Below are positions 1 through 64,000 of a stretch of 64,000 nt of DNA, piece after piece. The DNA lies in the NCBI RefSeq assembly GCF_010122465.1, contig NZ_WLZY01000003.1, positions 434,001 to 498,000 of the forward strand, written 5' to 3'. The position numbers and the translations under genes were made by a program. Under the pieces are notes generated by a model. The model searched no databases, was not told where the DNA came from, and was given only the letters and a program-made list of their open reading frames with translations. Each line of letters begins with the position of its first letter. Position 1 is the first letter of the stretch. Source of the DNA: Phytoactinopolyspora mesophila (GTDB lineage: Bacteria; Actinomycetota; Actinomycetes; Jiangellales; Jiangellaceae).

Positions 1-19
1 GCCCGGCGAGCCGCCCAGC

Positions 20-910
20 GTGCGTTCATGGCGGCCATGGGCAGCACTCGGGCTGGCTCTCGTCGTCGGCGCCACCGCCGGCGTTGTGGGGACCAACGCG
101 CGCCATGATGCCATCCAGCAATCCCGGGTCGAGTTAGTTGGCGGGACGGTCCACATCGACGGGACGGGCACAGCGAACTCGGCCGACACATGGACCGCCG
201 AGTTCTCCGTCTTCAACGCCGGACAACGCGCTGTCGAAGTGATGGAGCTCGAGATCGAGGGCTGGGTCTTCGTCGGCCACGGCGGCAGCCGGGAAAGCGT
301 CGTCGCGGAGCCGGCCGACTGGACGACGTGGACGATCCGGATCTCGCCTGAGTGCGACGACCAGCCCACAGCCGGCGAGGCAACCGGCTCCTTGACGACA
401 ACGGCGCTTGTGCGCTCCGGTGCGCAGGAAACGACGACGTCGGTCGAATTCCCTCAGCAGCGCATTCATCTCCGTGACACCTGGACCTGGGCATGCTCCG
501 GCGGAGATTCCGGCTACCCGTTCGTGTTCGTGGAGGCCGCCGACGCGCTGCCGCGGGAATCGGGAGATGACGTTCTACACACCGAGTTTCGCCTCTCGAC
601 CGAGGCTTTCAGCGCCGACGCGGCCGACGACGTAGACGCGGCAGTGGTGCGGCTCTGGGCACACGCACCAGGGTTCGACGTCACCGCCACCAACTTGCCT
701 GTGGAGTTGACCACCCACAGCACGGTCGCCGTCGACATCCAATGGCAGCTAACCAGCTGTAGCGATGCCGACGAACTCGACTTCATACAGCTCAGCTTGC
801 ATGTCTCCGCCGATACCAGCGGCGACTCCGCGCGTGTGCAGCAGAACGACGTTCCCGTGCCCGTGCTGATGGAGCTCGGCAGGATGGTCGGCGACGTGTG
901 CGGTGAATGA
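20..910 (+). CDS. Secreted or membrane-anchored protein of unknown function
   Basis: A 296-residue protein starting at a GTG. Residues about 8-25 form one hydrophobic helix after two arginines, so it is probably exported and anchored by its N-terminus or cleaved there. The remainder is beta-rich, Thr/Ala/Asp-rich sequence with few cysteines and no enzyme motif I recognise; it reads like two Ig-like or adhesin-like extracellular modules. The frame is open upstream to the window edge, so the true start could lie outside the window, although the signal-anchor right at the start argues for the given GTG. No operon partner is visible. Function unknown. Confidence 0.65.
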   Translation: MRSWRPWAALGLALVVGATAGVVGTNARHDAIQQSRVELVGGTVHIDGTGTANSADTWTAEFSVFNAGQRAVEVMELEIEGWVFVGHGGSRESVVAEPADWTTWTIRISPECDDQPTAGEATGSLTTTALVRSGAQETTTSVEFPQQRIHLRDTWTWACSGGDSGYPFVFVEAADALPRESGDDVLHTEFRLSTEAFSADAADDVDAAVVRLWAHAPGFDVTATNLPVELTTHSTVAVDIQWQLTSCSDADELDFIQLSLHVSADTSGDSARVQQNDVPVPVLMELGRMVGDVCGE

Positions 911-1333
911 CTCGGGCGGCGCCGGCGTGCCGAGTGTAAAGATCTCGGCGTTTCCTTCCCTGAGTGAACGTCCATCGGATATCAATGAAGTAGCGGACCG
1001 AAATGGTCCACAGCACAACCCGCAGGTACCCACGCGGCGATCCGCCCATGTACGGGCAGTCGCTACGGGCCAGCCGAGGCGACAGACGTGAGTGCACGCT
1101 TGGTAGCCCGCGCGGTTGTGTCAGCGGCGGCGCTCCGTTCGGGGCGCCGCTCGCATGTCGGGGCCACTTCGGGTGGGCCGATCGACACCCAAACCCATTC
1201 CCTCCACTCTGTCCGGGCTGTGCGATTGCGCCTCCGGAGTCCTGATCAGCTCGATGCCTCCTGTGGACAGATGACATCAGGACAGGGAAGTCTGGCAACG
1301 TCCATGTCTCCACCCATCCGGAGGTCACCCACC
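911..1333. other. Intergenic region upstream of the aldo/keto reductase
   Basis: About 420 bp without a convincing gene. Reading frames across it are short, and the long frame running into the reductase from 1088 lacks family similarity before 1334. A small G+C-rich hairpin sits at about 1123-1151 (arms AGCGGCG and CGCCGCT). A GGAGG ribosome-binding site at 1320-1324 serves the next gene. I see no recognisable promoter or operator. Confidence 0.5.
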
Positions 1334-2197
1334 ATGCACTACCGCCGTATCGGCGATACAGACGTCAGCGCGATCGGGCTCGGCGCGATGCCGATGTCCA
1401 TCGAGAACCGTCCGGACGAGACACGCTCGATCGCGACCATCCACGCCGCCTTGGACGCTGGGGTCACGCTGATCGACACGGCCGACGCGTACCACCTTCA
1501 CGCCGGCGAGGTCGGCCACAACGAGGCGCTGATCGCGAAGGCCCTGGCCACCTACAGCCACGACACCGGCCACGTGCTGGTGGCCACCAAGGGCGGTCAC
1601 CTACGTCCCGGCGACGGCACCTGGACCCGCAACGGATCGCCCGAGTACCTGCGACGTGCCTGTGAAGCGTCCTTGAAGCAGCTCGGGGTAGACGCGATCG
1701 GCCTGTACCAATTCCATCGGCCCGACCCCGCGGTGCCGTACGCCGACTCGATCGGCGCCATCCGTGATCTTCTCGATGAAGGCAAGATCCGGATGGCCGG
1801 TATATCGAACGCCGATCCGGAGCAGATTCGCCAGGCCAATGAGATTCTCGGTGGACGTCTTGTGTCGGTCCAGAACCAGTTCTCACCGGCATTCCGCAGC
1901 AGCGAACCCGAGTTGGACCTGTGCGAGAGCATCGGTATCGCGTTCCTGCCGTGGAGTCCGTTGGGTGGCATTTCGCGCGCCCGCGATCTCGGCTCCATCT
2001 TCACCGCCTTCCAGAAAGTGGCTTCCAGGCACAACTGCAGCCCGCAGCGTGTCTGTCTGGCGTGGATGCTGTCCAAAGGGCAGGGCGTGATTCCCATACC
2101 GGGAGCCAGCCGGCCGGAGAGCATCGTCGACTCCGCGAGCGCGGTCGATCTGGACCTCAGTCCGGACGAGATCGCCGACCTCGATTCCGCCGCCTGA
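1334..2197 (+). CDS. Aldo/keto reductase
   Basis: A 287-residue cytosolic NADPH-dependent oxidoreductase of the aldo/keto reductase superfamily, predicted to reduce an aldehyde or ketone; the substrate is unknown. Seen: an early GLGAMPMS segment, the catalytic Asp/Tyr region (LIDTADAYHLHAGEVGHNE), the lysine strand (VLVATKGG), the FHRPDP segment in place of the usual His motif, and the C-terminal cofactor loop IPIPGASRPESI. The ATG at 1334 is chosen because GGAGG lies 9 bases upstream and because homology begins there; an in-frame GTG at 1088 would add 82 residues of unrelated sequence. It stands alone and converges on the next gene. Confidence 0.9.
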   Translation: MHYRRIGDTDVSAIGLGAMPMSIENRPDETRSIATIHAALDAGVTLIDTADAYHLHAGEVGHNEALIAKALATYSHDTGHVLVATKGGHLRPGDGTWTRNGSPEYLRRACEASLKQLGVDAIGLYQFHRPDPAVPYADSIGAIRDLLDEGKIRMAGISNADPEQIRQANEILGGRLVSVQNQFSPAFRSSEPELDLCESIGIAFLPWSPLGGISRARDLGSIFTAFQKVASRHNCSPQRVCLAWMLSKGQGVIPIPGASRPESIVDSASAVDLDLSPDEIADLDSAA

Positions 2198-2247
2198 ACG
2201 CTACCGTCGCTGTCGCGCGTGGTTCCGATTGCAACTCGGGTCCTACG

Positions 2248-2952
2248 TCAGGACACCAACGCCAGGCCTTCCTCGGCACCCCGTGCATAGGCGTCGGCGC
2301 AATGCCGGATCCATGCGCCGACGCCATCGGGGGTGGCCGTCGCGTAAGCCTCGAGCAGCGGTTCATACGCTCGGGCCAGCGCTAGATGTCCTGCTTCCGG
2401 GATGGTGACAGCCTTGGTGTCCACACCTCGGGCCACCAGGACAACACGCTCGACAGCCCGGGCCACGACCCCGTCGGCCACGCCGAACGGGCGAATGGAC
2501 CGCAGCTCGCCGTGAACCACCGCCGCCACGACAACGCCCGGGGCGGTGGTGGCTCCGGTGGCGATCTGCAGAATCTGGTCGAGCCGGGCATGATCCGAGG
2601 CCGGCCGGGGCCGCCCGAGGGCGTCGGCATCCTGCACCAGGTCACGTGCGGCCAGTACGTGCAGCCGCGCGAGTACTTGACGCGGCGCCCGTTCCCACAG
2701 AGTGGCCAGCTCCGGCACCTCTGCCACCGCCCGTAGCGCTCCCTGCAGAAACGGATCTTCGACTGCCTCGGCGTTGCCGCCTTCGAGCGCGGCGGACGCC
2801 CGCGCACCACGAACGGCGGATTCGGACGCGAGCCGCGCTGCCTGGTTTCGCATAGCGCGATGCCCGAGCAATGCGTCAACAGCGTCCCGGGCGTGTGCGG
2901 CTGCCGTGCCGACGCCGTCGAGAGCCGCGACTCGAGCAAGAGGATCGTCCAC
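2248..2952 (-). CDS. Fic-like protein with degenerate Fic motif
   Basis: A 234-residue alanine-rich helical protein. Residues about 150-165 read IRPFGVADGVVARA, which lines up with the Fic AMP-transferase signature HPFxDGNGR but lacks the catalytic His and the Asn. From family knowledge, genes of this type (often called oxidoreductase) sit beside the HAD phosphatase and ssd/tad genes in actinobacteria, so position supports a conserved role. Without the His it should not transfer AMP by the standard mechanism; I infer a structural or regulatory role, or different chemistry. It is read leftwards after DUF1707 and PadR and may be cotranscribed with them. Confidence 0.65.
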   Translation of the reverse strand: MDDPLARVAALDGVGTAAAHARDAVDALLGHRAMRNQAARLASESAVRGARASAALEGGNAEAVEDPFLQGALRAVAEVPELATLWERAPRQVLARLHVLAARDLVQDADALGRPRPASDHARLDQILQIATGATTAPGVVVAAVVHGELRSIRPFGVADGVVARAVERVVLVARGVDTKAVTIPEAGHLALARAYEPLLEAYATATPDGVGAWIRHCADAYARGAEEGLALVS

Positions 2953-2972
2953 GGCGTCGAGCCTATGTTGCT

Positions 2973-3398
2973 TTAGGCATGATGGTGGAGCCGGCGGCGC
3001 CGATGCCCGAACCCACCGCAGGCAAGGAACCAGAAGGCGACGAGCGCCAGCCAGGGCGCTCCCGATAGGACGACGAACGCCAGCGCCAGGAGTCCGCCAA
3101 CCATCACCGGGGCCAGCACGAACGTCTTCGCGCGATCCGGATGCGGATGACGCCGCTGCCGGGACGCCGGACCCTTTCCAGCCGGTCGGCGGATGACCGG
3201 CTCAGCGGCACCGTACGAGCCGGGCAGGTCAGCGAACAATGGCTGGAGGTCCGCATCGAACTTGGCGGCCCAGATGCCCTCGAGTCGTTCGTCGTATTCG
3301 GATTTGGTCAGCCGGCCCGACGCGTAGTGCTCGCTGAGCGTGGACGCGGCAGAGTCACGCTCAGCGTCCCCGATGCGCAAGGCTCGATCCGTGGTCAT
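2973..3398 (-). CDS. DUF1707 domain membrane protein
   Basis: A 141-residue protein. Residues about 6-60 are a DUF1707 (SHOCT-like) domain with the typical start LRIGDAERDSAASTLSEHY and the GRLTKSEYDER segment. A basic, proline-rich linker leads to two adjacent hydrophobic helices near the C-terminus, ending in a histidine/arginine-rich tail. The start overlaps the stop of the upstream PadR gene by 4 bp (ATGA), so the two are translationally coupled. DUF1707 proteins commonly accompany PadR-type regulators; the molecular role is not established. A membrane location is inferred from the hydrophobic segments. Confidence 0.85.
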   Translation of the reverse strand: MTTDRALRIGDAERDSAASTLSEHYASGRLTKSEYDERLEGIWAAKFDADLQPLFADLPGSYGAAEPVIRRPAGKGPASRQRRHPHPDRAKTFVLAPVMVGGLLALAFVVLSGAPWLALVAFWFLACGGFGHRRRRLHHHA

Positions 3399-4069
3399 GG
3401 CCGGGTCCCCCCATCCTGGTCGTCACTCTCGTCCCCGTCGGCGAGGATTCCGTACAGCCGGCGACGCATTTCGGCGAGCACCTCACGGGCCCGCGCCTGT
3501 TGCTCATCGGTGCCGGTGGCCATGATCTGCCACATCGCCGCAGCGGCCTGGGCAATCAACGGCTGTAGATCGTCGTCCTCGTCGGTGTCCGCGAACGCCT
3601 TCCACGGTGCCGCGATCTCCTCCGGATGGGCCTCGACGTAGCCACGTCCCTCCGCGGTGAGCTCGAATGCACGACGGCCGGCCTGTTCAGCTGCCCGGAC
3701 CAGACCTTCGTCCTCGAGCTGCTGCAAGGTCGGATAGATCGAGCCGGGGCTGGGCTTCCAGGCGCCACGGCTGCGCGCGGCGATTTCCTGGATGACCTGG
3801 TAGCCGTTCATCGGCTGCTCGGCGAGCACGCTCAGAATGGCCGCCCGGACGTCACCTCTGCGCGCCTGCCCACCTCGCCGATGCCCGCGGTGGCCACCGC
3901 GGCCGGGCCGCGCCCAGGGCGGGCTCTGGCCGAACATGGCCCACGGCCCGAAGCCCTCGAATCCATGACCTTTGCCGGACATCGCCGCCATCCATCCTTC
4001 AGCCGGACCACAGGACCATTGCTTGCTCCATGCCCATGGCCGCTCGGTCGAGTGTGTCGCACGAGTCAT
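3395..4069 (-). CDS. PadR family transcriptional regulator
   Basis: A 224-residue repressor-type regulator. After an N-terminal stretch rich in Gly, His, Phe and Arg (residues about 30-70), a PadR winged helix occupies residues about 72-150, with LSVLAEQPMNGYQVIQEI and the wing-preceding SPGSIYPTLQQLEDEGLV. An acidic, helical C-terminal part probably dimerises. The ATG at 4069 has a GGGGAG ribosome site just upstream. It overlaps DUF1707 by 4 bp. A near-perfect palindrome 30-54 bp upstream of the start is the likely autoregulatory site. The effector is unknown. Confidence 0.9.
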   Translation of the reverse strand: MTRATHSTERPWAWSKQWSCGPAEGWMAAMSGKGHGFEGFGPWAMFGQSPPWARPGRGGHRGHRRGGQARRGDVRAAILSVLAEQPMNGYQVIQEIAARSRGAWKPSPGSIYPTLQQLEDEGLVRAAEQAGRRAFELTAEGRGYVEAHPEEIAAPWKAFADTDEDDDLQPLIAQAAAAMWQIMATGTDEQQARAREVLAEMRRRLYGILADGDESDDQDGGTRP

Positions 4070-4098
4070 TCTTCTCCCCGCCTTACAACTCGAGCTTT

Positions 4099-4123
4099 CG
4101 CGATACTATGACGATATATCGCG
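4099..4123. promoter_or_regulatory. Probable PadR operator
   Basis: CGCGATA at 4099-4105 and TATCGCG at 4117-4123 form an inverted repeat with an 11-bp spacer. The right half contains the perfect 10-bp palindrome CGATATATCG at 4112-4121. It sits upstream of the padR-DUF1707 pair in an otherwise G+C-rich region, so autoregulation by PadR is inferred. Confidence 0.6.
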
Positions 4124-4178
4124 TACGCTCGGCTGGCAAGGCTCGGCGAAGTGCCGTGCCGACCGGTAGGGGAAGAGC

Positions 4179-5000
4179 TCAACGTCCTCGGCGGCGCATG
4201 GCGTACCAGGCAAGTCCGGCAGCTGCCGCGCCCGCACCGATCGCCGCGGCGGCGATGGCCGGTTTGGGGGCCTCCCGGATCGAGGCGCGCCGCTGCCGCA
4301 AAGCCACCGGCTTGGAGAACACGAGCACCGGCCAGCCGCGCTCCGCCGCGATCTTGCGGAGCGCACGATCCGGGTTGACCGCATACGGGTGGCCAACCGC
4401 CTCGAGCATGGGCAGGTCGGTGACCGAGTCGGAGTAGGCGTAGCAGCGGGCGAGGTCGTACCCGTCGTCGGCGGCCATCTTCCGGATTGCCTCGGCCTTG
4501 TTCTCAGCGTAGGCATAGAAGTCGATGTCGCCGGTGAACTTGCCGTCGTCGACCACCATCCTGGTGGCGACGATGTGGTCAGCGCCGAGCATCTCGCCTA
4601 TAGGCTCGACCACTTCGGTGCCACTCGACGACACCACCACGACGTCGCGATGGGCCAGGTGATGCTCTTCGATCAGCGTGATGGCCTCGTCGTAGACGAT
4701 GGGGTCCACGATGGTGTGCAGGGTCTCGGCGACGATGTCCTTCACCGTCTGCACGTCCCAACCGGTCACCAACCCGGAGAGATACTCCCGCATCCGCTCC
4801 ATCTGGTCGTGATCGGCGCCACCTACGAGGTACACGAACTGGGCGTAGGCGCTTCGCAGCACCGCCCGCCGGTTGATCAAACCTCCTTGATAGAAGCTGC
4901 GCGAGAACGCGAGGGTGCTGGATTTGGCGATGACGGTTTTGTCTAGATCGAAGAAAGCCGCGGTGCGTCGGGCCAACTGGTCCGTACCGGTTTCAGTCAT
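4179..5000 (-). CDS. HAD-IB family phosphatase with C-terminal membrane helix
   Basis: A 273-residue haloacid dehalogenase-superfamily hydrolase of the SerB-like IB group. Motif I is FFDLDKT near residue 17, motif II VVSSSG, the motif III lysine is in AENKAEAI, and motif IV is YSDSVTDLPML. A cap domain lies between motifs I and II. After residue about 240, a run of Ala/Gly with one hydrophobic helix and a basic tail suggests a tail-anchored protein facing the cytoplasm. The substrate is unknown. In mycobacteria the homologue flanks 6C RNA and ssd, as it does here; transcription diverges from ssd. Confidence 0.9.
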   Translation of the reverse strand: MTETGTDQLARRTAAFFDLDKTVIAKSSTLAFSRSFYQGGLINRRAVLRSAYAQFVYLVGGADHDQMERMREYLSGLVTGWDVQTVKDIVAETLHTIVDPIVYDEAITLIEEHHLAHRDVVVVSSSGTEVVEPIGEMLGADHIVATRMVVDDGKFTGDIDFYAYAENKAEAIRKMAADDGYDLARCYAYSDSVTDLPMLEAVGHPYAVNPDRALRKIAAERGWPVLVFSKPVALRQRRASIREAPKPAIAAAAIGAGAAAAGLAWYAMRRRGR

Positions 5001-5159
5001 GTGATGTGATCCACTTCAAGGGGAGTGGGCTTCGCTGTCCACAACATCGAGGATATGGGGTTGAGTCGCCGTTCACGACCGCGTCCGAACCGTTCGCTAA
5101 ATCACAGTCGAAAAATCTGCCCAGTTTGGTGTTTCAGAGCCCCTCACATGGGGCAGGAT

Positions 5160-5260
5160 GGCCCCGGCGGCACCCCCTCGCCGCCATGACTCGGTCGACC
5201 CCCCTGACCGAGTCCGCGCGGTCCCCGTCCTCCCACCCGGCGGGGACCGCGCCCTCATTC
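5160..5260 (+). ncRNA. 6C small RNA
   Basis: Two hairpins with cytosine-rich loops followed by a strong terminator. Hairpin 1: GGCGGC at 5166-5171 with GCCGCC at 5180-5185 and a loop holding five C. Hairpin 2: ACTCGGTC at 5189-5196 with GACCGAGT at 5206-5213 and a loop holding exactly six C. Terminator: a perfect 12-bp stem, 5216-5227 with 5241-5252. The C-rich twin loops define the 6C family of actinobacteria, and the M. tuberculosis copy lies between the HAD-phosphatase and ssd homologues, the same position. A further small hairpin at 5139-5154 may mark the 5' end. The exact transcript ends are not determined. Confidence 0.88.
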
Positions 5261-5292
5261 TGTGTCCCTTGACCGACCTGTCGGTAGCCGGG

Positions 5293-5334
5293 TTATCCAC
5301 AATCCGCATCCGAAATCGCGCTCCGTTATCCACA
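5293..5334 (+). promoter_or_regulatory. Pair of perfect DnaA boxes upstream of ssd
   Basis: TTATCCACA occurs at 5293-5301 and again at 5326-5334, 33 bp apart, between the 6C terminator and the ssd start. Both match the classic high-affinity DnaA box exactly. A related TGTCCACAA lies at about 5036-5044. Binding by DnaA is inferred from sequence only. Confidence 0.5.
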
Positions 5335-5413
5335 TTTCAGTTTTTGGGCCTGCCGCCTGCCCGCGGGCCCAACCATCGTGGACGCGTCCGACTCGTTCAT
5401 TCGGAGGTCGTCC

Positions 5414-6535
5414 GTGATCCAGCTTCATCGCCGCGCCAAGCAATCCGACATCTCCCCACTCACCGCGCGGCCCAGGCCGTTGGCGGTCACCGCGGAGGAA
5501 GACCTCCTCGACGACCTCCTGCGGCTGGCAGCGGCGGCCGGCACTGACCTCGATGTCGAGCACGAGCCCGGCCCGGCAAGGTCGAAGTGGGCGGCTGCGC
5601 CCTTGGTTGTGGTCGGCGAAGATCAGGCCGAGGGCTTGGCATACCTGGCTCCGACCCGGCGTCGTGATGTCTACCTGGTCGGGCGGGTCAATGACGACAC
5701 GTCGGTGTGGCAGCGCGGCGTTGCCCTCGGCGCTGAGCACGTGCTCTTCTTTCCAGACGACGAGACGTGGCTGGCCGATCGGCTGGCCGACGCCGCTGAG
5801 GGCGACAATCGGGACGCGCTCGTCGTAGGCGTGGTCGGCGGCCGCGGCGGGGCCGGTGCGTCCGTGCTCGCCACGGCCCTTGCCGTCGTCGCCTGCCGTC
5901 GCGAGTTGTCAGCCATGCTGGTTGACCTCGACCCGCTCGGTGGTGGGTTGGACCTCGTTCTCGGGGCGGAACACTCCACCGGCCTGCGCTGGCCGGATCT
6001 TGCCGACAGTCGTGGCCGGTTGAGCGCTCGGGCGCTGCAGACGGAACTGCCCGGACGGCACGGCCTGGCCGTGCTGTCGTGGGACCGCGGGGATCTGCTC
6101 ACAGTTCCGCCGGAGTCAGCCCAGGTAGTGATGGCCGCGGCGCGGCGCGGCTGGGATCTGGTTGTTCTGGATCTGCCACGTACCCGGGACTTCGCGACCG
6201 AAGAGGCGGTCTCCTCCTGTTCGGCAGTGCTTCTCGTGGTGCCAGCCGAGGTCCGGGCCGTAGCGGCGGCGTCCCGCGTGGCGGCGGCGCTGACGACGGT
6301 CGCCGGGGATGTGCGGGTGGTGAGCCGTGGGCCGTCGTCGTCGGGCCTGGAGGGTTCGGAAGTGGCCACCGCGCTCGGGTTACCGCTTGCGGTCGATATG
6401 GCTGCTGAACGCCGGCTCGCCGACCAGCTGGAACGGGGCGACACGCCCGGAATGAACGAACGCGGCCCGCTTGCTCTCGCCTGCAACCAGCTCCTGGACG
6501 ATCTGCTCTTCGACCATCAGGTGAAAGCGGCATGA
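5414..6535 (+). CDS. ssd: Septum-site-determining / CpaE-like ATPase Ssd
   Basis: A 373-residue MinD/ParA-like protein of the helicase/secretion-neighbourhood CpaE group. An N-terminal response-regulator-like domain (residues about 25-125) precedes a deviant Walker A, GVVGGRGGAGASVLAT, in which a glycine-rich loop lacks the usual GKT lysine; a Walker B-type MLVDLDPLGGG follows. In tad systems CpaE/TadZ proteins place the secretion machinery, and mycobacterial Ssd is reported to affect septation. GTG 5414 is preferred because GGAGG lies 6 bases upstream; GTG 5378 is an alternative. The stop overlaps tadA by 4 bp. Confidence 0.88.
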   Translation: MIQLHRRAKQSDISPLTARPRPLAVTAEEDLLDDLLRLAAAAGTDLDVEHEPGPARSKWAAAPLVVVGEDQAEGLAYLAPTRRRDVYLVGRVNDDTSVWQRGVALGAEHVLFFPDDETWLADRLADAAEGDNRDALVVGVVGGRGGAGASVLATALAVVACRRELSAMLVDLDPLGGGLDLVLGAEHSTGLRWPDLADSRGRLSARALQTELPGRHGLAVLSWDRGDLLTVPPESAQVVMAAARRGWDLVVLDLPRTRDFATEEAVSSCSAVLLVVPAEVRAVAAASRVAAALTTVAGDVRVVSRGPSSSGLEGSEVATALGLPLAVDMAAERRLADQLERGDTPGMNERGPLALACNQLLDDLLFDHQVKAA

Positions 6536-7716
6536 CAGCTTCGAGCCGGCAACCCGTAGATGACGCACTCCTGGAACAGGTCCGGGCCAAGCTCGCCACC
6601 ACGACTGAAGCCATGACACCCGCCCGGGTAGCCGCCGCGCTTCGTGCCACCGGCGCCACTCTTGGCGATGCGGCTGTACTGGAGGTCACCGACACGCTGC
6701 GGGCTGAGATCAGCGGCGCCGGCCCATTGGAGCCGCTACTCCGCACCGACGGCGTCACGGACGTCCTGGTCAACGGCACCGCCGGTACGTGGGTGGATCG
6801 AGGCGACGGGCCCGAGCGGGTGCCGGTCCGCTTTCGAGACGAGGCCAGTGTTCGCCGGCTGGCGCAACGCCTGGCGGCCACGGCCGGCCGACGGCTGGAT
6901 GAAGCCGCACCGTTTGTCGACGCACGTCTGCCCAGCGGCGTCCGGCTGCATGCGGTACTACCGCCCATCGCCCCGGACGGGCCCCTGATCTCGTTGCGGG
7001 TACCGGCCCGGCGAGCCTTCGGTATCGAAGAGCTGGTGCACAGCGGCAGCGTGCCGACCGAACTCGTCCCGTGGCTGGAGGCGATCGTCGGTGCCCGGCT
7101 GGCGTTTCTCGTCACCGGCGGCACCGGGACCGGCAAAACCACCGTCTTGCAGGCGTTACTAGCTCTCGCGGACATTCGCGAGCGGATCGTGGTGGTCGAA
7201 GACTCCGGTGAGCTCCGCCCCGAACACCCGCACGTCATCCGGCTGGAGTGCCGGACGGCCAATGTCGAGGGGGCCGGGCAGGTGGGACTCGACGACCTCG
7301 TGCGCCAGGCCTTGCGGATGCGCCCGGACCGGATCGTCATCGGCGAGGTCCGGGGCTCGGAGATGGTGAGCCTACTTGCGGCCCTCAACACCGGCCACGA
7401 GGGCGGCTGCGGGACGCTGCACGCGAACTCGGCCGACGACGTCGCGGTCCGTCTGGAAGCGCTGGGAATCGCCGCCGGACTGCGGCGAGACGCGGTCCAC
7501 GCTCAGGCTGGAGCCGCTCTGGACGCCGTCGTGCACGTGGCCCGTGATCGAGCCGGGCACCGCCGAGTGAGCGAGGTGGACGTTCTGTCTCGGTCGCGGT
7601 CCGGCTGGGTCGAGACCCACCGCGCGTTCACCGTCGACCCCGACGGCGTCGCCAGCAGCGGTCCGGGCCACGCCGAACTGCAGCGACGACTCGCCGTGCG
7701 TGGATGGTCTCCATGA
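6532..7716 (+). CDS. tadA: TadA-type secretion ATPase (CpaF family)
   Basis: A 394-residue hexameric ATPase of the type II/IV secretion family that should power assembly of Flp-like pili or secretion at the inner membrane. Seen in order: an N-terminal helical domain, GPLEPLLRTDGVTDVLVNG (typical CpaF start of the core), Walker A GGTGTGKTT at about residue 196, the Asp box in VVVEDSGEL, Walker B RIVIGEVRGSE, and the His box TLHANSADD. Start and stop each overlap neighbours by 4 bp, so it is inside a tight operon with ssd and tadB. Confidence 0.95.
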   Translation: MTASSRQPVDDALLEQVRAKLATTTEAMTPARVAAALRATGATLGDAAVLEVTDTLRAEISGAGPLEPLLRTDGVTDVLVNGTAGTWVDRGDGPERVPVRFRDEASVRRLAQRLAATAGRRLDEAAPFVDARLPSGVRLHAVLPPIAPDGPLISLRVPARRAFGIEELVHSGSVPTELVPWLEAIVGARLAFLVTGGTGTGKTTVLQALLALADIRERIVVVEDSGELRPEHPHVIRLECRTANVEGAGQVGLDDLVRQALRMRPDRIVIGEVRGSEMVSLLAALNTGHEGGCGTLHANSADDVAVRLEALGIAAGLRRDAVHAQAGAALDAVVHVARDRAGHRRVSEVDVLSRSRSGWVETHRAFTVDPDGVASSGPGHAELQRRLAVRGWSP

Positions 7717-8579
7717 GCGACGCCTCGGCCGTCGCTCTGGCCACCGGTGTAGCCGCGATCGCCGCGGCCTTGCTCGCGGGCCCACCGCCCAGCCTGGTGC
7801 GGTCCCGGCTCGGCGCACCCGCGGCGATACTCACCTCACGGGCTGCGCGACCACACATCGCGGCACCGGTTTCGCCGCCGTGGATCCGTCTGCCACCGCT
7901 ACGCGTCCAGATGATCCTCAGCGCGTGCGCCGGTGCCGTGATCGGGCTCACGGTGGCACCCCCCGGAGGCGTTCTAGTCGGTGCGCTGGCACCTCCCGCG
8001 GGCATCATGATCTGGTCACGACACCGGCGCGGAGCCGTTCTCAGGAAGCGTGCGGCAGACGTGGCCGAAGCTTGTCTCGCGCTGGCCGGCGAGCTTCGCG
8101 CCGGGGTGCCACCAGTACACGCGTTGCGGGCGGTCGCGGCCGAATGGCCTGAGTTGTTCGGACCGGCCGCCGGGAGGGTGGCCGCGGGCGGAGACCCCGC
8201 GGCGGCCCTCCGGAGCACGGCAGCACAGCCCGGTGCTCTACCACTCAAGGCGGTTGCCGCCGCGTGGGAGATCTCCGCCCGTACCGGCGCCTCGCTTTCA
8301 ACCGTGTTGACCGCGGTCACGGACTCTCTGCGCGCGGAGGAATCGGTGCGTCGTGAGGCCGGCTCCCAGCTCGCCTCGGTTCGCGCCACCGCCCGCCTGC
8401 TGGCCTTTCTACCAGTGGCCACCCTGTTGCTGTTCTCCACCAGCGGCACAGAACGAACGCCGGTCGAATTCTTGCTCGGAAGCGCGTATGGGTTGGCCTG
8501 CCTCGCCGCCGCACTCATCTTTATCGCCGCGGGACTGAGCTGGGTGGAGCGGGTGTCCCGAGCAGCCCAGCCCAACTGA
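7713..8579 (+). CDS. tadB: TadB-like secretion F-domain membrane protein
   Basis: A 288-residue inner-membrane platform protein with a type II secretion F domain. Hydrophobic helices lie near the N-terminus, at about residues 65-95, and two close the C-terminus; the cytosolic F domain between them contains LAGELRAGVPPVHALRAV, characteristic of TadB/TadC. With TadC it would form the platform on which TadA works. The ATG at 7713 overlaps the tadA stop as ATGA; an ATG 9 bases earlier is possible. The next gene follows after 14 bp. Confidence 0.88.
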   Translation: MSDASAVALATGVAAIAAALLAGPPPSLVRSRLGAPAAILTSRAARPHIAAPVSPPWIRLPPLRVQMILSACAGAVIGLTVAPPGGVLVGALAPPAGIMIWSRHRRGAVLRKRAADVAEACLALAGELRAGVPPVHALRAVAAEWPELFGPAAGRVAAGGDPAAALRSTAAQPGALPLKAVAAAWEISARTGASLSTVLTAVTDSLRAEESVRREAGSQLASVRATARLLAFLPVATLLLFSTSGTERTPVEFLLGSAYGLACLAAALIFIAAGLSWVERVSRAAQPN

Positions 8580-8593
8580 ACGGACAACCACCG

Positions 8594-9379
8594 GTGCTTA
8601 CACTCGCCGCTGTGCTCAGCGCGGCCGCCGCTGTCCTGCTCGCTACTGGCCAGCTGGGAGCTGAGTCCCGTCTCGAGAGAATCGTGCCTGCCCGGGCTCC
8701 GCGGCCGGACGGCGTGACGGCCTGGCCCCGCGCTCAGGCAGCAGGCAGCACACACCGGGATTCCGCGGCAACCGGGCCGCTCAGCTCACGCCGGGCACGC
8801 GGCCTCGCGGCTGTGCTCGCCGGCACTTCGGGCGGCGTCCTCGTCGGCGGTGGCTTCGGCCTACTCGTCGCCCCCTTGGCCGCGGTAGGTACCTGGATCG
8901 GGTTGGGCAGGCTCGAACCGGCGGCCCTCGCCCGCCGCCGGGAACAGTGCGCAGCCCAGCTTCCTCTAGCCCTGGATCTCCTCTCGGCCGCGCTCGCGGC
9001 CGGCTGCCCTCCGGTCCATGCGGTAGAACATGTCGGGCGAGCCTTGGACGATCCTTTGGGGCGGATCCTTGTTCTTGCCGCCGCCGCGGCCCGGGTCGGC
9101 GGCGATCCGGCCCGTGCCTGGTCTTCTCTGGAAGGGGACCCCGTACTGCGGCCGCTCGGCCGTGCGCTGAGGTCGGCGACCCTTCGGGGTATCTCCCCCA
9201 CGGCGGCTCTGCAGAGGGCCGCACAGGATGCTCGGGAAGCGGCCCGCCGGACCGCGGAGACCCGAGCCCGCGCTGTCGGCACCCGGGCGGCGGCTCCCCT
9301 CGGCCTGTGCTTCCTGCCGGCGTTCGTGCTGCTGGGCATCGTGCCGGTAGTAGCTACCTCCGGCCTGCCACTGCCCTGA
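8594..9379 (+). CDS. tadC: TadC-like secretion F-domain membrane protein
   Basis: A 261-residue second platform protein. It has a hydrophobic N-terminus, a pair of hydrophobic stretches at about residues 70-100, the F-domain segment LDLLSAALAAGCPPVHAVEHV, and a closing hydrophobic helix (GLCFLPAFVLLGIVPVVAT). The sequence parallels TadB. The start is a GTG at 8594 without a strong ribosome site, consistent with coupling to tadB. No transcription terminator is obvious after it, so the downstream pilin genes may be read through. Confidence 0.85.
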   Translation: MLTLAAVLSAAAAVLLATGQLGAESRLERIVPARAPRPDGVTAWPRAQAAGSTHRDSAATGPLSSRRARGLAAVLAGTSGGVLVGGGFGLLVAPLAAVGTWIGLGRLEPAALARRREQCAAQLPLALDLLSAALAAGCPPVHAVEHVGRALDDPLGRILVLAAAAARVGGDPARAWSSLEGDPVLRPLGRALRSATLRGISPTAALQRAAQDAREAARRTAETRARAVGTRAAAPLGLCFLPAFVLLGIVPVVATSGLPLP

Positions 9380-9527
9380 GTTCGAGTGCCGCCTTCTCGA
9401 GCCACAGCTACGTGATCGGTGCCGGTCAGACCTGCGTCGCCGCCCGGCGACGGATGGTCGGCGCCGGTGCCGGATGGCATCGAATGAAGCCGCTTCGTCC
9501 ACAGTCCGAGGCAGCTTCGCGCGGGAG

Positions 9528-9536
9528 TTATCCACA
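9528..9536 (+). promoter_or_regulatory. DnaA-box-like sequence in the tadC-pilin gap
   Basis: A third perfect TTATCCACA in the window, within the 262-bp gap before the pilin-like gene, in the same orientation as the pair upstream of ssd. I see no other element in this gap. Function is inferred from the motif alone. Confidence 0.35.
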
Positions 9537-9641
9537 TTCTCGGATCGCCTCTGTCCTGGGCGTTCGCCAGAAAGCAGGCTGGCTGGAGCGCCGCAAAGGG
9601 CGGGCTCCGAACCGGCCGGCTGCCGGAACCAGGAGGTACCA

Positions 9642-9827
9642 ATGTTCACGATCATCAACCGGCTGGCCCGCAAGGCCGAAGACGGCATGTCCACGGCGGA
9701 ATACGCTGTCGGCACCGTCGCTGCCTGTGGATTCGGTGGTGTCCTGTACAAGTTGCTGACAAGCGAGCCGATTCAAGAAACCCTGAGAGAGGTCATCTCG
9801 CGGGCGTTCTCGGTCTTCGGCGGATGA
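9642..9827 (+). CDS. DUF4244 protein, Flp-pilin-like subunit
   Basis: A 61-residue protein starting after a perfect AGGAGG (9631-9636). Residues about 12-40 read EDGMSTAEYAVGTVAACGF and continue as one hydrophobic helix. The Gly before a Met-Ser/Thr-x-x-Glu at the start of the helix resembles the cleavage region of Flp pilins with the conserved Glu at +5. It matches the DUF4244 family found in actinobacterial tad loci, so it is the likely major pilin or pseudopilin. Its stop overlaps the next TadE-like gene by 4 bp. No prepilin peptidase is encoded in this window. Confidence 0.85.
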   Translation: MFTIINRLARKAEDGMSTAEYAVGTVAACGFGGVLYKLLTSEPIQETLREVISRAFSVFGG

Positions 9828-10237
9828 CCACTACGACGAGGCGCCGGCGACTCCAATCCCGCCGGCGCCCGGCGCGAGGGGATCCGGCCCACCAGAACGA
9901 GCGGGGAATGGTGACGTCCGAGATCGCCACCGCGCTTCCAACGTTGGCGGTCGTGCTGGTGATGGCGATCTGGGGCGTTGGCTATGCCTCGGCCCAGCTT
10001 CGCTGCACCGACGCCGCACGTGAGGCGGCCCGTGCCGCGGCGCGTGGTGAGGACATGGCCACGGTGATCGAGATTGCCCAGGCGGTCGCACCTGGCCACG
10101 CCGAAGTCGATGTGCGGCGGGAGAACGGGATGATCACCATCGAGGTCCGCGCCACGGCAGCAGCGCCACCTCCGCTCGGCTCTTTCCTGGAGCCGACCGT
10201 GCGCGGCCGGGCGGTGGCGCTCGAGGAGTGGCCGTGA
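9824..10237 (+). CDS. TadE-like pseudopilin
   Basis: A 137-residue protein with a very basic N-terminus (residues 1-27) and then GMVTSEIATALPTLAVVLVMAIWGVGYA, a TadE-type single membrane helix with the Glu near its start. The rest, about 80 residues including AQLRCTDAAREAARAAARGE, is predicted outside the membrane. TadE proteins are minor pilin-like components of tad systems. It overlaps genes on both sides by 4 bp (ATGA and GTGA), placing it in one operon with the pilin. Confidence 0.85.
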   Translation: MTTTTRRRRLQSRRRPARGDPAHQNERGMVTSEIATALPTLAVVLVMAIWGVGYASAQLRCTDAAREAARAAARGEDMATVIEIAQAVAPGHAEVDVRRENGMITIEVRATAAAPPPLGSFLEPTVRGRAVALEEWP

Positions 10238-10599
10238 CGAGTTCGCCTGGCAAACGTGGCGAACGCGGGGCGGGATCGGTGCTGATTCTCATCACCGTGA
10301 TGGTCGTGACGGCTGCTTTCCTGGCCGTTGCCCTCCTGGCGTCGGGTGTCTCCGCCCGGCGCCAGGCCGCCGCCGCGGCTGATCTGGCAGCCATAGCGGC
10401 GGCTGCGCGCGTCTACGAAGGCCCTGCGGCAGCGTGTGCCACGGCTGAGAGTGTTGCCACCGCCAACAACGCGAGCCTGCGAGACTGCGTGGTGGACGGT
10501 CACGAGGTCGAAGTCCAGGTCCGGGTGTCCGTCACGGGCGGCGCAGCGGCGTGGGTGTCCCATCAAGACCGGCGCGCACGCGCCGGCGCGGGACACTAG
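10234..10599 (+). CDS. TadE-like helicase/secretion neighbourhood protein
   Basis: A 121-residue protein with one N-terminal membrane helix (GSVLILITVMVVTAAFLAV) followed by an Ala-rich external segment, RRQAAAAADLAAIAAAARV, typical of the Rv3654c-type TadE-like family (also the TadG N-terminal pattern). Two cysteines in the external part could pair. GTG 10234 is chosen because it overlaps the previous stop as GTGA and has GAGGAG 6 bases upstream; GTG 10228 is the alternative. It ends the rightward tad operon; the next genes converge. Confidence 0.82.
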   Translation: MTSSPGKRGERGAGSVLILITVMVVTAAFLAVALLASGVSARRQAAAAADLAAIAAAARVYEGPAAACATAESVATANNASLRDCVVDGHEVEVQVRVSVTGGAAAWVSHQDRRARAGAGH

Positions 10600-10623
10600 C
10601 TGTACTCAGCCACGCACCCGTGC

Positions 10624-11502
10624 CTAGGCTTCCGGCGCTTCCTGCGGGCGTGGATTGGTGCGTACAGCACCAATACACGCCAGCACCACGCAGCCGATTG
10701 CGGCCCACTCGCGCAACTGGAGGATCTCACCGAGCAAGATCAACCCCACCATCGCGGCAACCACCGGCTCGAGGCTCATCAAGATGCCGAAGGTCTTCGC
10801 CGGAATCCGGCGTAGCGCTTCGAGTTCCAGGGTGTACGGAATGGCTGAGGACAGCAGGCCGACGGCAACGGCCACGGCTACCAGATGCGGCTGCCACATC
10901 TGGGCGCCGCCCTCGACGAGACCGATCGGCGCCACCACAACCATTCCCACCGTACTGGCGACGGCCAGGCCGGACGAACCTTCGAACCTGCGGCCCGTCT
11001 CGACGCTGAGGAGGATGTACGCGGCCCACCCCGCGGCGGCCACCAGCGCGAAGATGACTCCGACCGGGTCCAGATCGTCCGCGCTGCCTCGGGTGAGCAA
11101 GAGGACACCCAAGGCGGCGAGTGCCACCCAGGCGACATCGATCCGCCGGCGGGAGAACGCCACGGACACACCCAACGGTCCGAGGAACTCGATGGTCACG
11201 GCGATTCCGAGCGGAATTCTCGAGAACGACTGATAGATGGCGAAGTTCATCGTCGCTAGTGAGAGCCCGAATCCCACCAGAACCATCGTGCCGGCACGGT
11301 CGATCCGCGGCAGCCACGTACGGATGAGCTTGCGGGCGAGGATCCCCAAGATCACCGTAGACGTCAGCAACCGCATGAACACGACCGCGCTGGGCGGCAT
11401 CTGGTCGAACAGACCTTTCGCGATACCAGCACCGAGCTGAACCGAGACGATGCCACCAAGGACAAGTGCGGGTGCCGGAAGTGAGCGCCACAGCTGATTC
11501 AT
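10624..11502 (-). CDS. EamA/DMT-family exporter, RhtA-like
   Basis: A 292-residue inner-membrane transporter with about ten hydrophobic helices arranged as two EamA repeats. Helix 1 VLGGIVSVQLGAGIAKGLF and the second-repeat segment PYTLELEALRRIPAKTFGILMSLEPVVAA closely resemble the RhtA threonine/homoserine exporter group, so amino acid export is inferred. Its start overlaps the helicase stop by 4 bp (ATGA), so the two are cotranscribed. It converges on the tad operon. Confidence 0.88.
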   Translation of the reverse strand: MNQLWRSLPAPALVLGGIVSVQLGAGIAKGLFDQMPPSAVVFMRLLTSTVILGILARKLIRTWLPRIDRAGTMVLVGFGLSLATMNFAIYQSFSRIPLGIAVTIEFLGPLGVSVAFSRRRIDVAWVALAALGVLLLTRGSADDLDPVGVIFALVAAAGWAAYILLSVETGRRFEGSSGLAVASTVGMVVVAPIGLVEGGAQMWQPHLVAVAVAVGLLSSAIPYTLELEALRRIPAKTFGILMSLEPVVAAMVGLILLGEILQLREWAAIGCVVLACIGAVRTNPRPQEAPEA

Positions 11503-13787
11503 TCCAGCAGCACTCCGAGTAACCGCAATGCACCGGCCTTGTCCAGCGGTTCATTGCCATTGCCACACTTCGGCGACTGCACGCACGACGGACACCCCTG
11601 ATCGCACGGACAGCCGGCGATCGTCTCATGCGTCGCACGCAGCCATTCGGCTGCCGCGTGATAGCCGCGTTCGGCGAATCCAGCGCCACCCGGATGGCCG
11701 TCATGGACGAAGACGGTCAGCAATCCGGTGTCGGCATGCCGCACCGTTGACAATCCGCCCACGTCCCACCGGTCGCAGCTCGCGATCAAGGGCAGCATCC
11801 CGATCGAGGCGTGCTCGGCCGCGTGCGCCGCTCCCGCCGCATCCGCCTCATCGACCCCGGCGGCGGCCACGACGTCGTCCGGAAGCGTCCACCACACCGC
11901 GCGGGTTCGCAGCCGCCGCGCCGGCAGGTTCAGCGGCTCGCTGCCGATGACCTGCCCGGTTCCGAGTAATCGCTTCGTGTATCCGACCACCTGGCTGGTC
12001 ACCTCGACGTCACCGAGAACGAGCCGGGCGGGCCCGAAGCGCTGCGACTCCGACTCGGTGATCACCGAGGTGTCGGTGACCTCCTGCGCCGTTGTCGTGT
12101 AGTCGGGCGCGTCTCTCTCCAGGAGCGCAATTCCAGCATCCACTTCCAGATCCCGCACGACGTACGTTTCCCCCTGATGTACGTACACCGCTCCGGTGTG
12201 AACGCTGTGGTGCGCACGCCCGGCGTCAGCGGTGCCGAGGACCCGTCCGGTCTCCGGCTCGACCAACGTCACCAACCCCCCGGCCCCTCTGAGGTCAGCG
12301 AGGTCAGCCGCACGGTCTCGTTTGGTCCAGTGCCACCGGGGCCGATTGGTCCCACGGCGCCGGAGCTGCCCGGCTGCCTCGAGATCGGCCACGACCTCTG
12401 GAGCGCCGGGGCCGAATATCTCGACGTCAGCCTCGGACAGCGACTTCTCCGCGGCGGCAGCGCACAGGTGCGGCGCCAGCACATAAGGATTGTTCGGATC
12501 CAGCACGGTAGCTTCCACCGGCCGTCCGAAGATCACTTCAGGGTGATGAACCACGTACGAGTCGAGCGGGTCGTCGCTGGCGATCAGCACCGCCACGGAA
12601 TCGCGACCGGCTCTCCCGGCACGGCCCGATTGCTGCCACAACGAGCCCAGGGTCCCTGGCCAGCCGGCGATCAACACCGCGTCGAGGCCGCTGATGTCCA
12701 CCCCCAACTCCAGGGCCGTAGTGGCGGCCACACCACGCAGCTGCCCCGTCTGCAGGGCCTCCTCGAGGGCACGCCTCTCGTGAGCCAGGTAGCCGGCGCG
12801 GTATGACGCAACCCGGGAAGAAAGCTCCGGATCCACTGGCTGCAACGCTGTCCGGGTGAGCTCAGCCACTGTCTCGGCCGCTCGCCGTGAACGGACGAAT
12901 GCCACCGTTCTCGCATCCGCCACGATGAGATCAGCCAGCAGGTCGGCGGTCTCCGCCAGCACGCCACGCCGCTTCGGGCGCTCGCCCGAGGAAGCCTGCC
13001 AAGGTGGTTCCCACAAGACGAACGACGTGGCGCCCCTGGGTGAGGCGTCATCGGTGACGGCCTCCGCCGGCCGGCCGGTGAGCAGCTCCGCCGTGGCCGC
13101 GGGGTCGGCCGACGTCGCCGACGCCAGGACAAACGTCGGGTCCGCGCCGTAGGCGTTGCAGATCCGTCGCAGCCTGCGCAGCACCTGCGCGACGTGTGAG
13201 CCGAACACACCGCGGTACTCGTGGCATTCGTCGACCACCACGAACCGCAACGCGCGCAGGAACCCAGCCCAGCGGTGATGCCCCGGCAACACGGATCGAT
13301 GCAGCATGTCCGGATTGGTCAGGATGTACGTGGCATGGCTCCTGGCCATGATCCGCAGCTCGGCCGGAGTGTCGCCGTCGTACGTCGCGGCGACGATGTC
13401 GGGAACTGCTAGTTCGTCGAGAGCGCGCAGTTGGTCGGCCGCCAATGCCTTAGTCGGCGAAATGTACAGCGTCGTGCCGCCTTGTCGCCGGCCGCCACGA
13501 GCGGCGGTGAGCGCGGGCATCAGGTAGGCCATCGACTTGCCGGAGGCCGTACCGGTGGCCAGCGCGACTGACGTGCCGGCCCACGCGAGTTCCGCGGCGG
13601 CGGCCTGATGCGACCACGGCGCCGGGATACCCGACGCGACGTAGCGTTCGCGCACCACCGGATCGAGCCAGCCTGGCCACCCAGCGAGGCGAGACGGACG
13701 CGACGGTATGGACTCCACATGCGTGACCCGGCCATGCCGGGTAGGGCCGGCCAGCAGCGTCTCGAGGAGGTCAGTGGTGCCACGCAC
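11499..13787 (-). CDS. DECH-box helicase with C-terminal zinc cluster (MrfA-like)
   Basis: A 762-residue superfamily 2 helicase of the group conserved beside tad genes in actinobacteria. Walker A is ATGTASGKS at about residues 78-85, motif II is VVDECHEY, motif III is SATSADPA. The second RecA domain carries QSGRAGRAGR. The C-terminal region is the DUF1998-type domain with four cysteines in CPCDQGCPSCVQSPKCGN. Relatives (Mrf1/SftH group, MrfA in Bacillus) are implicated in mitomycin-type DNA damage repair; a direct link with secretion is unproven. The start is a GTG near the end of a 280-bp gap that holds no other gene I recognise. Confidence 0.92.
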   Translation of the reverse strand: MRGTTDLLETLLAGPTRHGRVTHVESIPSRPSRLAGWPGWLDPVVRERYVASGIPAPWSHQAAAAELAWAGTSVALATGTASGKSMAYLMPALTAARGGRRQGGTTLYISPTKALAADQLRALDELAVPDIVAATYDGDTPAELRIMARSHATYILTNPDMLHRSVLPGHHRWAGFLRALRFVVVDECHEYRGVFGSHVAQVLRRLRRICNAYGADPTFVLASATSADPAATAELLTGRPAEAVTDDASPRGATSFVLWEPPWQASSGERPKRRGVLAETADLLADLIVADARTVAFVRSRRAAETVAELTRTALQPVDPELSSRVASYRAGYLAHERRALEEALQTGQLRGVAATTALELGVDISGLDAVLIAGWPGTLGSLWQQSGRAGRAGRDSVAVLIASDDPLDSYVVHHPEVIFGRPVEATVLDPNNPYVLAPHLCAAAAEKSLSEADVEIFGPGAPEVVADLEAAGQLRRRGTNRPRWHWTKRDRAADLADLRGAGGLVTLVEPETGRVLGTADAGRAHHSVHTGAVYVHQGETYVVRDLEVDAGIALLERDAPDYTTTAQEVTDTSVITESESQRFGPARLVLGDVEVTSQVVGYTKRLLGTGQVIGSEPLNLPARRLRTRAVWWTLPDDVVAAAGVDEADAAGAAHAAEHASIGMLPLIASCDRWDVGGLSTVRHADTGLLTVFVHDGHPGGAGFAERGYHAAAEWLRATHETIAGCPCDQGCPSCVQSPKCGNGNEPLDKAGALRLLGVLLE

Positions 13788-14067
13788 GCCCGAAAGTCTT
13801 TCATCCGTGGTTCAATTCGGTGAGAGTGGAACCGGTGTGACGGCGCGATCGTCCAAGAGATCACGTCAGCAAAAGGGGGAGGATCCGGTGGGTCAGGCGA
13901 AGCGGTCCGAGGCTAATGTTGGCGGATCGTGCAGCGCCGCACACCAGGCACGACGCGGTGCCTGGATCGGACCACCGAGGCCGGCTGGCGGCGACACCGC
14001 ACATGATCGTCGGGTAGTCACGTATGTGCAAAGCAGTGGCCCGTCGTGACCGATCTGGAGGCTGTTC

Positions 14068-14418
14068 GTGGACCTGTCGTTGTCGACTCGTGTTGAAAGC
14101 GGCCCCTGGGGTGACCGGAGCGTCGTCGATGTCGCCGGTGAGATCGACGTGTACACCGCTCCCAAACTTCGGGAGCAGTTGGTGGAAATCGTCGACGCCG
14201 GTCAGTACCACATCATCGTGGACATGCACGGCGTCGAGTTCCTCGACTCCACGGGGCTAGGGGTACTGGTCGGCGGCTTGAAGCGCGTCCGCCAACACGA
14301 TGGCTCTCTCCGGCTCGTCCGGGTACAGGAGCGGATCCTGAAGATCTTTCGAATCACCGGGCTGACCAAGGTTTTTCCGATTCACGACACTCTCGAGGAA
14401 GCTCTGGCCGGCGAATGA
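14068..14418 (+). CDS. STAS-domain anti-sigma factor antagonist
   Basis: A 116-residue single-domain STAS protein. The start GTG is preceded by GGAGG at 14057-14061. The segment [19 protein letters not shown] contains the DST motif whose serine or threonine is phosphorylated by an anti-sigma kinase in the SpoIIAA/RsbV family. It therefore should act in a partner-switching cascade controlling an alternative sigma factor. No kinase or sigma gene is in the window, so the partners are elsewhere. It lies alone between the divergent helicase and hppA. Confidence 0.92.
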
Positions 14419-14572
14419 ACTAGTGCGTGCCGGTACGTACCATCCAACTGATGTGGCGCATCCGCGAAGACTCGTATCTATCCCGGCGTTGACGCCCACC
14501 GGCACCCCCGGAGCTGGTCGATAAAGGCCGCCTCGGCCTACCCCGATGTGCAACTGACCGGGCGCGGCATCT

Positions 14573-14602
14573 AGACTCCCGGACCAGTCGGGCCGGGAGT
14601 CT
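14573..14602 (+). terminator. Perfect hairpin between STAS gene and hppA
   Basis: AGACTCCCGG at 14573-14582 pairs exactly with CCGGGAGTCT at 14593-14602 around a 10-nt loop. It lacks a T-run afterwards (GTGTGGGG follows), so it may terminate weakly, as is common in G+C-rich actinobacteria, or act as a leader structure for hppA. Confidence 0.5.
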
Positions 14603-14716
14603 GTGTGGGGATCCGGCCCTGTTGCAGTAGTCCATGATCTCGTGGCGGCTGCCTTCAGCCGTGCCGGGATCTCCCCGATCACCGCCTTCGCCCGAGGGCT
14701 ACGTCAAGGAGGACGA

Positions 14717-17017
14717 ATGACCGGGCCCATTTACACAGCCGACGGAGTATCCGTCTCTTTATCCGGCGGGAACCTGTCGTACATAGTCGTGGTAGCGCTT
14801 ATTGCGCTGGCGGCACTTGTCATGGCCGCGCTGTTCCGGCGCGAGGTGCTTGCCGCCGACGAGGGCACCGAGAACATGCGCAAGATCGCGCACGCCGTAC
14901 AAGAAGGCGCCTCGGCTTACCTGAACCGGCAGTTCAAGACGCTCGGTATCTTTGCCATCCTGGTTTTCGCCCTGTTGTTCCTGCTCCCGGGTGATCCCGG
15001 AGTGCGGATCGGCCGTTCGATCTTCTTCCTGGTGGGCGCCGGATTCTCGGCGGCCGTGGGCTACCTCGGCATGTGGCTGTCCACCCGGGCCAACGTGCGA
15101 GTCGCCGCTGCCGCCCGCGACAACCAGCGGGAACCGGCGATGCGGTTGGCCTTCCGAACCGGTGGCGTCGTCGGTATGGCCACCGTCGGCCTGGGTCTCT
15201 TCGGCGCCGCACTGGTGGTGTTGCTCTACCGCGGCGATGCGCCGATGGTGCTGGAAGGCTTTGGCTTCGGCGCCGCACTGCTGGCGATGTTCATGCGTGT
15301 TGGTGGCGGCATCTTCACCAAAGCCGCGGATGTCGGCGCAGACCTGGTCGGCAAAGTCGAGCAAGGTATCCCCGAGGACGACCCCCGCAACGCCGCGACC
15401 ATCGCCGACAACGTCGGTGACAACGTCGGCGACTGCGCGGGTATGGCGGCCGACCTCTTCGAGTCATACGCGGTGGTGCTCGTCGCGGCGCTGATTCTCG
15501 GGTCCGCGGCGTTCGGCGCCGAGGGCCTCGTCTTCCCGCTGATCGTTCCGGCTATCGGAACGCTGACGGCCGTCCTTGGCATCTACCTCACCAAGGCGCG
15601 CGTTGGAGAGAGCGGCCTGACCAGCATCAATCGGGCATTTTATCTATCAGCTGGACTCGGGGCCATACTGTCGGCCATTGCGGCCTACGCTTACCTGCCG
15701 GGCACATTCCAGCAGCTCGACGGCGGTATCGGCGACCACGACGGAGACCCGCGACTGCTCGCCGCGCTCGCCGTGCTCATCGGTGTAGTCCTGGCCGGCC
15801 TGATTCTGTTGCTCACCGGTTACTTCACCGGAACAGACAAGAAGCCCACCCAGGACGTCGGTCGAACCTCTCTGACCGGCCCGGCAACAGTGATCCTGTC
15901 CGGATTCGCTCTAGGACTCGAGTCGGCGGTGTACACGGCACTGGTCGTGGCAGCCGCGGTTTACGGCACGTTCCTCCTGGGCGGCGGCTCGCTGCTGCTG
16001 TCGCTGTTCCTGATCGCTTTGGCTGGCACCGGCCTGCTGACGACCGTCGGGGTCATCGTCGCCATGGACACGTTCGGTCCGGTCGCGGACAACGCCCAGG
16101 GAATCGCCGAGATGTCGGGCGACGTCGAGGGCGAGGGCGCGCAGCTGCTCACCGAGCTCGACTCCGTGGGCAACACCACCAAGGCCGTCACGAAGGGCAT
16201 CGCGATCGCGACGGCGGTGCTGGCCGCCACGGCGCTCTTCGGTTCCTACATGGACGTCATCATGCGTGAGCTACGCGAAGTCGGAGCCACCTTGGACGCC
16301 CACGACTCCTTCGTCCTGGAGATCTTCTCGCCGAACGTTCTGGTCGGCGTGCTGATCGGCGCCTGTGTGGTGTTCCTCTTCGCCGGATTGGCGATCAACG
16401 CCGTCGGCCGGGCTGCCGGCGCCGTCGTGTTCGAGGTTCGCCGTCAGTTCCGCGACGACCCGGGCATCATGGCCGGAACCACTCGACCCGAGTACGGCCG
16501 AGTGGTGGACATCGTCACCAAGGACTCGCTCCGTGAGCTCGCGACCCCGGGCCTGCTGGCCGTGTTGGCCCCCATCTCGGTCGGCTTCGGTTTGGGTATC
16601 GGCGCACTGGCGGGCTTCCTCGGTGGTGCCATCGCGTCCGGCATGCTGATGGCGGTTCTGCTGGCCAACTCCGGTGGAGCGTGGGACAACGCCAAGAAAC
16701 TCGTCGAAGACGGTCACCACGGCGGCAAGGGTTCACCTGCCCATGACGCGACCGTGATCGGCGACACCGTCGGCGACCCGTTCAAGGACACCGCCGGTCC
16801 GGCGATCAACCCGCTGCTGAAGGTGATGAACCTGGTCTCGGTTCTGATCGCCCCGGCGATCGTCGTCATGACAGTCGGCGCCGACGCCAACGACGGTCTG
16901 CGGTACACGATCGCCATCGTCGCCGCGCTGATCATCGTGGCGTCCGTGTGGATCTCCAAGCGGCGCTCGACCGTCATCTCGGACGAGCAACCCGCCCGCG
17001 AGAACGTCTCCGCCTAG
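14717..17017 (+). CDS. hppA: K+-independent proton-pumping pyrophosphatase
   Basis: A 766-residue membrane pump that couples hydrolysis of pyrophosphate to proton export. About 16 hydrophobic helices are visible. The substrate-binding signature DVGADLVGKVEQGIPEDDPRN is followed by acidic motifs NVGDNVGDCAGMAADLF; the C-terminal partner motif is DNAKK plus GDTVGDPFKDTAGPA. The segment GNTTKAVTKG has Lys where K+-requiring enzymes have Ala, marking the K+-independent subclass. ATG 14717 has AAGGAGG just upstream; a frame extension to 14603 is not family-like. A strong terminator follows. Confidence 0.97.
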   Translation: MTGPIYTADGVSVSLSGGNLSYIVVVALIALAALVMAALFRREVLAADEGTENMRKIAHAVQEGASAYLNRQFKTLGIFAILVFALLFLLPGDPGVRIGRSIFFLVGAGFSAAVGYLGMWLSTRANVRVAAAARDNQREPAMRLAFRTGGVVGMATVGLGLFGAALVVLLYRGDAPMVLEGFGFGAALLAMFMRVGGGIFTKAADVGADLVGKVEQGIPEDDPRNAATIADNVGDNVGDCAGMAADLFESYAVVLVAALILGSAAFGAEGLVFPLIVPAIGTLTAVLGIYLTKARVGESGLTSINRAFYLSAGLGAILSAIAAYAYLPGTFQQLDGGIGDHDGDPRLLAALAVLIGVVLAGLILLLTGYFTGTDKKPTQDVGRTSLTGPATVILSGFALGLESAVYTALVVAAAVYGTFLLGGGSLLLSLFLIALAGTGLLTTVGVIVAMDTFGPVADNAQGIAEMSGDVEGEGAQLLTELDSVGNTTKAVTKGIAIATAVLAATALFGSYMDVIMRELREVGATLDAHDSFVLEIFSPNVLVGVLIGACVVFLFAGLAINAVGRAAGAVVFEVRRQFRDDPGIMAGTTRPEYGRVVDIVTKDSLRELATPGLLAVLAPISVGFGLGIGALAGFLGGAIASGMLMAVLLANSGGAWDNAKKLVEDGHHGGKGSPAHDATVIGDTVGDPFKDTAGPAINPLLKVMNLVSVLIAPAIVVMTVGADANDGLRYTIAIVAALIIVASVWISKRRSTVISDEQPARENVSA

Positions 17018-17040
17018 CCAGATAACCGAACAGCAACCCT

Positions 17041-17087
17041 AAGTGATCGTCTGGGGCCGCAAGCGGCTCCAGACGATCACTTTGTTG
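17041..17087 (+). terminator. Rho-independent terminator after hppA
   Basis: A 20-bp stem, 17041-17060 with 17063-17082, containing only one G-T pair and a minimal loop, followed by TTTGTT. The arms begin AAGTGATCGTCTGG, so the arm start resembles the TGATCG arms of the 89-bp palindromes nearby. It ends the hppA transcript 23 bp after the stop. Confidence 0.85.
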
Positions 17088-17163
17088 GGGCCCGTCATAC
17101 GTTCCGTGGCTGCGTTGACGCGTGTCGTGGCTGGGAAACCTGTGGATACATCTCAAGCCTTCC

Positions 17164-17252
17164 GGTGATCGTCAGTACGTTGTGGTTGCTACAGGGGTGA
17201 TCGACAGCGCCTTGTGGCTGTCACCAACAACCAATACCCACTGACGATCACC
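17164..17252. repeat. 89-bp palindromic element, copy B1
   Basis: Outer arms GGTGATCGTCAGT (17164-17176) and ACTGACGATCACC (17240-17252) are exact complements. An inner imperfect hairpin lies at about 17196-17225 (GGTGATCGACAGC against GCTGTCACC). The first 21 bases match the start of copy B2 at 30678 with few differences, and both are exactly 89 bp. It lies between the convergent hppA and MocR genes. Confidence 0.75.
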
Positions 17253-17278
17253 CACGACTCGGGTCGAGAACGCGTCAA

Positions 17279-18580
17279 TCAGCGGGTGAAGGCCGCAACA
17301 GACACCACCACTCCTCGGTAGTGCTCGTCGTCCACCTCGGCCGTCGGCACCCCCACCCTGGTCATCTCCGCGATCAACGGCTTTGGTGAACGTGTTCGCA
17401 CGAACGTGTGCACACCGCCCGGCATCCCGCTGAGTTCCCCAAGTGAGCCGAGATGCGCCGCGAGCCGCTCCCGCCGTCGCGCGTAAACGTTGCGCACCCG
17501 GCGAATATGGCGGTCGAGCCCGCCAGATGAGATCAGCTCGGCCACAGTCAGTTGCACCATTGTCGAGAGGCCGAGATCGGTTCGCTCACGCTGCTCGCGA
17601 AGCCGCGATACGACGCCTTGTGGTGCGACGATCCATCCGATCCGCAGCCCGGGCGCGAGGACCTTCGACAACGATCCCAAGAGCACGACGGTGTCTGGGG
17701 CCAGCGCCTGCATCGCTGACGGCGTGTTCGGCGGCGCCAGGTGGGAGTCCCAGTCGTCTTCGATCACCCAGCGGCCCGCCTCGTTACAGGCATCCACCAG
17801 CGCGCGCCGTCGCTCAGCCGGCATCAGCGCACCGGTCGGGTACTGATGCGTCGGGGTGACGAGCACGGCACCGGCGCTGTCCGGAATGCTGTCGGGAATA
17901 AGACCCTGGTCGTCGATACGCACCGACTCGACCTGGACCAGCTGCCGCATCATCTGGGTGGATCCTGGCGACCCAGGGCTCTCCACTGCCCAAATCCGCA
18001 CTCCGAGCACCTCGGCCAGCAATGCCATTGCATGGGAGACCCCGCCGGTGACATGGATATCGTCCGGCGCGGCCGGAACCCCTCGGGTACGCCGAAGCCA
18101 GTCGGCCAGCACCGCGCGCAGCCGCGGATGCCCAGACGGGTCGGGATATCCCAGGTCGGCGCCTGCCAGTTTGGACATCGCCGCGCGCGTCGCCGCGGAC
18201 CAGGCTCGATACGGAAACAGCGCGGGGTCGGGAACACTTGGCGAGCGCGGCGGAGCCGCGGACGTCGGCGCGGCGGGGATGGCGGGGCCGATGCCGGGTG
18301 CACCAGCGACGACGGGCCGCCGGCGCGGCGCCATCCGGACAAATCCCTCAGCGGCCAGCTGCGAGTACACCGCGTCGGTGGTGCCCCGGGCCACCCCAAG
18401 GCTCGCGGCAAGATCCCTGGCACCGGGCAGGGCATCCCCTGCACCGAGCTGACCATTGTGGATGGCCGAGATCAGGCGGGCCCGGAGCCACCCACTCTTC
18501 CCGTTGTCCGGCACTTCGCCACACAACGCAGCCAGGCGAGAGGCATCGTCGGACAGCACTGGCCCAGTAAACCACTGCAC
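17279..18580 (-). CDS. MocR/PdxR-type regulator (GntR helix plus aminotransferase domain)
   Basis: A 433-residue regulator: a GntR winged helix at residues about 25-95 (LPGARDLAASLGVARGTTDAVYSQL) joined to a fold-type I aminotransferase-like domain. The PLP lysine is in SLSKVLAPGLRIGW. MocR proteins use PLP or an amino-substrate as effector and usually control a neighbouring divergent gene, here an EamA transporter, so control of amino-compound or vitamin export is inferred. The start GTG is 39 bp from the divergent transporter start. The protein ends 26 bp from palindromic element B1. Confidence 0.9.
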   Translation of the reverse strand: MQWFTGPVLSDDASRLAALCGEVPDNGKSGWLRARLISAIHNGQLGAGDALPGARDLAASLGVARGTTDAVYSQLAAEGFVRMAPRRRPVVAGAPGIGPAIPAAPTSAAPPRSPSVPDPALFPYRAWSAATRAAMSKLAGADLGYPDPSGHPRLRAVLADWLRRTRGVPAAPDDIHVTGGVSHAMALLAEVLGVRIWAVESPGSPGSTQMMRQLVQVESVRIDDQGLIPDSIPDSAGAVLVTPTHQYPTGALMPAERRRALVDACNEAGRWVIEDDWDSHLAPPNTPSAMQALAPDTVVLLGSLSKVLAPGLRIGWIVAPQGVVSRLREQRERTDLGLSTMVQLTVAELISSGGLDRHIRRVRNVYARRRERLAAHLGSLGELSGMPGGVHTFVRTRSPKPLIAEMTRVGVPTAEVDDEHYRGVVVSVAAFTR

Positions 18581-18603
18581 CTCTGGCCCTGTCTATAGGC
18601 CAG
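18557..18603. promoter_or_regulatory. Probable MocR control site
   Basis: The divergent MocR/transporter region holds CTGGCCC twice (about 18559 and 18583) and GGCCAG at 18598-18603, forming both direct and inverted repeats (CTGGCC, 9-bp spacer, GGCCAG). MocR regulators commonly bind repeats of this kind between divergent genes. Part of it overlaps the annotated MocR start. Confidence 0.45.
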
Positions 18604-18619
18604 TTACTCGGTCAGAGTC

Positions 18620-19639
18620 GTGCTTGTGCCTACTCTCATCGCTTCCCGGTCCCGAGTGCCGTCCACCACGGTCGGCGCAGCACGCTGTGCGGCCGGCATG
18701 GCGATCGTCGGCACTTCCATCGCGATCGCTCCGGCGCTGGCCGACTATCCCGTTCTGGCCGGACAAGCTTGGCGCTACCTGCTGGCCGGGCTGATTCTGG
18801 CTGCGCTGCTCATCCACCAAGCCACGCCCGGCGCGATGCCGTTTTCGCCCACCAACCGCCTGAGTGGCGCCATCGGACGCGGTTGTGCCCGAGCTCGCGC
18901 CGCCGCCCAACCGTTGTCGCGGGTGTCAACCAGCAACGCCCTGCGCCTGACCGGTATCGCCGTCACGGGCCTCGCCGCGTTCAACTGGCTGTTGATCGAA
19001 GGAACCCGGCACGCCGATCCGGCCTTCATGGCATCTGTGGTCGGAGCCACTCCTGTCGTCCTAGCACTGGCCGGGCCGCTGACGACCGGCGGCCGGGTCA
19101 AGCCTGCGACGGTCGTCGGCAGTGCACTCGTACTGGTGGGAATTGTGCTGGTGCATGGCGCCACCGGCGCCCCATTGGTCGCACTTCCGTATGCCCTCGG
19201 CTTTCTCGCCTGCGAGGTGGCTTTCACCCTTCTGGCCGTCCCAGTGCTGCGAGAACTGACACCTCTGCAACTCTCGGCCTCGGTCTGCCTGATCGCGACG
19301 CCCATACTCGCCGTTCTGAGCATCTTCGAACCGGGCCCGAGCCTGCAACTGCCAACCGGGACCGAGACGCTGGCACTGCTCTATATGGCGGTCCTGACCA
19401 CAGCGGTGGCGTTCCTCCTTTGGTACAGCGGCGTAGCCCAGCTCGGCGCCGACCGGGCCGGGCTATTCGTCGGCATCATGCCCGTCGCCGGCTATCTGGC
19501 GGGTCTGGTGCTCGGCACCTCGACATGGGCGGTACCGGCGCTCATCGGCGTCACGTTGTGTGGCCTCGGCATCGCGGTAGGGCTCACCCCGAGTCGCCGG
19601 CGCTCCAACGCCGGCGACCCAAGCAGAGCCAACCAATAG
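18620..19639 (+). CDS. EamA/DMT-family transporter
   Basis: A 339-residue inner-membrane transporter with about ten hydrophobic helices in two EamA repeats (for example LTGIAVTGLAAFNWLLIEGTRHADPAFMASVVGATPVVLAL). A hydrophilic loop of about 35 residues after helix 2 is longer than usual. The start is a GTG at 18620; an internal ATG at 18698 would shorten the N-terminus and remains possible. Divergent to MocR, so it is the likely regulated target. The substrate is unknown. Confidence 0.87.
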   Translation: MLVPTLIASRSRVPSTTVGAARCAAGMAIVGTSIAIAPALADYPVLAGQAWRYLLAGLILAALLIHQATPGAMPFSPTNRLSGAIGRGCARARAAAQPLSRVSTSNALRLTGIAVTGLAAFNWLLIEGTRHADPAFMASVVGATPVVLALAGPLTTGGRVKPATVVGSALVLVGIVLVHGATGAPLVALPYALGFLACEVAFTLLAVPVLRELTPLQLSASVCLIATPILAVLSIFEPGPSLQLPTGTETLALLYMAVLTTAVAFLLWYSGVAQLGADRAGLFVGIMPVAGYLAGLVLGTSTWAVPALIGVTLCGLGIAVGLTPSRRRSNAGDPSRANQ

Positions 19640-19650
19640 ACCCAGCACCG

Positions 19651-20502
19651 TTACCGGCTCAGCCGCTGGAAGCGGCGGACCGCCAGTGGCAGGAAGATCG
19701 CGGTGATGATCACCGGCCAGACCAGGGCCATCAGCAACGCGTTCTGCTCGATCCAGGTATCGCCCACGGCAGGCGGGTTACCGAACAGTTCACGCGCCGC
19801 CGTCACCGTCGACGACACCGGATTCCACAACGCGATGGTTCCCAGCCAAGTCGGCATCAGGGACGGCGCGACGAACACGCTGGAGATCATCGCGAACGGG
19901 AACGCCACGGCGAACAGGCTTCCGGCTGCTTCCTCGTTCGGCACCAGCAGACCGAGCCAGACACCCACCCAGATCAGCGCGAACCGCAAGAGGAGGAACA
20001 GCGCGAACGCCGCCAGCGTCCCCAGGATGCCGCCTTGTGAACGCCATCCAACGACGAGAGCGGTCATGGCCAAGACCAGGAGATCGAGCGTGGCTGCGAT
20101 GAGATCGCCGCCTCCACGGCCGGTGACGACGGCGGACGGTGCCATCGGCATCGACCGGAAGCGGTCGGTGACACCCTTGGTGGTGTCGAAAACCACCGCG
20201 TACGCCGTGTTCATGAACGCCATCGCCATGGTCATCCCGAACAGGCCAGGCATGAGGAACTCGCGGTAGTCACCCCCGCCCGGCACCGACATCGCACTGC
20301 CGAAGACATACCCGAACAGCAGCACGGACACGATCGGGAAACCGAGCTGCCAAGCGATGTTCGACGGCTGCCGGACGTAATGGGTCATACCGCGGCGCAC
20401 AATGGTCCAGCCGTCGGCGAAGGCCCAATACAGCCGCCGGCTAGGACCGTCGTCAGGGACGTCCGCCGTCGACGGACTCGAGTGGATCGTCTGGGTACTC
20501 AT
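19651..20502 (-). CDS. ABC-2 type exporter permease (DrrB-like)
   Basis: A 283-residue permease with six hydrophobic segments in ABC-2 arrangement. The N-terminal segment [37 protein letters not shown] and the later [15 protein letters not shown] are typical of daunorubicin-resistance DrrB relatives. Its start overlaps the ATPase stop by 4 bp, so both are made together. It should form the membrane channel of an efflux pump for hydrophobic drugs or lipids. Confidence 0.9.
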
Positions 20503-21485
20503 TCTCCGCTGCTCCCGTTGCCGTGCTGTGCTGCCGTTTCGCTTTCTGCCCGGTGGCCGGTGATCGTCAAGAAGACCTCATCCAGCGTCGGCCGCCGCAG
20601 TCCGATGTCTTCGACGCCGACACCTGCGTCCTGCAGTGTCCGTGCCACCTCGGTGAGCGCCGCCACTCGATCAGTTACCGGCGCGTGTATGCGGCGGTCT
20701 TCGTCATCGATGCCCGGCTCGGCGGATGCGACCTGCGCGACCACTTTGACGGCCTGCGGGATGTCCGACGGCTCTTGGACAACGACCTCGATGCGGTCTC
20801 CCCCAACGATGTTCTTCAGCCCACCGGGAGTGTCGTCAGCCACGACGCGGCCGTTGTCGATCACGGCGATCCGCTCGGCAAGCTGGTCGGCCTCGTCCAG
20901 GTACTGAGTGGTCAGGAGCACCGTCGTACCCTGCTCCACCAATGAACGAATCGCTTGCCATACCTCGTTGCGGCCCCGAGGATCCAGGCCGGTGGTGGGT
21001 TCATCCAGAAACAGCACGTCTGGAGAGAGGATCATGCTCGCGGCCAGATCGAGCCGGCGCCGCATCCCGCCGCTGTACTCTTTGACCCCCTTACCCGCGG
21101 CCTCCACCAGGTCGAACTGCTCCAGCAGCTCTTCCGCGCGCAGCGCCGCCCGCTTGGGACCGAGATGGAATAGCCGACCGAACATCCGCAGGTTCTGCCG
21201 GCCAGTCAGCACCTCGTCAAGAGCGGCGTACTGTCCGGTGAAGCCGATCTTGCTCCGCACCTGCCGGGGCCGCTTGACCACATCGAAGCCGGCCACCTCC
21301 GCTCTTCCGCCGTCCAGCCGGACCAGAGTGGCCAGGATCCGGACGGCTGTTGTCTTACCCGCACCGTTCGGCCCAAGCAGGCCGTAAACCGTTCCCCGAG
21401 GCACGACGAGGTCGAAGCCATCGAGGGCTCGCTTCTCCTTGTACTGCTTCACAAGCCCTTCGGCGACGATCGCGGTCTCAGCCAC
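20499..21485 (-). CDS. DrrA-like ABC exporter ATP-binding protein
   Basis: A 328-residue cytosolic ATPase. Walker A is GPNGAGKTT, the Q-loop is in [11 protein letters not shown], the signature is [12 protein letters not shown], Walker B is [13 protein letters not shown], and [12 protein letters not shown] has Gln in the H-loop position, as usual in the DrrA group. A C-terminal domain (about 100 residues) contains the DrrA-type [18 protein letters not shown] 21485 is chosen because AAGGAGG lies 4 bases upstream; an earlier in-frame start at 21527 exists. Paired with the permease and divergent from a TetR regulator. Confidence 0.93.
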
Positions 21486-21529
21486 GACGCCTCCTTTCCT
21501 TCTCTTCGGTGCCCAATCCGAGCACAACT

Positions 21530-21556
21530 GCGTACACTATACCCTCAACGCGTACA
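21530..21556. promoter_or_regulatory. Possible TetR/exporter control region
   Basis: GCGTACA occurs at 21530-21536 and 21550-21556, exactly 20 bp apart (two helical turns). Between them ACTATA reads TATAGT on the minus strand, a plausible -10 for the exporter. The spacing suggests a regulator site, most simply for the adjacent TetR protein. Confidence 0.35.
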
Positions 21557-21746
21557 GCGCACGCATTTATTTCTTCAAGACCATCCGACGGTCACTCGAT
21601 TCCGATCGCTCGGTTCCGAGTATATAGCTGTGCCGTGCACTCGGAGCAACTCGGCTGAAAGACACCCAGGAGCTACCCATGACACGTCACCATTCCCGCG
21701 AGCCAGGTAACGCGCCTACTACCAGGCGCTCTAAGCTGGACAGACC

Positions 21747-22505
21747 ATGACGACGGAGTACAGCGGCAGCGGCGACGTCTCCAGCAGCCTGGAGTTGATG
21801 TGGGGGCTACGTGAGCGATCCACTCGCGGGCCCAAACCAGGGCTGACTCTCCCCAAGATCGTCGAGGCGGCTATCGAGGTGGCCGACGCAGAAGGGCTCA
21901 GCGCGCTGTCAATGCGCCGGGTCGCGACCAACCTCGGGGTCGGCACCATGTCGCTTTATCGCTACGTACCGGGTAAGAACGAGTTGCTCGACTTGATGCT
22001 GGATCACGTCTCCGGGCCGGACGACATCCTCGACTACGAGCCTTCGAGCTGGCGAGATCTCTTGAACCGAATGGCCCACGACACCTGGCAGCTGTGTATG
22101 CGGCATCCGTGGTACCCGTTCGTCGACCAGGCTCGCCCACTGATCGGGCCCAATGGGCTACTGGGCCTCGAGTACATTTTCCGCCACCTGCGTGGGACCG
22201 GCCTGGGGGACCAACAGCTAGTGATGATCATCGGCCTGATCGACGATTTCGTGACCGGGATGGCGCGCACTCACATCAGCTCCAAGCAGGCCGAGGAACG
22301 CACCGGCATCAGCAACGACGAGTTCTGGGCCACCCAGGAGCCGATCCTCAGCAGAGCCATGGAAAGCGGCCAGTACCCCACGATGGCCGGACTGGACGAG
22401 AACACCTTCGCATTCGGCTATGAAGAGCATTTCGAGTTCGGCCTGGCGCGTATCCTCGATGGTCTCGAAGTCTTCATCGAAGGCCGCCCCGGCGCGGCAA
22501 AATGA
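21747..22505 (+). CDS. TetR family regulator with TetR_C domain
   Basis: A 252-residue repressor. The helix-turn-helix is at residues about 45-75 (MRRVATNLGVGTMSLYRYVPGKNELLDLMLD). The long C-terminal half with MAHDTWQLCMRHPWYPFV matches the tetracycline-repressor C-terminal group that often controls efflux pumps. It is divergent from the DrrAB-like exporter, its likely target. Its 3' end overlaps the convergent hmuV gene by 32 bp, an unusually close packing of two unrelated units. Confidence 0.9.
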   Translation: MTTEYSGSGDVSSSLELMWGLRERSTRGPKPGLTLPKIVEAAIEVADAEGLSALSMRRVATNLGVGTMSLYRYVPGKNELLDLMLDHVSGPDDILDYEPSSWRDLLNRMAHDTWQLCMRHPWYPFVDQARPLIGPNGLLGLEYIFRHLRGTGLGDQQLVMIIGLIDDFVTGMARTHISSKQAEERTGISNDEFWATQEPILSRAMESGQYPTMAGLDENTFAFGYEEHFEFGLARILDGLEVFIEGRPGAAK

Positions 22506-23310
22506 TCGGTGTCGCCGCATCAGGGTGTTCGAGCACCTCAACGTCATGCTTGTAGACATCGCTGAGGAGTTCACTGGAGAACACGTCGCCCGGCCGCCCC
22601 TGTGCTGCCATCCGGCCCTGGGAAAGCACAGCAACCCGATCGGCGTAGGCGGCGGCCAAGTTCAGGTCATGCAGAACCACCACCACCGCGTCGCCCGCGG
22701 CTGCGCGATCGCGGGCCACTTCTAGAACCAGTTCTTGGTGATGCAGGTCCAACGCCGCGGTCGGCTCGTCGAGCAAGATCACCTGGGTCCGCTGAGCCAG
22801 CACCCGGGCCAACGCCACACGAGCTCGTTCACCGCCGGAGAGCGAGCCGAACCGCCGAGTCGCAAACGACTCCACATCGGTCGCGGCCATCGCCTCCAGG
22901 ACCGCTTTCTCGTCGTCGTCCTCGAGTGAAGTCCCCGACCACGGGGCACGACCCATCGCGACAACTTCGGCGACGGTGAACGGGAACGAGAGGGTGATCT
23001 GCTGCAGCAAAACTGACCGGCGCATCCCCGATTCGGTAGGCGTCCAGTGCTGAACCACCCGCCCGAACAGCTCGGCTGTACCTTCGTCTGGGATCACATC
23101 GCCGGTCAAGACCGACAACAACGTCGACTTCCCGGCGCCGTTCGGACCCACGAGGGCGACGACCTCTCCGGTATACACCTCGAGGGACACCTCGCGCAGA
23201 ATCGGCACGCCACCGAACCGCACCCCTACCGCTTGGGCGGAGATGGCTGGCAGCCCTGGGGACAGCCTGCCCGGCAACCTCGACGATCGGCGCCAGCTCA
23301 TCGCCGTCAT
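22474..23310 (-). CDS. hmuV: Heme ABC transporter ATP-binding protein
   Basis: A 278-residue importer ATPase. Walker A is GPNGAGKST, the signature is LSGGERARVALARVL, Walker B is VILLDEPTAALD and the H-loop is VVVLHDLNLAA. The sequence is of the BtuD/HmuV type that serves heme, siderophore and B12 importers; the oxygenase and HtaA genes in the same locus point to heme. ATG 23310 overlaps the hmuU stop as ATGA; a GTG 6 bases earlier is possible. It is the last gene of the leftward heme operon. Confidence 0.92.
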   Translation of the reverse strand: MTAMSWRRSSRLPGRLSPGLPAISAQAVGVRFGGVPILREVSLEVYTGEVVALVGPNGAGKSTLLSVLTGDVIPDEGTAELFGRVVQHWTPTESGMRRSVLLQQITLSFPFTVAEVVAMGRAPWSGTSLEDDDEKAVLEAMAATDVESFATRRFGSLSGGERARVALARVLAQRTQVILLDEPTAALDLHHQELVLEVARDRAAAGDAVVVVLHDLNLAAAYADRVAVLSQGRMAAQGRPGDVFSSELLSDVYKHDVEVLEHPDAATPIILPRRGGLR

Positions 23311-24512
23311 GCCCACCCTCCTGCACGGTTACGGGTCCGGCGCAACAACCAAAAGAAGAACGGACCACCCACCAGGGCCGTGAGCATGCCGATCGGTAGA
23401 TCGGCGTAGGCGATCGCGGTGCGGGCGACCAGGTCGGCGGTGACGAGGAGCACCGCGCCACCCAGCGCGCTTGCCGGAATCAGTAGCCGATGCCCAGGCC
23501 CGACGAGCATCCGGATCAGATGCGGAACGACCAGCCCGACGAATCCGATGACACCGGCGAACGCCACCCCAGCGCCGACGAGCATCGCTACCGCCGTGAT
23601 GGCGAGTATCCGGACCCGCTCCACATTGACTCCGAGGTGGCGCGCGGCCCGATCACCGAGCGACAGCAGATCCATCGGCTTCGCCAGTACCAACGCCGCG
23701 ACCAAGCCGACCACGATGAAGGGGGCCACAGCGGCGACGGCCATCCAGCGGGCGCCGTTCAGACTGCCCATCTGCCAGAAGACAATCTGCTCTCGCGCCT
23801 CCGGAGTGGCGACGAAGGTGGCGAAGGCCACAATCGCGAAGGCGACCGCGGTCACCGCGACGCCCGTGAGGATCATCGTCACCACCTCGGTCCGCCCGCC
23901 GACACGGGACAGGGCGTAGACGAGAAGCGTCGCGACCAGACCGGTGGTGAACGCCGCCACCGGAACCGTCCACTCACCAAGCACGCTGGCGCCGGTCACG
24001 AACACCAGGCTGGCGCCCACGGCTGCTCCCGGCGAAACCCCGACGATGGCCGGCTCGGCCAACGGATTGCCGAAGGTGCCCTGCATCAGCGCACCGGCGG
24101 TGGCCAGCGCGGCTCCCACCAAGACGGCGAGCACGACCCTGGGGAAGCGCACCAGCCACAACGTGTTCTCCCCTTGTGGGTGCTCGGGCAGGGGACCGAT
24201 GTCGAGCGGAAGGTCGACGGTGACACCGACCCACGCCAGCAGCCGCTCCAGCCCGGAGTCGAGCCGGTGCATGATCGATCCAGCCACTTCCGCCGGCGCG
24301 ATCGCGAGCTGACCACGCCCCGCCGCCAGGACGATGACCACCAACAACGCCGCTGTGAGCCCCGCCAGCAGAAGTGTCGCCCGAAGTCGCGCCGACATCG
24401 CGCGCGACGTCGGTGTTTCCGAGGGCGGTTCTCCCGCGGATGCCGCCGCGCCGCTCGGCGACCTTCCCGAACGCGCCGGCCGATCGGTCCCGGCCCTGGA
24501 TGTGACACTCAC
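23307..24512 (-). CDS. hmuU: Heme ABC transporter permease
   Basis: A 401-residue FecCD-family permease with about ten helices. Recognisable segments are RFPRVVLAVLVGAALATAGALMQGTFGNPLAEPAIVGVSPGAAVGA near the second helix and GFVGLVVPHLIRMLVGPGHRLLIP, the coupling region that contacts the ATPase. An N-terminal Ser/Pro/Arg-rich tail of about 40 residues precedes helix 1. The start GTG overlaps the hmuT stop as GTGA. It carries heme released by HmuT across the membrane. Confidence 0.92.
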   Translation of the reverse strand: MSVTSRAGTDRPARSGRSPSGAAASAGEPPSETPTSRAMSARLRATLLLAGLTAALLVVIVLAAGRGQLAIAPAEVAGSIMHRLDSGLERLLAWVGVTVDLPLDIGPLPEHPQGENTLWLVRFPRVVLAVLVGAALATAGALMQGTFGNPLAEPAIVGVSPGAAVGASLVFVTGASVLGEWTVPVAAFTTGLVATLLVYALSRVGGRTEVVTMILTGVAVTAVAFAIVAFATFVATPEAREQIVFWQMGSLNGARWMAVAAVAPFIVVGLVAALVLAKPMDLLSLGDRAARHLGVNVERVRILAITAVAMLVGAGVAFAGVIGFVGLVVPHLIRMLVGPGHRLLIPASALGGAVLLVTADLVARTAIAYADLPIGMLTALVGGPFFFWLLRRTRNRAGGWA

Positions 24513-25771
24513 GGCGCGTAGACGGCCTCGGCGAGGGCGGCAATGGTCCGCCCGGTTCGCGGTCCGAAACTCAGCAGCTGGGTGTCCGCCATGTCCACGA
24601 CTCGTTGCTTCTCCCCCGCGGGCGTCTGAGCCACACCTGGGATCTTCGCCAGGCCGCCGACGCCTCCGATGGAGTTCAACCCTTCGGTCATCATGATGAT
24701 GACGTCGGGACTGGCTTCTATCAGTGCTTCGGACGTTATCTGGGTAAACGAGCGGCCGAGACCGATGTCTGTGCCGACGTCGATCGCCCCGATCGCCTGG
24801 ATCATGGCGTCCGCGCCAGAGCCCGGCCCAGCCAGGAGCTGAACCGCGCCGCCACGGGTATAGAGGAAAGCGATACGTAAGGGCCCGGCGTCCTCTGGTG
24901 CCCAGGACATCGACCCAAGGATCTCTTCCTCCGTCTGTTCGACCAGCATCTCGCCCACCTCCGGCACCCCGAGAGCACCGGCCACGGCCCGGATCTGGCT
25001 AGGCACCCCACCGAGGGTGCGAGCGTCGTCGAAGAAGATCACCGGGATACCCGCGTCTCGAAGCTGCTGTTGAACCTCGGGCGGGCCGATACTCGCGTCG
25101 GTGAGGACCACGCTGGGGTTGAGATCCAGAATGGCTTCGGCATTGAGGTCGTGGGCGCCGGGCGTGACCACCGGCAGGTGCTCGGCCTGCGGGAATCCGG
25201 TGGAGGTGTCGCGCCCCACCACGTAATCACCCATGCCGAGGCTGAACACGATCTCGGCCAGGGTGCCGTAGAGGTCGACGGCCAGAATCCGGCTGGTTTC
25301 AGTCACCTGCACTGTCTCGCCGTCGCAGGATTCGACAGTAACCGGGAGTTTCGGGGCGGGATCGTTGACCACCGGGTGGATGTTCTCATCGGCGATCTCG
25401 GCGGTGGACGGTCCGCTCAGCGTGCGTGGGTCAGGCCGGTTGGTGGCGTCTCGGCCAGCACTGGCAGGTTGCTCGAACGGGCGCCCATCGGCGTCGACGG
25501 AGACCGCGAAGCCCTCGACGGGGTCGGGGCACGCGTTGACGACGGAATCCCCGGCGGCGTCCGCGTTCGGCACGGCTTCGTCGCGGTCCGCCTCGACGTC
25601 GTCGTCGTTGCTCTCCCCGCCCGCGGCATTCCCCTCCGCACCGGCGGGTCCGCTCACCTCACCTGCCCCAGGCGGGCTTGCCTCACCCCCGCACCCGACG
25701 ACGAGAAGGCCGGCTACCGCCAGCACACACACGAGGCGGCGGGAATCGCGACGAAGCACACTCGATGGCAC
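24509..25771 (-). CDS. hmuT: Heme-binding lipoprotein of ABC importer
   Basis: A 420-residue substrate-binding lipoprotein. A signal peptide ends in the lipobox VVGCGG, then about 100 residues rich in Asp, Glu and Ala form a flexible linker, and a cluster III periplasmic-binding (HemT/BtuF-type) fold begins at about residue 155 (SRILAVDLYGTLAEIVFSLG, DYVVGRD, LNPSVVLTD). Length is above the usual 330-360 because of the acidic linker, which should let it reach through the wall toward the surface HtaA proteins. Start GTG 25771; 12 bp after the oxygenase stop. Confidence 0.92.
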   Translation of the reverse strand: MPSSVLRRDSRRLVCVLAVAGLLVVGCGGEASPPGAGEVSGPAGAEGNAAGGESNDDDVEADRDEAVPNADAAGDSVVNACPDPVEGFAVSVDADGRPFEQPASAGRDATNRPDPRTLSGPSTAEIADENIHPVVNDPAPKLPVTVESCDGETVQVTETSRILAVDLYGTLAEIVFSLGMGDYVVGRDTSTGFPQAEHLPVVTPGAHDLNAEAILDLNPSVVLTDASIGPPEVQQQLRDAGIPVIFFDDARTLGGVPSQIRAVAGALGVPEVGEMLVEQTEEEILGSMSWAPEDAGPLRIAFLYTRGGAVQLLAGPGSGADAMIQAIGAIDVGTDIGLGRSFTQITSEALIEASPDVIIMMTEGLNSIGGVGGLAKIPGVAQTPAGEKQRVVDMADTQLLSFGPRTGRTIAALAEAVYAP

Positions 25772-25783
25772 CCTGACCGCCTC

Positions 25784-26452
25784 TCAGAGCCCGGTGCCGA
25801 GCTCGACGGCGCGGCTCAATTCGACGAACACGTCGGTGTTGAGCCGGTAGGCAGTCAACACCTCCTGAATGACGCGCTCCTGCTCGTCCGGGTCCAACGC
25901 GAGTGCGTCCAGCTTGTCCCGGTAGGCGTCCTTGAACAGCTTGGGACGCGGAATCCGGTCGAACCGATAGAAGCTGATCCCGGCGCCCTCGATGCCGTAG
26001 ACGCGGCCGACCACCTGACCGATAGCCAGTCCACCGGAGAGATCGCCTAGGTAGCGGGTGTAATGATGCGCAACGAACCCAGCCGGCCATCCAGCCATGT
26101 CGCGGATGCGGGCGGCGTAGCGCCGAGTGGCCGGCAGCGGCGTGATTCGCTCACGCCATCCCGGCTCGAGCAGAGCGTCGAGATCCTCTCGCAGGTGCGG
26201 CACACGCACCAGGTCGTCTGTGACGAACGCCCCGGCACAAGGGTTGTTACGTAGCTCACGCCCCACCGCTTCGAGTGCCTCGTAGATGAAGAGGTGCTGG
26301 ATAACCATCTGGGCGTATCCGCCGCGGTCGATCTCCCCGTTCATCAGCGCTTTCATGAAGCTGGCCCCTTCGGCCCGCTGGTGCACGCCCCTGCTGCGAT
26401 CCCGCAGCAATTGGGCAAAGGACGGTCGTCGATCCGTGGTCGTCGCAGTCAC
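25784..26452 (-). CDS. hmuO: Heme oxygenase
   Basis: A 222-residue biliverdin-producing heme oxygenase that opens imported heme and releases iron. The proximal ligand is His24 in RGVHQRAEGASFMKALMNG, and the distal-helix glycines are in YLGDLSGGLAIGQVVGR, both diagnostic of the HmuO/HO-1 family. GTG 26452 is preferred because GAGGAG at 26463-26458 (minus strand) lies 5 bases upstream; GTG 26458 would overlap that ribosome site. First gene of the iron-controlled leftward operon. Confidence 0.94.
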   Translation of the reverse strand: MTATTTDRRPSFAQLLRDRSRGVHQRAEGASFMKALMNGEIDRGGYAQMVIQHLFIYEALEAVGRELRNNPCAGAFVTDDLVRVPHLREDLDALLEPGWRERITPLPATRRYAARIRDMAGWPAGFVAHHYTRYLGDLSGGLAIGQVVGRVYGIEGAGISFYRFDRIPRPKLFKDAYRDKLDALALDPDEQERVIQEVLTAYRLNTDVFVELSRAVELGTGL

Positions 26453-26474
26453 AAGCACTCCTCAAGCCGACAAA

Positions 26475-26493
26475 TTAAGGTTAGCCTACCCGA
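26475..26493. promoter_or_regulatory. IdeR/DtxR iron box 1
   Basis: TTAAGGTTAGCCTACCCGA matches the DtxR/IdeR consensus TTAGGTTAGCCTAACCTAA at most positions, including the GGTTAGCCTA core. It lies just upstream of the heme oxygenase start and should repress hmuO-hmuTUV when iron is plentiful. Confidence 0.8.
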
Positions 26494-26495
26494 AA

Positions 26496-26514
26496 CGAGG
26501 TAAGCCTTACCTAG
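26496..26514. promoter_or_regulatory. IdeR/DtxR iron box 2
   Basis: AGGTAAG-C-CTTACCT (26498-26512) is a perfect inverted repeat with one central base and the AGGNNAGCCTNNCCT pattern of an iron box. It adjoins box 1 and faces the rightward surface-protein genes, so the two boxes probably control the divergent heme operons together. Confidence 0.8.
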
Positions 26515-26553
26515 TTGACCTATGGTCCAATTCGCATACATCAGAGGTGGAAG

Positions 26554-27396
26554 ATGAAAACACCGCCCGCACGGCCCTCGCGGTCGCGTGCTCGGCACCG
26601 AGCACCACTCGTGGTCGCTCTCGGGCTTGCGCTAACGCTCGGAGTGACCTTTGCCGCTACGACGGCCGGGGCGGCTACGGGCACCGGCCCGGACGGCCAG
26701 GACGTCACCGTGTCCAAGACCAGCGGACTCGACCCCGAAGGCGAAACGATCACGGTGTCGGGTTCCGGATTCGATCTGAGCAAGGGCATCTACGTGGCGT
26801 TGTGCGTGGACAACGGTGCAGGGCAAGCACCGACGCCGTGTCTGGGCGGGGTAGACATGGAAGGCTCCAGCGGCTCATCGGCCTGGATCTCGTCGAACCC
26901 GCCTAGCTACGGGGAAGGACTTGCCGAGCCGTTCGACGAAGTCGGCGGCCAAGGCTCGTTCAGCGTCCAGTTGACAGTCGCGGCCAGTGACGAGTTCACC
27001 GATTGCCTCGACCCGTCCGTCGCGCCGAACGGCTGCGTCGTCGGCACCCGGGCCGATCACACTCGCACCGGAGATCGCAGTGCGGATGTACGCATCCCGG
27101 TGACGTTCGGCGGTTCCGGATCCGGTTCCGGATCCGGATCCGGCGAGGACGAGGCCGGGTCCGGTGGGCAGCCCGGAAACGGCACGGGGGCGCCAGCCAC
27201 CCAGACCCCGACGCCGTCGGCCACCGGCGCCACGAACGGCGCCACACCAGGTGCGGAGGCCACGACGGCCGGGGCCGGCGACGACCTCGCCCGTACTGGA
27301 GCCGCGCCGGCCTTGGCTATCGGCGCTGCCGTCTTCGGTCTCATCGCGGGCACCGCACTCATGGCTGTTCGCCGGCGCACCGGCGCGCCGCTATGA
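26554..27396 (+). CDS. Sortase-anchored surface protein of the heme locus
   Basis: A 280-residue exported protein. It has a signal peptide with Ala-x-Ala end near residue 42, then a module VSKTSGLDPEGETITVSGSGF that recurs in the neighbouring HtaA protein. A Gly/Ser then Thr/Pro/Ala wall-spanning linker leads to LARTG, a hydrophobic helix and RRR, a complete sorting signal. Four cysteines in the ectodomain may pair. Its place in an iron-boxed heme operon suggests it binds or relays heme, but no known heme-binding motif is evident. ATG 26554 has GAGGTGG upstream; a frame start at 26515 precedes the promoter region. Confidence 0.82.
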   Translation: MKTPPARPSRSRARHRAPLVVALGLALTLGVTFAATTAGAATGTGPDGQDVTVSKTSGLDPEGETITVSGSGFDLSKGIYVALCVDNGAGQAPTPCLGGVDMEGSSGSSAWISSNPPSYGEGLAEPFDEVGGQGSFSVQLTVAASDEFTDCLDPSVAPNGCVVGTRADHTRTGDRSADVRIPVTFGGSGSGSGSGSGEDEAGSGGQPGNGTGAPATQTPTPSATGATNGATPGAEATTAGAGDDLARTGAAPALAIGAAVFGLIAGTALMAVRRRTGAPL

Positions 27397-27463
27397 GCAG
27401 GTGGTTTCAGACGTCAACCCATCTGGCAGAGGCCAATCGAGCACGCTTCACAAGGAGATATCC

Positions 27464-30400
27464 GTGACAAGACACGATTACCGGCGCCGGGCGTTCCGGC
27501 GACCGGCCGTGGCTGCCTTATCAGCGGCCCTCACCCTCGGCGGTCTCACCGCTGCCGGCGCACAAACAACTGCGATCCCGCTGAGCGCCGGGCATAGCGG
27601 CGCCGTGGCCAGGGGCGTTTCCGGCGGCGATCTCGAATGGGGGCTGCGCACGTCGTACCGCAACTACATCGCCGGTCCGATCGCCCACGGCGAGATCATC
27701 ACCAGCGACTCGGCGGTATGGCTCGATGGTCCCGGCAACGCGCGTGGACCGTTCTCGTTCCCGAACGCGACCGGCTCGCTCGACACCGACACCGGGATCG
27801 GCCACCTCGCCTTCGACGGCCAGGTGTACACCGGCGGCCACGACTACGGCGACGGTCCGATCCTCGAACTGACCATCAGCAACATCCGCCTGGACGTCGA
27901 CGACGACCACGGCACGCTCATCGTCGACGCCGAGTACCGGCCGTTCGTAGGCGCGAATCCCAACATCGAGCCCCCTGCCGTGGAAACCGCCGCCGATATG
28001 GCCTTCGGTCAGGTGGACCTCAGCGGCGCTGATCTCACGCCCGACGATGCCGGCGTCGTCACCGTGGCGGGTGCTCCCGTCACCGGTGTACGCGAGGCGA
28101 TGGAAGCCATCGGCTGGGACCTCTTCTACTCCGGCGAGCTACCGGACATCCAGCTCGATCCACTGAGTTTCACCGTCACGGTGGAAGACGTCAGCGCCCC
28201 CGATCCGGACGACCCGGGCGACCCTGACGACCCAGGCGACCCTGACGATCCCAACGACCCGGAACCGCCTGTATGGGAGCCCGCTGTCGAGGTGTTCGCC
28301 GCCGACGGTGAGACACCACTGGCCGACACCGAGGTGACGCCGGGCGACGACGTGGTGGTCCGCGGTTCCGGCTTCGATCCCGACGCGAACGAGTCGACCC
28401 GCCCGCCGGTACCGACCGGCCTCCCCGCTGGGGTGTACGTGGTCTTCGGCAAGTTCGCCGACGTATGGCAGCCGTCGGAAGGCGTACCGTCCAGCTCCCG
28501 CCACGTGATCGACCAGCGCTGGGCCATGACACAGGGCACACTCGATGCCGTCCCGGATCGTTTCAAGGACTCCATCCTGGAGCAGCACGTCGCCCTGACA
28601 CCCGAGGGCACCTTCGAAGCCACCTTGACTGTCGACGCGGCGGATGACATCGAAGGTGGCTACGGCGTCTACACCTACGCCGCCGGTGGGGCCGCGGCCA
28701 ATCCGGAACACGAGATCGCCATCGCGGTCTCGGTCGGCACCGGCGAGGGCCCCACTGAGCCGGACCCGGATCCGGACCCGACCGTCAGCCTGTCCAAGAC
28801 CGCCAACCTGGACCCGTACGCCGACCTCGTGACCGTGACCGGCGCCGGTTTCCTTCCCGGACCGCTGGCGGATGGATTGCAGGTGGGGGTCGGGCCGGTG
28901 ACCGACGACGGCACGGTGCCGGACCTCGACCCCGTGACGACGCTCCTACCCGGAGACGACGAGATCAAAGCCGACGGCTCGTTCGAGGTGGATCTACGCA
29001 CCGAGCAGGTGGAGCCTGGCGACACCCTCGCCGTGTACACAGCACCGGTCGACGCGTCGGCCCCGGAGAGTTACCGGACCAGCACCGAAATCTCGTTCGC
29101 CCCAGCACGTAAGCCCGAGCTGAGCGTCGAGCCGACCGACAACCTCGAGGTGGACGACGAGGTCCGGATCACCGGCAGCGGGTTCGCCCCCAACCGCAAG
29201 ATCTCGATCGCGATAACGGCCAACACCGCCACTCATGAAACCTACGGGTGGCCGACGGGCTGGCTGGGCCACGGCGTGGTGCAGGCCGATGCTGACGGCA
29301 ACCTCGAGCGCACACTCACCGTGACCGGAACCGTCACCGGTTCCGGGGAAGACTGCAGCGACCTCGACTGTTACGTCGCCAGCTTCAGCTCTGCTCAGGC
29401 CGGCGATGCGACGCCGGTGGACTATCGTGCTGACCGCAGTCAGGACGTCTTCGTGCCGATCAGCTTCGCCACCGGGGGCACCGCCCCGGACCCGGACCCG
29501 GATCCTCGGGATCCCGCCCTGACCATCTCGCCCGACACAGTGGAGCGCGGACAGTCCGTGACCTTCGCCGGGGCGGACCTGGCACCGGGTGAGACCGCGA
29601 GTGTCGTCGTCACCACCGAGGCAGACGCGGCGACGGACGCCACGCTCGACTGGGGTGTGCGGCAGTCGTTCCGCAACTACATCGAGGGCAACATCGCACA
29701 CGGATCCATCGATGTACGCGCGCCCGCCAGCCGCAACGACGACGGCACATTCCGATTCACCGATGGCCACGGGACCGCGACGGCGGAGACCGCCGACCTG
29801 GTGTTCAGTGGCGAGGTGCGATTCGCCGGGCATGACTACGGCGACGGGCCACTGCTGCAGATGACCATCTCCGAACCGCGTGTGATCGCTGAGGGTGACG
29901 CCGGCGTTCTCGTCGCCGACGTGGCCAGCAAGAGCCTCGACAGCGGTGAGATCGTCGACTATCCGGCGGTCGAGTTCGCCGAGCTCGACTTCAGTGACGC
30001 ACCGCTGACGATCACCGGCGATGTCGTCTCGGCCTCCGGCGTCACCGCAACACTGACCGAAGACGGTGTACCGGCATTCGCCGACTTCTACGAGGCCGGT
30101 ACCGTGCTCGATCCGATCGGCTTCACCGCCACACTGGCTGGCGGCTCCGAGACCGAGGCCGGCAGCGGCATCGTCGATGAGAACGGCGCAGTCGATGTGA
30201 GCTGGACGGTCCCGGACAACTTCCCCGTCGGTACGGCCACCGCGACCATGACGGCCGGCGACGACCAGTTGAGCGGCCAGTTCACCGTCGAACCCGCAAG
30301 CGGCGGAGGCGACGAGAACGGTGACGACGAAGGCGGAGACGCCGACGGCACGGACGACGGAGACGCCGGCGGAACCGACAGTGGTGACACCGGCGGCGCC

Positions 30401-30682
30401 GATGAAGCCGGCACTGGCGACGCCGACGGAAGCGACACCGGTGACGCTGACGGCACGGATGACGGCAGTGCGGTGGGTGACGCTGACGGCACGGCACACG
30501 GCAGCGCAAGCGGCGACGGCCAGGAGTCCGGAACCGACGACGGCACGGATGCGAGCCTGCCGGACACGGGCTCCGCGACCGGGGTGTTCCTGTGGGCTGC
30601 AGGCCTGCTGTTGCTGGGCGGCGTCGGCATCGCCGCCGTGAGCCGCCGCCGCGGTTGGCAGAGCCCACCCATCTCCCGATGA
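27464..30682 (+). CDS. HtaA-domain heme-binding surface protein, LPXTG-anchored
   Basis: A 1072-residue cell-wall protein. After a signal peptide (about 1-33) come HtaA domain 1 (about 57-230; LEWGLRTSYRNYIAGPIAHG), an Asp-Pro repeat linker, two or three Ig-like modules (VSLSKTANLDP, SVEPTDNLEVDDEVRITGSGF), HtaA domain 2 (about 728-890; LDWGVRQSFRNYIEGNIAHG), an acidic Gly/Asp/Thr repeat spacer, LPDTG at about 1030, a hydrophobic helix and an Arg tail. HtaA domains bind heme through a conserved Tyr and His; both domains keep the Y/F-RNYI...AHG segment. GTG 27464 follows AAGGAG. Its stop lies inside palindromic element B2. Confidence 0.93.
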   Translation: MTRHDYRRRAFRRPAVAALSAALTLGGLTAAGAQTTAIPLSAGHSGAVARGVSGGDLEWGLRTSYRNYIAGPIAHGEIITSDSAVWLDGPGNARGPFSFPNATGSLDTDTGIGHLAFDGQVYTGGHDYGDGPILELTISNIRLDVDDDHGTLIVDAEYRPFVGANPNIEPPAVETAADMAFGQVDLSGADLTPDDAGVVTVAGAPVTGVREAMEAIGWDLFYSGELPDIQLDPLSFTVTVEDVSAPDPDDPGDPDDPGDPDDPNDPEPPVWEPAVEVFAADGETPLADTEVTPGDDVVVRGSGFDPDANESTRPPVPTGLPAGVYVVFGKFADVWQPSEGVPSSSRHVIDQRWAMTQGTLDAVPDRFKDSILEQHVALTPEGTFEATLTVDAADDIEGGYGVYTYAAGGAAANPEHEIAIAVSVGTGEGPTEPDPDPDPTVSLSKTANLDPYADLVTVTGAGFLPGPLADGLQVGVGPVTDDGTVPDLDPVTTLLPGDDEIKADGSFEVDLRTEQVEPGDTLAVYTAPVDASAPESYRTSTEISFAPARKPELSVEPTDNLEVDDEVRITGSGFAPNRKISIAITANTATHETYGWPTGWLGHGVVQADADGNLERTLTVTGTVTGSGEDCSDLDCYVASFSSAQAGDATPVDYRADRSQDVFVPISFATGGTAPDPDPDPRDPALTISPDTVERGQSVTFAGADLAPGETASVVVTTEADAATDATLDWGVRQSFRNYIEGNIAHGSIDVRAPASRNDDGTFRFTDGHGTATAETADLVFSGEVRFAGHDYGDGPLLQMTISEPRVIAEGDAGVLVADVASKSLDSGEIVDYPAVEFAELDFSDAPLTITGDVVSASGVTATLTEDGVPAFADFYEAGTVLDPIGFTATLAGGSETEAGSGIVDENGAVDVSWTVPDNFPVGTATATMTAGDDQLSGQFTVEPASGGGDENGDDEGGDADGTDDGDAGGTDSGDTGGADEAGTGDADGSDTGDADGTDDGSAVGDADGTAHGSASGDGQESGTDDGTDASLPDTGSATGVFLWAAGLLLLGGVGIAAVSRRRGWQSPPISR

Positions 30683-30766
30683 TCGTCAGTACGTTGCGGT
30701 CTTCCTCAGGGTCGTTATGTCACGATTAGTCCCCGCAGGAACGACCACAGAGCACTGACGATCACC
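30678..30766. repeat. 89-bp palindromic element, copy B2
   Basis: Arms TGATCGTCAGT (30680-30690) and ACTGACGATCA (30754-30764) pair exactly; an inner stem GGTCGTT/AACGACC follows. The left arm starts like copy B1, while the loop and right half resemble copy B3. The TGA in the left arm is the stop codon of the HtaA gene. Confidence 0.75.
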
Positions 30767-30789
30767 AGGGTTTGCCGCTCAATCCTTTC

Positions 30790-30878
30790 GGTGATCGTTG
30801 GCGAGATTCGGTTGCTACCCGTGGCGATATGCCCCGATCGTCACCTCAAGGAACAGCCACAGATCGCCAACGATCATC
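30790..30878. repeat. 89-bp palindromic element, copy B3
   Basis: Arms TGATCGTTGGCGA (30792-30804) and TCGCCAACGATCA (30864-30876) pair exactly. The arm bases differ from B1 and B2 on both sides in a complementary way. The loop shares CGAT-GTC-CC-CA-GGAAC-CCACAGA with B2. It lies 23 bp after B2, upstream of the VOC gene. Confidence 0.75.
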
Positions 30879-30929
30879 GAAGGTTTGGGGGCTGGAGGGC
30901 GCGACGCTCGCCGGGCCGTAGGGTGGAGT

Positions 30930-31295
30930 ATGCCCCGGATTGACTACGTGATCTGGTTCGTGCAGTCGCTCGAGCGGTCGGTGGCGTTCTATCGCGACCT
31001 GATCGGCCTCGACGTCCGGCTCGAAGGTGACGGGTACGTGGAGTTCACCATGGAGAACACCAAGTTCGCGCTGTTCGAGCGAGCAAAGTTGCCCGAACTG
31101 ATCGGCCGGACGGGCGGCCAGGCTCCGTGTGGCGAGATCGCGTTCGTCGTCAACGATGTCGATTCCGAAGCCGTTCGGCTGCGAGCAGCCGGAGCAGACA
31201 TCCTCACCGGCCCGACCGACCGGCCGTGGCGGCAACGCACGTTGCATGTTGCCGATCCGGACGGGAACGTCGTCGAGTTCGCGCAGAACCTGTGA
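30930..31295 (+). CDS. VOC (glyoxalase/bleomycin resistance) family protein
   Basis: A 121-residue single VOC domain made of two beta-alpha-beta-beta-beta modules: DYVIWFVQSLERSVAFYRDLIGLDV opens the first and GEIAFVVNDVDSEAVRLRAAG the second, ending with VADPDGNVVEFAQ. Family members are metal-dependent lyases, dioxygenases or drug-binding resistance proteins; the residues do not single out one activity. ATG 30930 has GGTGGAG close upstream. The stop overlaps the next gene (GTGA), so the two are coupled. Confidence 0.88.
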   Translation: MPRIDYVIWFVQSLERSVAFYRDLIGLDVRLEGDGYVEFTMENTKFALFERAKLPELIGRTGGQAPCGEIAFVVNDVDSEAVRLRAAGADILTGPTDRPWRQRTLHVADPDGNVVEFAQNL

Positions 31296-31927
31296 CCGCC
31301 TCGGCGGAGTGTGGCCCTGCCGGACGCCCGGAGCGGGCCGACGTCGTTCCTGATGCCCTGCGGCAACACCCGGACCGGGTCAGATGGAACACCCGCTACC
31401 AGCAGTCTCCACCCGATTTCGAACCACATCCACTCGTCGGCGCGGCCCTGGCCGCGGAGCTTCCCGACGGCCCCGTATTGGAGCTTGCCTGCGGGAGGTC
31501 GGGTAGCGCGCTGGCGCTGGCAGCCGAAGGCCGCCAGGTGGTCGCCGTCGACATCTCAGATCTCGCGCTCAGCCAGCTTGCCGGAGAGGCCCGGCGTCGC
31601 GGTCTGAACGACCGCATCAAGATCGTTCTGACCGACGTATCGTCATATCAGCCGGAGGCGAACACCTTCGCCCTGGTCATGGCTGCGTTCTTCTGGGATG
31701 CCACGGCGTTCCGGGCTGGGTGCGGGGCCGTGCAGCCTGGCGGACTGATCGGCTGGGAGGCGCTGGCCACCACACCCGGCCATGACGGCAGGGCCAGCCG
31801 CTCGCGAGTCCCGCACGGCGAGTTGAGCGCGAGGTTACCTGCCTGGTTCGAGGTACTCATCGAAGAACACCACACAACTGATCAACGTCAATCTACTATG
31901 GTCCTGGCCCGACGGTCGCGAATCTAG
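31292..31927 (+). CDS. Class I SAM-dependent methyltransferase
   Basis: A 211-residue Rossmann methyltransferase. Motif I is LELACGRSGSALALA, motif II VVAVDISDLAL and the motif IV region VMAAFFWDATAF. It lacks a recognisable substrate domain; the N-terminal RWNTRYQQSPP resembles tellurite-resistance TehB-type or thiopurine-type small methyltransferases. GTG 31292 is chosen because it overlaps the VOC stop by 4 bp; upstream frame extension inside the VOC gene is not homologous. Confidence 0.85.
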   Translation: MTASAECGPAGRPERADVVPDALRQHPDRVRWNTRYQQSPPDFEPHPLVGAALAAELPDGPVLELACGRSGSALALAAEGRQVVAVDISDLALSQLAGEARRRGLNDRIKIVLTDVSSYQPEANTFALVMAAFFWDATAFRAGCGAVQPGGLIGWEALATTPGHDGRASRSRVPHGELSARLPAWFEVLIEEHHTTDQRQSTMVLARRSRI

Positions 31928-31967
31928 TGCCCAGCGACCACCCCAGTCCTCGATCTCGAATAGGCGG

Positions 31968-33392
31968 GTGCCAGTGCGCCGGCGCAAATGGTTCGTTCCC
32001 GCCGCAGCGGCTCTCCTCGTCGTTGGTGGCATCGCCGGTTTCGCCGGTTGGCAGGCGTCACAACACAGCTGCACCGACGCCATCCCTGATGCCGACCTCC
32101 CCGACGTCACGGTCATGACGACGCCAGACGAGCTCGACGAGGCCATAGACCGACAGATCACGGAGCAGTTCGGCCAGTCCCTGGACGACCAGTCGATCAT
32201 CACCGACCGAATCACCGAGGCATACGATCCGGCGCCGCCGTTCGGGCAGCCCAGGTTGACGATGATCGATCACCCGCGGGACACGGATCTGGCGGGCAAC
32301 GGCATCGTGCTCCAATCACACGGCCGGAATCTCGCTGTCACTGACAGCTCTACTGGCCAGACAACGTGGGCTCGCGATCAACGGGGCATCTCGTACGGCA
32401 CGTTGTCTTTCGGCGACCGGCTGGCCATGGCGCAAGTACCGGAGAATCAAGCGCTCACCGTGGCAACTGTCGACGTCACCGACGGTGAAGTCCTCGCCTG
32501 CGCGCAGATTGGTGAAGCCGTGGAGAATCCCGGCTACCGGGTTCGCCAGGCGGCCGGCGCGGCAGTCGGCGATGACTCCGTCGCTCTGATTCAACGACAG
32601 CCTGGCGACCAATTCGGGCTGTTCATGGTGGACGTGCGGGAGGGGGAAATCCGCTGGCAGCGGACAGTAGAGCTGGACACCATGCCGGAGCTGGTTGACG
32701 GGGCTGGTGACGCGCTGGTCGCCAGTCAGGTGCCACCGGGCTCGACCGAGGCGTGGTCCTTCACTGTCGATCGCCGGGACAACTACCCGCCGGAGATGCT
32801 GCGCCTGCATGCCTTCTCTCTCGCCGACGGCACGCCGATCTGGGACTTCGGCCTCGACCACGACGCCGGAGAACAGCATTTCGTACACCAGGTCATCGGC
32901 ACCACCAGCGAACGCGTTGTCGTCCGCGCGTCCCGGTTCGACGAGTCGAGCGAAACCATCGAGAACCATGTGATCGGGCTCGACGCGACGACTGGAGAAC
33001 CTCGGTGGTCACATCAGCTGCCGCCCTCGCCTTTCGACTCCTACAGCGAGGGGAGGGTATTCGGCGACGTCGTGATCGTCGCCGAAACCGACGACGACCC
33101 AGACTCGCTGTACGGCTCGCTGGTCGGATACCACGCCAGCACCGGCGACCAGCTCTGGCAGACCGAGAATGTCACGTCGAGCCTGGAAAGAGGCGCGCTG
33201 CTGGACGACACGGCCGTCCTCCCCGGCCTCTCACGTCGTGGCATTCTCACGATCGACCTGCAGTCCGGCGACACCAGTACCGCGTTCGACGGCCTCGACG
33301 TGTCAGAGATCATTGTCGACGACACGACGCTCGGCGTCACGTTCTTCTTCCACGGCGATCCCACTCTAATTCTGTACGACCGGGCAGGCTGA
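31968..33392 (+). CDS. Membrane-anchored PQQ-like beta-propeller protein
   Basis: A 474-residue protein with an N-terminal basic stretch and one hydrophobic helix (about 8-26) and then an extracellular beta-propeller. Repeats of the PQQ-binding/BamB-like type are seen as LAVTDSSTGQTTWARDQRG, DGTPIWDFGLDHDAG, DATTGEPRWSHQLP, HASTGDQLWQTENV. PQQ-enzyme catalytic residues are not evident, so a scaffold or sensor role is more likely than dehydrogenase activity. GTG start. It ends 8 bp from the convergent SDR gene. Confidence 0.82.
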   Translation: MPVRRRKWFVPAAAALLVVGGIAGFAGWQASQHSCTDAIPDADLPDVTVMTTPDELDEAIDRQITEQFGQSLDDQSIITDRITEAYDPAPPFGQPRLTMIDHPRDTDLAGNGIVLQSHGRNLAVTDSSTGQTTWARDQRGISYGTLSFGDRLAMAQVPENQALTVATVDVTDGEVLACAQIGEAVENPGYRVRQAAGAAVGDDSVALIQRQPGDQFGLFMVDVREGEIRWQRTVELDTMPELVDGAGDALVASQVPPGSTEAWSFTVDRRDNYPPEMLRLHAFSLADGTPIWDFGLDHDAGEQHFVHQVIGTTSERVVVRASRFDESSETIENHVIGLDATTGEPRWSHQLPPSPFDSYSEGRVFGDVVIVAETDDDPDSLYGSLVGYHASTGDQLWQTENVTSSLERGALLDDTAVLPGLSRRGILTIDLQSGDTSTAFDGLDVSEIIVDDTTLGVTFFFHGDPTLILYDRAG

Positions 33393-33400
33393 TTCGCACG

Positions 33401-34129
33401 TCAAAGTCCCGAGTATGCACCACCGTCGACGTGCACCACCTGCGACGTCACGTGCCGTGCGGCGGGTGAGGCCAGGAAGCCCACGACGGCCGCAACGTCC
33501 TCCGGCGTGCCGGCGCGCCCGGTGCGGGTAGCCGCGACGAGCCTGTCTCGACGCTCCTGACTCAGGCGGCCCCGGAAGAACTCGGTTTCGACGATCAAGC
33601 CGGGCGCGACCACGTTGGCGGTGATGCCCCGGGCGCCGAACTCCGCCGCGATGGTCACGTTCCAGGCTTCGATGGCGGCTTTGGCCGCGCCATAGGAACC
33701 CGCTCCGGTTCGCGCCGCGATCGAGCCGATGGTGATCACCCTGCCGTCGTCCTGGAGACGCTTCTCCAGCGCCGACGTGGCGAGCACCGCGGTCAGCACG
33801 TTGGCGTCGAAATTGTCCCGCCAGCCCTGCGCGATTTGAGCCAGCGGCGTGAGATCGTCGTGGGCGTCGAGCTGAGGGACGTTCGCGTTGCCCCCGGCGT
33901 TGTTCACCAGGACGTCGATCCGCTCGGGAAGCTGTTCGAGCGCGGACTCGATCTGCTGCGGTGCGGACAGGTCGCAGACGACGGCCGTCGCGCCGATCTC
34001 GTCGGCCGTCCGCTTCAGGACGTCTGCTCGCCGCCCGAGGATGGTGACGTCGTCGCCATGATCGGCGAACCAGGCCCCGACTGCGCGCCCAATGCCGGTG
34101 CCGCCTCCCGTCACGATGACGTGCCTCAT
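33401..34129 (-). CDS. SDR family NAD(P)-dependent oxidoreductase
   Basis: A 242-residue classical short-chain dehydrogenase. The cofactor motif is VTGGGTGIGRAV (residues 6-17), NNAGG follows, and the catalytic triad Ser-Tyr-Lys is in GSIAARTGAGSYGAAKAAIEAW. The C-terminal HVDGGAYSG is typical. Arg in ILGRRAD after strand 2 favours NADPH. Substrate unknown. AAGGAG precedes the ATG and its start abuts operator palindrome 1, so the divergent MarR protein is its likely repressor. Confidence 0.93.
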   Translation of the reverse strand: MRHVIVTGGGTGIGRAVGAWFADHGDDVTILGRRADVLKRTADEIGATAVVCDLSAPQQIESALEQLPERIDVLVNNAGGNANVPQLDAHDDLTPLAQIAQGWRDNFDANVLTAVLATSALEKRLQDDGRVITIGSIAARTGAGSYGAAKAAIEAWNVTIAAEFGARGITANVVAPGLIVETEFFRGRLSQERRDRLVAATRTGRAGTPEDVAAVVGFLASPAARHVTSQVVHVDGGAYSGL

Positions 34130-34138
34130 CCAATCTCC

Positions 34139-34171
34139 TTTAGGCCTAAACTATTTTGATTTAGGCCTAAA
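34139..34171. promoter_or_regulatory. Twin MarR operators
   Basis: The perfect 12-bp palindrome TTTAGGCCTAAA occurs at 34139-34150 and 34160-34171, 21 bp apart centre to centre (two helical turns), in the 51-bp gap between divergent SDR and MarR genes. The left copy touches the SDR ribosome site and the right copy lies 10 bp before the MarR start, the arrangement of an autorepressed divergent pair. Confidence 0.85.
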
Positions 34172-34180
34172 CTACCAGAC

Positions 34181-34714
34181 ATGAGTACGCTGCGCGACGA
34201 CGTCGACGACATCCAGGACGCCTGGCAACGCGAACGGCCCGACATCCCCGCCGGGTCCATCGGGGTGATCACTCGGATCTGGCGGGTCGGAAAGCTCCTG
34301 GAGGAAGACCGTCGACGCACCATGAGGCGGCTGGGAATCGATGTCGCGACCCGTGACCTGCTCAGCACGCTCCGGCGCTCAGGGCCGCCATACGCGCTAC
34401 CACCCAGGGAGCTCGCCCAACGATGCGCGGTGAGCCCTGGGGCGATCTCTCAACGAGTGAGCCGCGCGGAGGCCGACGAGTTGGTCCGGCGGCACAAAGA
34501 CACGACGGATGGGCGGGGTGTGATCGTCGAGCTCACCGCCAAAGGCCACGATCTGATCGAACGATCCGTAGATGAGCTGCTACGCCACGAGGAAGACCTG
34601 CTGTCCGGCCTCAGCTCGTCCGAGCGCACCGCACTCAGCGACCTGTTACGCACCCTGCTCTCCGATCTCCGGCAGCGCTCAGCGGCTCCGTTGAGTCCTC
34701 CTCCGCACCACTAG
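34181..34714 (+). CDS. MarR family transcriptional regulator
   Basis: A 177-residue winged-helix repressor. The helix-turn-helix is at about residues 65-110 (PRELAQRCAVSPGAISQRVSRAEADELVRR), followed by the wing DGRGVIVELTAKG and a C-terminal dimer helix. It matches the MarR subgroup that controls an adjacent divergent oxidoreductase. Its own start lies just after the second TTTAGGCCTAAA site. The kinase gene follows after 10 bp and might be cotranscribed. Confidence 0.92.
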   Translation: MSTLRDDVDDIQDAWQRERPDIPAGSIGVITRIWRVGKLLEEDRRRTMRRLGIDVATRDLLSTLRRSGPPYALPPRELAQRCAVSPGAISQRVSRAEADELVRRHKDTTDGRGVIVELTAKGHDLIERSVDELLRHEEDLLSGLSSSERTALSDLLRTLLSDLRQRSAAPLSPPPHH

Positions 34715-34724
34715 GCTGCGCGGC

Positions 34725-35384
34725 ATGGTCAGTTGCAGCAACCGACGCGAGGCTGTGCTTCAGTCGATCGCCGCCACCCTGGCTCGGCTCGTTCCCGACC
34801 CCTACCTGCTGGTTGCCGTGGACGGAGTCGACGGCGCCGGCAAGACCGTCTTCGCGGACGAGCTTGCGCCCTACCTGATAGCCCGCGGTCGGCCCGTCAT
34901 CCGAGCAACCGTCGACCGATTCCACAACCCGAAGCACGTACGCTACCGCCGTGGCCGAGACTCGCCCGAGGGATTTTACCGAGACTCGTACAACTACCCG
35001 CAGCTCAAGGAGTACCTCCTCGACCCGCTCCGCCCAAGCGGGTCTGGCCTGATTCGCCGCGCGGCGTTCGACCATGAACACGACGCGCCGGTGGACGCGC
35101 CGCTCGAATCCATCGAACCCGGAGCGGTGCTAGTCCTCGACGGGATTTTCCTACACCGAAGGGAACTGCTTCGATACTGGGACTTCTCGATCTTCCTCGA
35201 TGTCACCACGGAGGTGTCGGTGGACCGGTGCGCCGCCCGCGACGGCACGTCGCCCGATCCGGAGGCCGCCGCCAACCGCAGATACGTCGAAGGGCAACGG
35301 CTGTACCTGAAAGAATCCATGCCGAAGAAACACGCGTCGATAGTCGTTGAGAACTCGGCTCTCGACGCGCCCCGCATCATCTAG
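34725..35384 (+). CDS. Uridine kinase-like P-loop protein
   Basis: A 219-residue nucleoside-kinase-type protein. The P-loop VDGVDGAGKTVFADEL is at about residues 32-47; TVDRFHNP takes the place of the substrate-loop Asp region, with DSYNYPQL and the later strand AVLVLDGIFLHRREL and FLDV. It fits the actinobacterial uridine kinase-like family used for phosphorylating nucleosides or similar small molecules. It follows MarR by 10 bp. The enzyme's true substrate is not settled by the sequence. Confidence 0.85.
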   Translation: MVSCSNRREAVLQSIAATLARLVPDPYLLVAVDGVDGAGKTVFADELAPYLIARGRPVIRATVDRFHNPKHVRYRRGRDSPEGFYRDSYNYPQLKEYLLDPLRPSGSGLIRRAAFDHEHDAPVDAPLESIEPGAVLVLDGIFLHRRELLRYWDFSIFLDVTTEVSVDRCAARDGTSPDPEAAANRRYVEGQRLYLKESMPKKHASIVVENSALDAPRII

Positions 35385-35424
35385 GCAATCGACGCAGACG
35401 GGCGCCTCTGGGAGGATCGTCGCC

Positions 35425-35913
35425 ATGCCAGTCTCGCCATATATCCGCCGGCTGCGTGCGGCCATCGGCCAGGACCTGATCCTCCTGCCGGCCGTCGCCG
35501 TCCTGCCCCGCGACGAGCACGGCCGCATTCTGCTGGTCAGGCAGTCGGACACCAAGCAGTGGGCCACCATCGGAGGATCAATCGAGATCGACGAAGACCC
35601 CGCGACAACTGCCGTACGGGAAGCCCAAGAAGAGGCGGGTGTGGAGGTGGAGCTGACGCGGCTCGTCACCGCACTCGGCGGTCCCCAGTTCCGGCTGACC
35701 TATCCGAACGGCGACCGCACGTCGTACGTCAGCCTCGTCTACGAAGCGCGCGTCGTTAGCGGCGAGCCGGAACCGGATAACGACGAGACCATAGACGTCG
35801 GCTGGTTCGGCCTAGAGGAACTATCCGACATCGACCTGGGCGACTTCGCCCGCAGCATGTTCTCCGCCCTCGGCCTTCTCGACCCCGCCACCAGTTCTCC
35901 CCGCCCCACCTAA
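35425..35913 (+). CDS. Nudix hydrolase
   Basis: A 162-residue hydrolase of nucleoside diphosphates linked to another group. The full Nudix box is present: GSIEIDEDPATTAVREAQEE followed by AGVEVE, with the REUXEEXGU core that binds Mg2+. The substrate is not defined. ATG 35425 follows GGGAGG. The stop TAA falls within the CTAAATG end of palindromic element A1, so the element supplies the stop codon. Confidence 0.92.
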   Translation: MPVSPYIRRLRAAIGQDLILLPAVAVLPRDEHGRILLVRQSDTKQWATIGGSIEIDEDPATTAVREAQEEAGVEVELTRLVTALGGPQFRLTYPNGDRTSYVSLVYEARVVSGEPEPDNDETIDVGWFGLEELSDIDLGDFARSMFSALGLLDPATSSPRPT

Positions 35914-36001
35914 ATGATCATGTTTGGCGGGTTTTCTCGCGCCTGCCCCTGCCTGCAGGACTGTTGACGCGCAAGGAAGCCTACCGAACATGATCATTTA
36001 G
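35910..36001. repeat. 92-bp palindromic element, copy A1
   Basis: Starts CTAAATGATCATGTT and ends AACATGATCATTTAG; arms pair over about 30 bases with a few mismatches and pairing continues outwards (CCCAC/GTGGG). The loop contains CCTGCAGG, shared with copies A2 and A3. It lies between two rightward genes. Confidence 0.8.
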
Positions 36002-36057
36002 GTGGGCGTGAAAGGGCGGGGCGGGGTCACTAATGTGGTTGAGAGGAGGTTGTTCCA

Positions 36058-36516
36058 ATGGCGCTGAACATCAAGGACCTGAAGATCACCAGCCCGGACA
36101 TCGGCCCGGACGCACGCCTGGACGATCGGCACGCCAAGGACCGCGAGAACACGCCGCCCGTGCTGAGAATCAGCGGCGTGCCGGACGGCACTGCCGAGCT
36201 CGCGCTCGTCTGCCACGATCCGGACGCTCCCCTGCCATGGGGTTTCACCCACTGGACGCTGTATGGCATCCCGGCCGACACCAAAGAGCTCGGCAGCGAC
36301 GCGGACATCCAGTTCCGGCCCGGACCCAACAACTTCGGAGCCGAAGGCTACGGCGGGCCCCGCCCGCCGGCCGGGCACGGCCCGCACCGCTATTACTTCT
36401 GGGTGTATGCCCTGAGCCGTTCCGTCGAGGGGGCGCCGTCCCTGCGTGAGTTCCTGGACGACTATGGCGACGCGATCATCGAGCAGAACCGAGTGGTGGG
36501 GATCTACGAGCGGTAG
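36058..36516 (+). CDS. YbhB/YbcL family (PEBP-like) protein
   Basis: A 152-residue phosphatidylethanolamine-binding-protein fold. The two signature segments are HDPDAPLPWGFTHWTLYGIP and GPRPPAGHGPHRYYFWVYAL, which build the anion-binding pocket. Bacterial members are cytosolic and of uncertain function, possibly kinase or protease modulators. GAGGAGG-type sequence precedes the ATG. It ends just before a hairpin that separates it from the convergent hydrolase. Confidence 0.93.
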   Translation: MALNIKDLKITSPDIGPDARLDDRHAKDRENTPPVLRISGVPDGTAELALVCHDPDAPLPWGFTHWTLYGIPADTKELGSDADIQFRPGPNNFGAEGYGGPRPPAGHGPHRYYFWVYALSRSVEGAPSLREFLDDYGDAIIEQNRVVGIYER

Positions 36517-36528
36517 CCGCCCACTCTC

Positions 36529-36579
36529 ATGATCATGAACACTACGTGACCATATTGGTCATTTAGTGTTCATGATCAT
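36529..36579. terminator. Long hairpin between convergent genes
   Basis: ATGATCATGAACACTA (36529-36544) pairs perfectly with TAGTGTTCATGATCAT (36564-36579), and inside it TGACCA pairs with TGGTCA around TAT. It probably ends transcription from both sides. The TGATCATG arm start is the one used by the 92-bp elements. Confidence 0.7.
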
Positions 36580-37391
36580 CGGGAGGTGAGCCAGCGGTGC
36601 AGGCTGGTCGACAGCGCGACGGGCGCGTCGAGCTGAATGAGGTGTCCCGCGCCCTCGATCAACTCGAGCCGGGCACCGGGAATCAGCTCGGACAGCCGAT
36701 GTGCCCGGTCCACCGGGATCCAGGTGTCCTCGGTCCCCCATGCGACCAGCACTGGCAGATCGACTGACGGATACAGCGGCTCGATCTCATCGGTATAGGC
36801 CTGATCAGCCTGCGCGATCTGCCGGTAGAACGCCGGCTGACCTGCGGTGCCGCGCCAGGGCTGGACCAGCATATCGAGCTCGGCCGCGCCGAGTCCACGG
36901 TGGCTGGCACCCTCGATATACGCCCGGAGAGCGCCGTCGTGAATCACCGGCGGCAACGCCGCGAACACCTCGGCATGGTCCCGGACCAGCCGGAAGAACT
37001 CCGAGCCCCACGGTGCCAGGGCGACGACGTCGACCAGCGCCAGCGACGAGTATCGCGCTCCGTGCAACAGGTGTGCCCGCAGTGAGACCGCACCGCCATA
37101 GTCGTGGGCCACCACGTGCGGCTCATCGAGGTTCCAGTGAACAAGCAGGTCGGCCAGCAACTCCCCCTGAATATCAAGCGAGACCCGATGCTCGGCATCC
37201 TTCGACGACTGCCCATACCCGGGCATGTCCCACAGATACACGCGGAATTCTCCGGCCAGCGCCTCGGCGAACGGCGCCCATAGCGCCGACGACCACGGCG
37301 TCCCATGACAGAAAACGACGGGCGGGCCGTCCCCGGCGCTTCCCCAGCGCACCCGCCGGCCGTTCCAGCTGAATTCCTCGCTCAGATCCAC
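36576..37391 (-). CDS. Alpha/beta hydrolase with Asp nucleophile
   Basis: A 271-residue cytosolic hydrolase. The oxyanion segment is FCHGTPWSS, the nucleophile elbow is VAHDYGGAVSL with Asp where esterases have Ser, and the catalytic His is in GAGHLIQLD. Asp in this place with HGTP and WGTEDTW resembles haloalkane dehalogenases and epoxide hydrolases, so ester hydrolysis is unlikely. The GTG at 37391 starts the homologous part; longer frames to 37574 run into the divergent oxidase gene and are not family-like. Start uncertain. Confidence 0.85.
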   Translation of the reverse strand: MDLSEEFSWNGRRVRWGSAGDGPPVVFCHGTPWSSALWAPFAEALAGEFRVYLWDMPGYGQSSKDAEHRVSLDIQGELLADLLVHWNLDEPHVVAHDYGGAVSLRAHLLHGARYSSLALVDVVALAPWGSEFFRLVRDHAEVFAALPPVIHDGALRAYIEGASHRGLGAAELDMLVQPWRGTAGQPAFYRQIAQADQAYTDEIEPLYPSVDLPVLVAWGTEDTWIPVDRAHRLSELIPGARLELIEGAGHLIQLDAPVALSTSLHRWLTSR

Positions 37392-37436
37392 CCGCCGAGA
37401 ATATGCGACGCCGCCGACACCCTTTAGGGTCGGCAC

Positions 37437-38570
37437 ATGCCCCCTGAACAGGCAGAGAACACCATTTATGACGTGGCGGTCGTCGGCGCCGGACTGATGG
37501 GGGCGTGTACAGCATGGGCGCTCGCGCGGCGCGGCCTGCGTGCAGTGGTCCTTGAACAGTTCCAGCCCGGGCATCCATCCGGCTCGTCACACGGCAGCTC
37601 GCGGATCTTCCGCCGGGTGTATCCGGATCCGTTCTATGTGGAGCTCACCGCACGAGCGTCGGACAGCTGGCAACGTCTGGAAGACGACACCGGCGTCACG
37701 CTCCGCACGTTCACCGGTGCCGTCGACCACGGGGCAGGCCGGGAGCCGCGGCGGCTTGCCTCCCTGCTCAGCGACCAATCAGTTCCGCATCAGTTGCTCA
37801 GCGCTGCCGAAGCTCAAGAACGCTGGCCGCACATGGCCTTCGACACCGACGTCCTTTACCACCCGGATGCGGGCGTCTTGGACGCGGACCTGGCCGTGCG
37901 ATCCGCACTTGCCAGAGCCCGGGCGGACGGGGCCGACGTCTACCTGGACACCAGGGTCACCGAGGTCGCCCCGGGTCACTACGGCGTGCTGGTGCGGGCA
38001 GCCAACGCCACCGGCGAGATGTCCTTCAACGTCCGGCACGTGGTTCTGGCCGCCGGCGCATGGAACCAGCGCCTGATGCCGAACTTGTTGGGTCCGGCCG
38101 CTCCACGACTGAGCGTCACCCAGCAGCAAGTCGTGCATTTCCCACAGCGCGAACCCGTCGAAGACTGGCCGGTCATGGTTCACCAGGACGAGTTCTTCGT
38201 CTTCGGCATGCCCGCCGGCGCGGCGGCGCCTGGGGCGATCAAGCTCGGTGAGCACGACCGAGGAACAGCGACGACGGCAGAGAGCCGAGACGGATTCGTG
38301 GATCCGCGGTGCATCGACCGGCTCGTCAATTACGTGGAGCGGTTTCTCCCGTCGCTGGTTCCTGAACCTTTCCAGGCGTTGTCCTGTCTATACACCTCGA
38401 CGCCGACGGAAGACTTCGTCATCGACGCCGACGGACCAATCATCGTGTGCTCGCCGTGTTCCGGTCACGGGGCCAAGTTCGCCGCGTACACGGGAGAACT
38501 GGTCGCCGAGATCGCGACGGGAACCGGCAACCCGCCGGAGCGGTTCACGCTGCGCCGCCATTCGCGCTGA
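37437..38570 (+). CDS. Sarcosine oxidase / N-methyltryptophan oxidase-like flavoprotein
   Basis: A 377-residue FAD amine oxidase of the monomeric sarcosine oxidase family (DAO fold). The dinucleotide motif is VAVVGAGLMGACTAWAL, with SSHGSSRIFRRVY after it. SCLYTSTPTEDFVID carries the cysteine that in monomeric sarcosine oxidase binds FAD covalently, and CSGHGAKFA closes the site. It oxidises N-methyl amino acids or similar amines, making hydrogen peroxide and formaldehyde or an imine product. Divergent from the hydrolase; no regulator adjoins. Confidence 0.9.
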   Translation: MPPEQAENTIYDVAVVGAGLMGACTAWALARRGLRAVVLEQFQPGHPSGSSHGSSRIFRRVYPDPFYVELTARASDSWQRLEDDTGVTLRTFTGAVDHGAGREPRRLASLLSDQSVPHQLLSAAEAQERWPHMAFDTDVLYHPDAGVLDADLAVRSALARARADGADVYLDTRVTEVAPGHYGVLVRAANATGEMSFNVRHVVLAAGAWNQRLMPNLLGPAAPRLSVTQQQVVHFPQREPVEDWPVMVHQDEFFVFGMPAGAAAPGAIKLGEHDRGTATTAESRDGFVDPRCIDRLVNYVERFLPSLVPEPFQALSCLYTSTPTEDFVIDADGPIIVCSPCSGHGAKFAAYTGELVAEIATGTGNPPERFTLRRHSR

Positions 38571-38593
38571 GTTCCCGACCCCCCGGCGGAGCA

Positions 38594-38908
38594 CTAGTGC
38601 TGGCCGGCCTGACGAGGCGGGATGTCCAGTGCTTTGGCCGACTCCTGGTACATCCGCACGAATTCTTGCCGGATCTCCGGGCGTTCGGTGAGTGGCCGGC
38701 TCCACGGCACCCGTACGGTCCGCTCCGCACCGTCCACCACAACCCGGAAGTCCACTCCGGTTCCGTCCAGGTGAACGACCGTCGCCTCCGATGCCTCCGG
38801 GACACCCCCGAGGGCACGCACGATCAGCAGGGAATCGTCGTCGTGTTCGTCGCTCATATGCTCAGCAACGGCCGTAATCACGTCCGGTGCAAAAGGGTTG
38901 TCGCTCAT
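38594..38908 (-). CDS. DUF2470 domain protein
   Basis: A 104-residue protein made up of one DUF2470 domain: VITAVAEHMSDEHDDDSLLIVRALGG and FRVVVDGAERTVRVPWSRPL. This domain forms the C-terminal part of HugZ-type heme-utilisation proteins and pyridoxamine-oxidase-like proteins; alone, its function is unknown. The ATG giving MSDNPFAPDV is preferred; an upstream ATG at 38932 overlaps the divergent gene's start. It sits back-to-back with a methyltransferase gene with 17 bp between starts. Confidence 0.88.
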   Translation of the reverse strand: MSDNPFAPDVITAVAEHMSDEHDDDSLLIVRALGGVPEASEATVVHLDGTGVDFRVVVDGAERTVRVPWSRPLTERPEIRQEFVRMYQESAKALDIPPRQAGQH

Positions 38909-38925
38909 CACGCCAGAATAGCTAC

Positions 38926-40410
38926 GTGACATATACCCAGCCGACGCTGACCGACGACGACACCGCCCGGCTACGCGATGCCCTGAGCGCCGCGGACTAC
39001 CGCGTCGACCCAGTCCACGAACTGCTGGGCGACCGCGCCGCCGCCGCGCTACATCGCAATCACACGATTCCTGGGCGAATGGCGGTGACCGGCAGCACGC
39101 CGCTCGAGGTCATGACCAAACTCTGGAGACTTCAGGCACCGGTGCCACTCAGCGCCGCCCGCAACGCGCTGCCACTCGACGCGCTACTCGACGGAGGCAT
39201 CGTCGCCGCCGACGGTGACGAGGTCCGCGCGCTGGTCGACATCCGCCCCTATGCCGACGACACCGGCGACTGGTGGGTCGCGGCCGACCTCACGCCTGAG
39301 CTCGACGGTCGCACATCGCCGATCTCCGCCGACCACGTGCTCGGTCTCAACGCGGCATCGAGCACGCTGGCTCGAGTTACCGTGCGGCGTCCAGTGGGCC
39401 GGTCGCTGGATCTCGGCACCGGATGCGGGGTGCAGTCACTGCATCTGAGCCGGCACAGCGACTCCGTCATCGCCACCGACGTCAATCCCCGGGCGCTGCG
39501 GATGGCGGCGCTGACCACCGGACTGAACGGCGTCAGCGCGGATCTTCGCCAGGGCAGCTTGTTCGAGCCGGTCGCGCAGGAACGTTTCGATCTGATCGCC
39601 ACCAATCCGCCCTTCGTCGTGTCACCCGGAGGCCGGCACGTGTACCGCGACAGCGGCCTGGCCGGCGACGACGTGGTCAGGCAGGTTGTCGTCGACGGCG
39701 CGGCCCGGCTGGCCGAGGGCGGGATCCTGCAGTCTCTCGGAAACTGGATGCATGTGCGTGGCCAGGACTGGCGCGAGCGTGTCGGCACCTGGGTGGCCGG
39801 GACCGGCTGCGACGCCTGGGTGGTTCAGCGCGAGGTGCAAGATCCAGCGGAGTACGTCGAATTGTGGTTGCGCGACTCCGGCGAGACCGGCGAAGCCACG
39901 TACGCCGAGCGCTATCGCGAATGGCTGTCCTGGTTCGACGCGAACGATGTGGAAGGCATCGGGTTCGGCTGGATCAACCTACGTGCCTCCGGAGCCGAGG
40001 ACGCGACCGTACGGATCGAAGATTGGCCGCATGCCGTGCAACAGCCTCTCGGCGCCGCCGTCGCCGATTGGTTCGGCCGGGCAGAACTCCTGCGAGCCGA
40101 CGACCAGACGCTGCTGAGCAGCCACGTGGCGGTCGCCGACGACATCGTCCTGGAGCAAGTCGGTCAGCCTGGCGCCACTGACCCTGAGCACCTGGTGCTC
40201 AGGCAGCACGGGGGAATGATGCGCGCCATCCAGGTGGGCACCGCCGATGCCGGATTCGTGGGAGCGTGTGACGGGACGCTGCCCGTGGGTGCGATCATCG
40301 ACGCGGTGGCGCAAGTACTAGAGGTGGACCCCGGGCTACTGCGGCAGGAACTAGTCCCACAGGCCCGGTCGCTCATCATGGACGGATTCCTGGTCCCCGC
40401 TGTTCGATGA
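38926..40410 (+). CDS. N5-glutamine-type methyltransferase (HemK/RsmC-like)
   Basis: A 494-residue methyltransferase: an N-terminal domain of about 150 residues, then a SAM-binding core with LDLGTGCGVQSLHL (motif I), VIATDVNPRALRMAALTTGLN and the catalytic NPPFVVSPGG. NPPF marks enzymes that methylate amide or exocyclic amino nitrogens (rRNA guanine, protein glutamine). The C-terminal 180 residues are specific to actinobacterial homologues. GTG 38926 is used because the DUF2470 gene starts 17 bp to the left. The next 236 bp hold a riboswitch. Confidence 0.88.
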   Translation: MTYTQPTLTDDDTARLRDALSAADYRVDPVHELLGDRAAAALHRNHTIPGRMAVTGSTPLEVMTKLWRLQAPVPLSAARNALPLDALLDGGIVAADGDEVRALVDIRPYADDTGDWWVAADLTPELDGRTSPISADHVLGLNAASSTLARVTVRRPVGRSLDLGTGCGVQSLHLSRHSDSVIATDVNPRALRMAALTTGLNGVSADLRQGSLFEPVAQERFDLIATNPPFVVSPGGRHVYRDSGLAGDDVVRQVVVDGAARLAEGGILQSLGNWMHVRGQDWRERVGTWVAGTGCDAWVVQREVQDPAEYVELWLRDSGETGEATYAERYREWLSWFDANDVEGIGFGWINLRASGAEDATVRIEDWPHAVQQPLGAAVADWFGRAELLRADDQTLLSSHVAVADDIVLEQVGQPGATDPEHLVLRQHGGMMRAIQVGTADAGFVGACDGTLPVGAIIDAVAQVLEVDPGLLRQELVPQARSLIMDGFLVPAVR

Positions 40411-40500
40411 CCGGTCGGTCACCGACAATTCTCGCTATATGAGACGAAATCGCCCGCGTGATAGACAATCCGGCCGGTATGCCTTTACGTTCTAGATCAA

Positions 40501-40602
40501 GGTCATGAGTGCCAGCGTCAAGCCCCGGCTTGCTGGCCGGCAACCCTCCATACCGCGGTGGGGTGCCCCGGGTGAAGACCTGGCCGCCTCGATCCTGAGG
40601 CG
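40501..40602 (+). promoter_or_regulatory. SAM-IV riboswitch
   Basis: P1 pairs GGTC (40501) with GACC (40577-40580). P2 pairs GCCAGC (40511-40516) with GCTGGC (40532-40537), its loop CCCCGG able to pair with CCGGG near 40568. P3 pairs GGCAACCC with GGGGTGCC. P1 closes directly after P3 with no P4 hairpin between, and a 3' hairpin CGCCTC/GAGGCG (40585-40602) follows: the SAM-IV layout rather than SAM-I. Downstream, CCGGGTC (40623-40629) pairs with GACCCGG (40633-40639), covering the first bases of the GGAGG ribosome site, so SAM probably blocks translation of the aminotransferase. Confidence 0.9.
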
Positions 40603-40646
40603 TCAAGCGCGGGCCCGCGGCGCCGGGTCCTTGACCCGGAGGTGCT

Positions 40647-42002
40647 GTGACCATGACTCTCACCGAGGATCCAGCCTGTCCCGTACCGGCGACGCCGGAG
40701 CCTCTCTCGGCGACGACGCCCAGCTCACCGCTGCTGGAGGTGGTCGGCGGCGACCTGCAGGTGCCGCTGGTCAATGGCGAGGCACGACGCTACGTGAACC
40801 TGGACTACGCGGCCAGTGCCCCAAGCCTGCGGGCCGTCGCGGATCACGTGACGGAGATCCTGCCTTACTACGCGAGCATTCACCGCGGCGCCGGTTACGC
40901 CTCCCAGGTCTCGACCCGGCTCTACGAAGCGGCTCGTGGCACCGTCGCCCGGTTCGCGGGCGCCCGCGACGACGACGTGGTGATCTTCACCCGCAACACC
41001 ACTGACTCGCTAGGCGTGCTGGCGGGCTGCCTGCCGGACAATGGCGACGTCGTCGTTCTGGACATCGAGCATCACGCCAACCTGCTGCCCTGGCCACCCG
41101 GGCGGACCCGGATCGTTCCCGCGGCCTCAACCCTGGCGACAACTCTTGATCGACTAAGTGCCGAGTTGGCCAGTAAGCCCGCCGCGCTGCTGGCGGTCAC
41201 CGGAGCGTCGAACGTGACGGGCGAGCAACTGCCGCTCGGCCGGTTGGCTCACCTCGCCCACCGGCACGGTGCACGGATCTGTGTAGACGGTGCCCAACTC
41301 GCACCGCATCGCAGGATCGACATGATCGCCTCCGGCGTCGACTACCTCGCGTTCTCCGGGCACAAGATCTACGCCCCTTGGGGTGCAGGAGTGCTGATCG
41401 GCGCGCGCGACTGGCTGGATGCCGGTGATCCTTACCTGGCCGGCGGCGGGGCAGCGCGAGACGTGGGGTCGTCGAGCACCGTCTGGCATCAGGCACCGGC
41501 AAGGCATGAGGGCGGCTCGCCGAACGTCATCGGCGCAGTCGCCCTGGCCAAGGCATGTGCGGTGATCTCCGCATTGCCCGAAGGCGCGCTGGAGTCGCAC
41601 GAGATGGTCCTGCGCACACGTTTGGTGGACGGGCTGGCCGGTCTACCCGGCGTTCAGGTGCATCGCATCTGGCCGGACAGCGCTTCAGCTATCGGAATCG
41701 CGTGCTTCACGGTGGCCGGACATCCGCCCGATTTGGTTGCGGCCTACCTGTCGGCCGAGCACGGCATCGGGTTGCGGCACGGCAAGTTCTGCGCTCACCC
41801 GCTGGTGGACCGGCTCGGGCACCCGTCGGGAGCGTTGCGGGCCAGCTTCGGGGCCGGCTCAGTCGGATCGGATGTCGAGCGGCTGCTGGCCGCTGTCGAG
41901 CAGCTTGTGCGCTACGGCCCTCAGTGGACGTACGGCGAAGTCGACGGTCGCTGCGCCCCCGTGCCCGATCCCCGTCCCAGTCCGGTGATCATGAACACGT
42001 AG
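40647..42002 (+). CDS. Class V aminotransferase / cysteine desulfurase-like enzyme
   Basis: A 451-residue PLP enzyme of fold type I, class V. NLDYAASAPSLRAV starts the core, the histidines of the PLP site are in LDIEHHANLLPW, the Asp in CVDGAQLAPHR, and the Schiff-base lysine in FSGHKIYAPWGAG. HHAN and GHK are shared with cysteine desulfurases (SufS/CsdA) and isopenicillin epimerase; the mobile-loop Cys of a true desulfurase is not clear. SAM-IV control ties it to sulfur or methionine metabolism. Start GTG 40647 or ATG 40653. Its last codons coincide with a TGATCATGAACAC half-palindrome. Confidence 0.9.
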   Translation: MTMTLTEDPACPVPATPEPLSATTPSSPLLEVVGGDLQVPLVNGEARRYVNLDYAASAPSLRAVADHVTEILPYYASIHRGAGYASQVSTRLYEAARGTVARFAGARDDDVVIFTRNTTDSLGVLAGCLPDNGDVVVLDIEHHANLLPWPPGRTRIVPAASTLATTLDRLSAELASKPAALLAVTGASNVTGEQLPLGRLAHLAHRHGARICVDGAQLAPHRRIDMIASGVDYLAFSGHKIYAPWGAGVLIGARDWLDAGDPYLAGGGAARDVGSSSTVWHQAPARHEGGSPNVIGAVALAKACAVISALPEGALESHEMVLRTRLVDGLAGLPGVQVHRIWPDSASAIGIACFTVAGHPPDLVAAYLSAEHGIGLRHGKFCAHPLVDRLGHPSGALRASFGAGSVGSDVERLLAAVEQLVRYGPQWTYGEVDGRCAPVPDPRPSPVIMNT

Positions 42003-42030
42003 CCCCGCGATGAGCATTCGCCATCACCGG
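41982..42030. terminator. Weak hairpin between convergent genes
   Basis: CCGGTGAT (41982-41989) pairs with ATCACCGG (42023-42030), overlapping the ends of both convergent genes. The left arm continues TGATCATGAACAC, identical to the arm of the 36529 hairpin for 13 bases, but the right side no longer matches. It may be a decayed copy. Confidence 0.4.
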
Positions 42031-42983
42031 GCGAAGGAGCGCCGGTAGGCCGAGGGCGAAGTACGCATGGCACGACCGAAATGATGCCGGTAGGTAACGG
42101 CGGTGTCGAAGCCCACTTTCGCGGCGATCTGCTCGACGGACATGTCAGTACTCTCCAGCAGCGGCAGACTGGCCTGGAGCCGCTGGGTGATCAGCCAGCG
42201 GATCGGACTGGTCCCGGTGGCTTTGGTGAAGTGCCGCAGATACGTACGCGGGGATACGTTCGCCTGCTTGGCGAGCGTCTCGACCGTGATCCGCTGCCCA
42301 AGGCGCTCAACGGCCCAGGCCATACTCGCCGCAATCCGTCCGCTGTATGGATCGTCACCCACCGGGGACTCGATGTACTGCGCTTGGCCGCCGTCGCGGT
42401 GAGGCGCGACGACGAGCCTCCTGGCCACAAGGTTGGCCACCGCGGCGCCGTGGTCTTGCCGGACCAGGTGGATGCCGAGGTCCAGCCCTGCAGCACTTCC
42501 CGCACTGGTGAAGATGTCGCCGTCCTCCACGTAAAGCGGCGTGGGATCGACCTCCACCCGCGGATAGCGGCGACGGAGGAGGTCTGCGTGGAGCCAGTGT
42601 GTGGTGGCCCGGCGACCGTCGAGCAGGCCGGCTGATGCCAGGGCAAACGCGCCCGTGCAGATGGAGACGATCCGCGCCCCCTTCGCGTGGGCCCGCCGCA
42701 ATGCCGCCGCAAGCTCGGGCGTGGCCTCGGCGTGGACGTCCGACACACTCGGAATGACGAGAGTCTGGGCTGCCTCCAGCGTCGCCAGCGTATGCGGCGT
42801 CTGCAGTGTGGCACCACCCACCATACTCACCTGCCCCGCCCCTTCAGCGCAGATAGTGAGCCGGTACGACGGTGCGTCGGGCCATTTGACACCGAAGATC
42901 TCCGTGACGATGCCCAACTCGAACGCGGACATGCCCTCGTAGGCCAGCACCGCGACGTGGTGATCAGGGGATACTAGGACCAT
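42024..42983 (-). CDS. GlxA-type transcriptional regulator (DJ-1/PfpI plus AraC)
   Basis: A 319-residue regulator. Residues about 8-170 form a DJ-1/PfpI-like domain (AVLAYEGMSAFELGIVTEIFG, VSICTGAFALASAGLLDG with the nucleophile-elbow Cys). Residues about 215-315 form an AraC/XylS DNA-binding domain with two helix-turn-helices (VETLAKQANVSPRTYLRHFTKATG, MSVEQIAAKVGFDTAVTYRHHF). This GlxA/FtrA group activates catabolic or efflux genes. It is divergent from an MFS transporter, a likely target. Confidence 0.93.
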   Translation of the reverse strand: MVLVSPDHHVAVLAYEGMSAFELGIVTEIFGVKWPDAPSYRLTICAEGAGQVSMVGGATLQTPHTLATLEAAQTLVIPSVSDVHAEATPELAAALRRAHAKGARIVSICTGAFALASAGLLDGRRATTHWLHADLLRRRYPRVEVDPTPLYVEDGDIFTSAGSAAGLDLGIHLVRQDHGAAVANLVARRLVVAPHRDGGQAQYIESPVGDDPYSGRIAASMAWAVERLGQRITVETLAKQANVSPRTYLRHFTKATGTSPIRWLITQRLQASLPLLESTDMSVEQIAAKVGFDTAVTYRHHFGRAMRTSPSAYRRSFAR

Positions 42984-43001
42984 GGCGTAATCTTATCGAA
43001 C

Positions 43002-43019
43002 AGTGGCGTTTACGCCACT
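43002..43019. promoter_or_regulatory. Palindrome between GlxA-type regulator and MFS gene
   Basis: AGTGGCG-TTTA-CGCCACT is a perfect 18-bp inverted repeat, 19 bp upstream of the regulator start and covering the first possible GTG (43003) of the transporter frame. It looks like an operator for one or both genes and argues for a transporter start further downstream. Confidence 0.5.
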
Positions 43020-43053
43020 TGTCGGCGACGATTGCGCCGCCGAACATGAGAAG

Positions 43054-44286
43054 GTGCCCCTCACACGCCTGCACTCGGATCCGTCTCAGCCATCGCGATT
43101 GCCCAGCTCAGATCAACGGCACTCAGCCCGGCGATTGGGGCTGGCCGGGCTGATGGCCGTAGGGGTGTCCTTCGGATTCGCGCGCTACGGCTACGGGCTG
43201 TTCCTGCCACAGTTGCGCGCTGAATTCGACCTCTCGGTCACGGCCGTCGGGCTCATCGGCGCGGCCACGTATGCAGGCTACCTACTCGCCCTGATCCTGG
43301 TCGGTGCGCTCGCTGCCCGGGTGGGATCGCGTGCGCTGATCACCACCGGCGGATTGTCAGCAGCCACGGGCATGACACTCGTGGCACTGGCCCCAGGACC
43401 GGCGCTTCTCGCCACCGGACTCGTTCTCGCCGGCACCAGCCCCGGCTGGATCTGGGCCCCGTACTCGGACGCCGCGGAGCGGATGCTGCCAGCCGGAATG
43501 CGCGAGCGGGTGCTGGCGCGAATTCCCAGCGGCACCGCGTTCGGTGTGGCGATCGCCGGGCCCCTCGCGTTGCTCACGCAGGGAACCACCTGGCGCTACG
43601 CCTGGCTGATCTTCGCCGCAGGGGGTTTGGCCGCAACCCTTTACAACGCGTGGATTCTGCCAGCCGGCACGTCGCCGAGATCACCTGGTACGCCAGCGGG
43701 ACACCGCTTGACCTTCCGGTGGTTCGCCCGCCGCTCGGCCGCACCGCTTTACCTCACCGCTGCGGCATATGGCGTTGTCGGCTCCGTCTATTGGCTGTTC
43801 GCCGTCGAGTCGATCTCGTCGGCCGGTCAAAGCGGAGCACACACCGGCGCATTGTTCTGGACACTCATGGGAACAGCCGGCACCGCTGCCGTCGTCACCG
43901 GAGTCGTCTTCGACCGACTCGGCCTGCGCCGGTCCCACATCCTGATATTCACCTCCATGGCGATCGCGGTAGCTCTCTTGGGGCTGATGCCCGGCGCCGC
44001 GGTGCCGGTCGGACTCTCAGCATTGTTGTACGGCCCGTCGTTCATGGCCGGCTCCGCGCTGCTGGCGGTCTGGAGCTATTACGTCTTTCCCGATCGGCCC
44101 ACCACCGGTTTCAGCGCCACCGTCTTCTGCCTCGGAATCGGCACCCTGGTCGGCCCAGCCACCGCCGGAGCCGCTGCCGATCAGTTCGGATTGAGCGCGA
44201 CGTTCCTGATGACCGCCACTGTCGCCATCCTCACGAATCTGCTGCGCCCCCGATCGGATGATCGCGAACAGACAACCGCGCCATGA
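43054..44286 (+). CDS. MFS transporter, YbfB/YjiJ-like
   Basis: A 410-residue major facilitator transporter with 12 predicted helices. LAGLMAVGVSFGFARYGYGLFLPQLR in helix 1 and RVGSRALITTGGLSAATGM at the first cytosolic loop fit the YbfB/YjiJ family, whose substrates are mostly unknown. GTG 43054 is chosen tentatively: it shortens a hydrophilic N-terminus and frees the palindrome at 43002; GTG 43003 is the longer alternative. Divergent from the GlxA-type regulator, which probably controls it. Confidence 0.85.
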   Translation: MPLTRLHSDPSQPSRLPSSDQRHSARRLGLAGLMAVGVSFGFARYGYGLFLPQLRAEFDLSVTAVGLIGAATYAGYLLALILVGALAARVGSRALITTGGLSAATGMTLVALAPGPALLATGLVLAGTSPGWIWAPYSDAAERMLPAGMRERVLARIPSGTAFGVAIAGPLALLTQGTTWRYAWLIFAAGGLAATLYNAWILPAGTSPRSPGTPAGHRLTFRWFARRSAAPLYLTAAAYGVVGSVYWLFAVESISSAGQSGAHTGALFWTLMGTAGTAAVVTGVVFDRLGLRRSHILIFTSMAIAVALLGLMPGAAVPVGLSALLYGPSFMAGSALLAVWSYYVFPDRPTTGFSATVFCLGIGTLVGPATAGAAADQFGLSATFLMTATVAILTNLLRPRSDDREQTTAP

Positions 44287-44296
44287 CCGCACATGA

Positions 44297-45490
44297 TCAC
44301 GCAGTGGCCTCAAGCACCACAGCCAGCCCCTGGCCGACTCCTATGCAGAGCGCCGCCAGCCCCCAGCCGCCACCGCGCCGGTGAAGCTGCCATGCCAACG
44401 ACGTCAAGATCCTCGAACCGGAGCTTCCCAGCGGGTGTCCGATGGCGATGGCGCCACCCTGCTGGTTGACGATCTCCGGGTCCAGTTCCGCCCACTCGGC
44501 CAGACATGCCAGCGACTGTGCCGCGTATGCCTCGTTGAGCTCGACGGCGTGGAGATCATCCCAGCCGATGCCGGCCCTCCGAAGAGCCGTGTGAGCTGCC
44601 TGAACAGGCGCGATGCCGAACAGATGCGGGTCTACCGCGTGGACTGCCCGGGCGGCGATCCTGGCCAGCGGCCGGGCGCCGGTTCTGCCGATGCTGGCCT
44701 CGTCGGCCAGAAGCACCGCGCTGGCGCCGTCGTTCAACGACGACGCGTTGCCGGCCGTGACCGTCCCGGCCTCCCGGAAGGCAGGTTTCAGCCGCGCCAG
44801 CGCCGCCTGGGAGGTGGTCGGCCGGATACCTTCGTCACGGTCGAGGTCGACGCCGTCGAGGCTGACCGTCTCGTCGTCGTAAAACCCCTCCTTCCAGGCC
44901 GACGCAGCACGGTGATGGCTCCGTAGCGCGAACTCGTCCTGAGCTTCGCGACTGATCCGATACCGGTCGGCGAGGACTTCGGCGCACTCGCCGAGCGAAA
45001 TGGTCCAGTCGGTGGGCATCCGGGGGTTCACCATCCGCCAGCCCAGCGTGGTGGAGTGCAAGGTCTCGTGGCTCCGGGGATATGCGCGCTCCGGCTTGGG
45101 CAGGACCCAGGGCGCTCTGCTCATCGATTCGACTCCGCCGGCCACACAGAGCGACGCCTCGCCCAGCGCTATCGCACGCGATGCCTCGATCACCGCTTCG
45201 AGCCCCGAACCGCACAGTCTGTTGACAGTCACGCCCGGGACCGACGTCGGAAGGCCGGCCAGGAGCACAGCCATCCGCGCGACATTGCGGTTCTCCTCGC
45301 CCGCCCCGTTGGCGTTGCCGAGGAAGACGTCGTCGATCTCGGCCGGATCCAGCTGCGGGCTCCGGCGCACCACCGCACCCACCACTGCTGCCGCCAGATC
45401 GTCCGGGCGGACCTCGGCCAACGCCCCGCCGTACTTGCCGATGGGGGTGCGCACCGCATCGAGGACGAACACGTCATTGACCCGCGTCAC
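44297..45490 (-). CDS. Acetyl-CoA acetyltransferase (thiolase)
   Basis: A 397-residue thiolase. The active cysteine is in NRLCGSGLEAVIEASRAI (about residue 92), the His in AIGHPLGSSGSRIL and the second Cys in ALCIGVGQGLAVV. VLDAVRTPIGKYGGALAEVRPDDLAA opens the protein. The sequence is close to beta-ketoadipyl-CoA thiolase (PcaF-like), though ordinary acetoacetyl-CoA or fatty-acid thiolase activity cannot be excluded; no other aromatic-degradation genes adjoin. A symmetric site lies about 90 bp upstream. Confidence 0.93.
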   Translation of the reverse strand: MTRVNDVFVLDAVRTPIGKYGGALAEVRPDDLAAAVVGAVVRRSPQLDPAEIDDVFLGNANGAGEENRNVARMAVLLAGLPTSVPGVTVNRLCGSGLEAVIEASRAIALGEASLCVAGGVESMSRAPWVLPKPERAYPRSHETLHSTTLGWRMVNPRMPTDWTISLGECAEVLADRYRISREAQDEFALRSHHRAASAWKEGFYDDETVSLDGVDLDRDEGIRPTTSQAALARLKPAFREAGTVTAGNASSLNDGASAVLLADEASIGRTGARPLARIAARAVHAVDPHLFGIAPVQAAHTALRRAGIGWDDLHAVELNEAYAAQSLACLAEWAELDPEIVNQQGGAIAIGHPLGSSGSRILTSLAWQLHRRGGGWGLAALCIGVGQGLAVVLEATA

Positions 45491-45576
45491 AGCGACTCCT
45501 CGCTCGTGTCATCGAACGGCAGCAGGCTTGACCGGCCACCGCACCTTCTCGCCAGAAGTGTACGTGATGCGGATTG

Positions 45577-45595
45577 ATGTTCGACCTGCGAACAT
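45577..45595. promoter_or_regulatory. Palindrome upstream of thiolase
   Basis: ATGTTCG-ACCTG-CGAACAT is a perfect 7-bp inverted repeat with a 5-bp spacer, 87 bp upstream of the thiolase start. The half-site order (GTTCG then CGAAC) is opposite to an actinobacterial LexA box, so another regulator is more likely. Confidence 0.4.
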
Positions 45596-45625
45596 TCTCG
45601 ACTCTGAGCCATGCTCGAACCCGCG

Positions 45626-45693
45626 ACTTCAATACCGCTAGGTCGTGTTCGGGGCCAGGAACTGCCCGCAGGGCGACCTGGCGGTATCGAAGT
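45626..45693. repeat. Inverted repeat in the thiolase-CAP gap
   Basis: ACTTCAATACCGCTAGGTCG (45626-45645) pairs with CGACCTGGCGGTATCGAAGT (45674-45693) with one mismatch and one G-T pair, around a 28-nt loop that can itself fold. The 344-bp gap 45491-45834 holds this, the palindrome before it and a small GTGTC/GACAC hairpin near 45800, but no gene I can support. Confidence 0.6.
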
Positions 45694-45834
45694 GCGAGAC
45701 ATAGAGACCTGGGCCCACTTCGATCAATCCCTGGCCGGTCGGTGCGTGCTCTGGTGATCTGGTCCCGGGATTCGTAGAGTAAGCGCGAGCAAGGTGTCTG
45801 ACGCCGGACACGAACCCACCGGAGGGCCTCGCGC

Positions 45835-46593
45835 GTGGATATCCGGTCATCACGGCTGCCGTTGGTTTTCCTCACCGCTGCCGGCTTGGGCCTGGCCGCA
45901 TGCGCTGTGGAGCCTGCCTACGGCGACCTGGCCAGGCCGGCCACCACTGAGCATGCCCAGCCGTTGCCGTGGGACACCGCCCTGCCTGCGACCGGCGAGG
46001 CCGACGGCACCGAAGGACCCTCCGGCGACGCCACCGCCACAGACTCGCCGTCACCCACGTCCTCACCGTCACCGACCTCTTCGCCGACGACCACGCCCAC
46101 CGACGAGCCAGAACCCACGCCCAGCCGGACGCCGTCGGACACCCCCTCCCCCACTGAGGACACCGAACCACCGGATCCGGACGAGAGCGATCCGCCCTCC
46201 GAACCCGACGGCTCGGCCGAGACCGAAGCCAGGGTCGTCGAGCTGACCAACGCCGAACGGCGGGATCACGGCTGTGAACCACTGCGCACAGACGAACGGC
46301 TAGGCACCGCCGCCAGAGCGCACAGCACCGATATGGCTCGACGGAACTACCTCGACCACGTCAACCCCGAAGGAGAAGGGCCCGGTGAACGTGCCGCCGC
46401 GGCGGGCTACTCCCGGTGGGGTGGTGAAAACGTCGCCATGGGCTACCCGACGGCCGACGCCGCCGTCGCGGCATGGATGAACAGCGACGGCCACCGCGCC
46501 AATATCCTCAATTGCGACTTCCGGGCCATCGGCGTCGGGGCGGCCGAAGGCTCACAGGGTATGTACTGGACCCAGAAGTTCGGTTACGAATGA
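45835..46593 (+). CDS. CAP/SCP-domain lipoprotein
   Basis: A 252-residue secreted lipoprotein. The signal peptide ends in the lipobox GLAAC (Cys at about residue 22). A Pro/Thr/Ser/Glu-rich spacer of about 100 residues leads to a CAP (SCP, PR-1) domain at about 125-252: VVELTNAERRDHGCEPLR, ARAHSTDMARRNYLDHVNPEG, GENVAMGYPTADAAVAAWMNSDGHRANIL and YWTQKFGY. The His and Glu of the CAP cavity are present. Bacterial members are wall-associated, with no agreed activity. GTG start after GGAGG. Confidence 0.92.
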   Translation: MDIRSSRLPLVFLTAAGLGLAACAVEPAYGDLARPATTEHAQPLPWDTALPATGEADGTEGPSGDATATDSPSPTSSPSPTSSPTTTPTDEPEPTPSRTPSDTPSPTEDTEPPDPDESDPPSEPDGSAETEARVVELTNAERRDHGCEPLRTDERLGTAARAHSTDMARRNYLDHVNPEGEGPGERAAAAGYSRWGGENVAMGYPTADAAVAAWMNSDGHRANILNCDFRAIGVGAAEGSQGMYWTQKFGYE

Positions 46594-46604
46594 CCTCAGC
46601 GCGC

Positions 46605-46635
46605 TTGACTTCGAGTGCGCTCTAACCCATAGCGT
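46605..46635 (+). promoter_or_regulatory. MerR-type promoter with 19-bp spacer
   Basis: TTGACT (46605-46610) and TAGCGT (46630-46635) are separated by 19 bp, the over-long spacing that MerR regulators correct by DNA distortion. The spacer carries the CGAGTGCGCTC dyad typical of MerR sites of the TTGACTTCGAGTGC...CTCTAAC kind. Transcription would start about at the GTG of the merR gene (46643), implying a leaderless message. Confidence 0.7.
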
Positions 46636-46642
46636 CAACGGC

Positions 46643-47053
46643 GTGACAGCGATTCAGCCCGGCCAGATCACGACGAGCCCGCACCTAGGCGTCTCGGAAG
46701 CGGCGGACCACACCGGCGTCAGCGCACACACCCTGAGGTACTACGAACGGATCGGGCTTCTTCGTGTCCGGCGTGACGCCTCCGGCCACCGGCTATACGG
46801 CAGCCATGACATTCAGCGCGTCATGTTCATCACCCGCCTGCGCCAGACCGATATGCCGATCCGCGAGATTCAGCGCTACTTCGCCTTGGCCGACGCCGGA
46901 CCGGCCACCGAGCCAGAACGGCTCGAACTGCTGACCCGGCATCGCGAAGCGGTGCGCGCCAAGCTTCAGACCCTCGGCTCGGCCCTTGAAGCCATCGAAC
47001 TCAAGATCGACATCTACGGCGGGGCAGGATGCCCGCCGGCCTCGACCAGCTAG
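46643..47053 (+). CDS. MerR family regulator
   Basis: A 136-residue MerR protein. The helix-turn-helix and wing are at residues about 14-60 ([35 protein letters not shown]), followed by the dimerising coiled coil ([29 protein letters not shown]). No metal-binding cysteine pattern is present, so it is of the organic-signal group (AdhR/YhdM-like). It autoregulates from the promoter overlapping its start and is followed after 10 bp by an aldo/keto reductase, the usual target of this group. Confidence 0.93.
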
Positions 47054-47063
47054 GAGAACGTAT

Positions 47064-48074
47064 ATGACCGCCCCCACCCGCCCGCTGGCCCCTCGTCAGC
47101 TGGGCAGCTCCGGATTGACCGTCTCCGGCCTCGGGCTCGGCTGTATGGGCATGAGCGAGTTCTACGGCTCACGCGACGACGACGAGTCGGTCGCCACCAT
47201 CCATCGGGCTTTAGACCTAGGCGTCAACTTTCTCGACACCGCCGACATCTACGGTCCACACACCAATGAACAACTGGTGGGCCGCGCGATCGCCGGCCGG
47301 CGAGACGAGGTCGTCCTGGCCACCAAGTTCGGGATCCTGCGCGATCCCGACGACCCCGTCTCCCGCGGCATGAACGGCACCCCGGAATACGTCCGGGCCG
47401 CATGCGAATCGTCACTCCAGCGGCTGGGCATCGACCACATCGACCTCTACTACCAACATCGAGCCGACCCGGACGTACCCATCGAGGAGACCGTCGGCGC
47501 CATGGCCGAACTGGTCCAGGCCGGCAAGGTGCGCTACCTGGGACTCTCCGAAGCGGCCGCGGACACGATCCGCCGGGCTCACGCCGTCCACCCGATCGCA
47601 GCACTGCAGTCGGAGTGGTCCCTGTGGAGCCGCGACATCGAGGGCGAGGTTATTCGTGCCTGCCGCGAGCTCGGCGTTGGCATCGTGCCGTACAGCCCGC
47701 TGGGCCGGGGTTTCCTGACCGGCGCCATCACCTCGCCCGATGACTTCGACAGCGACGACGTCCGGCACCGGTTCCCCCGCTTCCAGGGCGAGTCGTTCGG
47801 CAAGAACCTCGAGCTGGTGGACAAGGTCCGCGCGATCGCCGATCGCCAAGGGAACACCCCTGGGCAGGTAGCGCTGGCCTGGGTGCTTGCGCAAGGGGAA
47901 GACGTCGTGCCCATACCAGGCACCAAGCGGCGGCGTTACCTAGAGGAGAACGTCGCCGCCGTCGACGTGAAGCTCGACGAATCCGAGCTGCGGGAACTTG
48001 AGGCGGTTGTGCCGCAAGGAGAGCGCTACGGCGACATGACCTTCGTCGCCGGCACCACCCCCATGCCTCGCTGA
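47064..48074 (+). CDS. Aldo/keto reductase of the MerR unit
   Basis: A 336-residue NADPH-dependent aldo/keto reductase. [13 protein letters not shown], the catalytic Asp/Tyr segment [29 protein letters not shown] and [21 protein letters not shown] with the catalytic His are all intact, and the cofactor loop [15 protein letters not shown] is present. This yajO/AKR13-like group reduces reactive aldehydes and quinones. TAGGAGAA precedes the ATG; earlier frame starts inside merR are not homologous. Cotranscribed with merR, so probably induced by electrophiles. Confidence 0.94.
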
Positions 48075-48091
48075 CCTACACCCGGCCTCAC

Positions 48092-48183
48092 CTAGATGAT
48101 CATGTTTGGTGGGTTTTCTCGTGGATCAACAGGACTGCAGGCATGGTCAAGCACGAGGAAACCCACCAAACATGATCATCTAG
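48092..48183. repeat. 92-bp palindromic element, copy A2
   Basis: Starts CTAGATGATCATGTTTGG and ends CCAAACATGATCATCTAG; the 31-32 base arms pair with about one exception. The loop, read on the minus strand, shares ACCATGCCTGCAG with copy A3. It lies between convergent genes, and its final CTA provides the TAG stop of the leftward YndJ-like gene. Confidence 0.82.
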
Positions 48184-49037
48184 TTTGGCGCCGGGGCGGG
48201 ACGGGCGGCGGCGCTGAGCTCGCGGCGCAGTCGGTGCCACGCCAGCAGCCCGCAGCCCGCGAATCCCACCGCGTTGACCACACCATGTGTGGCGGCCATC
48301 CACGTCAGAGACAGATAGGGAATGTCTTCCCACACGTGCCCAGCCGCCCAGCTCAGCGCCAGCACCATCGTGCCGGCGAGCACGATCGCGCTCGTGGCGA
48401 ACAGGAACCTGGTGAGACGGTTCGACGACGACGGCCGTACCCGGCGCCACACGATCCACCCCAACATCCACATGCCCGCTGTGAGGACCGCCGCGCCCAG
48501 CATCTCGACCTCGTCGGACGTGAAATACCCGATGAACACGATCGCCGTGCCGGCCGGGACGGTCAGCGCCACGATCTCCGACATCAGCGACCGCACGGTG
48601 CTGGCGACCAATCCCGCAACCAACGCCGCGGCGAAGCCCGCGAAATGGAAGTGCGCCACTGTGAGCGCCAGGATCGGCATGCCGAATCCGAACAGCTCGT
48701 ACCCGGCGCGCGCGGCCACCAAGCTGCTGCCCGCGATCAACGGCGTGACCATCGCCGTCAGCACCGCGATCTCCACGGGTTGCAGGGAGCGCCGGCGGAT
48801 CAGCCGCATCAGCGCAAGGATTGCCAGCCACAGCGTCACCAGGCCATACACGCCCGCGGCCACAGCCGCGGCGCCACCACGGTCCATGATCAACGACGAC
48901 GCACCCACCACGCCGGCGAGCGGCCACGCCTGGGTGATGTGGGACAGGCGGCGTTGGTCGTCATCCAATAGGCGCAGGCCCAGCGGGACAACAAACACCA
49001 TCCCGAACGTCACAACCAAGCCCACCAACACCGTCAC
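48180..49037 (-). CDS. YndJ-like membrane protein
   Basis: A 285-residue integral membrane protein with about eight or nine helices. Segments such as LTVAHFHFAGFAAALVAGLV and LTWMAATHGVVNAVGFAGCGLLAWH carry conserved His residues within helices and match the YndJ family of unknown function. GTG 49037 is chosen since hydrophobic sequence begins there; the longer frame to 49166 adds an Arg/Gly-rich tail overlapping the upstream region. Convergent with the aldo/keto reductase. Confidence 0.78.
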   Translation of the reverse strand: MTVLVGLVVTFGMVFVVPLGLRLLDDDQRRLSHITQAWPLAGVVGASSLIMDRGGAAAVAAGVYGLVTLWLAILALMRLIRRRSLQPVEIAVLTAMVTPLIAGSSLVAARAGYELFGFGMPILALTVAHFHFAGFAAALVAGLVASTVRSLMSEIVALTVPAGTAIVFIGYFTSDEVEMLGAAVLTAGMWMLGWIVWRRVRPSSSNRLTRFLFATSAIVLAGTMVLALSWAAGHVWEDIPYLSLTWMAATHGVVNAVGFAGCGLLAWHRLRRELSAAARPAPAPN

Positions 49038-49216
49038 GAGATGAGCGTACTGTGCCTCTCGCCGCGTGACCGACGCTCCCGCCAGGCACCAGCCGCATCC
49101 CGGCCTCGCCGACGATCCGGCGCCTCCCGCTCGGCTGATGCTGCCGTGAACCCGAGTGTTCGGCACGCACTATGGTCGACACGTGCGGCCACGAAGGGTC
49201 GCGCTGGAGGGGAGAC

Positions 49217-49921
49217 ATGCTGACCGACGCCCAGATACATGCCAACGTCTCAGCTCTGCGAGAACGCATCGACGCGGCCTGCCGGGAGGCTGGCCGTGAT
49301 GCCGCTGACGTCGATCTGTTGCTGGCGACCAAGCAGGTTCCCGCCGACCGGATCAGGGTGGCGATCGACGCGGGTGCGCGGCTGATCGGCGAGAACAAGG
49401 TGCAGGAGCTCGCCGACAAAGACGCGCAACTGGCCGGCACGGAGTGTGAACGGCATTTCATCGGCCATCTGCAGAGCAACAAGGTCAACCATGTTCTCCG
49501 ATACGTCACCTGCATCCAGTCGGTCGACTCGATCGGCCTTGCTGATCGCCTGCAACGGCGTCTGGACGCTCTCGATCAGAATGTCGACGTGCTGGTCCAG
49601 GTCAACACATCCGGTGAGGCAAGCAAGTACGGCGTCCCTCCGGAAGAAGCGTCGGCACTGGTCAAGGAGATAGCCAAACGTGACCGGCTCCGCGTGCGCG
49701 GACTGATGACCATCGGGCTCCCGGCCGCCACGCCCGATCTCATCCGCCCGAGTTATCAGTCGCTTCGCGTGGTTCGTGACCGGATCCGAGACGAGACCGG
49801 AGGCAGTGTCAGCGCCGGCGTGCTGTCGATGGGTATGAGCCGCGATCTGGACATCGCGATCGCGGAGGGATCCACCATGGTCCGGGTCGGCACAGCGGTG
49901 TTCGGAGCCCGGTCCTACTGA
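49217..49921 (+). CDS. YggS family PLP homeostasis protein
   Basis: A 234-residue alanine-racemase-N-like barrel that binds PLP and keeps vitamin B6 and keto-acid pools balanced. The PLP lysine is in LLLATKQVPADRI, and HFIGHLQSNKVNHV, VLVQVNTSGEASKYG, RGLMTIG and SMGMSRDLDIAIAEGSTMVRVGTAVFG are all family signatures. ATG 49217 follows GGAGGGGAG. In many actinobacteria yggS lies near division genes; here it precedes topA, with 249 bp between that show no gene. Confidence 0.93.
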   Translation: MLTDAQIHANVSALRERIDAACREAGRDAADVDLLLATKQVPADRIRVAIDAGARLIGENKVQELADKDAQLAGTECERHFIGHLQSNKVNHVLRYVTCIQSVDSIGLADRLQRRLDALDQNVDVLVQVNTSGEASKYGVPPEEASALVKEIAKRDRLRVRGLMTIGLPAATPDLIRPSYQSLRVVRDRIRDETGGSVSAGVLSMGMSRDLDIAIAEGSTMVRVGTAVFGARSY

Positions 49922-50170
49922 CCCGGAAAAGACTCACGGGCCGAAGAGGCCGTACTATCTCCAAGGGAGTAGGGCGGTGTTGATCACGAACAGGACCACG
50001 CGGATCCGGTCCGTCACCAGGGTGGGAAGAGCCAGAAATCGGCGTGGCCCAGGTGTTCGGAGAGCCCTACCTGGGAACTTGTTGGGGAACAACGTCGTAT
50101 ACCGTGCGTTGTCGCAAGAGGAGTTCAGCACACCAGCACCGGAACTCTGAGGAGCAGTCGAGGGGATTTG

Positions 50171-52786
50171 ATGGCACAGAGCACCAACGGGGCGGGACGC
50201 CGCCTCGTGGTCGTGGAGTCGCCGGCGAAGGCCAAGACCATCGCCGGCTACCTTGGTGACGGCTACATCGTGGAATCCTCACTCGGACACATCCGCGATC
50301 TGCCGTCGAAGAAGACCGATGTTCCAGAGACCAAACGCGATCGCTACGGCGACCCCGTGGGCGTCGACGTTCAGGGCGACTTCGAGCCGCTCTACATCGT
50401 CCCCGCCGGGCGCGCCAGGGAACAGGTCAAGAAACTCAAGTCGCTGTTGAAGGGCGCCGACGAACTCCTCCTCGCCACGGATGAGGACCGCGAGGGTGAG
50501 GCCATCGCCTGGCACCTTCGCGAGGAGCTCAAGCCCAAGGTGCCGGTGCGCCGCATGGTCTTCCACGAGATCACCCGCGATGCCATCCGCAACGCGGTCG
50601 ACAGCCCCCGCGAGATCGACGAGGACCTGGTGGATGCCCAGGAGACCCGCCGGATCGTGGACCGGCTCTACGGCTACCAGATCTCGCCGGTGCTGTGGCG
50701 CAAGGTTACCCAGGGCCTGTCCGCGGGCCGTGTCCAAAGCGTGGCGACGAGGCTCGTCGTGGACCGCGAACGAGAGCGGATGGCGTTCACCTCGGCGTCG
50801 TACTGGGACCTCACCGCCACTCTCGACACCGGCACGTCGGACGACCCCAGCGCGTTCGAGGCCAAACTCCTGACCGTCGACGGCGCGCGTGTCGCCTCCG
50901 GCCGGGATTTCGATGCACACGGCCAGGTCAAAGGGCGCGGTAAGGTCGTCGTTCTCGACGAAGCCCGCGCCAGGGCGCTGGCCGGCGCCCTGGGCGAGGT
51001 CGGCTATCAGGTCAAGTCGGTCGAGGCCAAGCCGTACACCCGGCGCCCATACGCCCCGTTCCGTACCACGACGCTGCAGCAAGAGGCCTCCCGCAAGCTC
51101 GGATACGGCGCGGCGCGAACCATGCAGATCGCTCAGCGGCTGTACGAGAACGGCTTCATCACCTATATGCGGACCGACTCCACAACTCTGTCGGACTCCG
51201 CCGTTTCCGCGGCCCGGTCCCAAGTTCGCGAGCTCTACGGCCCCGCTTACGTGCCGGACGCGCCCCGGGTCTACGCCAGCAAGGTGAAGAACGCCCAGGA
51301 AGCACACGAGGCCATCCGGCCCGCCGGAGACTCCTTCCGTACCCCTGCCGAGACCGGGCTACGCGACGAGGAGTACCGACTCTACGAGCTCATCTGGATG
51401 CGCACGGTCGCCTCGCAGATGAAAGACGCCAAGGGTGAGACCCTGACCGTCCGGGTCGGCGCCACGGCCAGCAGCGGGGAGGACGTCGAGTTCGGCGCAT
51501 CCGGTCGGACCATCACCTTCCACGGATTCCTCAAGGCGTATGTCGAGGGCTCCGACGATCCAGAGGCAGAGCTGGACGACCGCGAAAAGCGGCTGCCGCA
51601 CCTCACGGAGGGCCAGGGGCTGACCGCAGCCGGCATCGAGCCGGCCGGGCACACCACCAAGCCACCCGCCCGGTACACCGAAGCCACGCTGGTCAAGGAG
51701 CTCGAAGACCGCGAGATCGGCCGCCCGTCCACTTATGCTTCGATCATCCGCACGGTCCTCGACCGGGGCTACGTCTTCAAGCGCGGCAATGCGTTGGTGC
51801 CGGCCTGGCTGGCGTTCGCGGTCGTACGCCTGCTGGAAGAACACTTCACCCGGCTGATCGACTACACGTTCACGGCGAAGATGGAAGATGTCCTGGACGA
51901 GATCGCTGCCGGCCGGGCGGATCGGGCGGCGGAGCTGGCGCAGTTCTGGCACGGCGACGAGAACATCGCCGGGCTGAAGAATCTCGCGGACAACCTGGGC
52001 GAAATCGACGCACGTGGCATCTCCTCGTTCCCGGTGGGCGACGGCATCACCGTCCGGGTCGGCCGGTACGGGCCATACATCGAGGACGAAGAAGGCAATC
52101 GCGGCAGCGTCCCCGAAGACCTGCCGCCAGACGAGCTCACCGTCACCAAAGCCCAGGAGCTGCTCAAAGCCGGCAACGGTGATCGCGAGCTGGGCGTCAA
52201 CCCGGACACCGGCCGAACCGTCGTCGCCAAGTCCGGCCGGTACGGGCCGTACGTCACCGAGATCTTGCCCGACGACGCACCCAAGGGCGCCAAACCGCCC
52301 ACCGCTTCGCTGTTCAAGACGATGGACATCGAGTCGATAACGCTCGATGAAGCGCTCAGGCTGTTGACTCTGCCACGGACCGTTGGCAAGGATCCGGAAG
52401 GCAAAGAGATCATCGCCGCGAACGGCCGGTACGGACCCTACGTGAAGAAGGGCACTGACTCGCGCTCGCTTCCCGACGAGGAGTCCCTGTTCACTGTCAC
52501 GGTCGAGGAAGCCGAGAAACTCTTCGCCCAGCCGAAGGGGCGCCGCGGCGCCAGAGCCGCCACGCCGCCACTGAAGGAACTCGGCAACGAGCCGGCCACC
52601 GGCAAGCCGTTGGTGGTCAAGGACGGACGGTTCGGTCCGTACATCACCGACGGCGAGGTCAACGTCACCGTGCCACGGGGAACGTCGGTGGAGCAGCTGA
52701 GCATCGAGCGGGCCGCTGAACTCATCGCCGAGAAACGTGCCAAGGGTCCGGCTCCGAAGAAGCGCACCCGTAAGTCGAGCGCCTGA
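50171..52786 (+). CDS. topA: DNA topoisomerase I
   Basis: An 871-residue type IA topoisomerase that relaxes negative supercoils. The Toprim domain opens with LVVVESPAKAKTIAGYLG and contains DEDREGEAIAWHL with the metal-binding acidic residues; the nucleophile Tyr is in GFITYMRTDSTTL. Four C-terminal repeats of the GRYGPY type (for example VRVGRYGPYIEDEEG, VKDGRFGPYITDG) replace zinc fingers, and a Lys/Arg tail (PKKRTRKSSA) ends the protein, as usual in actinobacteria. ATG 50171 follows GAGGGG. Confidence 0.97.
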   Translation: MAQSTNGAGRRLVVVESPAKAKTIAGYLGDGYIVESSLGHIRDLPSKKTDVPETKRDRYGDPVGVDVQGDFEPLYIVPAGRAREQVKKLKSLLKGADELLLATDEDREGEAIAWHLREELKPKVPVRRMVFHEITRDAIRNAVDSPREIDEDLVDAQETRRIVDRLYGYQISPVLWRKVTQGLSAGRVQSVATRLVVDRERERMAFTSASYWDLTATLDTGTSDDPSAFEAKLLTVDGARVASGRDFDAHGQVKGRGKVVVLDEARARALAGALGEVGYQVKSVEAKPYTRRPYAPFRTTTLQQEASRKLGYGAARTMQIAQRLYENGFITYMRTDSTTLSDSAVSAARSQVRELYGPAYVPDAPRVYASKVKNAQEAHEAIRPAGDSFRTPAETGLRDEEYRLYELIWMRTVASQMKDAKGETLTVRVGATASSGEDVEFGASGRTITFHGFLKAYVEGSDDPEAELDDREKRLPHLTEGQGLTAAGIEPAGHTTKPPARYTEATLVKELEDREIGRPSTYASIIRTVLDRGYVFKRGNALVPAWLAFAVVRLLEEHFTRLIDYTFTAKMEDVLDEIAAGRADRAAELAQFWHGDENIAGLKNLADNLGEIDARGISSFPVGDGITVRVGRYGPYIEDEEGNRGSVPEDLPPDELTVTKAQELLKAGNGDRELGVNPDTGRTVVAKSGRYGPYVTEILPDDAPKGAKPPTASLFKTMDIESITLDEALRLLTLPRTVGKDPEGKEIIAANGRYGPYVKKGTDSRSLPDEESLFTVTVEEAEKLFAQPKGRRGARAATPPLKELGNEPATGKPLVVKDGRFGPYITDGEVNVTVPRGTSVEQLSIERAAELIAEKRAKGPAPKKRTRKSSA

Positions 52787-52927
52787 CGGGCTTTGCCCAC
52801 CACGTTTCACCCGGTGAGCAGCCTCGTCGATGCTGTGACTCGTACGCCAGGGATCCCCCCGACGTTTCCCTGAACTTCCCCGTCTCGGGGTTGTTCAGGC
52901 ACACATCGGCCGGGCAGCCTCGAGACC

Positions 52928-53596
52928 GTGGATCCCGCTTCCCTGGTCGCCATCCCGCTGGCGGCATACCTGGCCATGACCGTTCTCGTCGCGTTCGACT
53001 CCATCATGCCCGCCGTCCCGTCCGAGGTGTTCGTGGTGTCGTCGGGCGCGTTCGCCGCAGCCGGTGAACTCCACCTCGCTTGGGCCGTGGCGGCCGCGGC
53101 AGTGGGCGCCGTGGCCGGAGACCACGTGGTGTTCGGGCTCGGCCGGCACAAACTTCCGGGCGCACTGGACCGGTTCCGGCTCGGCCGACGCGCCCGGATG
53201 AGCGTCGAGCGTGTCTACGACCGGTTCGGGTCCGCCAGCGCGGCAACGATTGTCGCGGGGCGTTTTCTGCCTCTAGGACGCACCGCCAGCGCCGCCAGCG
53301 CTGGGCTGGCTGGACTCGCTCCACGGCGCTTCCTCATCTGGAGTGTGGTGGGAAGCCTCGCGTGGGCGAGCTGGCTCGTCGGCCTCGGCTATCTGACCGG
53401 ATCGGTCACCGAGGCGCCGCTGTGGATGCAATCGCTGATCGGTATCGGGGTGGCGCTTGTCGTCGGCGTGTGGGCCGGCGCGATCAGGGCGATCATCCGC
53501 ACCCGCCGGCGGCTGATCGATTTCGCGGATCGCAACCGGCCCGCCGCGGCGCCGGCAGCAGCGCGAGCACCTCAGTCGGTGGTGACGTTGCGCTGA
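52928..53596 (+). CDS. DedA/VTT-domain membrane protein
   Basis: A 222-residue inner-membrane protein of the DedA group. The VTT features are visible: PAVPSEVFVVSSGAFAAAG near the start, a re-entrant region AGDHVVFGLGR and GRFLPLGRTASAASAGLAGL in place of the usual GRFIPGxRT. About five helices are predicted. DedA proteins flip lipids or support proton-motive force. The start is a GTG. The 3' end overlaps the convergent BON gene by 25 bp. Confidence 0.87.
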   Translation: MDPASLVAIPLAAYLAMTVLVAFDSIMPAVPSEVFVVSSGAFAAAGELHLAWAVAAAAVGAVAGDHVVFGLGRHKLPGALDRFRLGRRARMSVERVYDRFGSASAATIVAGRFLPLGRTASAASAGLAGLAPRRFLIWSVVGSLAWASWLVGLGYLTGSVTEAPLWMQSLIGIGVALVVGVWAGAIRAIIRTRRRLIDFADRNRPAAAPAAARAPQSVVTLR

Positions 53597-53895
53597 AGCG
53601 GACGGAGCTGATTGCTGACATCCACCACACCAGGCGTGTCCCAGGCGTCGTCACCCGCGGCCCGTTTGACCAGCCACGACGAGACCTGGCCACCGAGAAC
53701 CACCACACCTTGTTTCACGTCCACCTTGATGTCGTCGTGTTTGGTGTAGGTGTTCGTCTTCAGCCGATCGACAACGGCCGACTTGATGTCGCCGTCGCTC
53801 AGACCAGCCTCGCCCTCAGACTGCGGCTCATCCAGCCACTCGTAGTAATACCGCGCGTCGGGGTAGGTCCACGGAGGAATGATCGGAATCATCAT
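53572..53895 (-). CDS. BON-domain protein
   Basis: A 107-residue protein with one BON domain at about 35-95 (GDIKSAVVDRLKTNTYTKHDDIKVDVKQGVVVLGGQV), a lipid- or membrane-surface-binding fold. There is no signal peptide; the N-terminus is Pro/Tyr-rich (IPPWTYPDARYYYEW). Such small BON proteins are stress-related in actinobacteria, but this one has no assigned role. It overlaps the convergent DedA-like gene by 25 bp. Confidence 0.85.
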   Translation of the reverse strand: MMIPIIPPWTYPDARYYYEWLDEPQSEGEAGLSDGDIKSAVVDRLKTNTYTKHDDIKVDVKQGVVVLGGQVSSWLVKRAAGDDAWDTPGVVDVSNQLRPLQRNVTTD

Positions 53896-53961
53896 GCCCC
53901 AGGCATACCCGCTGTCCGGCGCCTCATGCGTACCGGGGACAGTCCGTTGGACCGGCCCGGT

Positions 53962-55113
53962 TCAGCGCGCCGCGGGTTCCGCCTCGTCGACCCAGCCGGC
54001 AAACAACACGAGCCCGGAACCGCGGTGAACGGCGAGGAACCCGAACGGACGGTCGTAGGTCATTTGGAGCCCACGCGCGTTGTGGACCGGCATCGAGACC
54101 ACCCGCAGGCCGACTGCTGAGACGGCCGCTGCCTCGAAACCCGTCGCGCTGAATATCGCCACGGCGGACTGCACCGCTTGATCGACCCGCATGGGAACCG
54201 GCGAGATCCGGGAGAAATGACCTCGATCGGATCGACTCACCGTTTCCAGGCCGAAGATGCGCGCGTTCTCCAATAGATCGTGCTCCGAGCGCACGGTGAA
54301 CCGGACGGTGGTGACGGCGACGCTCGGCCGCTGGGCCGCGACGACGCTGAGGCCCGGCGCGGCCGAGACGTCGGCGTGGAGCAAGTCACTTCCGGACTGG
54401 ACCCGGTGATCACCGGCTAGTACGGCCATCGCGGCAGGCAGCACTGCCGACGGGGGTTGCTCTTCTGGACCGAGGACGAGGTGTACGTCGATTCCGTTGT
54501 CGCCCTCGATCCGGGTCAACGTGAGCACCCCAGCCGGGGTCAGCGCCGCCCGCAGGTCGTCGAGCCCGCGAGTGGTCCGCTGCAGCCCGGCGAGACGTTT
54601 CCCGGCCCACGGCCCGAGCGCGGGTGTCACGGTCTCATCGCTGAACTTCCGCGTCCACGACGTTCTCAGCGCGACGGCCGTGGCGAGTGTCAGCATCAGG
54701 TCGGCGTGGGTCTCGACGGGGAAATGTTCGATCAGGCCGTGGGTGCGCTCGCGTGCCCATACATCGAGCTTCGGCTGGTCTATGCGCGGGTCACCAGATA
54801 TCTCGCCCACCGTGCCCGGTGGGAGTTCGTTGACCCAGTCGGGGTTCACCTGGGCTGCGCTTTGCGCCCATAGGCCCAGTGCAGCGTCGACGCCCTCAAT
54901 ACCATCGATGCTCTTCATCGCGTCCCGGGCCGACTCCATACATTGATCCGATGGCAGCCTCACCGCCTCCGCGAGCTCTTCGCGGCCCGGCTCGTCGGCC
55001 GATGCGGCCAGCACCGCAAGCAGCGGCCACAACCCAGCCCCGGATAGGACACCGGGCCCTTCGAGTCGCGCGGCCCACGACGCGGTCAACGCGTTCACCG
55101 TCCTCGTATGCAT
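53962..55113 (-). CDS. Serpin family protein
   Basis: A 383-residue protein with the serpin layout: an N-terminal helix A region (VNALTASWAARL), VALRTSWTRKFSDE on sheet A, VDQAVQSAVAIFSATGFEAAAVSAVG where the hinge and reactive loop sit, and the C-terminal strand DRPFGFLAVHRGSGLVLFAGWV. The hinge keeps small residues (GFEAAAVSA), though it departs from the inhibitory EEGTEAAAAT pattern. There is no signal peptide, so it would act in the cytoplasm. A protease inhibitor role is possible but not certain. Confidence 0.82.
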   Translation of the reverse strand: MHTRTVNALTASWAARLEGPGVLSGAGLWPLLAVLAASADEPGREELAEAVRLPSDQCMESARDAMKSIDGIEGVDAALGLWAQSAAQVNPDWVNELPPGTVGEISGDPRIDQPKLDVWARERTHGLIEHFPVETHADLMLTLATAVALRTSWTRKFSDETVTPALGPWAGKRLAGLQRTTRGLDDLRAALTPAGVLTLTRIEGDNGIDVHLVLGPEEQPPSAVLPAAMAVLAGDHRVQSGSDLLHADVSAAPGLSVVAAQRPSVAVTTVRFTVRSEHDLLENARIFGLETVSRSDRGHFSRISPVPMRVDQAVQSAVAIFSATGFEAAAVSAVGLRVVSMPVHNARGLQMTYDRPFGFLAVHRGSGLVLFAGWVDEAEPAAR

Positions 55114-55142
55114 ACACCGACCCTAACCTCATCCGCCCGCCC

Positions 55143-55234
55143 CTAGATGATCATGTTTGGTGGGTCTTCTCTTGGGTCACCATGCCTGCAGGCCTATCGA
55201 CGCGCGAGAAAACCCACCAAACATGATCATCTAG
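55143..55234. repeat. 92-bp palindromic element, copy A3
   Basis: Starts CTAGATGATCATGTTTGG and ends CCAAACATGATCATCTAG; the 29-base arms differ at one position. The loop has ACCATGCCTGCAGG as in A2 (minus strand). Unlike the other copies it lies between divergent genes (serpin and tmk), so it cannot be a simple terminator there. Confidence 0.82.
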
Positions 55235-55291
55235 CTGGGCGAAGAGGTGAGCCGGTCAACAGCTGGCGGCGTGGGTGACTACGCTGGCGGC

Positions 55292-55930
55292 GTGACGCAT
55301 AAGGACGACGCCCGCCAGGACGGGCTGTTCATCGCCTTCGAAGGCGGCGACGGCGTGGGCAAGTCGACTCAAGTCGAACTGCTCGCCGAGCACCTGCGCG
55401 GCCAGGGACGCGACGTCGTCGTCACCCGCGAGCCCGGTGACTCTCGCATCGGACCACAGGTCCGAAGCATCGTCCTCGACGGAGGTGAACTCGACGAACG
55501 CGCCGAAGCCCTGCTGTTCGCCGCCGACCGTGCCGACCATGTGGCCGCCCTGATCAAGCCGGCTTTACAGCGTGGTGCCGTGGTGATCACCGATCGCTAC
55601 ACCGACTCGTCAGTCGCATACCAAGGCGCTGGGCGCGCTCTCGGCACCGCTGAAGTCGCTGCGTTGTCGGACTTCGCCACCCAAGGGCTTCGACCCCACC
55701 TCACCGTGCTCCTCGACCTCGACGCTGCCGAGCGTCGTCGAAGGATGCTGGCTCTCGGGCAATTCGACCGGATCGAACGTGAACCCGACCAGCTTCATGA
55801 AAACGTCCGGCGGGCGTTCCTCGAACTTGCCGCTTCAGCGCCTGAGCGCTATCTGGTCGTAGACGCCACGCGCCCCCCGGAAGACATCGCCACCGACGTG
55901 GCCGCCGCAGTGGACAAGGTGATGACGTGA
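55292..55930 (+). CDS. tmk: Thymidylate kinase
   Basis: A 212-residue dTMP kinase for DNA precursor synthesis. The P-loop is FEGGDGVGKSTQ; TREPGD carries the conserved Arg of the REP motif, and ITDRYTDSSVAYQG is the DRY/H motif. The C-terminal half has AERRRRMLALGQFDRIE as lid region. GTG 55292 begins the homologous part; frame starts at 55247 are within the leader. It overlaps holB by 4 bp, an arrangement common in actinobacteria. Confidence 0.95.
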   Translation: MTHKDDARQDGLFIAFEGGDGVGKSTQVELLAEHLRGQGRDVVVTREPGDSRIGPQVRSIVLDGGELDERAEALLFAADRADHVAALIKPALQRGAVVITDRYTDSSVAYQGAGRALGTAEVAALSDFATQGLRPHLTVLLDLDAAERRRRMLALGQFDRIEREPDQLHENVRRAFLELAASAPERYLVVDATRPPEDIATDVAAAVDKVMT

Positions 55931-57084
55931 GCGTCTGGGACAACGTCGTCGGACAAACGATCGTGCCGGCACTACAGCGCACCGTGGCCGACGCCGCCGG
56001 GGTGGCCGCTGGTCGGTCCGGTGGTTCCATGACCCACGCCTGGCTCTTCACCGGCCCTCCCGGATCGGGCCGCTCGGTGGTCGCCAAGGCGTTCGCCGCC
56101 GCGCTGCAATGTCCCGACGACGGCTGCGGCCGCTGCGCAGAGTGCACAGAGGTCCGGGCCGGCACCCATCCTGATGTCGCCATGCTGACCACCGAGGGCT
56201 TGAACATCAAGATCAGCCAGGTTCGCGATCTCGTCCCCCGGGCCGCGCTGAAGCCTGCCCGCGGGCGCTGGCAGATCGTCGTCGTGGAAGACGCCGACCG
56301 GCTCGGGGAGGACGCCGCAGACGCACTGCTGCTGTCCGTCGAAGAACCCCCCGAGCGCACCGTCTGGATGCTGTGCGCCCCTACGGCCGAAGACATCGTC
56401 CCCACCATCCGGTCACGATGCCGGGTCGTCCACCTTCGAACGCCACCCTACGAAGACGTCGCTGCCTACTTGAACAGAGCGGAAGGCGTAGATCCACAGA
56501 TCGCCTCGTTCGCCGCCCGGGCCGCTCAAGGTCATATCGGCCGAGCCCGCGCGCTCGCTACCGACGCCGATGCCCGCGCGCGCCGCGAAGAGGTGCTGCG
56601 CCTGCCGTTCGCGCTCAACGATCTCCGCCAGTGCCTCGACGCCGCCGCCAACATCGTCGAGGCCGCCAAGGTCGATGCCGAACGGCACTGCGACGCGCTC
56701 GACGCCCGTGAGGTGGAAGAACTGAAGAAGGCCTTGGGTGCGGGCACCATCGGCCGCAAACCGCGCAACATGGACGGTGCGGTGAAAGAGCTCGAGCGCG
56801 AGCAGAAGCTCCGCCGCACCCGCGTACAACGCGACTCCATCGACCGCGCGCTGGTGGACGTCCTGGCCCTGTATCGCGACGTTCTGATGATGCAGCTCGG
56901 TGTCAGCGCTGAACTCATCAACGACGAGATCCGTCCCTCACTCGACCGGCTGGCCCGCGGCGGCACCCCCGAAGCCACGCTCCGGCGCATGGAGGCCATC
57001 GTCGCCGCCCGCGAAGCGCTCCTGGCCAACGCCGCACCGTTGCTGACGCTGGAGTCCATGGCGTTGACGCTGCGGGAGGGGTGA
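55927..57084 (+). CDS. holB: DNA polymerase III subunit delta'
   Basis: A 385-residue clamp-loader subunit. An AAA+ fold starts with WDNVVGQTIVPALQRTV, has the P-loop GPPGSGRSVVAK, in which Arg replaces the Lys of GKS (delta' does not hydrolyse ATP), and a zinc module CPDDGCGRCAECTE. VVVEDADRLGEDAADALLLSVEEPPERTVW includes the Walker B region. The C-terminal half is a long charged helical domain. GTG start overlaps tmk as GTGA. A large hairpin follows its stop. Confidence 0.95.
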   Translation: MSVWDNVVGQTIVPALQRTVADAAGVAAGRSGGSMTHAWLFTGPPGSGRSVVAKAFAAALQCPDDGCGRCAECTEVRAGTHPDVAMLTTEGLNIKISQVRDLVPRAALKPARGRWQIVVVEDADRLGEDAADALLLSVEEPPERTVWMLCAPTAEDIVPTIRSRCRVVHLRTPPYEDVAAYLNRAEGVDPQIASFAARAAQGHIGRARALATDADARARREEVLRLPFALNDLRQCLDAAANIVEAAKVDAERHCDALDAREVEELKKALGAGTIGRKPRNMDGAVKELEREQKLRRTRVQRDSIDRALVDVLALYRDVLMMQLGVSAELINDEIRPSLDRLARGGTPEATLRRMEAIVAAREALLANAAPLLTLESMALTLREG

Positions 57085-57089
57085 AGGGA

Positions 57090-57189
57090 GCGGTGTGGGG
57101 GTTGTGATGATGCCATCCCCGCCCGCGGCTCGTTCCTCGCCGATGCCCGACCGAACCCTGGATGGCGTCATCACAACCCCCACACCGCG
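57090..57189. repeat. Long inverted repeat after holB
   Basis: The arm 57090-57118 (GCGGTGTGGGGGTTGTGATG...) is complementary to 57160-57189 over about 29 bases with a single G-T pair; the loop is about 41 nt. It starts 6 bp after the holB stop and probably ends the tmk-holB transcript. Confidence 0.75.
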
Positions 57190-57275
57190 GTCCCCACACG
57201 CCCGTCGCAGCTAGCTGAGCATGGGGGAACCCCCACCACGCACGGCCGACGATCACCGCGGCGGGCGGGCAAACG

Positions 57276-58262
57276 TCACTCGTTGACGGAGACGCCGACG
57301 GCGCGCAGCTCATCCGCCGTCTTGGTGGTGAAGAGCCAGTCACGGAACGGCTCTTGCGCGATGAGGTCCTCATGCTCGGTCAACGCCTGCTCACCGAAAC
57401 GGAAGAAGCGATACCCGTGCGGCCGCAGAGCTGCTTCGACTCCTGCCGTGTTGGCCCGGCCGGGCAAGACTTCGCAGACTATGTCCGGCCGGTTCGCGGC
57501 GAGGAACACCTGGGCGTGCTGGAGCACGACGTCCTCGGTCCCCTCCACGTCGATCTTCATCGCCGTCTTGGCACCACGAGCTGACTCCGGAAAGGCCTCG
57601 AAGATCGAATCCAATGACCGGATCGGAACGTGTACGCCTTTTTCGAAGTAGAACTCGGTCGAATAGAAATCAGGTAATGCCGAACCACCGGTGCCGGTCT
57701 CCAAACACGCGGAGTCACCATCTTTACCAACGCCCTCGGTATGAATGGTGATTCTGGTCAGAAGATCGTTGGCAACGACGTTGTCCAGCGCCGCCTTGGC
57801 GACTTCTGGTAGCACCTCGAAGGCATGGACATCGGCGTCCTCCGATGCCCGGGCAGCCAGTAACGAGAAGATGCCGGTATATGCGCCAAGATCCAGGACG
57901 AGTTTCGAATCGCGCGCAACGGTCGCGAACACGTCCAGCGCCAGCTGGTCTTCGGACCTCGGCCGGACACCCCGGCCCCAGTAGAGCTCTTTGGCGATAA
58001 TGCACCGGTCAGGCCGATTCATCACGAAGCTCACCCCGGCCATCCGGGCTTCCACCGACTTCACGTGAGCCGGCGCGGGCAGGCGTTCCCGGCGGATCCG
58101 GCCCCCGGCCAGCGTTGCCGCCACACGAACCAGGTAGTGCGGTACCCGCCACGAGAGGATCCTCTTGACGAGCGCCTTCATGCCATGCCAGCTATGCCGG
58201 CGACCTATCTCGCTCTTGTGATAATCAGTCACATCATCAGCCATGCCGTCACTCACAACCAT
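57276..58262 (-). CDS. FkbM family methyltransferase
   Basis: A 328-residue SAM-dependent methyltransferase. The FkbM core spans about residues 115-300: LVLDLGAYTGIFSLLAAR (motif I), VHAFEVLPEVAKAALDNVVAND and MKIDVEGTEDVVLQHA. FkbM enzymes O-methylate sugars, polyketides or other small molecules. Nothing nearby suggests the substrate. An internal ATG at 58181 (MKALVKRIL) may be the true start, since the first 27 residues lack homology. About 260 bp upstream hold no other gene I can see. Confidence 0.85.
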   Translation of the reverse strand: MVVSDGMADDVTDYHKSEIGRRHSWHGMKALVKRILSWRVPHYLVRVAATLAGGRIRRERLPAPAHVKSVEARMAGVSFVMNRPDRCIIAKELYWGRGVRPRSEDQLALDVFATVARDSKLVLDLGAYTGIFSLLAARASEDADVHAFEVLPEVAKAALDNVVANDLLTRITIHTEGVGKDGDSACLETGTGGSALPDFYSTEFYFEKGVHVPIRSLDSIFEAFPESARGAKTAMKIDVEGTEDVVLQHAQVFLAANRPDIVCEVLPGRANTAGVEAALRPHGYRFFRFGEQALTEHEDLIAQEPFRDWLFTTKTADELRAVGVSVNE

Positions 58263-58523
58263 CCGTCTCGACAGGCTAGGGGGTACATCATCTTGCTACG
58301 CCTGAGCCTCCGCGAGGGTTCCCGCTATATAGAACCCGCCTGAGAACAACCTGTGCACATGCATGGATCAATGGGTACCCGAGTTACCCAGCAAGTCAAA
58401 CAACACACTGGTTACAGCCGGACTCGGCCGGTGCGCTGCGGCTGAGCCACACACATTCGACATGGCGGCGTCAGGTTCGGCACCGAGCGTGTTCCACAGC
58501 ACAACACGCCGTATGGTGGCTGT

Positions 58524-59432
58524 GTGGGCATGGTGATGGCAGTGGCCTTCACCCGGTACGGGAAGCTCTACTACCTCGATCCGGGTGAACACTCTCCTCG
58601 TGTGGGAGACAAGGTCCTCGTACCGACCGATGACGGTCCCGAGGTCGCGGAGTGCGTGTGGGCGCCGCAATGGGTCAGCGAAGACGTCGATGGGCTACCC
58701 GTCTGCGCGGGCACCGCCACCGAGGAAGACCTCGAGCGCGACGAGCGTAATCGCCGCCGTCGCGGCGAGGCACGCGTCGTCGCGCGCCGGCTCATCCGGG
58801 ACCACGGGCTACCGATGAAGATCGTCGGAGTCGACTTCGTCGATACCCGTGAGGACGTCGACCAACTCATCACCATCTACTTCAGTGCGCCCCAGCGGGT
58901 CGATTTCCGCGAACTGGTGCGCGATCTGGCGCGCACGCTCCGGGCGCGGATCGACCTCCGCCAGCTCGGGCCGCGCGACGAAGCCCGCGTCCAGGGCGGC
59001 GTCGGCCCATGTGGGCGCGAGACGTGTTGCTCGACGTTCCTGAAGGATTTCGAACCGGTCAGTATCCGGATGGCCAAAGATCAGGACCTGCCCCTGAATC
59101 CGCTCAAGATCTCCGGCGCTTGCGGACGCCTGATGTGCTGTCTGAAGTACGAACACCCGCTGTATCAGGACTTCAAGGCCAACGTTCCGTCGCTCGGATG
59201 CGGCGTAGAGACCGATGAGGCCGAGGGTACTGTCGTCGGGTACAACGTTCCTTCCGAGACCGTCTATGTCCGGGACCGCGAAACCGGACGCCGGGTGGCC
59301 TGCCCGAAAGCCAGTGTCTGCGGATCTCGCCAGGCGTACGAAGGCGCGGTCGCCGACGGCATGCGACCCACCCCGGACGTCCCGAATGGCGACGACCACC
59401 AGACCACCACCGATTCTCAGGAGCAGCCGTGA
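58524..59432 (+). CDS. PSP1-domain protein (RicT-like)
   Basis: A 302-residue cytosolic protein. The PSP1 C-terminal domain lies at about 60-150 (RRLIRDHGLPMKIVGVDF, IYFSAPQRVDFRELVRDLARTLRARIDLRQ). Three cysteine clusters GPCGRETCC, GACGRLMCC and KASVCGS match the RicT/YaaT type, which in Bacillus binds iron-sulfur clusters and aids RNA processing by RNase Y. Several start codons (GTG 58524, ATG 58530, ATG 58536) are close together. Overlaps the next gene by GTGA. It follows tmk-holB in many genomes. Confidence 0.93.
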   Translation: MGMVMAVAFTRYGKLYYLDPGEHSPRVGDKVLVPTDDGPEVAECVWAPQWVSEDVDGLPVCAGTATEEDLERDERNRRRRGEARVVARRLIRDHGLPMKIVGVDFVDTREDVDQLITIYFSAPQRVDFRELVRDLARTLRARIDLRQLGPRDEARVQGGVGPCGRETCCSTFLKDFEPVSIRMAKDQDLPLNPLKISGACGRLMCCLKYEHPLYQDFKANVPSLGCGVETDEAEGTVVGYNVPSETVYVRDRETGRRVACPKASVCGSRQAYEGAVADGMRPTPDVPNGDDHQTTTDSQEQP

Positions 59433-60988
59433 ACCGCCGGATTTCCATCACGCTGGCTCTCGGCGCCGCGATCGCTGTAGCCGCATGTTCGAACGGCGGC
59501 CCGCCGGATGCGCCACCACAGCAAGAGATGCCGCCGGAGTCGACGCCCGCTCCGGACGCGACGGAGGGCGTCGACGAAGAACTCGCTACGTTCTACACGC
59601 AGACCCTCGAGTGGGACGATTGCGGCGACCAGTACCAATGCAGCACCCTGTCTGTCCCGCTCGATTACGCCGATCCCGACGGCGATCAGATCGAGATCGC
59701 GATGCTTCGAGTGCCGGCCACCGGCGAAGACCCGGCAGGTTCGCTCATCGTCAACCCAGGCGGGCCGGGCGCTTCCGGCATCGAGTATGCGCGTAACGCC
59801 CGAAACGAGAACGTGGTCGCCTCTGATCGCCTCCGGGAACGGTACGACGTCGTCGGATTCGATCCGCGGGGCGTCGGTTCTTCCACCCCCATCGATTGCC
59901 TGGACGACGAAGACCTCGACGTGTTCGTCAGCGAGCAGGCCAGTGCCGAGGATGACGAAGCGTTGGCTGAGCTGGAAGAGACCATCGAAGAGTTCACCGC
60001 GGCGTGTGAGGCACGCTCCGGCGACCTGCTGGCCCACATCGACACCGCCAATGTCGCCCGCGACATGGACGTGATGCGGGCCGCGCTCGGTGACGAGAAG
60101 CTGCACTATCTCGGCAAGTCCTACGGGACGTTCATCGGTGCCGTTTACGCTGATCTGTTCCCCGAGCGGGCCGGTCGTCTCGTTCTCGACGGTGCTGTCG
60201 ACCCCGCACTGGAAGCAGAAGAGGTCGCCCTGGGCCAGGCCGAGGGGTTCGAGCGCTCGCTGGACGCCTTCCTGGAATGGTGCCTCGATCAAGATTGCGC
60301 CATCGGCGACTCAGAGGACGAGGCGCGCGAAGCGCTGGACCAGCTCATGGCCGACGCCGAGACCGAGCCCGTGCCGACCAACGACCCCCAGCGCCCGCTC
60401 ACCGCAGCGCTAGCCTTCTACGGGATCATCCTGCCCCTCTACCTCCCGGCCGAAGAGGGTTATCCAGTGCTGGAGAGGGCTCTCGACAACGCCATCAACG
60501 ACGAAAACGGTTCAGACCTGCTACAGCTCGCCGATTTCTATCTGGCACGCAACCCGGACGGGGTGTACGACGGCAACCAGAACGAGGCCATCATCGCAGT
60601 GAACTGCCTTGACCGGCCGAGTACCACGACGCCGGAAGAAGCGCGAGCTACCGCGCAGGAGTTCGAGGATCTCTCGCCCACGTTCGGGCGGTTCATGGCC
60701 TGGGCCGGGCTGACCTGCGTGGATTGGCCCGCGGAGTCCGACTTCGATCCGGCTCAGCTCTCGGCGACCGGGGCCGACCCGATCCTCGTGATCGGTACCA
60801 CCGGCGACCCTGCCACCCCGTACCGCTGGGCGGAGTCGCTGTCCGAGCAGCTCGAGTCGGGGGTGCTGCTGACGTATGAGGCCTTCGTGCACACCGCGTA
60901 CCTGTCCGGCAACAGCTGCATCGACTCGGCCGTCGATGCTTACCTCCTCGACGGCACTGTGCCCGACGAGGGACGTGTCTGTTCGTAA
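59429..60988 (+). CDS. Secreted alpha/beta hydrolase, tripeptidyl-aminopeptidase-like
   Basis: A 519-residue lipoprotein. A signal peptide ends in VAACSNGG, and an acidic spacer precedes the core. GGPGASG near residue 110 forms the oxyanion site, the nucleophile is in LGKSYGTFIG (about residue 231), and the Asp and His lie in VIGTTGDPATPY and FVHTAYLSG inside a TAP-like C-terminal domain. Paired cysteines (DCGDQYQC, GNSCIDSA) fit an extracytoplasmic enzyme. It resembles Streptomyces SlpD/E and tripeptidyl aminopeptidases that trim peptides outside the cell. Coupled to the PSP1 gene by a 4-bp overlap. Confidence 0.93.
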   Translation: MNRRISITLALGAAIAVAACSNGGPPDAPPQQEMPPESTPAPDATEGVDEELATFYTQTLEWDDCGDQYQCSTLSVPLDYADPDGDQIEIAMLRVPATGEDPAGSLIVNPGGPGASGIEYARNARNENVVASDRLRERYDVVGFDPRGVGSSTPIDCLDDEDLDVFVSEQASAEDDEALAELEETIEEFTAACEARSGDLLAHIDTANVARDMDVMRAALGDEKLHYLGKSYGTFIGAVYADLFPERAGRLVLDGAVDPALEAEEVALGQAEGFERSLDAFLEWCLDQDCAIGDSEDEAREALDQLMADAETEPVPTNDPQRPLTAALAFYGIILPLYLPAEEGYPVLERALDNAINDENGSDLLQLADFYLARNPDGVYDGNQNEAIIAVNCLDRPSTTTPEEARATAQEFEDLSPTFGRFMAWAGLTCVDWPAESDFDPAQLSATGADPILVIGTTGDPATPYRWAESLSEQLESGVLLTYEAFVHTAYLSGNSCIDSAVDAYLLDGTVPDEGRVCS

Positions 60989-61009
60989 GTCGGAACATGC
61001 CCGCTCATA

Positions 61010-62206
61010 ATGGGCGGCATGCGCCGTTCGATCATCGCGATGCTCGGTCTGGGCGTCGCCCTCGCCCTGGCGGCGTGCGCAGGCGACGAGAGCGAGGTAC
61101 GCCACGCCCGGGCGCTCACGCAGCTCGCTGGCACCGGCGCCGACGTCTCGTACGCGGAACCCCTGACGCTGCGGATGCGCGCCGGCCAGATCGAGTCGGC
61201 TGAGGTCGTCTCCGCCGATGGCGAGGCGTTGCCCGGTGACATCGACGACGACGGCCGCACCTGGACCAGCACCACTCGCCCGGAACCCGGCACCAACTAC
61301 GACGTCATGGTGACCGCCTCGGACTCGTTCGGCGAGTCCCACGTGTTCGACGACGAACTCACCGTGGCGGAGGTGCCGGACGGTGACCGGCTGACCCTGA
61401 CCATGCAGCCCGGCAACGAGTCGGTTGTCGGGGTAGGGGCGCCGATCGTGGTGCGCTTCACACAGCCGGTCACCGAACGAGAGGCCGTCGAGCGCGAGAT
61501 GCATGTCTCGTCCGATCCACAGGTGGTCGGGAGCTGGCATTGGGTGAGCGATACGGAAGCCCGCTTTCGGCCGCAGGAGTACTGGCCGGCCGGCACCCGA
61601 GTAGCTCTGGATCTGGAGCTCAACGGCGTTCAGGCCGGTGAAGAGCTGTGGGGCGGGCGTTCCTACCACCTAGAGTTCGAGGTGGGCTCCGAGCACATCG
61701 CCGAGATCGATGCCAATGACTACACCATGACGGTCAACGTCGACGGCGAGACCGAGCACACGTGGAACACGAGTCTCGGCGCACCCGAGTTCGCCACCCG
61801 CAATGGGACGTACGTCGTCCTCGAGAAGTTCGAGGAACGCAACATGACGTCGTGCAACGCGAACATCACATGCGATCCGAGCGATCCCCACTACTACGAC
61901 GTCGATGCGGATTGGGCGGTGCGGCTCTCGTACAGCGGCACCTTCGTGCATTCGGCGCCCTGGTCGGAGGAGTCACAGGGCGAGGACAACGTCTCGCACG
62001 GCTGCATCAACCTCAACGACGCCAACGGCGAGACCTACTTCAACATGGTTCGCTACGGCGACATCGTGACCGTGGAGAACTCCACCCGCGAAGCGGACGA
62101 CCTGGTCGAACGAGGCGATCCTGGCATGGTCGACTGGAACCAGTCCTGGGACGAGTACGTTGCCGGGTCCGCAGTAGGCGAGGCGATCACCACGGGCGAG
62201 TTCTGA
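61010..62206 (+). CDS. L,D-transpeptidase lipoprotein
   Basis: A 398-residue cell-wall cross-linking enzyme. The lipobox is LALAACAGD. Two Ig-like domains (about 40-240) precede the YkuD catalytic domain, with the active-site run VHSAPWSEESQGEDNVSHGCINL: Cys nucleophile and two His. It makes 3-3 peptide links and resembles mycobacterial LdtMt-type enzymes, a target of carbapenems. ATG 61010 or 61019 (MRRSII) may be used. It lies 21 bp after the hydrolase and just upstream of a tRNA gene. Confidence 0.95.
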   Translation: MGGMRRSIIAMLGLGVALALAACAGDESEVRHARALTQLAGTGADVSYAEPLTLRMRAGQIESAEVVSADGEALPGDIDDDGRTWTSTTRPEPGTNYDVMVTASDSFGESHVFDDELTVAEVPDGDRLTLTMQPGNESVVGVGAPIVVRFTQPVTEREAVEREMHVSSDPQVVGSWHWVSDTEARFRPQEYWPAGTRVALDLELNGVQAGEELWGGRSYHLEFEVGSEHIAEIDANDYTMTVNVDGETEHTWNTSLGAPEFATRNGTYVVLEKFEERNMTSCNANITCDPSDPHYYDVDADWAVRLSYSGTFVHSAPWSEESQGEDNVSHGCINLNDANGETYFNMVRYGDIVTVENSTREADDLVERGDPGMVDWNQSWDEYVAGSAVGEAITTGEF

Positions 62207-62337
62207 CGACTGCGGCATCGCGCAACGCACCACGCGATGCGGCCCCGGACGCCGCCCGCTCCAGCCAGAACACCCGATTCGGCGTTGGGTGCCCGTACGT
62301 CCTATACTCGTGGACCGTGCCGGTCTTACCGGCACAA

Positions 62338-62413
62338 GCCGCCTTAGCTCAGTCGGCAGAGCGATTCACTCGTAATGAATAGGTCGTCGGTTCGATTCCG
62401 ACAGGCGGCTCCA
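62338..62413 (+). tRNA. tRNA-Thr (anticodon CGT)
   Basis: A 76-nt cloverleaf including an encoded CCA. The acceptor pairs GCCGCCT (62338-62344) with AGGCGGC (62403-62409). The anticodon stem ATTCA/TGAAT encloses the loop CTCGTAA with anticodon CGT at 62371-62373, reading ACG. The T arm holds GGTTCGATTCC. TATACT at 62303-62308 may be its -10 element. The region after it carries degraded phage-like ORFs, so it may have served as an attachment site. Confidence 0.97.
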
Positions 62414-62416
62414 ACT

Positions 62417-62450
62417 CGCCCGCAGGTCACAGACTTGCGGGCGTTTGCTT
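62417..62450 (+). terminator. Terminator after tRNA-Thr
   Basis: CGCCCGCA (62417-62424) pairs with TGCGGGCG (62436-62443), followed by TTTGCTTT. It ends the tRNA transcript a few bases after the CCA. Confidence 0.8.
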
Positions 62451-62481
62451 TCCCGCTCAGCCGGACGCCCGAGATGGCACA

Positions 62482-62949
62482 TTGCTGGCACATGCGTTCC
62501 CGACTGCACCATCACGACGCCACCGTGCCCGTCTCCAGATACCTGTCCACGTCCTTCGGCACGCGAGCCTTCACCTCAGACATCACCGACGTGTACACGT
62601 CGGATGTGAACGCTGTCGACGACGCCAGAGCGCGACTGCGGGCCCGCGAGTACGGAGGCATCCTCGACGAGGTAGCCAAGACGCGGATCCAGACGACAAC
62701 ACCGGAAGTTTCGGTGCGTCGCACGCGGAAGGGATCCTGGACCGGATCGCCCGTAACCGGACCACCACCATCACCGTCAACACCAGACGCAGCGGCGGCG
62801 GGAGCCACACCGAGCCGTACATGGTGCACACGGGCGGGAAGATCACACCTTCCGGGGTGAAACGGTCACGACGGCGGCAAAGTCGCCAGCAACTTCGGGC
62901 GCTCGCTCCTGACGAGGTGCCCGCGATCCTGCAACCGAAGAACGGGTGA
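62482..62949 (+). pseudogene. Remnant of phage tail tape-measure-like gene
   Basis: The last third of this frame reads GILDRIARNRTTTITVNT, then YMVHTGGKI and ALAPDEVPAILQPKNG, a pattern I associate with the C-terminus of actinophage tape-measure proteins (HTGG then DEVPAILQ-GE). The first two thirds in this frame look non-coding (Arg/His-rich), while an overlapping frame shows SDVNAVDDARARLRAREYGGILDEVAKTRIQTTTPEV at about 62600-62710, also tape-measure-like; a frameshift near 62720 would join them. The stop TGA overlaps a following ATG (TGATG), as in phage gene trains. The identification is from motif memory only. Confidence 0.45.
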
Positions 62950-63382
62950 TGTCCCGGTCGCAGAATGCCGCGTTCGAGCGGCTACTCAGCAGTGTCGGAC
63001 GAGCCGCCCGGCCGCCGTAGCCGCGTCCACACAGGGCGCCGGCCACTCACCGCCGATGGCACCTACTATGGAGCCGCAAGCGATCGCCGAAGCCCTCAAC
63101 GGCACCACCCTGAAGCTCGACTTCGGAGACCGCACCGTTCTCTCGCCGAGATAGTGCCGACGGGCAACGGGACCGCAGCCGAACCGGTGCGAGAAGCTGA
63201 CAAACGAAAGCGTCGAGCGTGTGTTCCTGCCCCGCGCTCTGGAGCCCTATGGAGGCAACCCGTTCCGGGGTCGCCGCAGGCGCCCCAGGGCACGTGGCTG
63301 ACATTGTCGGTGCCGCGCCGTAGCGTGCCTACCTGAGAGGGGGCACACTGGGTGCTCTCACAGTTAAGGGCAGGTGTGAACG
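62950..63382 (+). other. Degraded ORF remnants after the tape-measure-like fragment
   Basis: A string of short coding-like pieces in changing frames: a 23-codon ORF from the coupled ATG at 62949 (MSRSQNAAFERLLSSVGRAA), a 28-residue ORF at 63068-63154 (MEPQAIAEALNGTTLKLDF), and a frame from about 63200 reading LTNESVERVFLPRALEPYGG and ending near 63300. Together they look like the end of a phage tail region interrupted by frameshifts and deletions. No intact gene can be supported until 63383. Confidence 0.4.
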
Positions 63383-63568
63383 ATGGCTGGACAGAGCCAG
63401 GCCAACGCGCGTGAGGCGGTCTACGCGGCGATCGTCGACGTTACGAAGAGCGCCGAGCAGTACGAGGGCCCGATGAAGTCTCAGATGATTCGTGACGCTG
63501 CCCACGCGTACCGGGCTATAGCCGGCGGCCCCCAACCCGGAACCTCAGTCGTCGACACATCGAAGTGA
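63383..63568 (+). CDS. Small protein of unknown function
   Basis: A 61-residue soluble protein, MAGQSQANAREAVYAAIVDV onwards, predicted as two helices with a flexible Gly/Pro tail. The ATG is preceded by a purine-rich AGGGCAGGTG, codons have the G+C-rich third positions of real genes here, and a perfect hairpin follows the stop. It resembles no family I can name. Given the neighbouring remnants it may be a prophage passenger gene, or an ordinary chromosomal gene next to the scar. Confidence 0.6.
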   Translation: MAGQSQANAREAVYAAIVDVTKSAEQYEGPMKSQMIRDAAHAYRAIAGGPQPGTSVVDTSK

Positions 63569-63593
63569 CGCCCATCGTGTGACGAACAACAAT

Positions 63594-63622
63594 GCACCTC
63601 GGACCGCCAACGTCCGAGGTGC
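63594..63622 (+). terminator. Hairpin after the small gene
   Basis: GCACCTCGGAC (63594-63604) pairs perfectly with GTCCGAGGTGC (63612-63622) around a 7-nt loop, 26 bp after the stop. No T-run follows, but the position and perfect stem suggest a terminator. The following 185 bp, up to 63807, show no clear gene. Confidence 0.65.
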
Positions 63623-63807
63623 GCTCCGCTGTGCCCATCTCCGGAAAGATGCCGGTACGGACACTTCTCTCCGTCTATCTCCGGTCGAAGGGCCAATTCC
63701 TTCGGGGTGATGACCGATGGCGATGCTGCGATCGGCGACGATGTAGTGGATGTGGATGATCACGCCGTTGATGCCGTCGTGTCGGTGCCGGCCGGTACCG
63801 TCCCATC

Positions 63808-64000
63808 ATGAGCGTGTGGACTGTGCTTCGGGACTGGTGGGATACCGATGACTCGGCGTTGCCGCCGGTCAAGCTCAACCTCGACGATCTCGAAGACATC
63901 GTAAGGTCGATCGAGGCGGACCTCGAGTGCCACGCGCGCATGTCGGTGTCCGGCTGGGGCCCCGTCTCCAGCGCCGCCGAGATCGCGTCGCTGCACGAGG
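63808..64000 (+). CDS. Partial gene running off the right edge, unknown function
   Basis: An ATG at 63808 opens a frame with no stop to the window end (64 codons): MSVWTVLRDWWDTDDSALPP, then VKLNLDDLEDIVRSIEADLE and so on. Third codon positions are G+C-rich and the protein is well mixed in composition, with a likely helix around LDDLEDIVRSIEADL, so I take it as real. No family is recognised. The minus-strand frames opposite are Arg/His-rich and look like shadows. Confidence 0.6.
   Translation, partial: MSVWTVLRDWWDTDDSALPPVKLNLDDLEDIVRSIEADLECHARMSVSGWGPVSSAAEIASLHE

What the first reader, a model, noticed from the sequence alone, without database searches (positions are those of the whole stretch)
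30678..30878. An 89-bp palindromic family with co-varying arms (family B)
Copies at 17164-17252, 30678-30766 and 30790-30878 are all exactly 89 bp. B1 and B2 share the first 21 bases; B2 and B3 share the loop and right half. In B3 the arm bases differ from B1/B2 on both sides while pairing stays perfect (GTCAGT/ACTGAC versus GTTGGCGA/TCGCCAAC). Paired change means the structure, as RNA or as cruciform DNA, is what is kept. Two copies stand 23 bp apart after the HtaA gene.
Basis: partly seen in the sequence, partly recalled or inferred. Interest (0 to 1): 0.75.

Follow-up and report, generated by a model that had tools for sequence, protein, structure and literature searches.

The report
Dispersed paired-arm palindromic DNA repeats
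The palindromes are members of a large family of 89-base repeats, roughly a hundred copies in this actinobacterium, that look copied around the genome like the REPIN repeats of other bacteria although the enzyme known to move REPINs was not found, so how they spread is open.

Summary
B1, B2 and B3 are real and exactly 89 bp. They belong to a family dispersed through a Phytoactinopolyspora genome: 143+126 arm matches (control 2+0), roughly 100-135 elements by extrapolation. I collected 59; 51 of 59 are 89 bp and 39 of 59 carry a third internal arm. Outer arms co-vary: 11 pairs changed on both sides versus 6.4 in shuffles, 0/500 (40 of 59 elements). The middle arm follows only weakly. On the mRNA strand G-T (48) does not exceed A-C mismatches (46), so RNA folding is not shown to be what is kept. 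Of 1275 pairs, 42 are at least 85% identical over 89 bp, with flanks no more alike than those of unlike pairs: the 89-bp unit was copied. No target duplication of 4-9 bp. Elements favour gene 3' ends; 9 of 26 in tandem gaps contain the upstream stop codon, as B2 does. No B element stands at these places in the relatives compared. Best reading: a REPIN/BIME-like population without RAYT (0 of 22 genomes). New variant of a known kind; mover unknown.

The parts
17164..17252 (.). Element B1 (89 bp), three-arm type with a decayed middle arm
   Evidence: sequence; fold z -5.1/-6.4; middle arm at offset 32; model E 1.5e-17 (B1 is in the model's training set)
17164..17189 (+). B1 left arm
17196..17220 (+). 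B1 decayed middle arm (GGTGATCGACAGCGCC...)
   Evidence: offset 32 in the element
17227..17252 (-). B1 right arm
30678..30766 (.). Element B2 (89 bp), two-arm type with conserved spacer core
   Evidence: fold z -5.6/-9.9; model E 1.2e-14 (B2 is in the training set)
30678..30703 (+). B2 left arm; bases 30680-30682 are the TGA stop codon of the HtaA gene
30711..30730 (-). B2 spacer core (ACTAATCGTGACATAACGAC on the - strand)
   Evidence: leave-one-out p 0.007
30741..30766 (-). B2 right arm
30790..30878 (.). Element B3 (89 bp), same architecture, different arm word (GTTGGCGA)
   Evidence: fold z -5.7/-4.0; model E 6.4e-10, not in the training set
30823..30842 (-). B3 spacer core (GACGATCGGGGCATATCGCC on the - strand)
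   Evidence: p 0.010
17042..17081 (.). Ordinary short hairpin after the H+-pyrophosphatase gene, base also GTGATCGTC/GACGATCAC; not a B element
   Evidence: relatives have other hairpins here (by eye)

Best explanation
The three palindromes are copies in a REPIN/BIME-like population of small non-autonomous repeats. The unit is 89 bp: two inverted 26-nt arms (GGTGATC-N13-GGTCGC in the common form) around a 37-nt spacer that usually holds either a third arm or a conserved 20-nt core. Shown: many copies, nearly fixed length, whole-unit copying into unrelated flanks, co-varying outer arms, position after genes, absence from the orthologous places compared, another arm word in P. limicola and no B arm in the three other genus members. 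Inferred: the unit is spread by a recombinase or transposase supplied elsewhere that acts on the two arms as a matched pair, probably through a hairpin formed by one DNA strand; arms are kept complementary because both ends must be recognised or because the hairpin is copied. Insertions survive after stop codons and are lost from promoters. Any effect on neighbouring transcripts is a by-product. The mover is not the REPIN transposase RAYT.
For: 143+126 arm matches against 2+0 for the reversed pattern; 51 of 59 collected elements are exactly 89 bp; 42 of 1275 element pairs are >=85% identical over 89 bp with mean flank identity 0.38, the same as for pairs under 75%; isolated arms are rare: one clear truncated copy and one compound cut by an assembly gap in 1.39 Mb; outer arms co-vary, 0/2000 and 0/500 shuffles (of the five measures the number of pair types is the weakest, 6/500); the same paired variants (GG, GC, AC at positions 14-15) occur with both spacer types; B elements 24 convergent, 26 tandem, 5 divergent of 55 placed, against 13.5/55.8/30.7% expected from intergenic gaps >=110 bp (binomial 5e-8 and 1e-4); 9 of 26 tandem elements hold the stop codon; no element in 180 kb of P. 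limicola that is in pieces syntenic with the region of 9 elements at C3:416-522 kb; B arm with up to 2 mismatches 0 times in G001, G002 and G004 and one element in G003; exact arm 0 hits in GTDB r220, where the own species may be left out. Published REPINs have conserved ends, a less conserved spacer whose length matters, and common compensatory changes (PMC3116915, passages read).
Against: No RAYT and no candidate mover found; the five places between neighbouring elements that I read held ordinary-looking genes, and only about a fifth of the genome was read. No target-site duplication of 4-9 bp and no strain-level empty site, so insertion is inferred from copies and from diverged species (syntenic DNA 67-83% identical). 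Spacers are not free: 18 of 21 two-arm spacers keep a core, which a pure passenger would not need. Single arms fold at best weakly, unlike REP units. The model built from B also matches palindromes in 11 of 22 family genomes, including 26 and 35 matches in two genomes of other genera, so the wider class is older than this expansion. At the HtaA end B2/B3 stand where relatives have short hairpins, which also fits a transcript-end role.
Confidence: 0.6

Rival explanations
1. Transcript-end elements: the hairpin is formed in RNA and ends or protects transcripts on both sides (bidirectional terminator, or Rho/RNase barrier with the C-rich stretch upstream on either strand).
For: Position right after stop codons and excess between convergent genes. 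At the pyrophosphatase/GntR-aminotransferase junction one relative (G001) has a family-A element where three others have short hairpins; at the HtaA end B2/B3 stand where G001, G003 and G004 have short hairpins (hairpins read by eye, the G004 one also found). Flanks are C-rich before (52-58%, controls 31-38%) and G-rich after (50-54%, controls 30-33%) in all gene contexts. In the three-arm orientation A-C exceeds G-T mismatches, 53 versus 18, which would suit an RNA of the opposite strand.
Against: No excess of G-U over A-C on the mRNA strand (48 versus 46); no T-run downstream; elements lie between genes of what looks like one operon, 20-27 nt before the next start; other hairpins are not significantly rarer beside elements (tandem 0 of 27 versus 31 of 422, p 0.24; convergent 2 of 13 versus 15 of 99, p 1), a weak test because few hairpins were detected at all.
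Confidence: 0.17
2. Chromosome-architecture or regulator sites: the arms are binding sites for a host protein (as IHF or gyrase bind BIMEs), and the copies are kept for that.
For: The arm ends GGTGATC and GTCGC recur in P. limicola while the bases between differ (by eye); nearly fixed spacing of the middle arm (offset 31 or 33, once 32); conserved asymmetric spacer core.
Against: Arm words differ between species and are uniform within one, which needs copying rather than site-by-site selection; sites are not conserved at the orthologous places compared.
Confidence: 0.12
3. Classical MITEs of a DDE transposase.
For: Short terminal inverted repeats, many copies, sharp borders.
Against: No target-site duplication of 4-9 bp (a small excess at 2 bp, 0.24 versus 0.16, is not carried further); no transposase recognised between neighbouring elements in the places read; arms in the middle of the unit.
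Confidence: 0.08
4. Covariation is only correction of an imperfect palindrome by strand switching during replication, with no role for the ends.
For: Within-element arm similarity, and a weak signal also for arms 2 and 3.
Against: The nearer pair (arms 2 and 3, 6-nt loop) should then be corrected more than arms 1 and 3 (37-nt loop); the opposite is seen (z 1.9 versus 5.3; closest pair 1-3 in 17, 2-3 in 10, 1-2 in 7 and ties in 3 of 37).
Confidence: 0.1

Closest known systems
REPINs (REP doublets forming hairpins; Bertels and Rainey 2011, PMC3116915, passages read)
   Same: Two inverted conserved ends (71 bp apart in group GI), a spacer whose length matters more than its letters, compensatory changes, extragenic, many copies. 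That words differ between lineages is my recollection.
   Different: No RAYT gene in 22 Jiangellaceae genomes, whereas REPINs are duplicated by RAYTs, though E. coli genomes without RAYT still hold some (PMC8049555, passages); a third internal arm or conserved core in the spacer; arms fold at best weakly by themselves.
BIME-1 / RIB elements of E. coli (two inverted REPs with an IHF-binding sequence between, at 3' ends of transcription units; PMC2817692, passages read)
   Same: Two inverted arms, a conserved asymmetric core between them, position after genes; mosaics of 2, 3 or 4 arms occur here.
   Different: The core here is not shown to bind anything; host is an actinobacterium.
GTAG-/CGTC-tagged REPs, some inserted in GC palindromes (Di Nocera 2013, PMC3733652, passages read)
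   Same: Dimers with set spacing; the T. roseum family lies within small palindromes of the form CC...GG, like the C-rich/G-rich flanks here.
   Different: The words actinobacteri- and Streptomyces do not occur in that main text.
MITEs
   Same: Short non-autonomous units with terminal inverted repeats.
   Different: No target-site duplication of 4-9 bp.

Membership tests
REPIN | Two inverted conserved ends with a spacer, pairing into one hairpin, as the unit of dispersal | tested here: met
REPIN | Compensatory changes between the two ends | tested here: met
   11 pairs with both sides changed versus 6.4, 0/500 (40 of 59 elements); 0/2000
REPIN | Cognate RAYT transposase in the genome or its relatives | tested here: not met
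   PF01797 0 of 22, NF047646 0 of 22; E. coli is among the control genomes that ring in both; a RAYT on a missing stretch or too diverged is not excluded, and RAYT-less E. coli genomes still hold REPINs
REP | Each unit is itself a small palindrome | tested here: not met
   as DNA the commonest arm folds no better than shuffles (z -0.8, 46 of 200; other strand -2.0, 13 of 200); as RNA weak: z -1.4 (22 of 200), variant -2.2 (6 of 200), other strand -1.8 (16 of 200), P. limicola arms 0.2 and 1.0
REP | GTAG or CGTC tag at the end of the unit | not tested
   only looked at by eye: units begin GGTGATC; CGTC occurs at bases 7-10 of the B arm but not in the arms of families A or C
BIME-1/RIB | Inter-arm sequence bound by IHF | not testable with these tools
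   a conserved core exists (18 of 21); binding unknown
MITE | Target-site duplication | tested here: not met
   direct-repeat identity of flanks is at or near expectation for k 4-9, 87 elements
Rfam structured RNA | Match to a family above its gathering score | tested here: not met
   only SAM-IV, tRNA and 6C in the window, none at B1-B3
Intrinsic terminator | Hairpin followed by a T-run | tested here: not met
   15 nt downstream: G 50-54%, T 14-16%

The most novel reading that the evidence does not exclude
A REPIN-like population that lives and spreads without RAYT, in a phylum for which the texts I read describe no REPIN population (one lists REP counts by a broader definition): a so far unknown DNA-moving activity acts on paired 26-nt arms, lets arms be swapped, added or replaced (2-, 3- and 4-arm forms), and changes the arm word between species. 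Repeats of this kind may have arisen more than once with different enzymes.
Probability: 0.4. Interest if true: 0.72.

Novelty: new variant of a known kind. Interest (0 to 1): 0.5.

Why it matters
REPINs are described as duplicated by one domesticated transposase, RAYT (PMC8049555, passages). A population with the same anatomy and compensatory evolution, expanded in one species with no RAYT in any sampled relative, would separate the two and point to another enzyme that copies hairpin DNA. The species-specific arm words make the question testable by comparing strains. It also warns that covariation across genome copies, a usual sign of functional RNA, can come from matched ends of a copied DNA unit.

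Tried and rejected
Rfam: no family at the elements. Phage records: no match. RAYT as mover: absent by two models. Genes between neighbouring elements as an autonomous form: five places read, ordinary-looking genes by their translations (threonine aldolase-like, GNAT, F420/flavin oxidase-like, transporter genes, and one ORF that I could not assign; these names are my reading, no family search was run on them). Target-site duplication: none of 4-9 bp. Terminator replacement: not significant. Wobble asymmetry as a sign of RNA: in the three-arm orientation A-C exceeds G-T (53 versus 18 over 26 positions; 21 versus 9 over positions 1-22), which would suit an RNA of the opposite strand; part of it comes from fixed letters at positions 24 and 26, and on the mRNA strand it is absent (48 versus 46); I count it as open. 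Arms as REP hairpins: not supported as DNA, weak as RNA. Literature on the motif string: 82 papers, the 20 listed looked unrelated by title.

Rows dropped and limits: of 69 palindrome candidates in 1.39 Mb, 13 weak ones were set aside, mostly inside called genes (56 kept); context is for the 54 of 69 between called genes, 15 being inside called genes (at least three of those look like real elements with a faulty gene call). Gene calls come from a simple script of mine, so starts are rough. Of the 59 B elements 29 come from contiguous stretches and 30 from loci fetched because they matched, which favours close matches. The 40 aligned elements are 40 of the 51 that are 89 bp; the other 11 and the 8 of 88 or 90 bp were left out for convenience, not by score; 10 of the 40 are two-arm, which dilutes. 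One search uses 37 of 39 three-arm elements (B1 and the 90-bp one left out). Collection allowed 4 mismatches per arm and so excludes B3-like words. The tool's backward control for the loose palindrome pattern (0) understates the background. In one search only 150 candidates per genome were scored and both strands count, so its number for the own genome is a cap.

Full report
What is there. B1 (17164-17252), B2 (30678-30766) and B3 (30790-30878) are present as described, each 89 bp, and each folds much better than 200 shuffles (RNA both strands; DNA + strand). Two details differ from the finding: B1 and B2 differ at bases 2 and 20 of the first 21, and B2 and B3 share a 20-nt spacer core rather than an identical loop. 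B2 follows the HtaA gene (PF04213) so closely that bases 3-5 of the element are its stop codon.

Where it is. The window is C3:434001-498000 of a 6.51 Mb genome. A same-genus genome, G003, has a first contig of 1,158,724 bases, the length of Phytoactinopolyspora limicola scaffold 1, so the genus is Phytoactinopolyspora (Jiangellaceae, Actinomycetes). The species of the window itself was not named by any search.

A large family. The arm pattern GGTGATCGNCAGTNNGNTGTGGTYG with up to 3 mismatches occurs 143 times forward and 126 times in reverse; the pattern read backwards 2 and 0 times. With up to 2 mismatches it occurs 126+119 times here, 1+2 times in G003 (one 89-bp element, C1:302567-302655, and one lone match), and 0 times in G001, G002 and G004; six of the 55 genomes outside the genus have one lone match each, so 8 of 60 genomes have any. 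A looser palindrome pattern, TGATCRT-60 to 80-AYGATCA, gives 215 places here and 89, 27, 112 and 71 in the four other genus members, 35 in one other genus and 0-16 in the remaining 16 genomes of the family; many of the latter that were listed look like coding coincidences, so the tool's backward control of 0 understates the background. A covariance model of 40 elements gives 150 matches here (the cap, both strands), 57 in G003, 14 in G004, 1 in G001, 0 in G002, and matches in 7 of the other 17 genomes, most in G014 (35) and G009 (26): palindromes of this class exist elsewhere in the family with other letters. In 1.39 Mb of contiguous sequence I found 29 B elements, which extrapolates to about 135; dividing 269 arms by 2.66 arms per element gives about 100. 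Both are estimates.

Anatomy. Of 59 collected B elements 51 are 89 bp, 5 are 88 and 3 are 90. 39 of 59 have a third arm inside, at offset 31 (25 elements) or 32 (B1) in the direction of the left arm, or at offset 33 (13) in the direction of the right arm; the two arrangements are mirror images (26-5-26-6-26 nt). The other 20 have another spacer. With B3 added, 18 of these 21 spacers match a shared 20-nt core, consensus ACAAATCGGGCCAAAAGGCC, in a leave-one-out test (the matrix was refined on the same set first, so the p values are somewhat kind). 13 of the 18 have it at offset 10 or 11, in either direction; the other 5, at offset 0 or 1, are the five 88-bp elements. B2 and B3 have this core; B1 has a decayed third arm. 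In P. limicola the same architecture occurs with other arm words and with 118-bp four-arm forms centred on GTCGCTATAGCGAC; by eye, GGTGATC and GTCGC at the ends of the arm recur while the bases between them differ. An exact scan of GTDB r220 for GGTGATC-N14-GTCGCTATAGCGAC found 37 stretches, 35 in P. limicola and 2 in Longispora albida; an exact scan for the B arm found none. In both scans the own species may be left out.

Covariation. On an ungapped alignment of 40 of the 59 elements, the 26-pair outer stem has 92.2% standard pairs (shuffles 88.8), 11 pairs with a change on both sides (6.4, sd 1.1) and a covariation score of 0.133 (0.074), none of 500 shuffles reaching these; the number of further pair types is weaker (17 versus 14.0, 6/500). 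My permutation of whole arms between elements gives z 5.3 for 37 three-arm and 4.2 for 20 two-arm elements, 0 of 2000 each. The middle arm with the right arm gives z 1.9 (74 of 2000) and with the left arm 1.1 (309 of 2000); in the alignment it has 7 both-side pairs (7.8 expected) and a score of 0.100 (0.083, 1/500). Shuffles ignore relatedness, so some of the excess is shared descent; but the equal-arm states GG, GC and AC at positions 14-15 are each found with both spacer types, so the paired states did not simply arise once each. Nearer arms being less alike speaks against simple strand-switch correction.

RNA or DNA. For elements of all families between genes of one direction, mismatches of the mRNA strand are G-T 48 and A-C 46. 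Selection on an RNA stem should favour G-U. Among three-arm B elements in tandem gaps, direction does not clearly follow the genes (6 versus 9). The 15 nt after an element are G-rich, not T-rich. Against this, in the three-arm orientation A-C exceeds G-T (53 versus 18), which would suit an RNA of the other strand. I conclude that an RNA role is not shown; a DNA-level reason for matched arms is more likely.

Copying. 42 of 1275 pairs of 89-bp elements are at least 85% identical throughout (best 93%), while their 20-nt flanks are on average 38% identical, the same as for pairs under 75%. Single arms are almost absent: one clear truncated element, and one compound cut by an assembly gap, in 1.39 Mb. 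So the 89-bp unit, not the arm, has been copied to new places. No direct target duplication is seen for 4-9 bp (a small excess at 2 bp, 0.24 versus 0.16, is not carried further); instead positions 1-3 outside the element pair with each other more than expected (67, 47 and 42 of 87 versus 50, 35 and 34), and the 15 nt on the left are 52-58% C and on the right 50-54% G in all gene contexts, against 31-38% C and 30-33% G in element-free intergenic DNA. The element therefore sits in, or carries, a weak outer palindrome.

Sites. 55 of the 59 B elements lie between called genes: 24 convergent, 26 tandem, 5 divergent; 4 were unclear. Gaps of at least 110 bp are 13.5% convergent and 30.7% divergent, so convergent is in excess (5e-8) and divergent depleted (1e-4). 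In 9 of 26 tandem cases the upstream gene stops at the TGA in GG-TGA-TC. At the B1 place, P. limicola, G002 and G004 have short hairpins of other sequence and G001 has a family-A element; at the B2/B3 place G001, G003 and G004 have short hairpins after the HtaA stop, and I saw none in the first 110 nt in G002 (by eye). In 180 kb of P. limicola, covering in pieces the region of 9 elements here, no such element was found by two searches. The syntenic DNA there is 67-83% identical, so exact empty sites cannot be read.

What it works like. Inverted conserved ends, a spacer of set length, compensatory changes and extragenic spread are those of REPINs (PMC3116915, passages), and the arm-core-arm form recalls BIME-1/RIB (PMC2817692, passages). 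It is not filed as a member: RAYT is absent from 22 of 22 genomes by two models, with E. coli among the controls that ring, and the arms do not fold on their own as DNA (weakly as RNA). Absence of RAYT alone is not decisive, since E. coli genomes without it still hold REPINs (PMC8049555, passages); here, however, the arm word is confined to one species in the scans made and no sampled relative has the gene. Eight literature searches (listings seen) did not show such a family described in Actinomycetes; most subscription journals are outside that library, and a 2025 survey lists REP counts for three other actinobacteria by its own broader definition (PMC12306157, passages).

Verdict. The best account is a REPIN/BIME-like population of copied 89-bp units with matched ends, moved by an enzyme not found here; the RNA reading is possible but is not supported by the tests that bear on mRNA.

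Noticed in passing
window 35905-36006, 48089-48183, 55143-55237: Family A: 82-bp (TGATC to GATCA) palindromes TGATCATGTTTGGTGGGTTTTCTCG... with CCTA(G/A)A flanks, 10 in 1.39 Mb by a strict filter, interiors conserved too; one in a relative (G001) lies after the pyrophosphatase gene and supplies the stop codon of the facing gene.
   Followed up: partly
window 57090-57188: A single 99-bp palindrome with 29-nt arms 97% complementary; weak match to the B model, E 2e-4, but no B arm.
   Followed up: no
G003:C1:312470-312587 and others: P. limicola has 118-bp four-arm nested palindromes centred on GTCGCTATAGCGAC.
   Followed up: partly
L193:1865-1908, L199:3851-3900: Longispora albida has palindromes GTGGGACCCCTCATGTCGCTATAGCGACATGAGGGGTCCCAC next to GATCACC or GGTGATC; the central motif is shared with P. 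limicola.
   Followed up: no
G003:C1:128515-129100: A cluster of CACCTGATC/GATCAGGTG repeats forming a large imperfect palindrome after a gene.
   Followed up: no
G000:C1:1024926-1025093: A run of N (assembly gap) lies inside a compound B element, as if the palindrome broke the assembly.
   Followed up: no
relatives G001:C12:128891, G002:C6:7746, G004:C29:72888: 46-50 bp hairpins with the same TGATCAT/ATGATCA base lie in these stretches; they may be short kin of the long elements.
   Followed up: no
window 5185-5255 and 40501-40615: 6C RNA and a SAM-IV riboswitch (Rfam).
   Followed up: no
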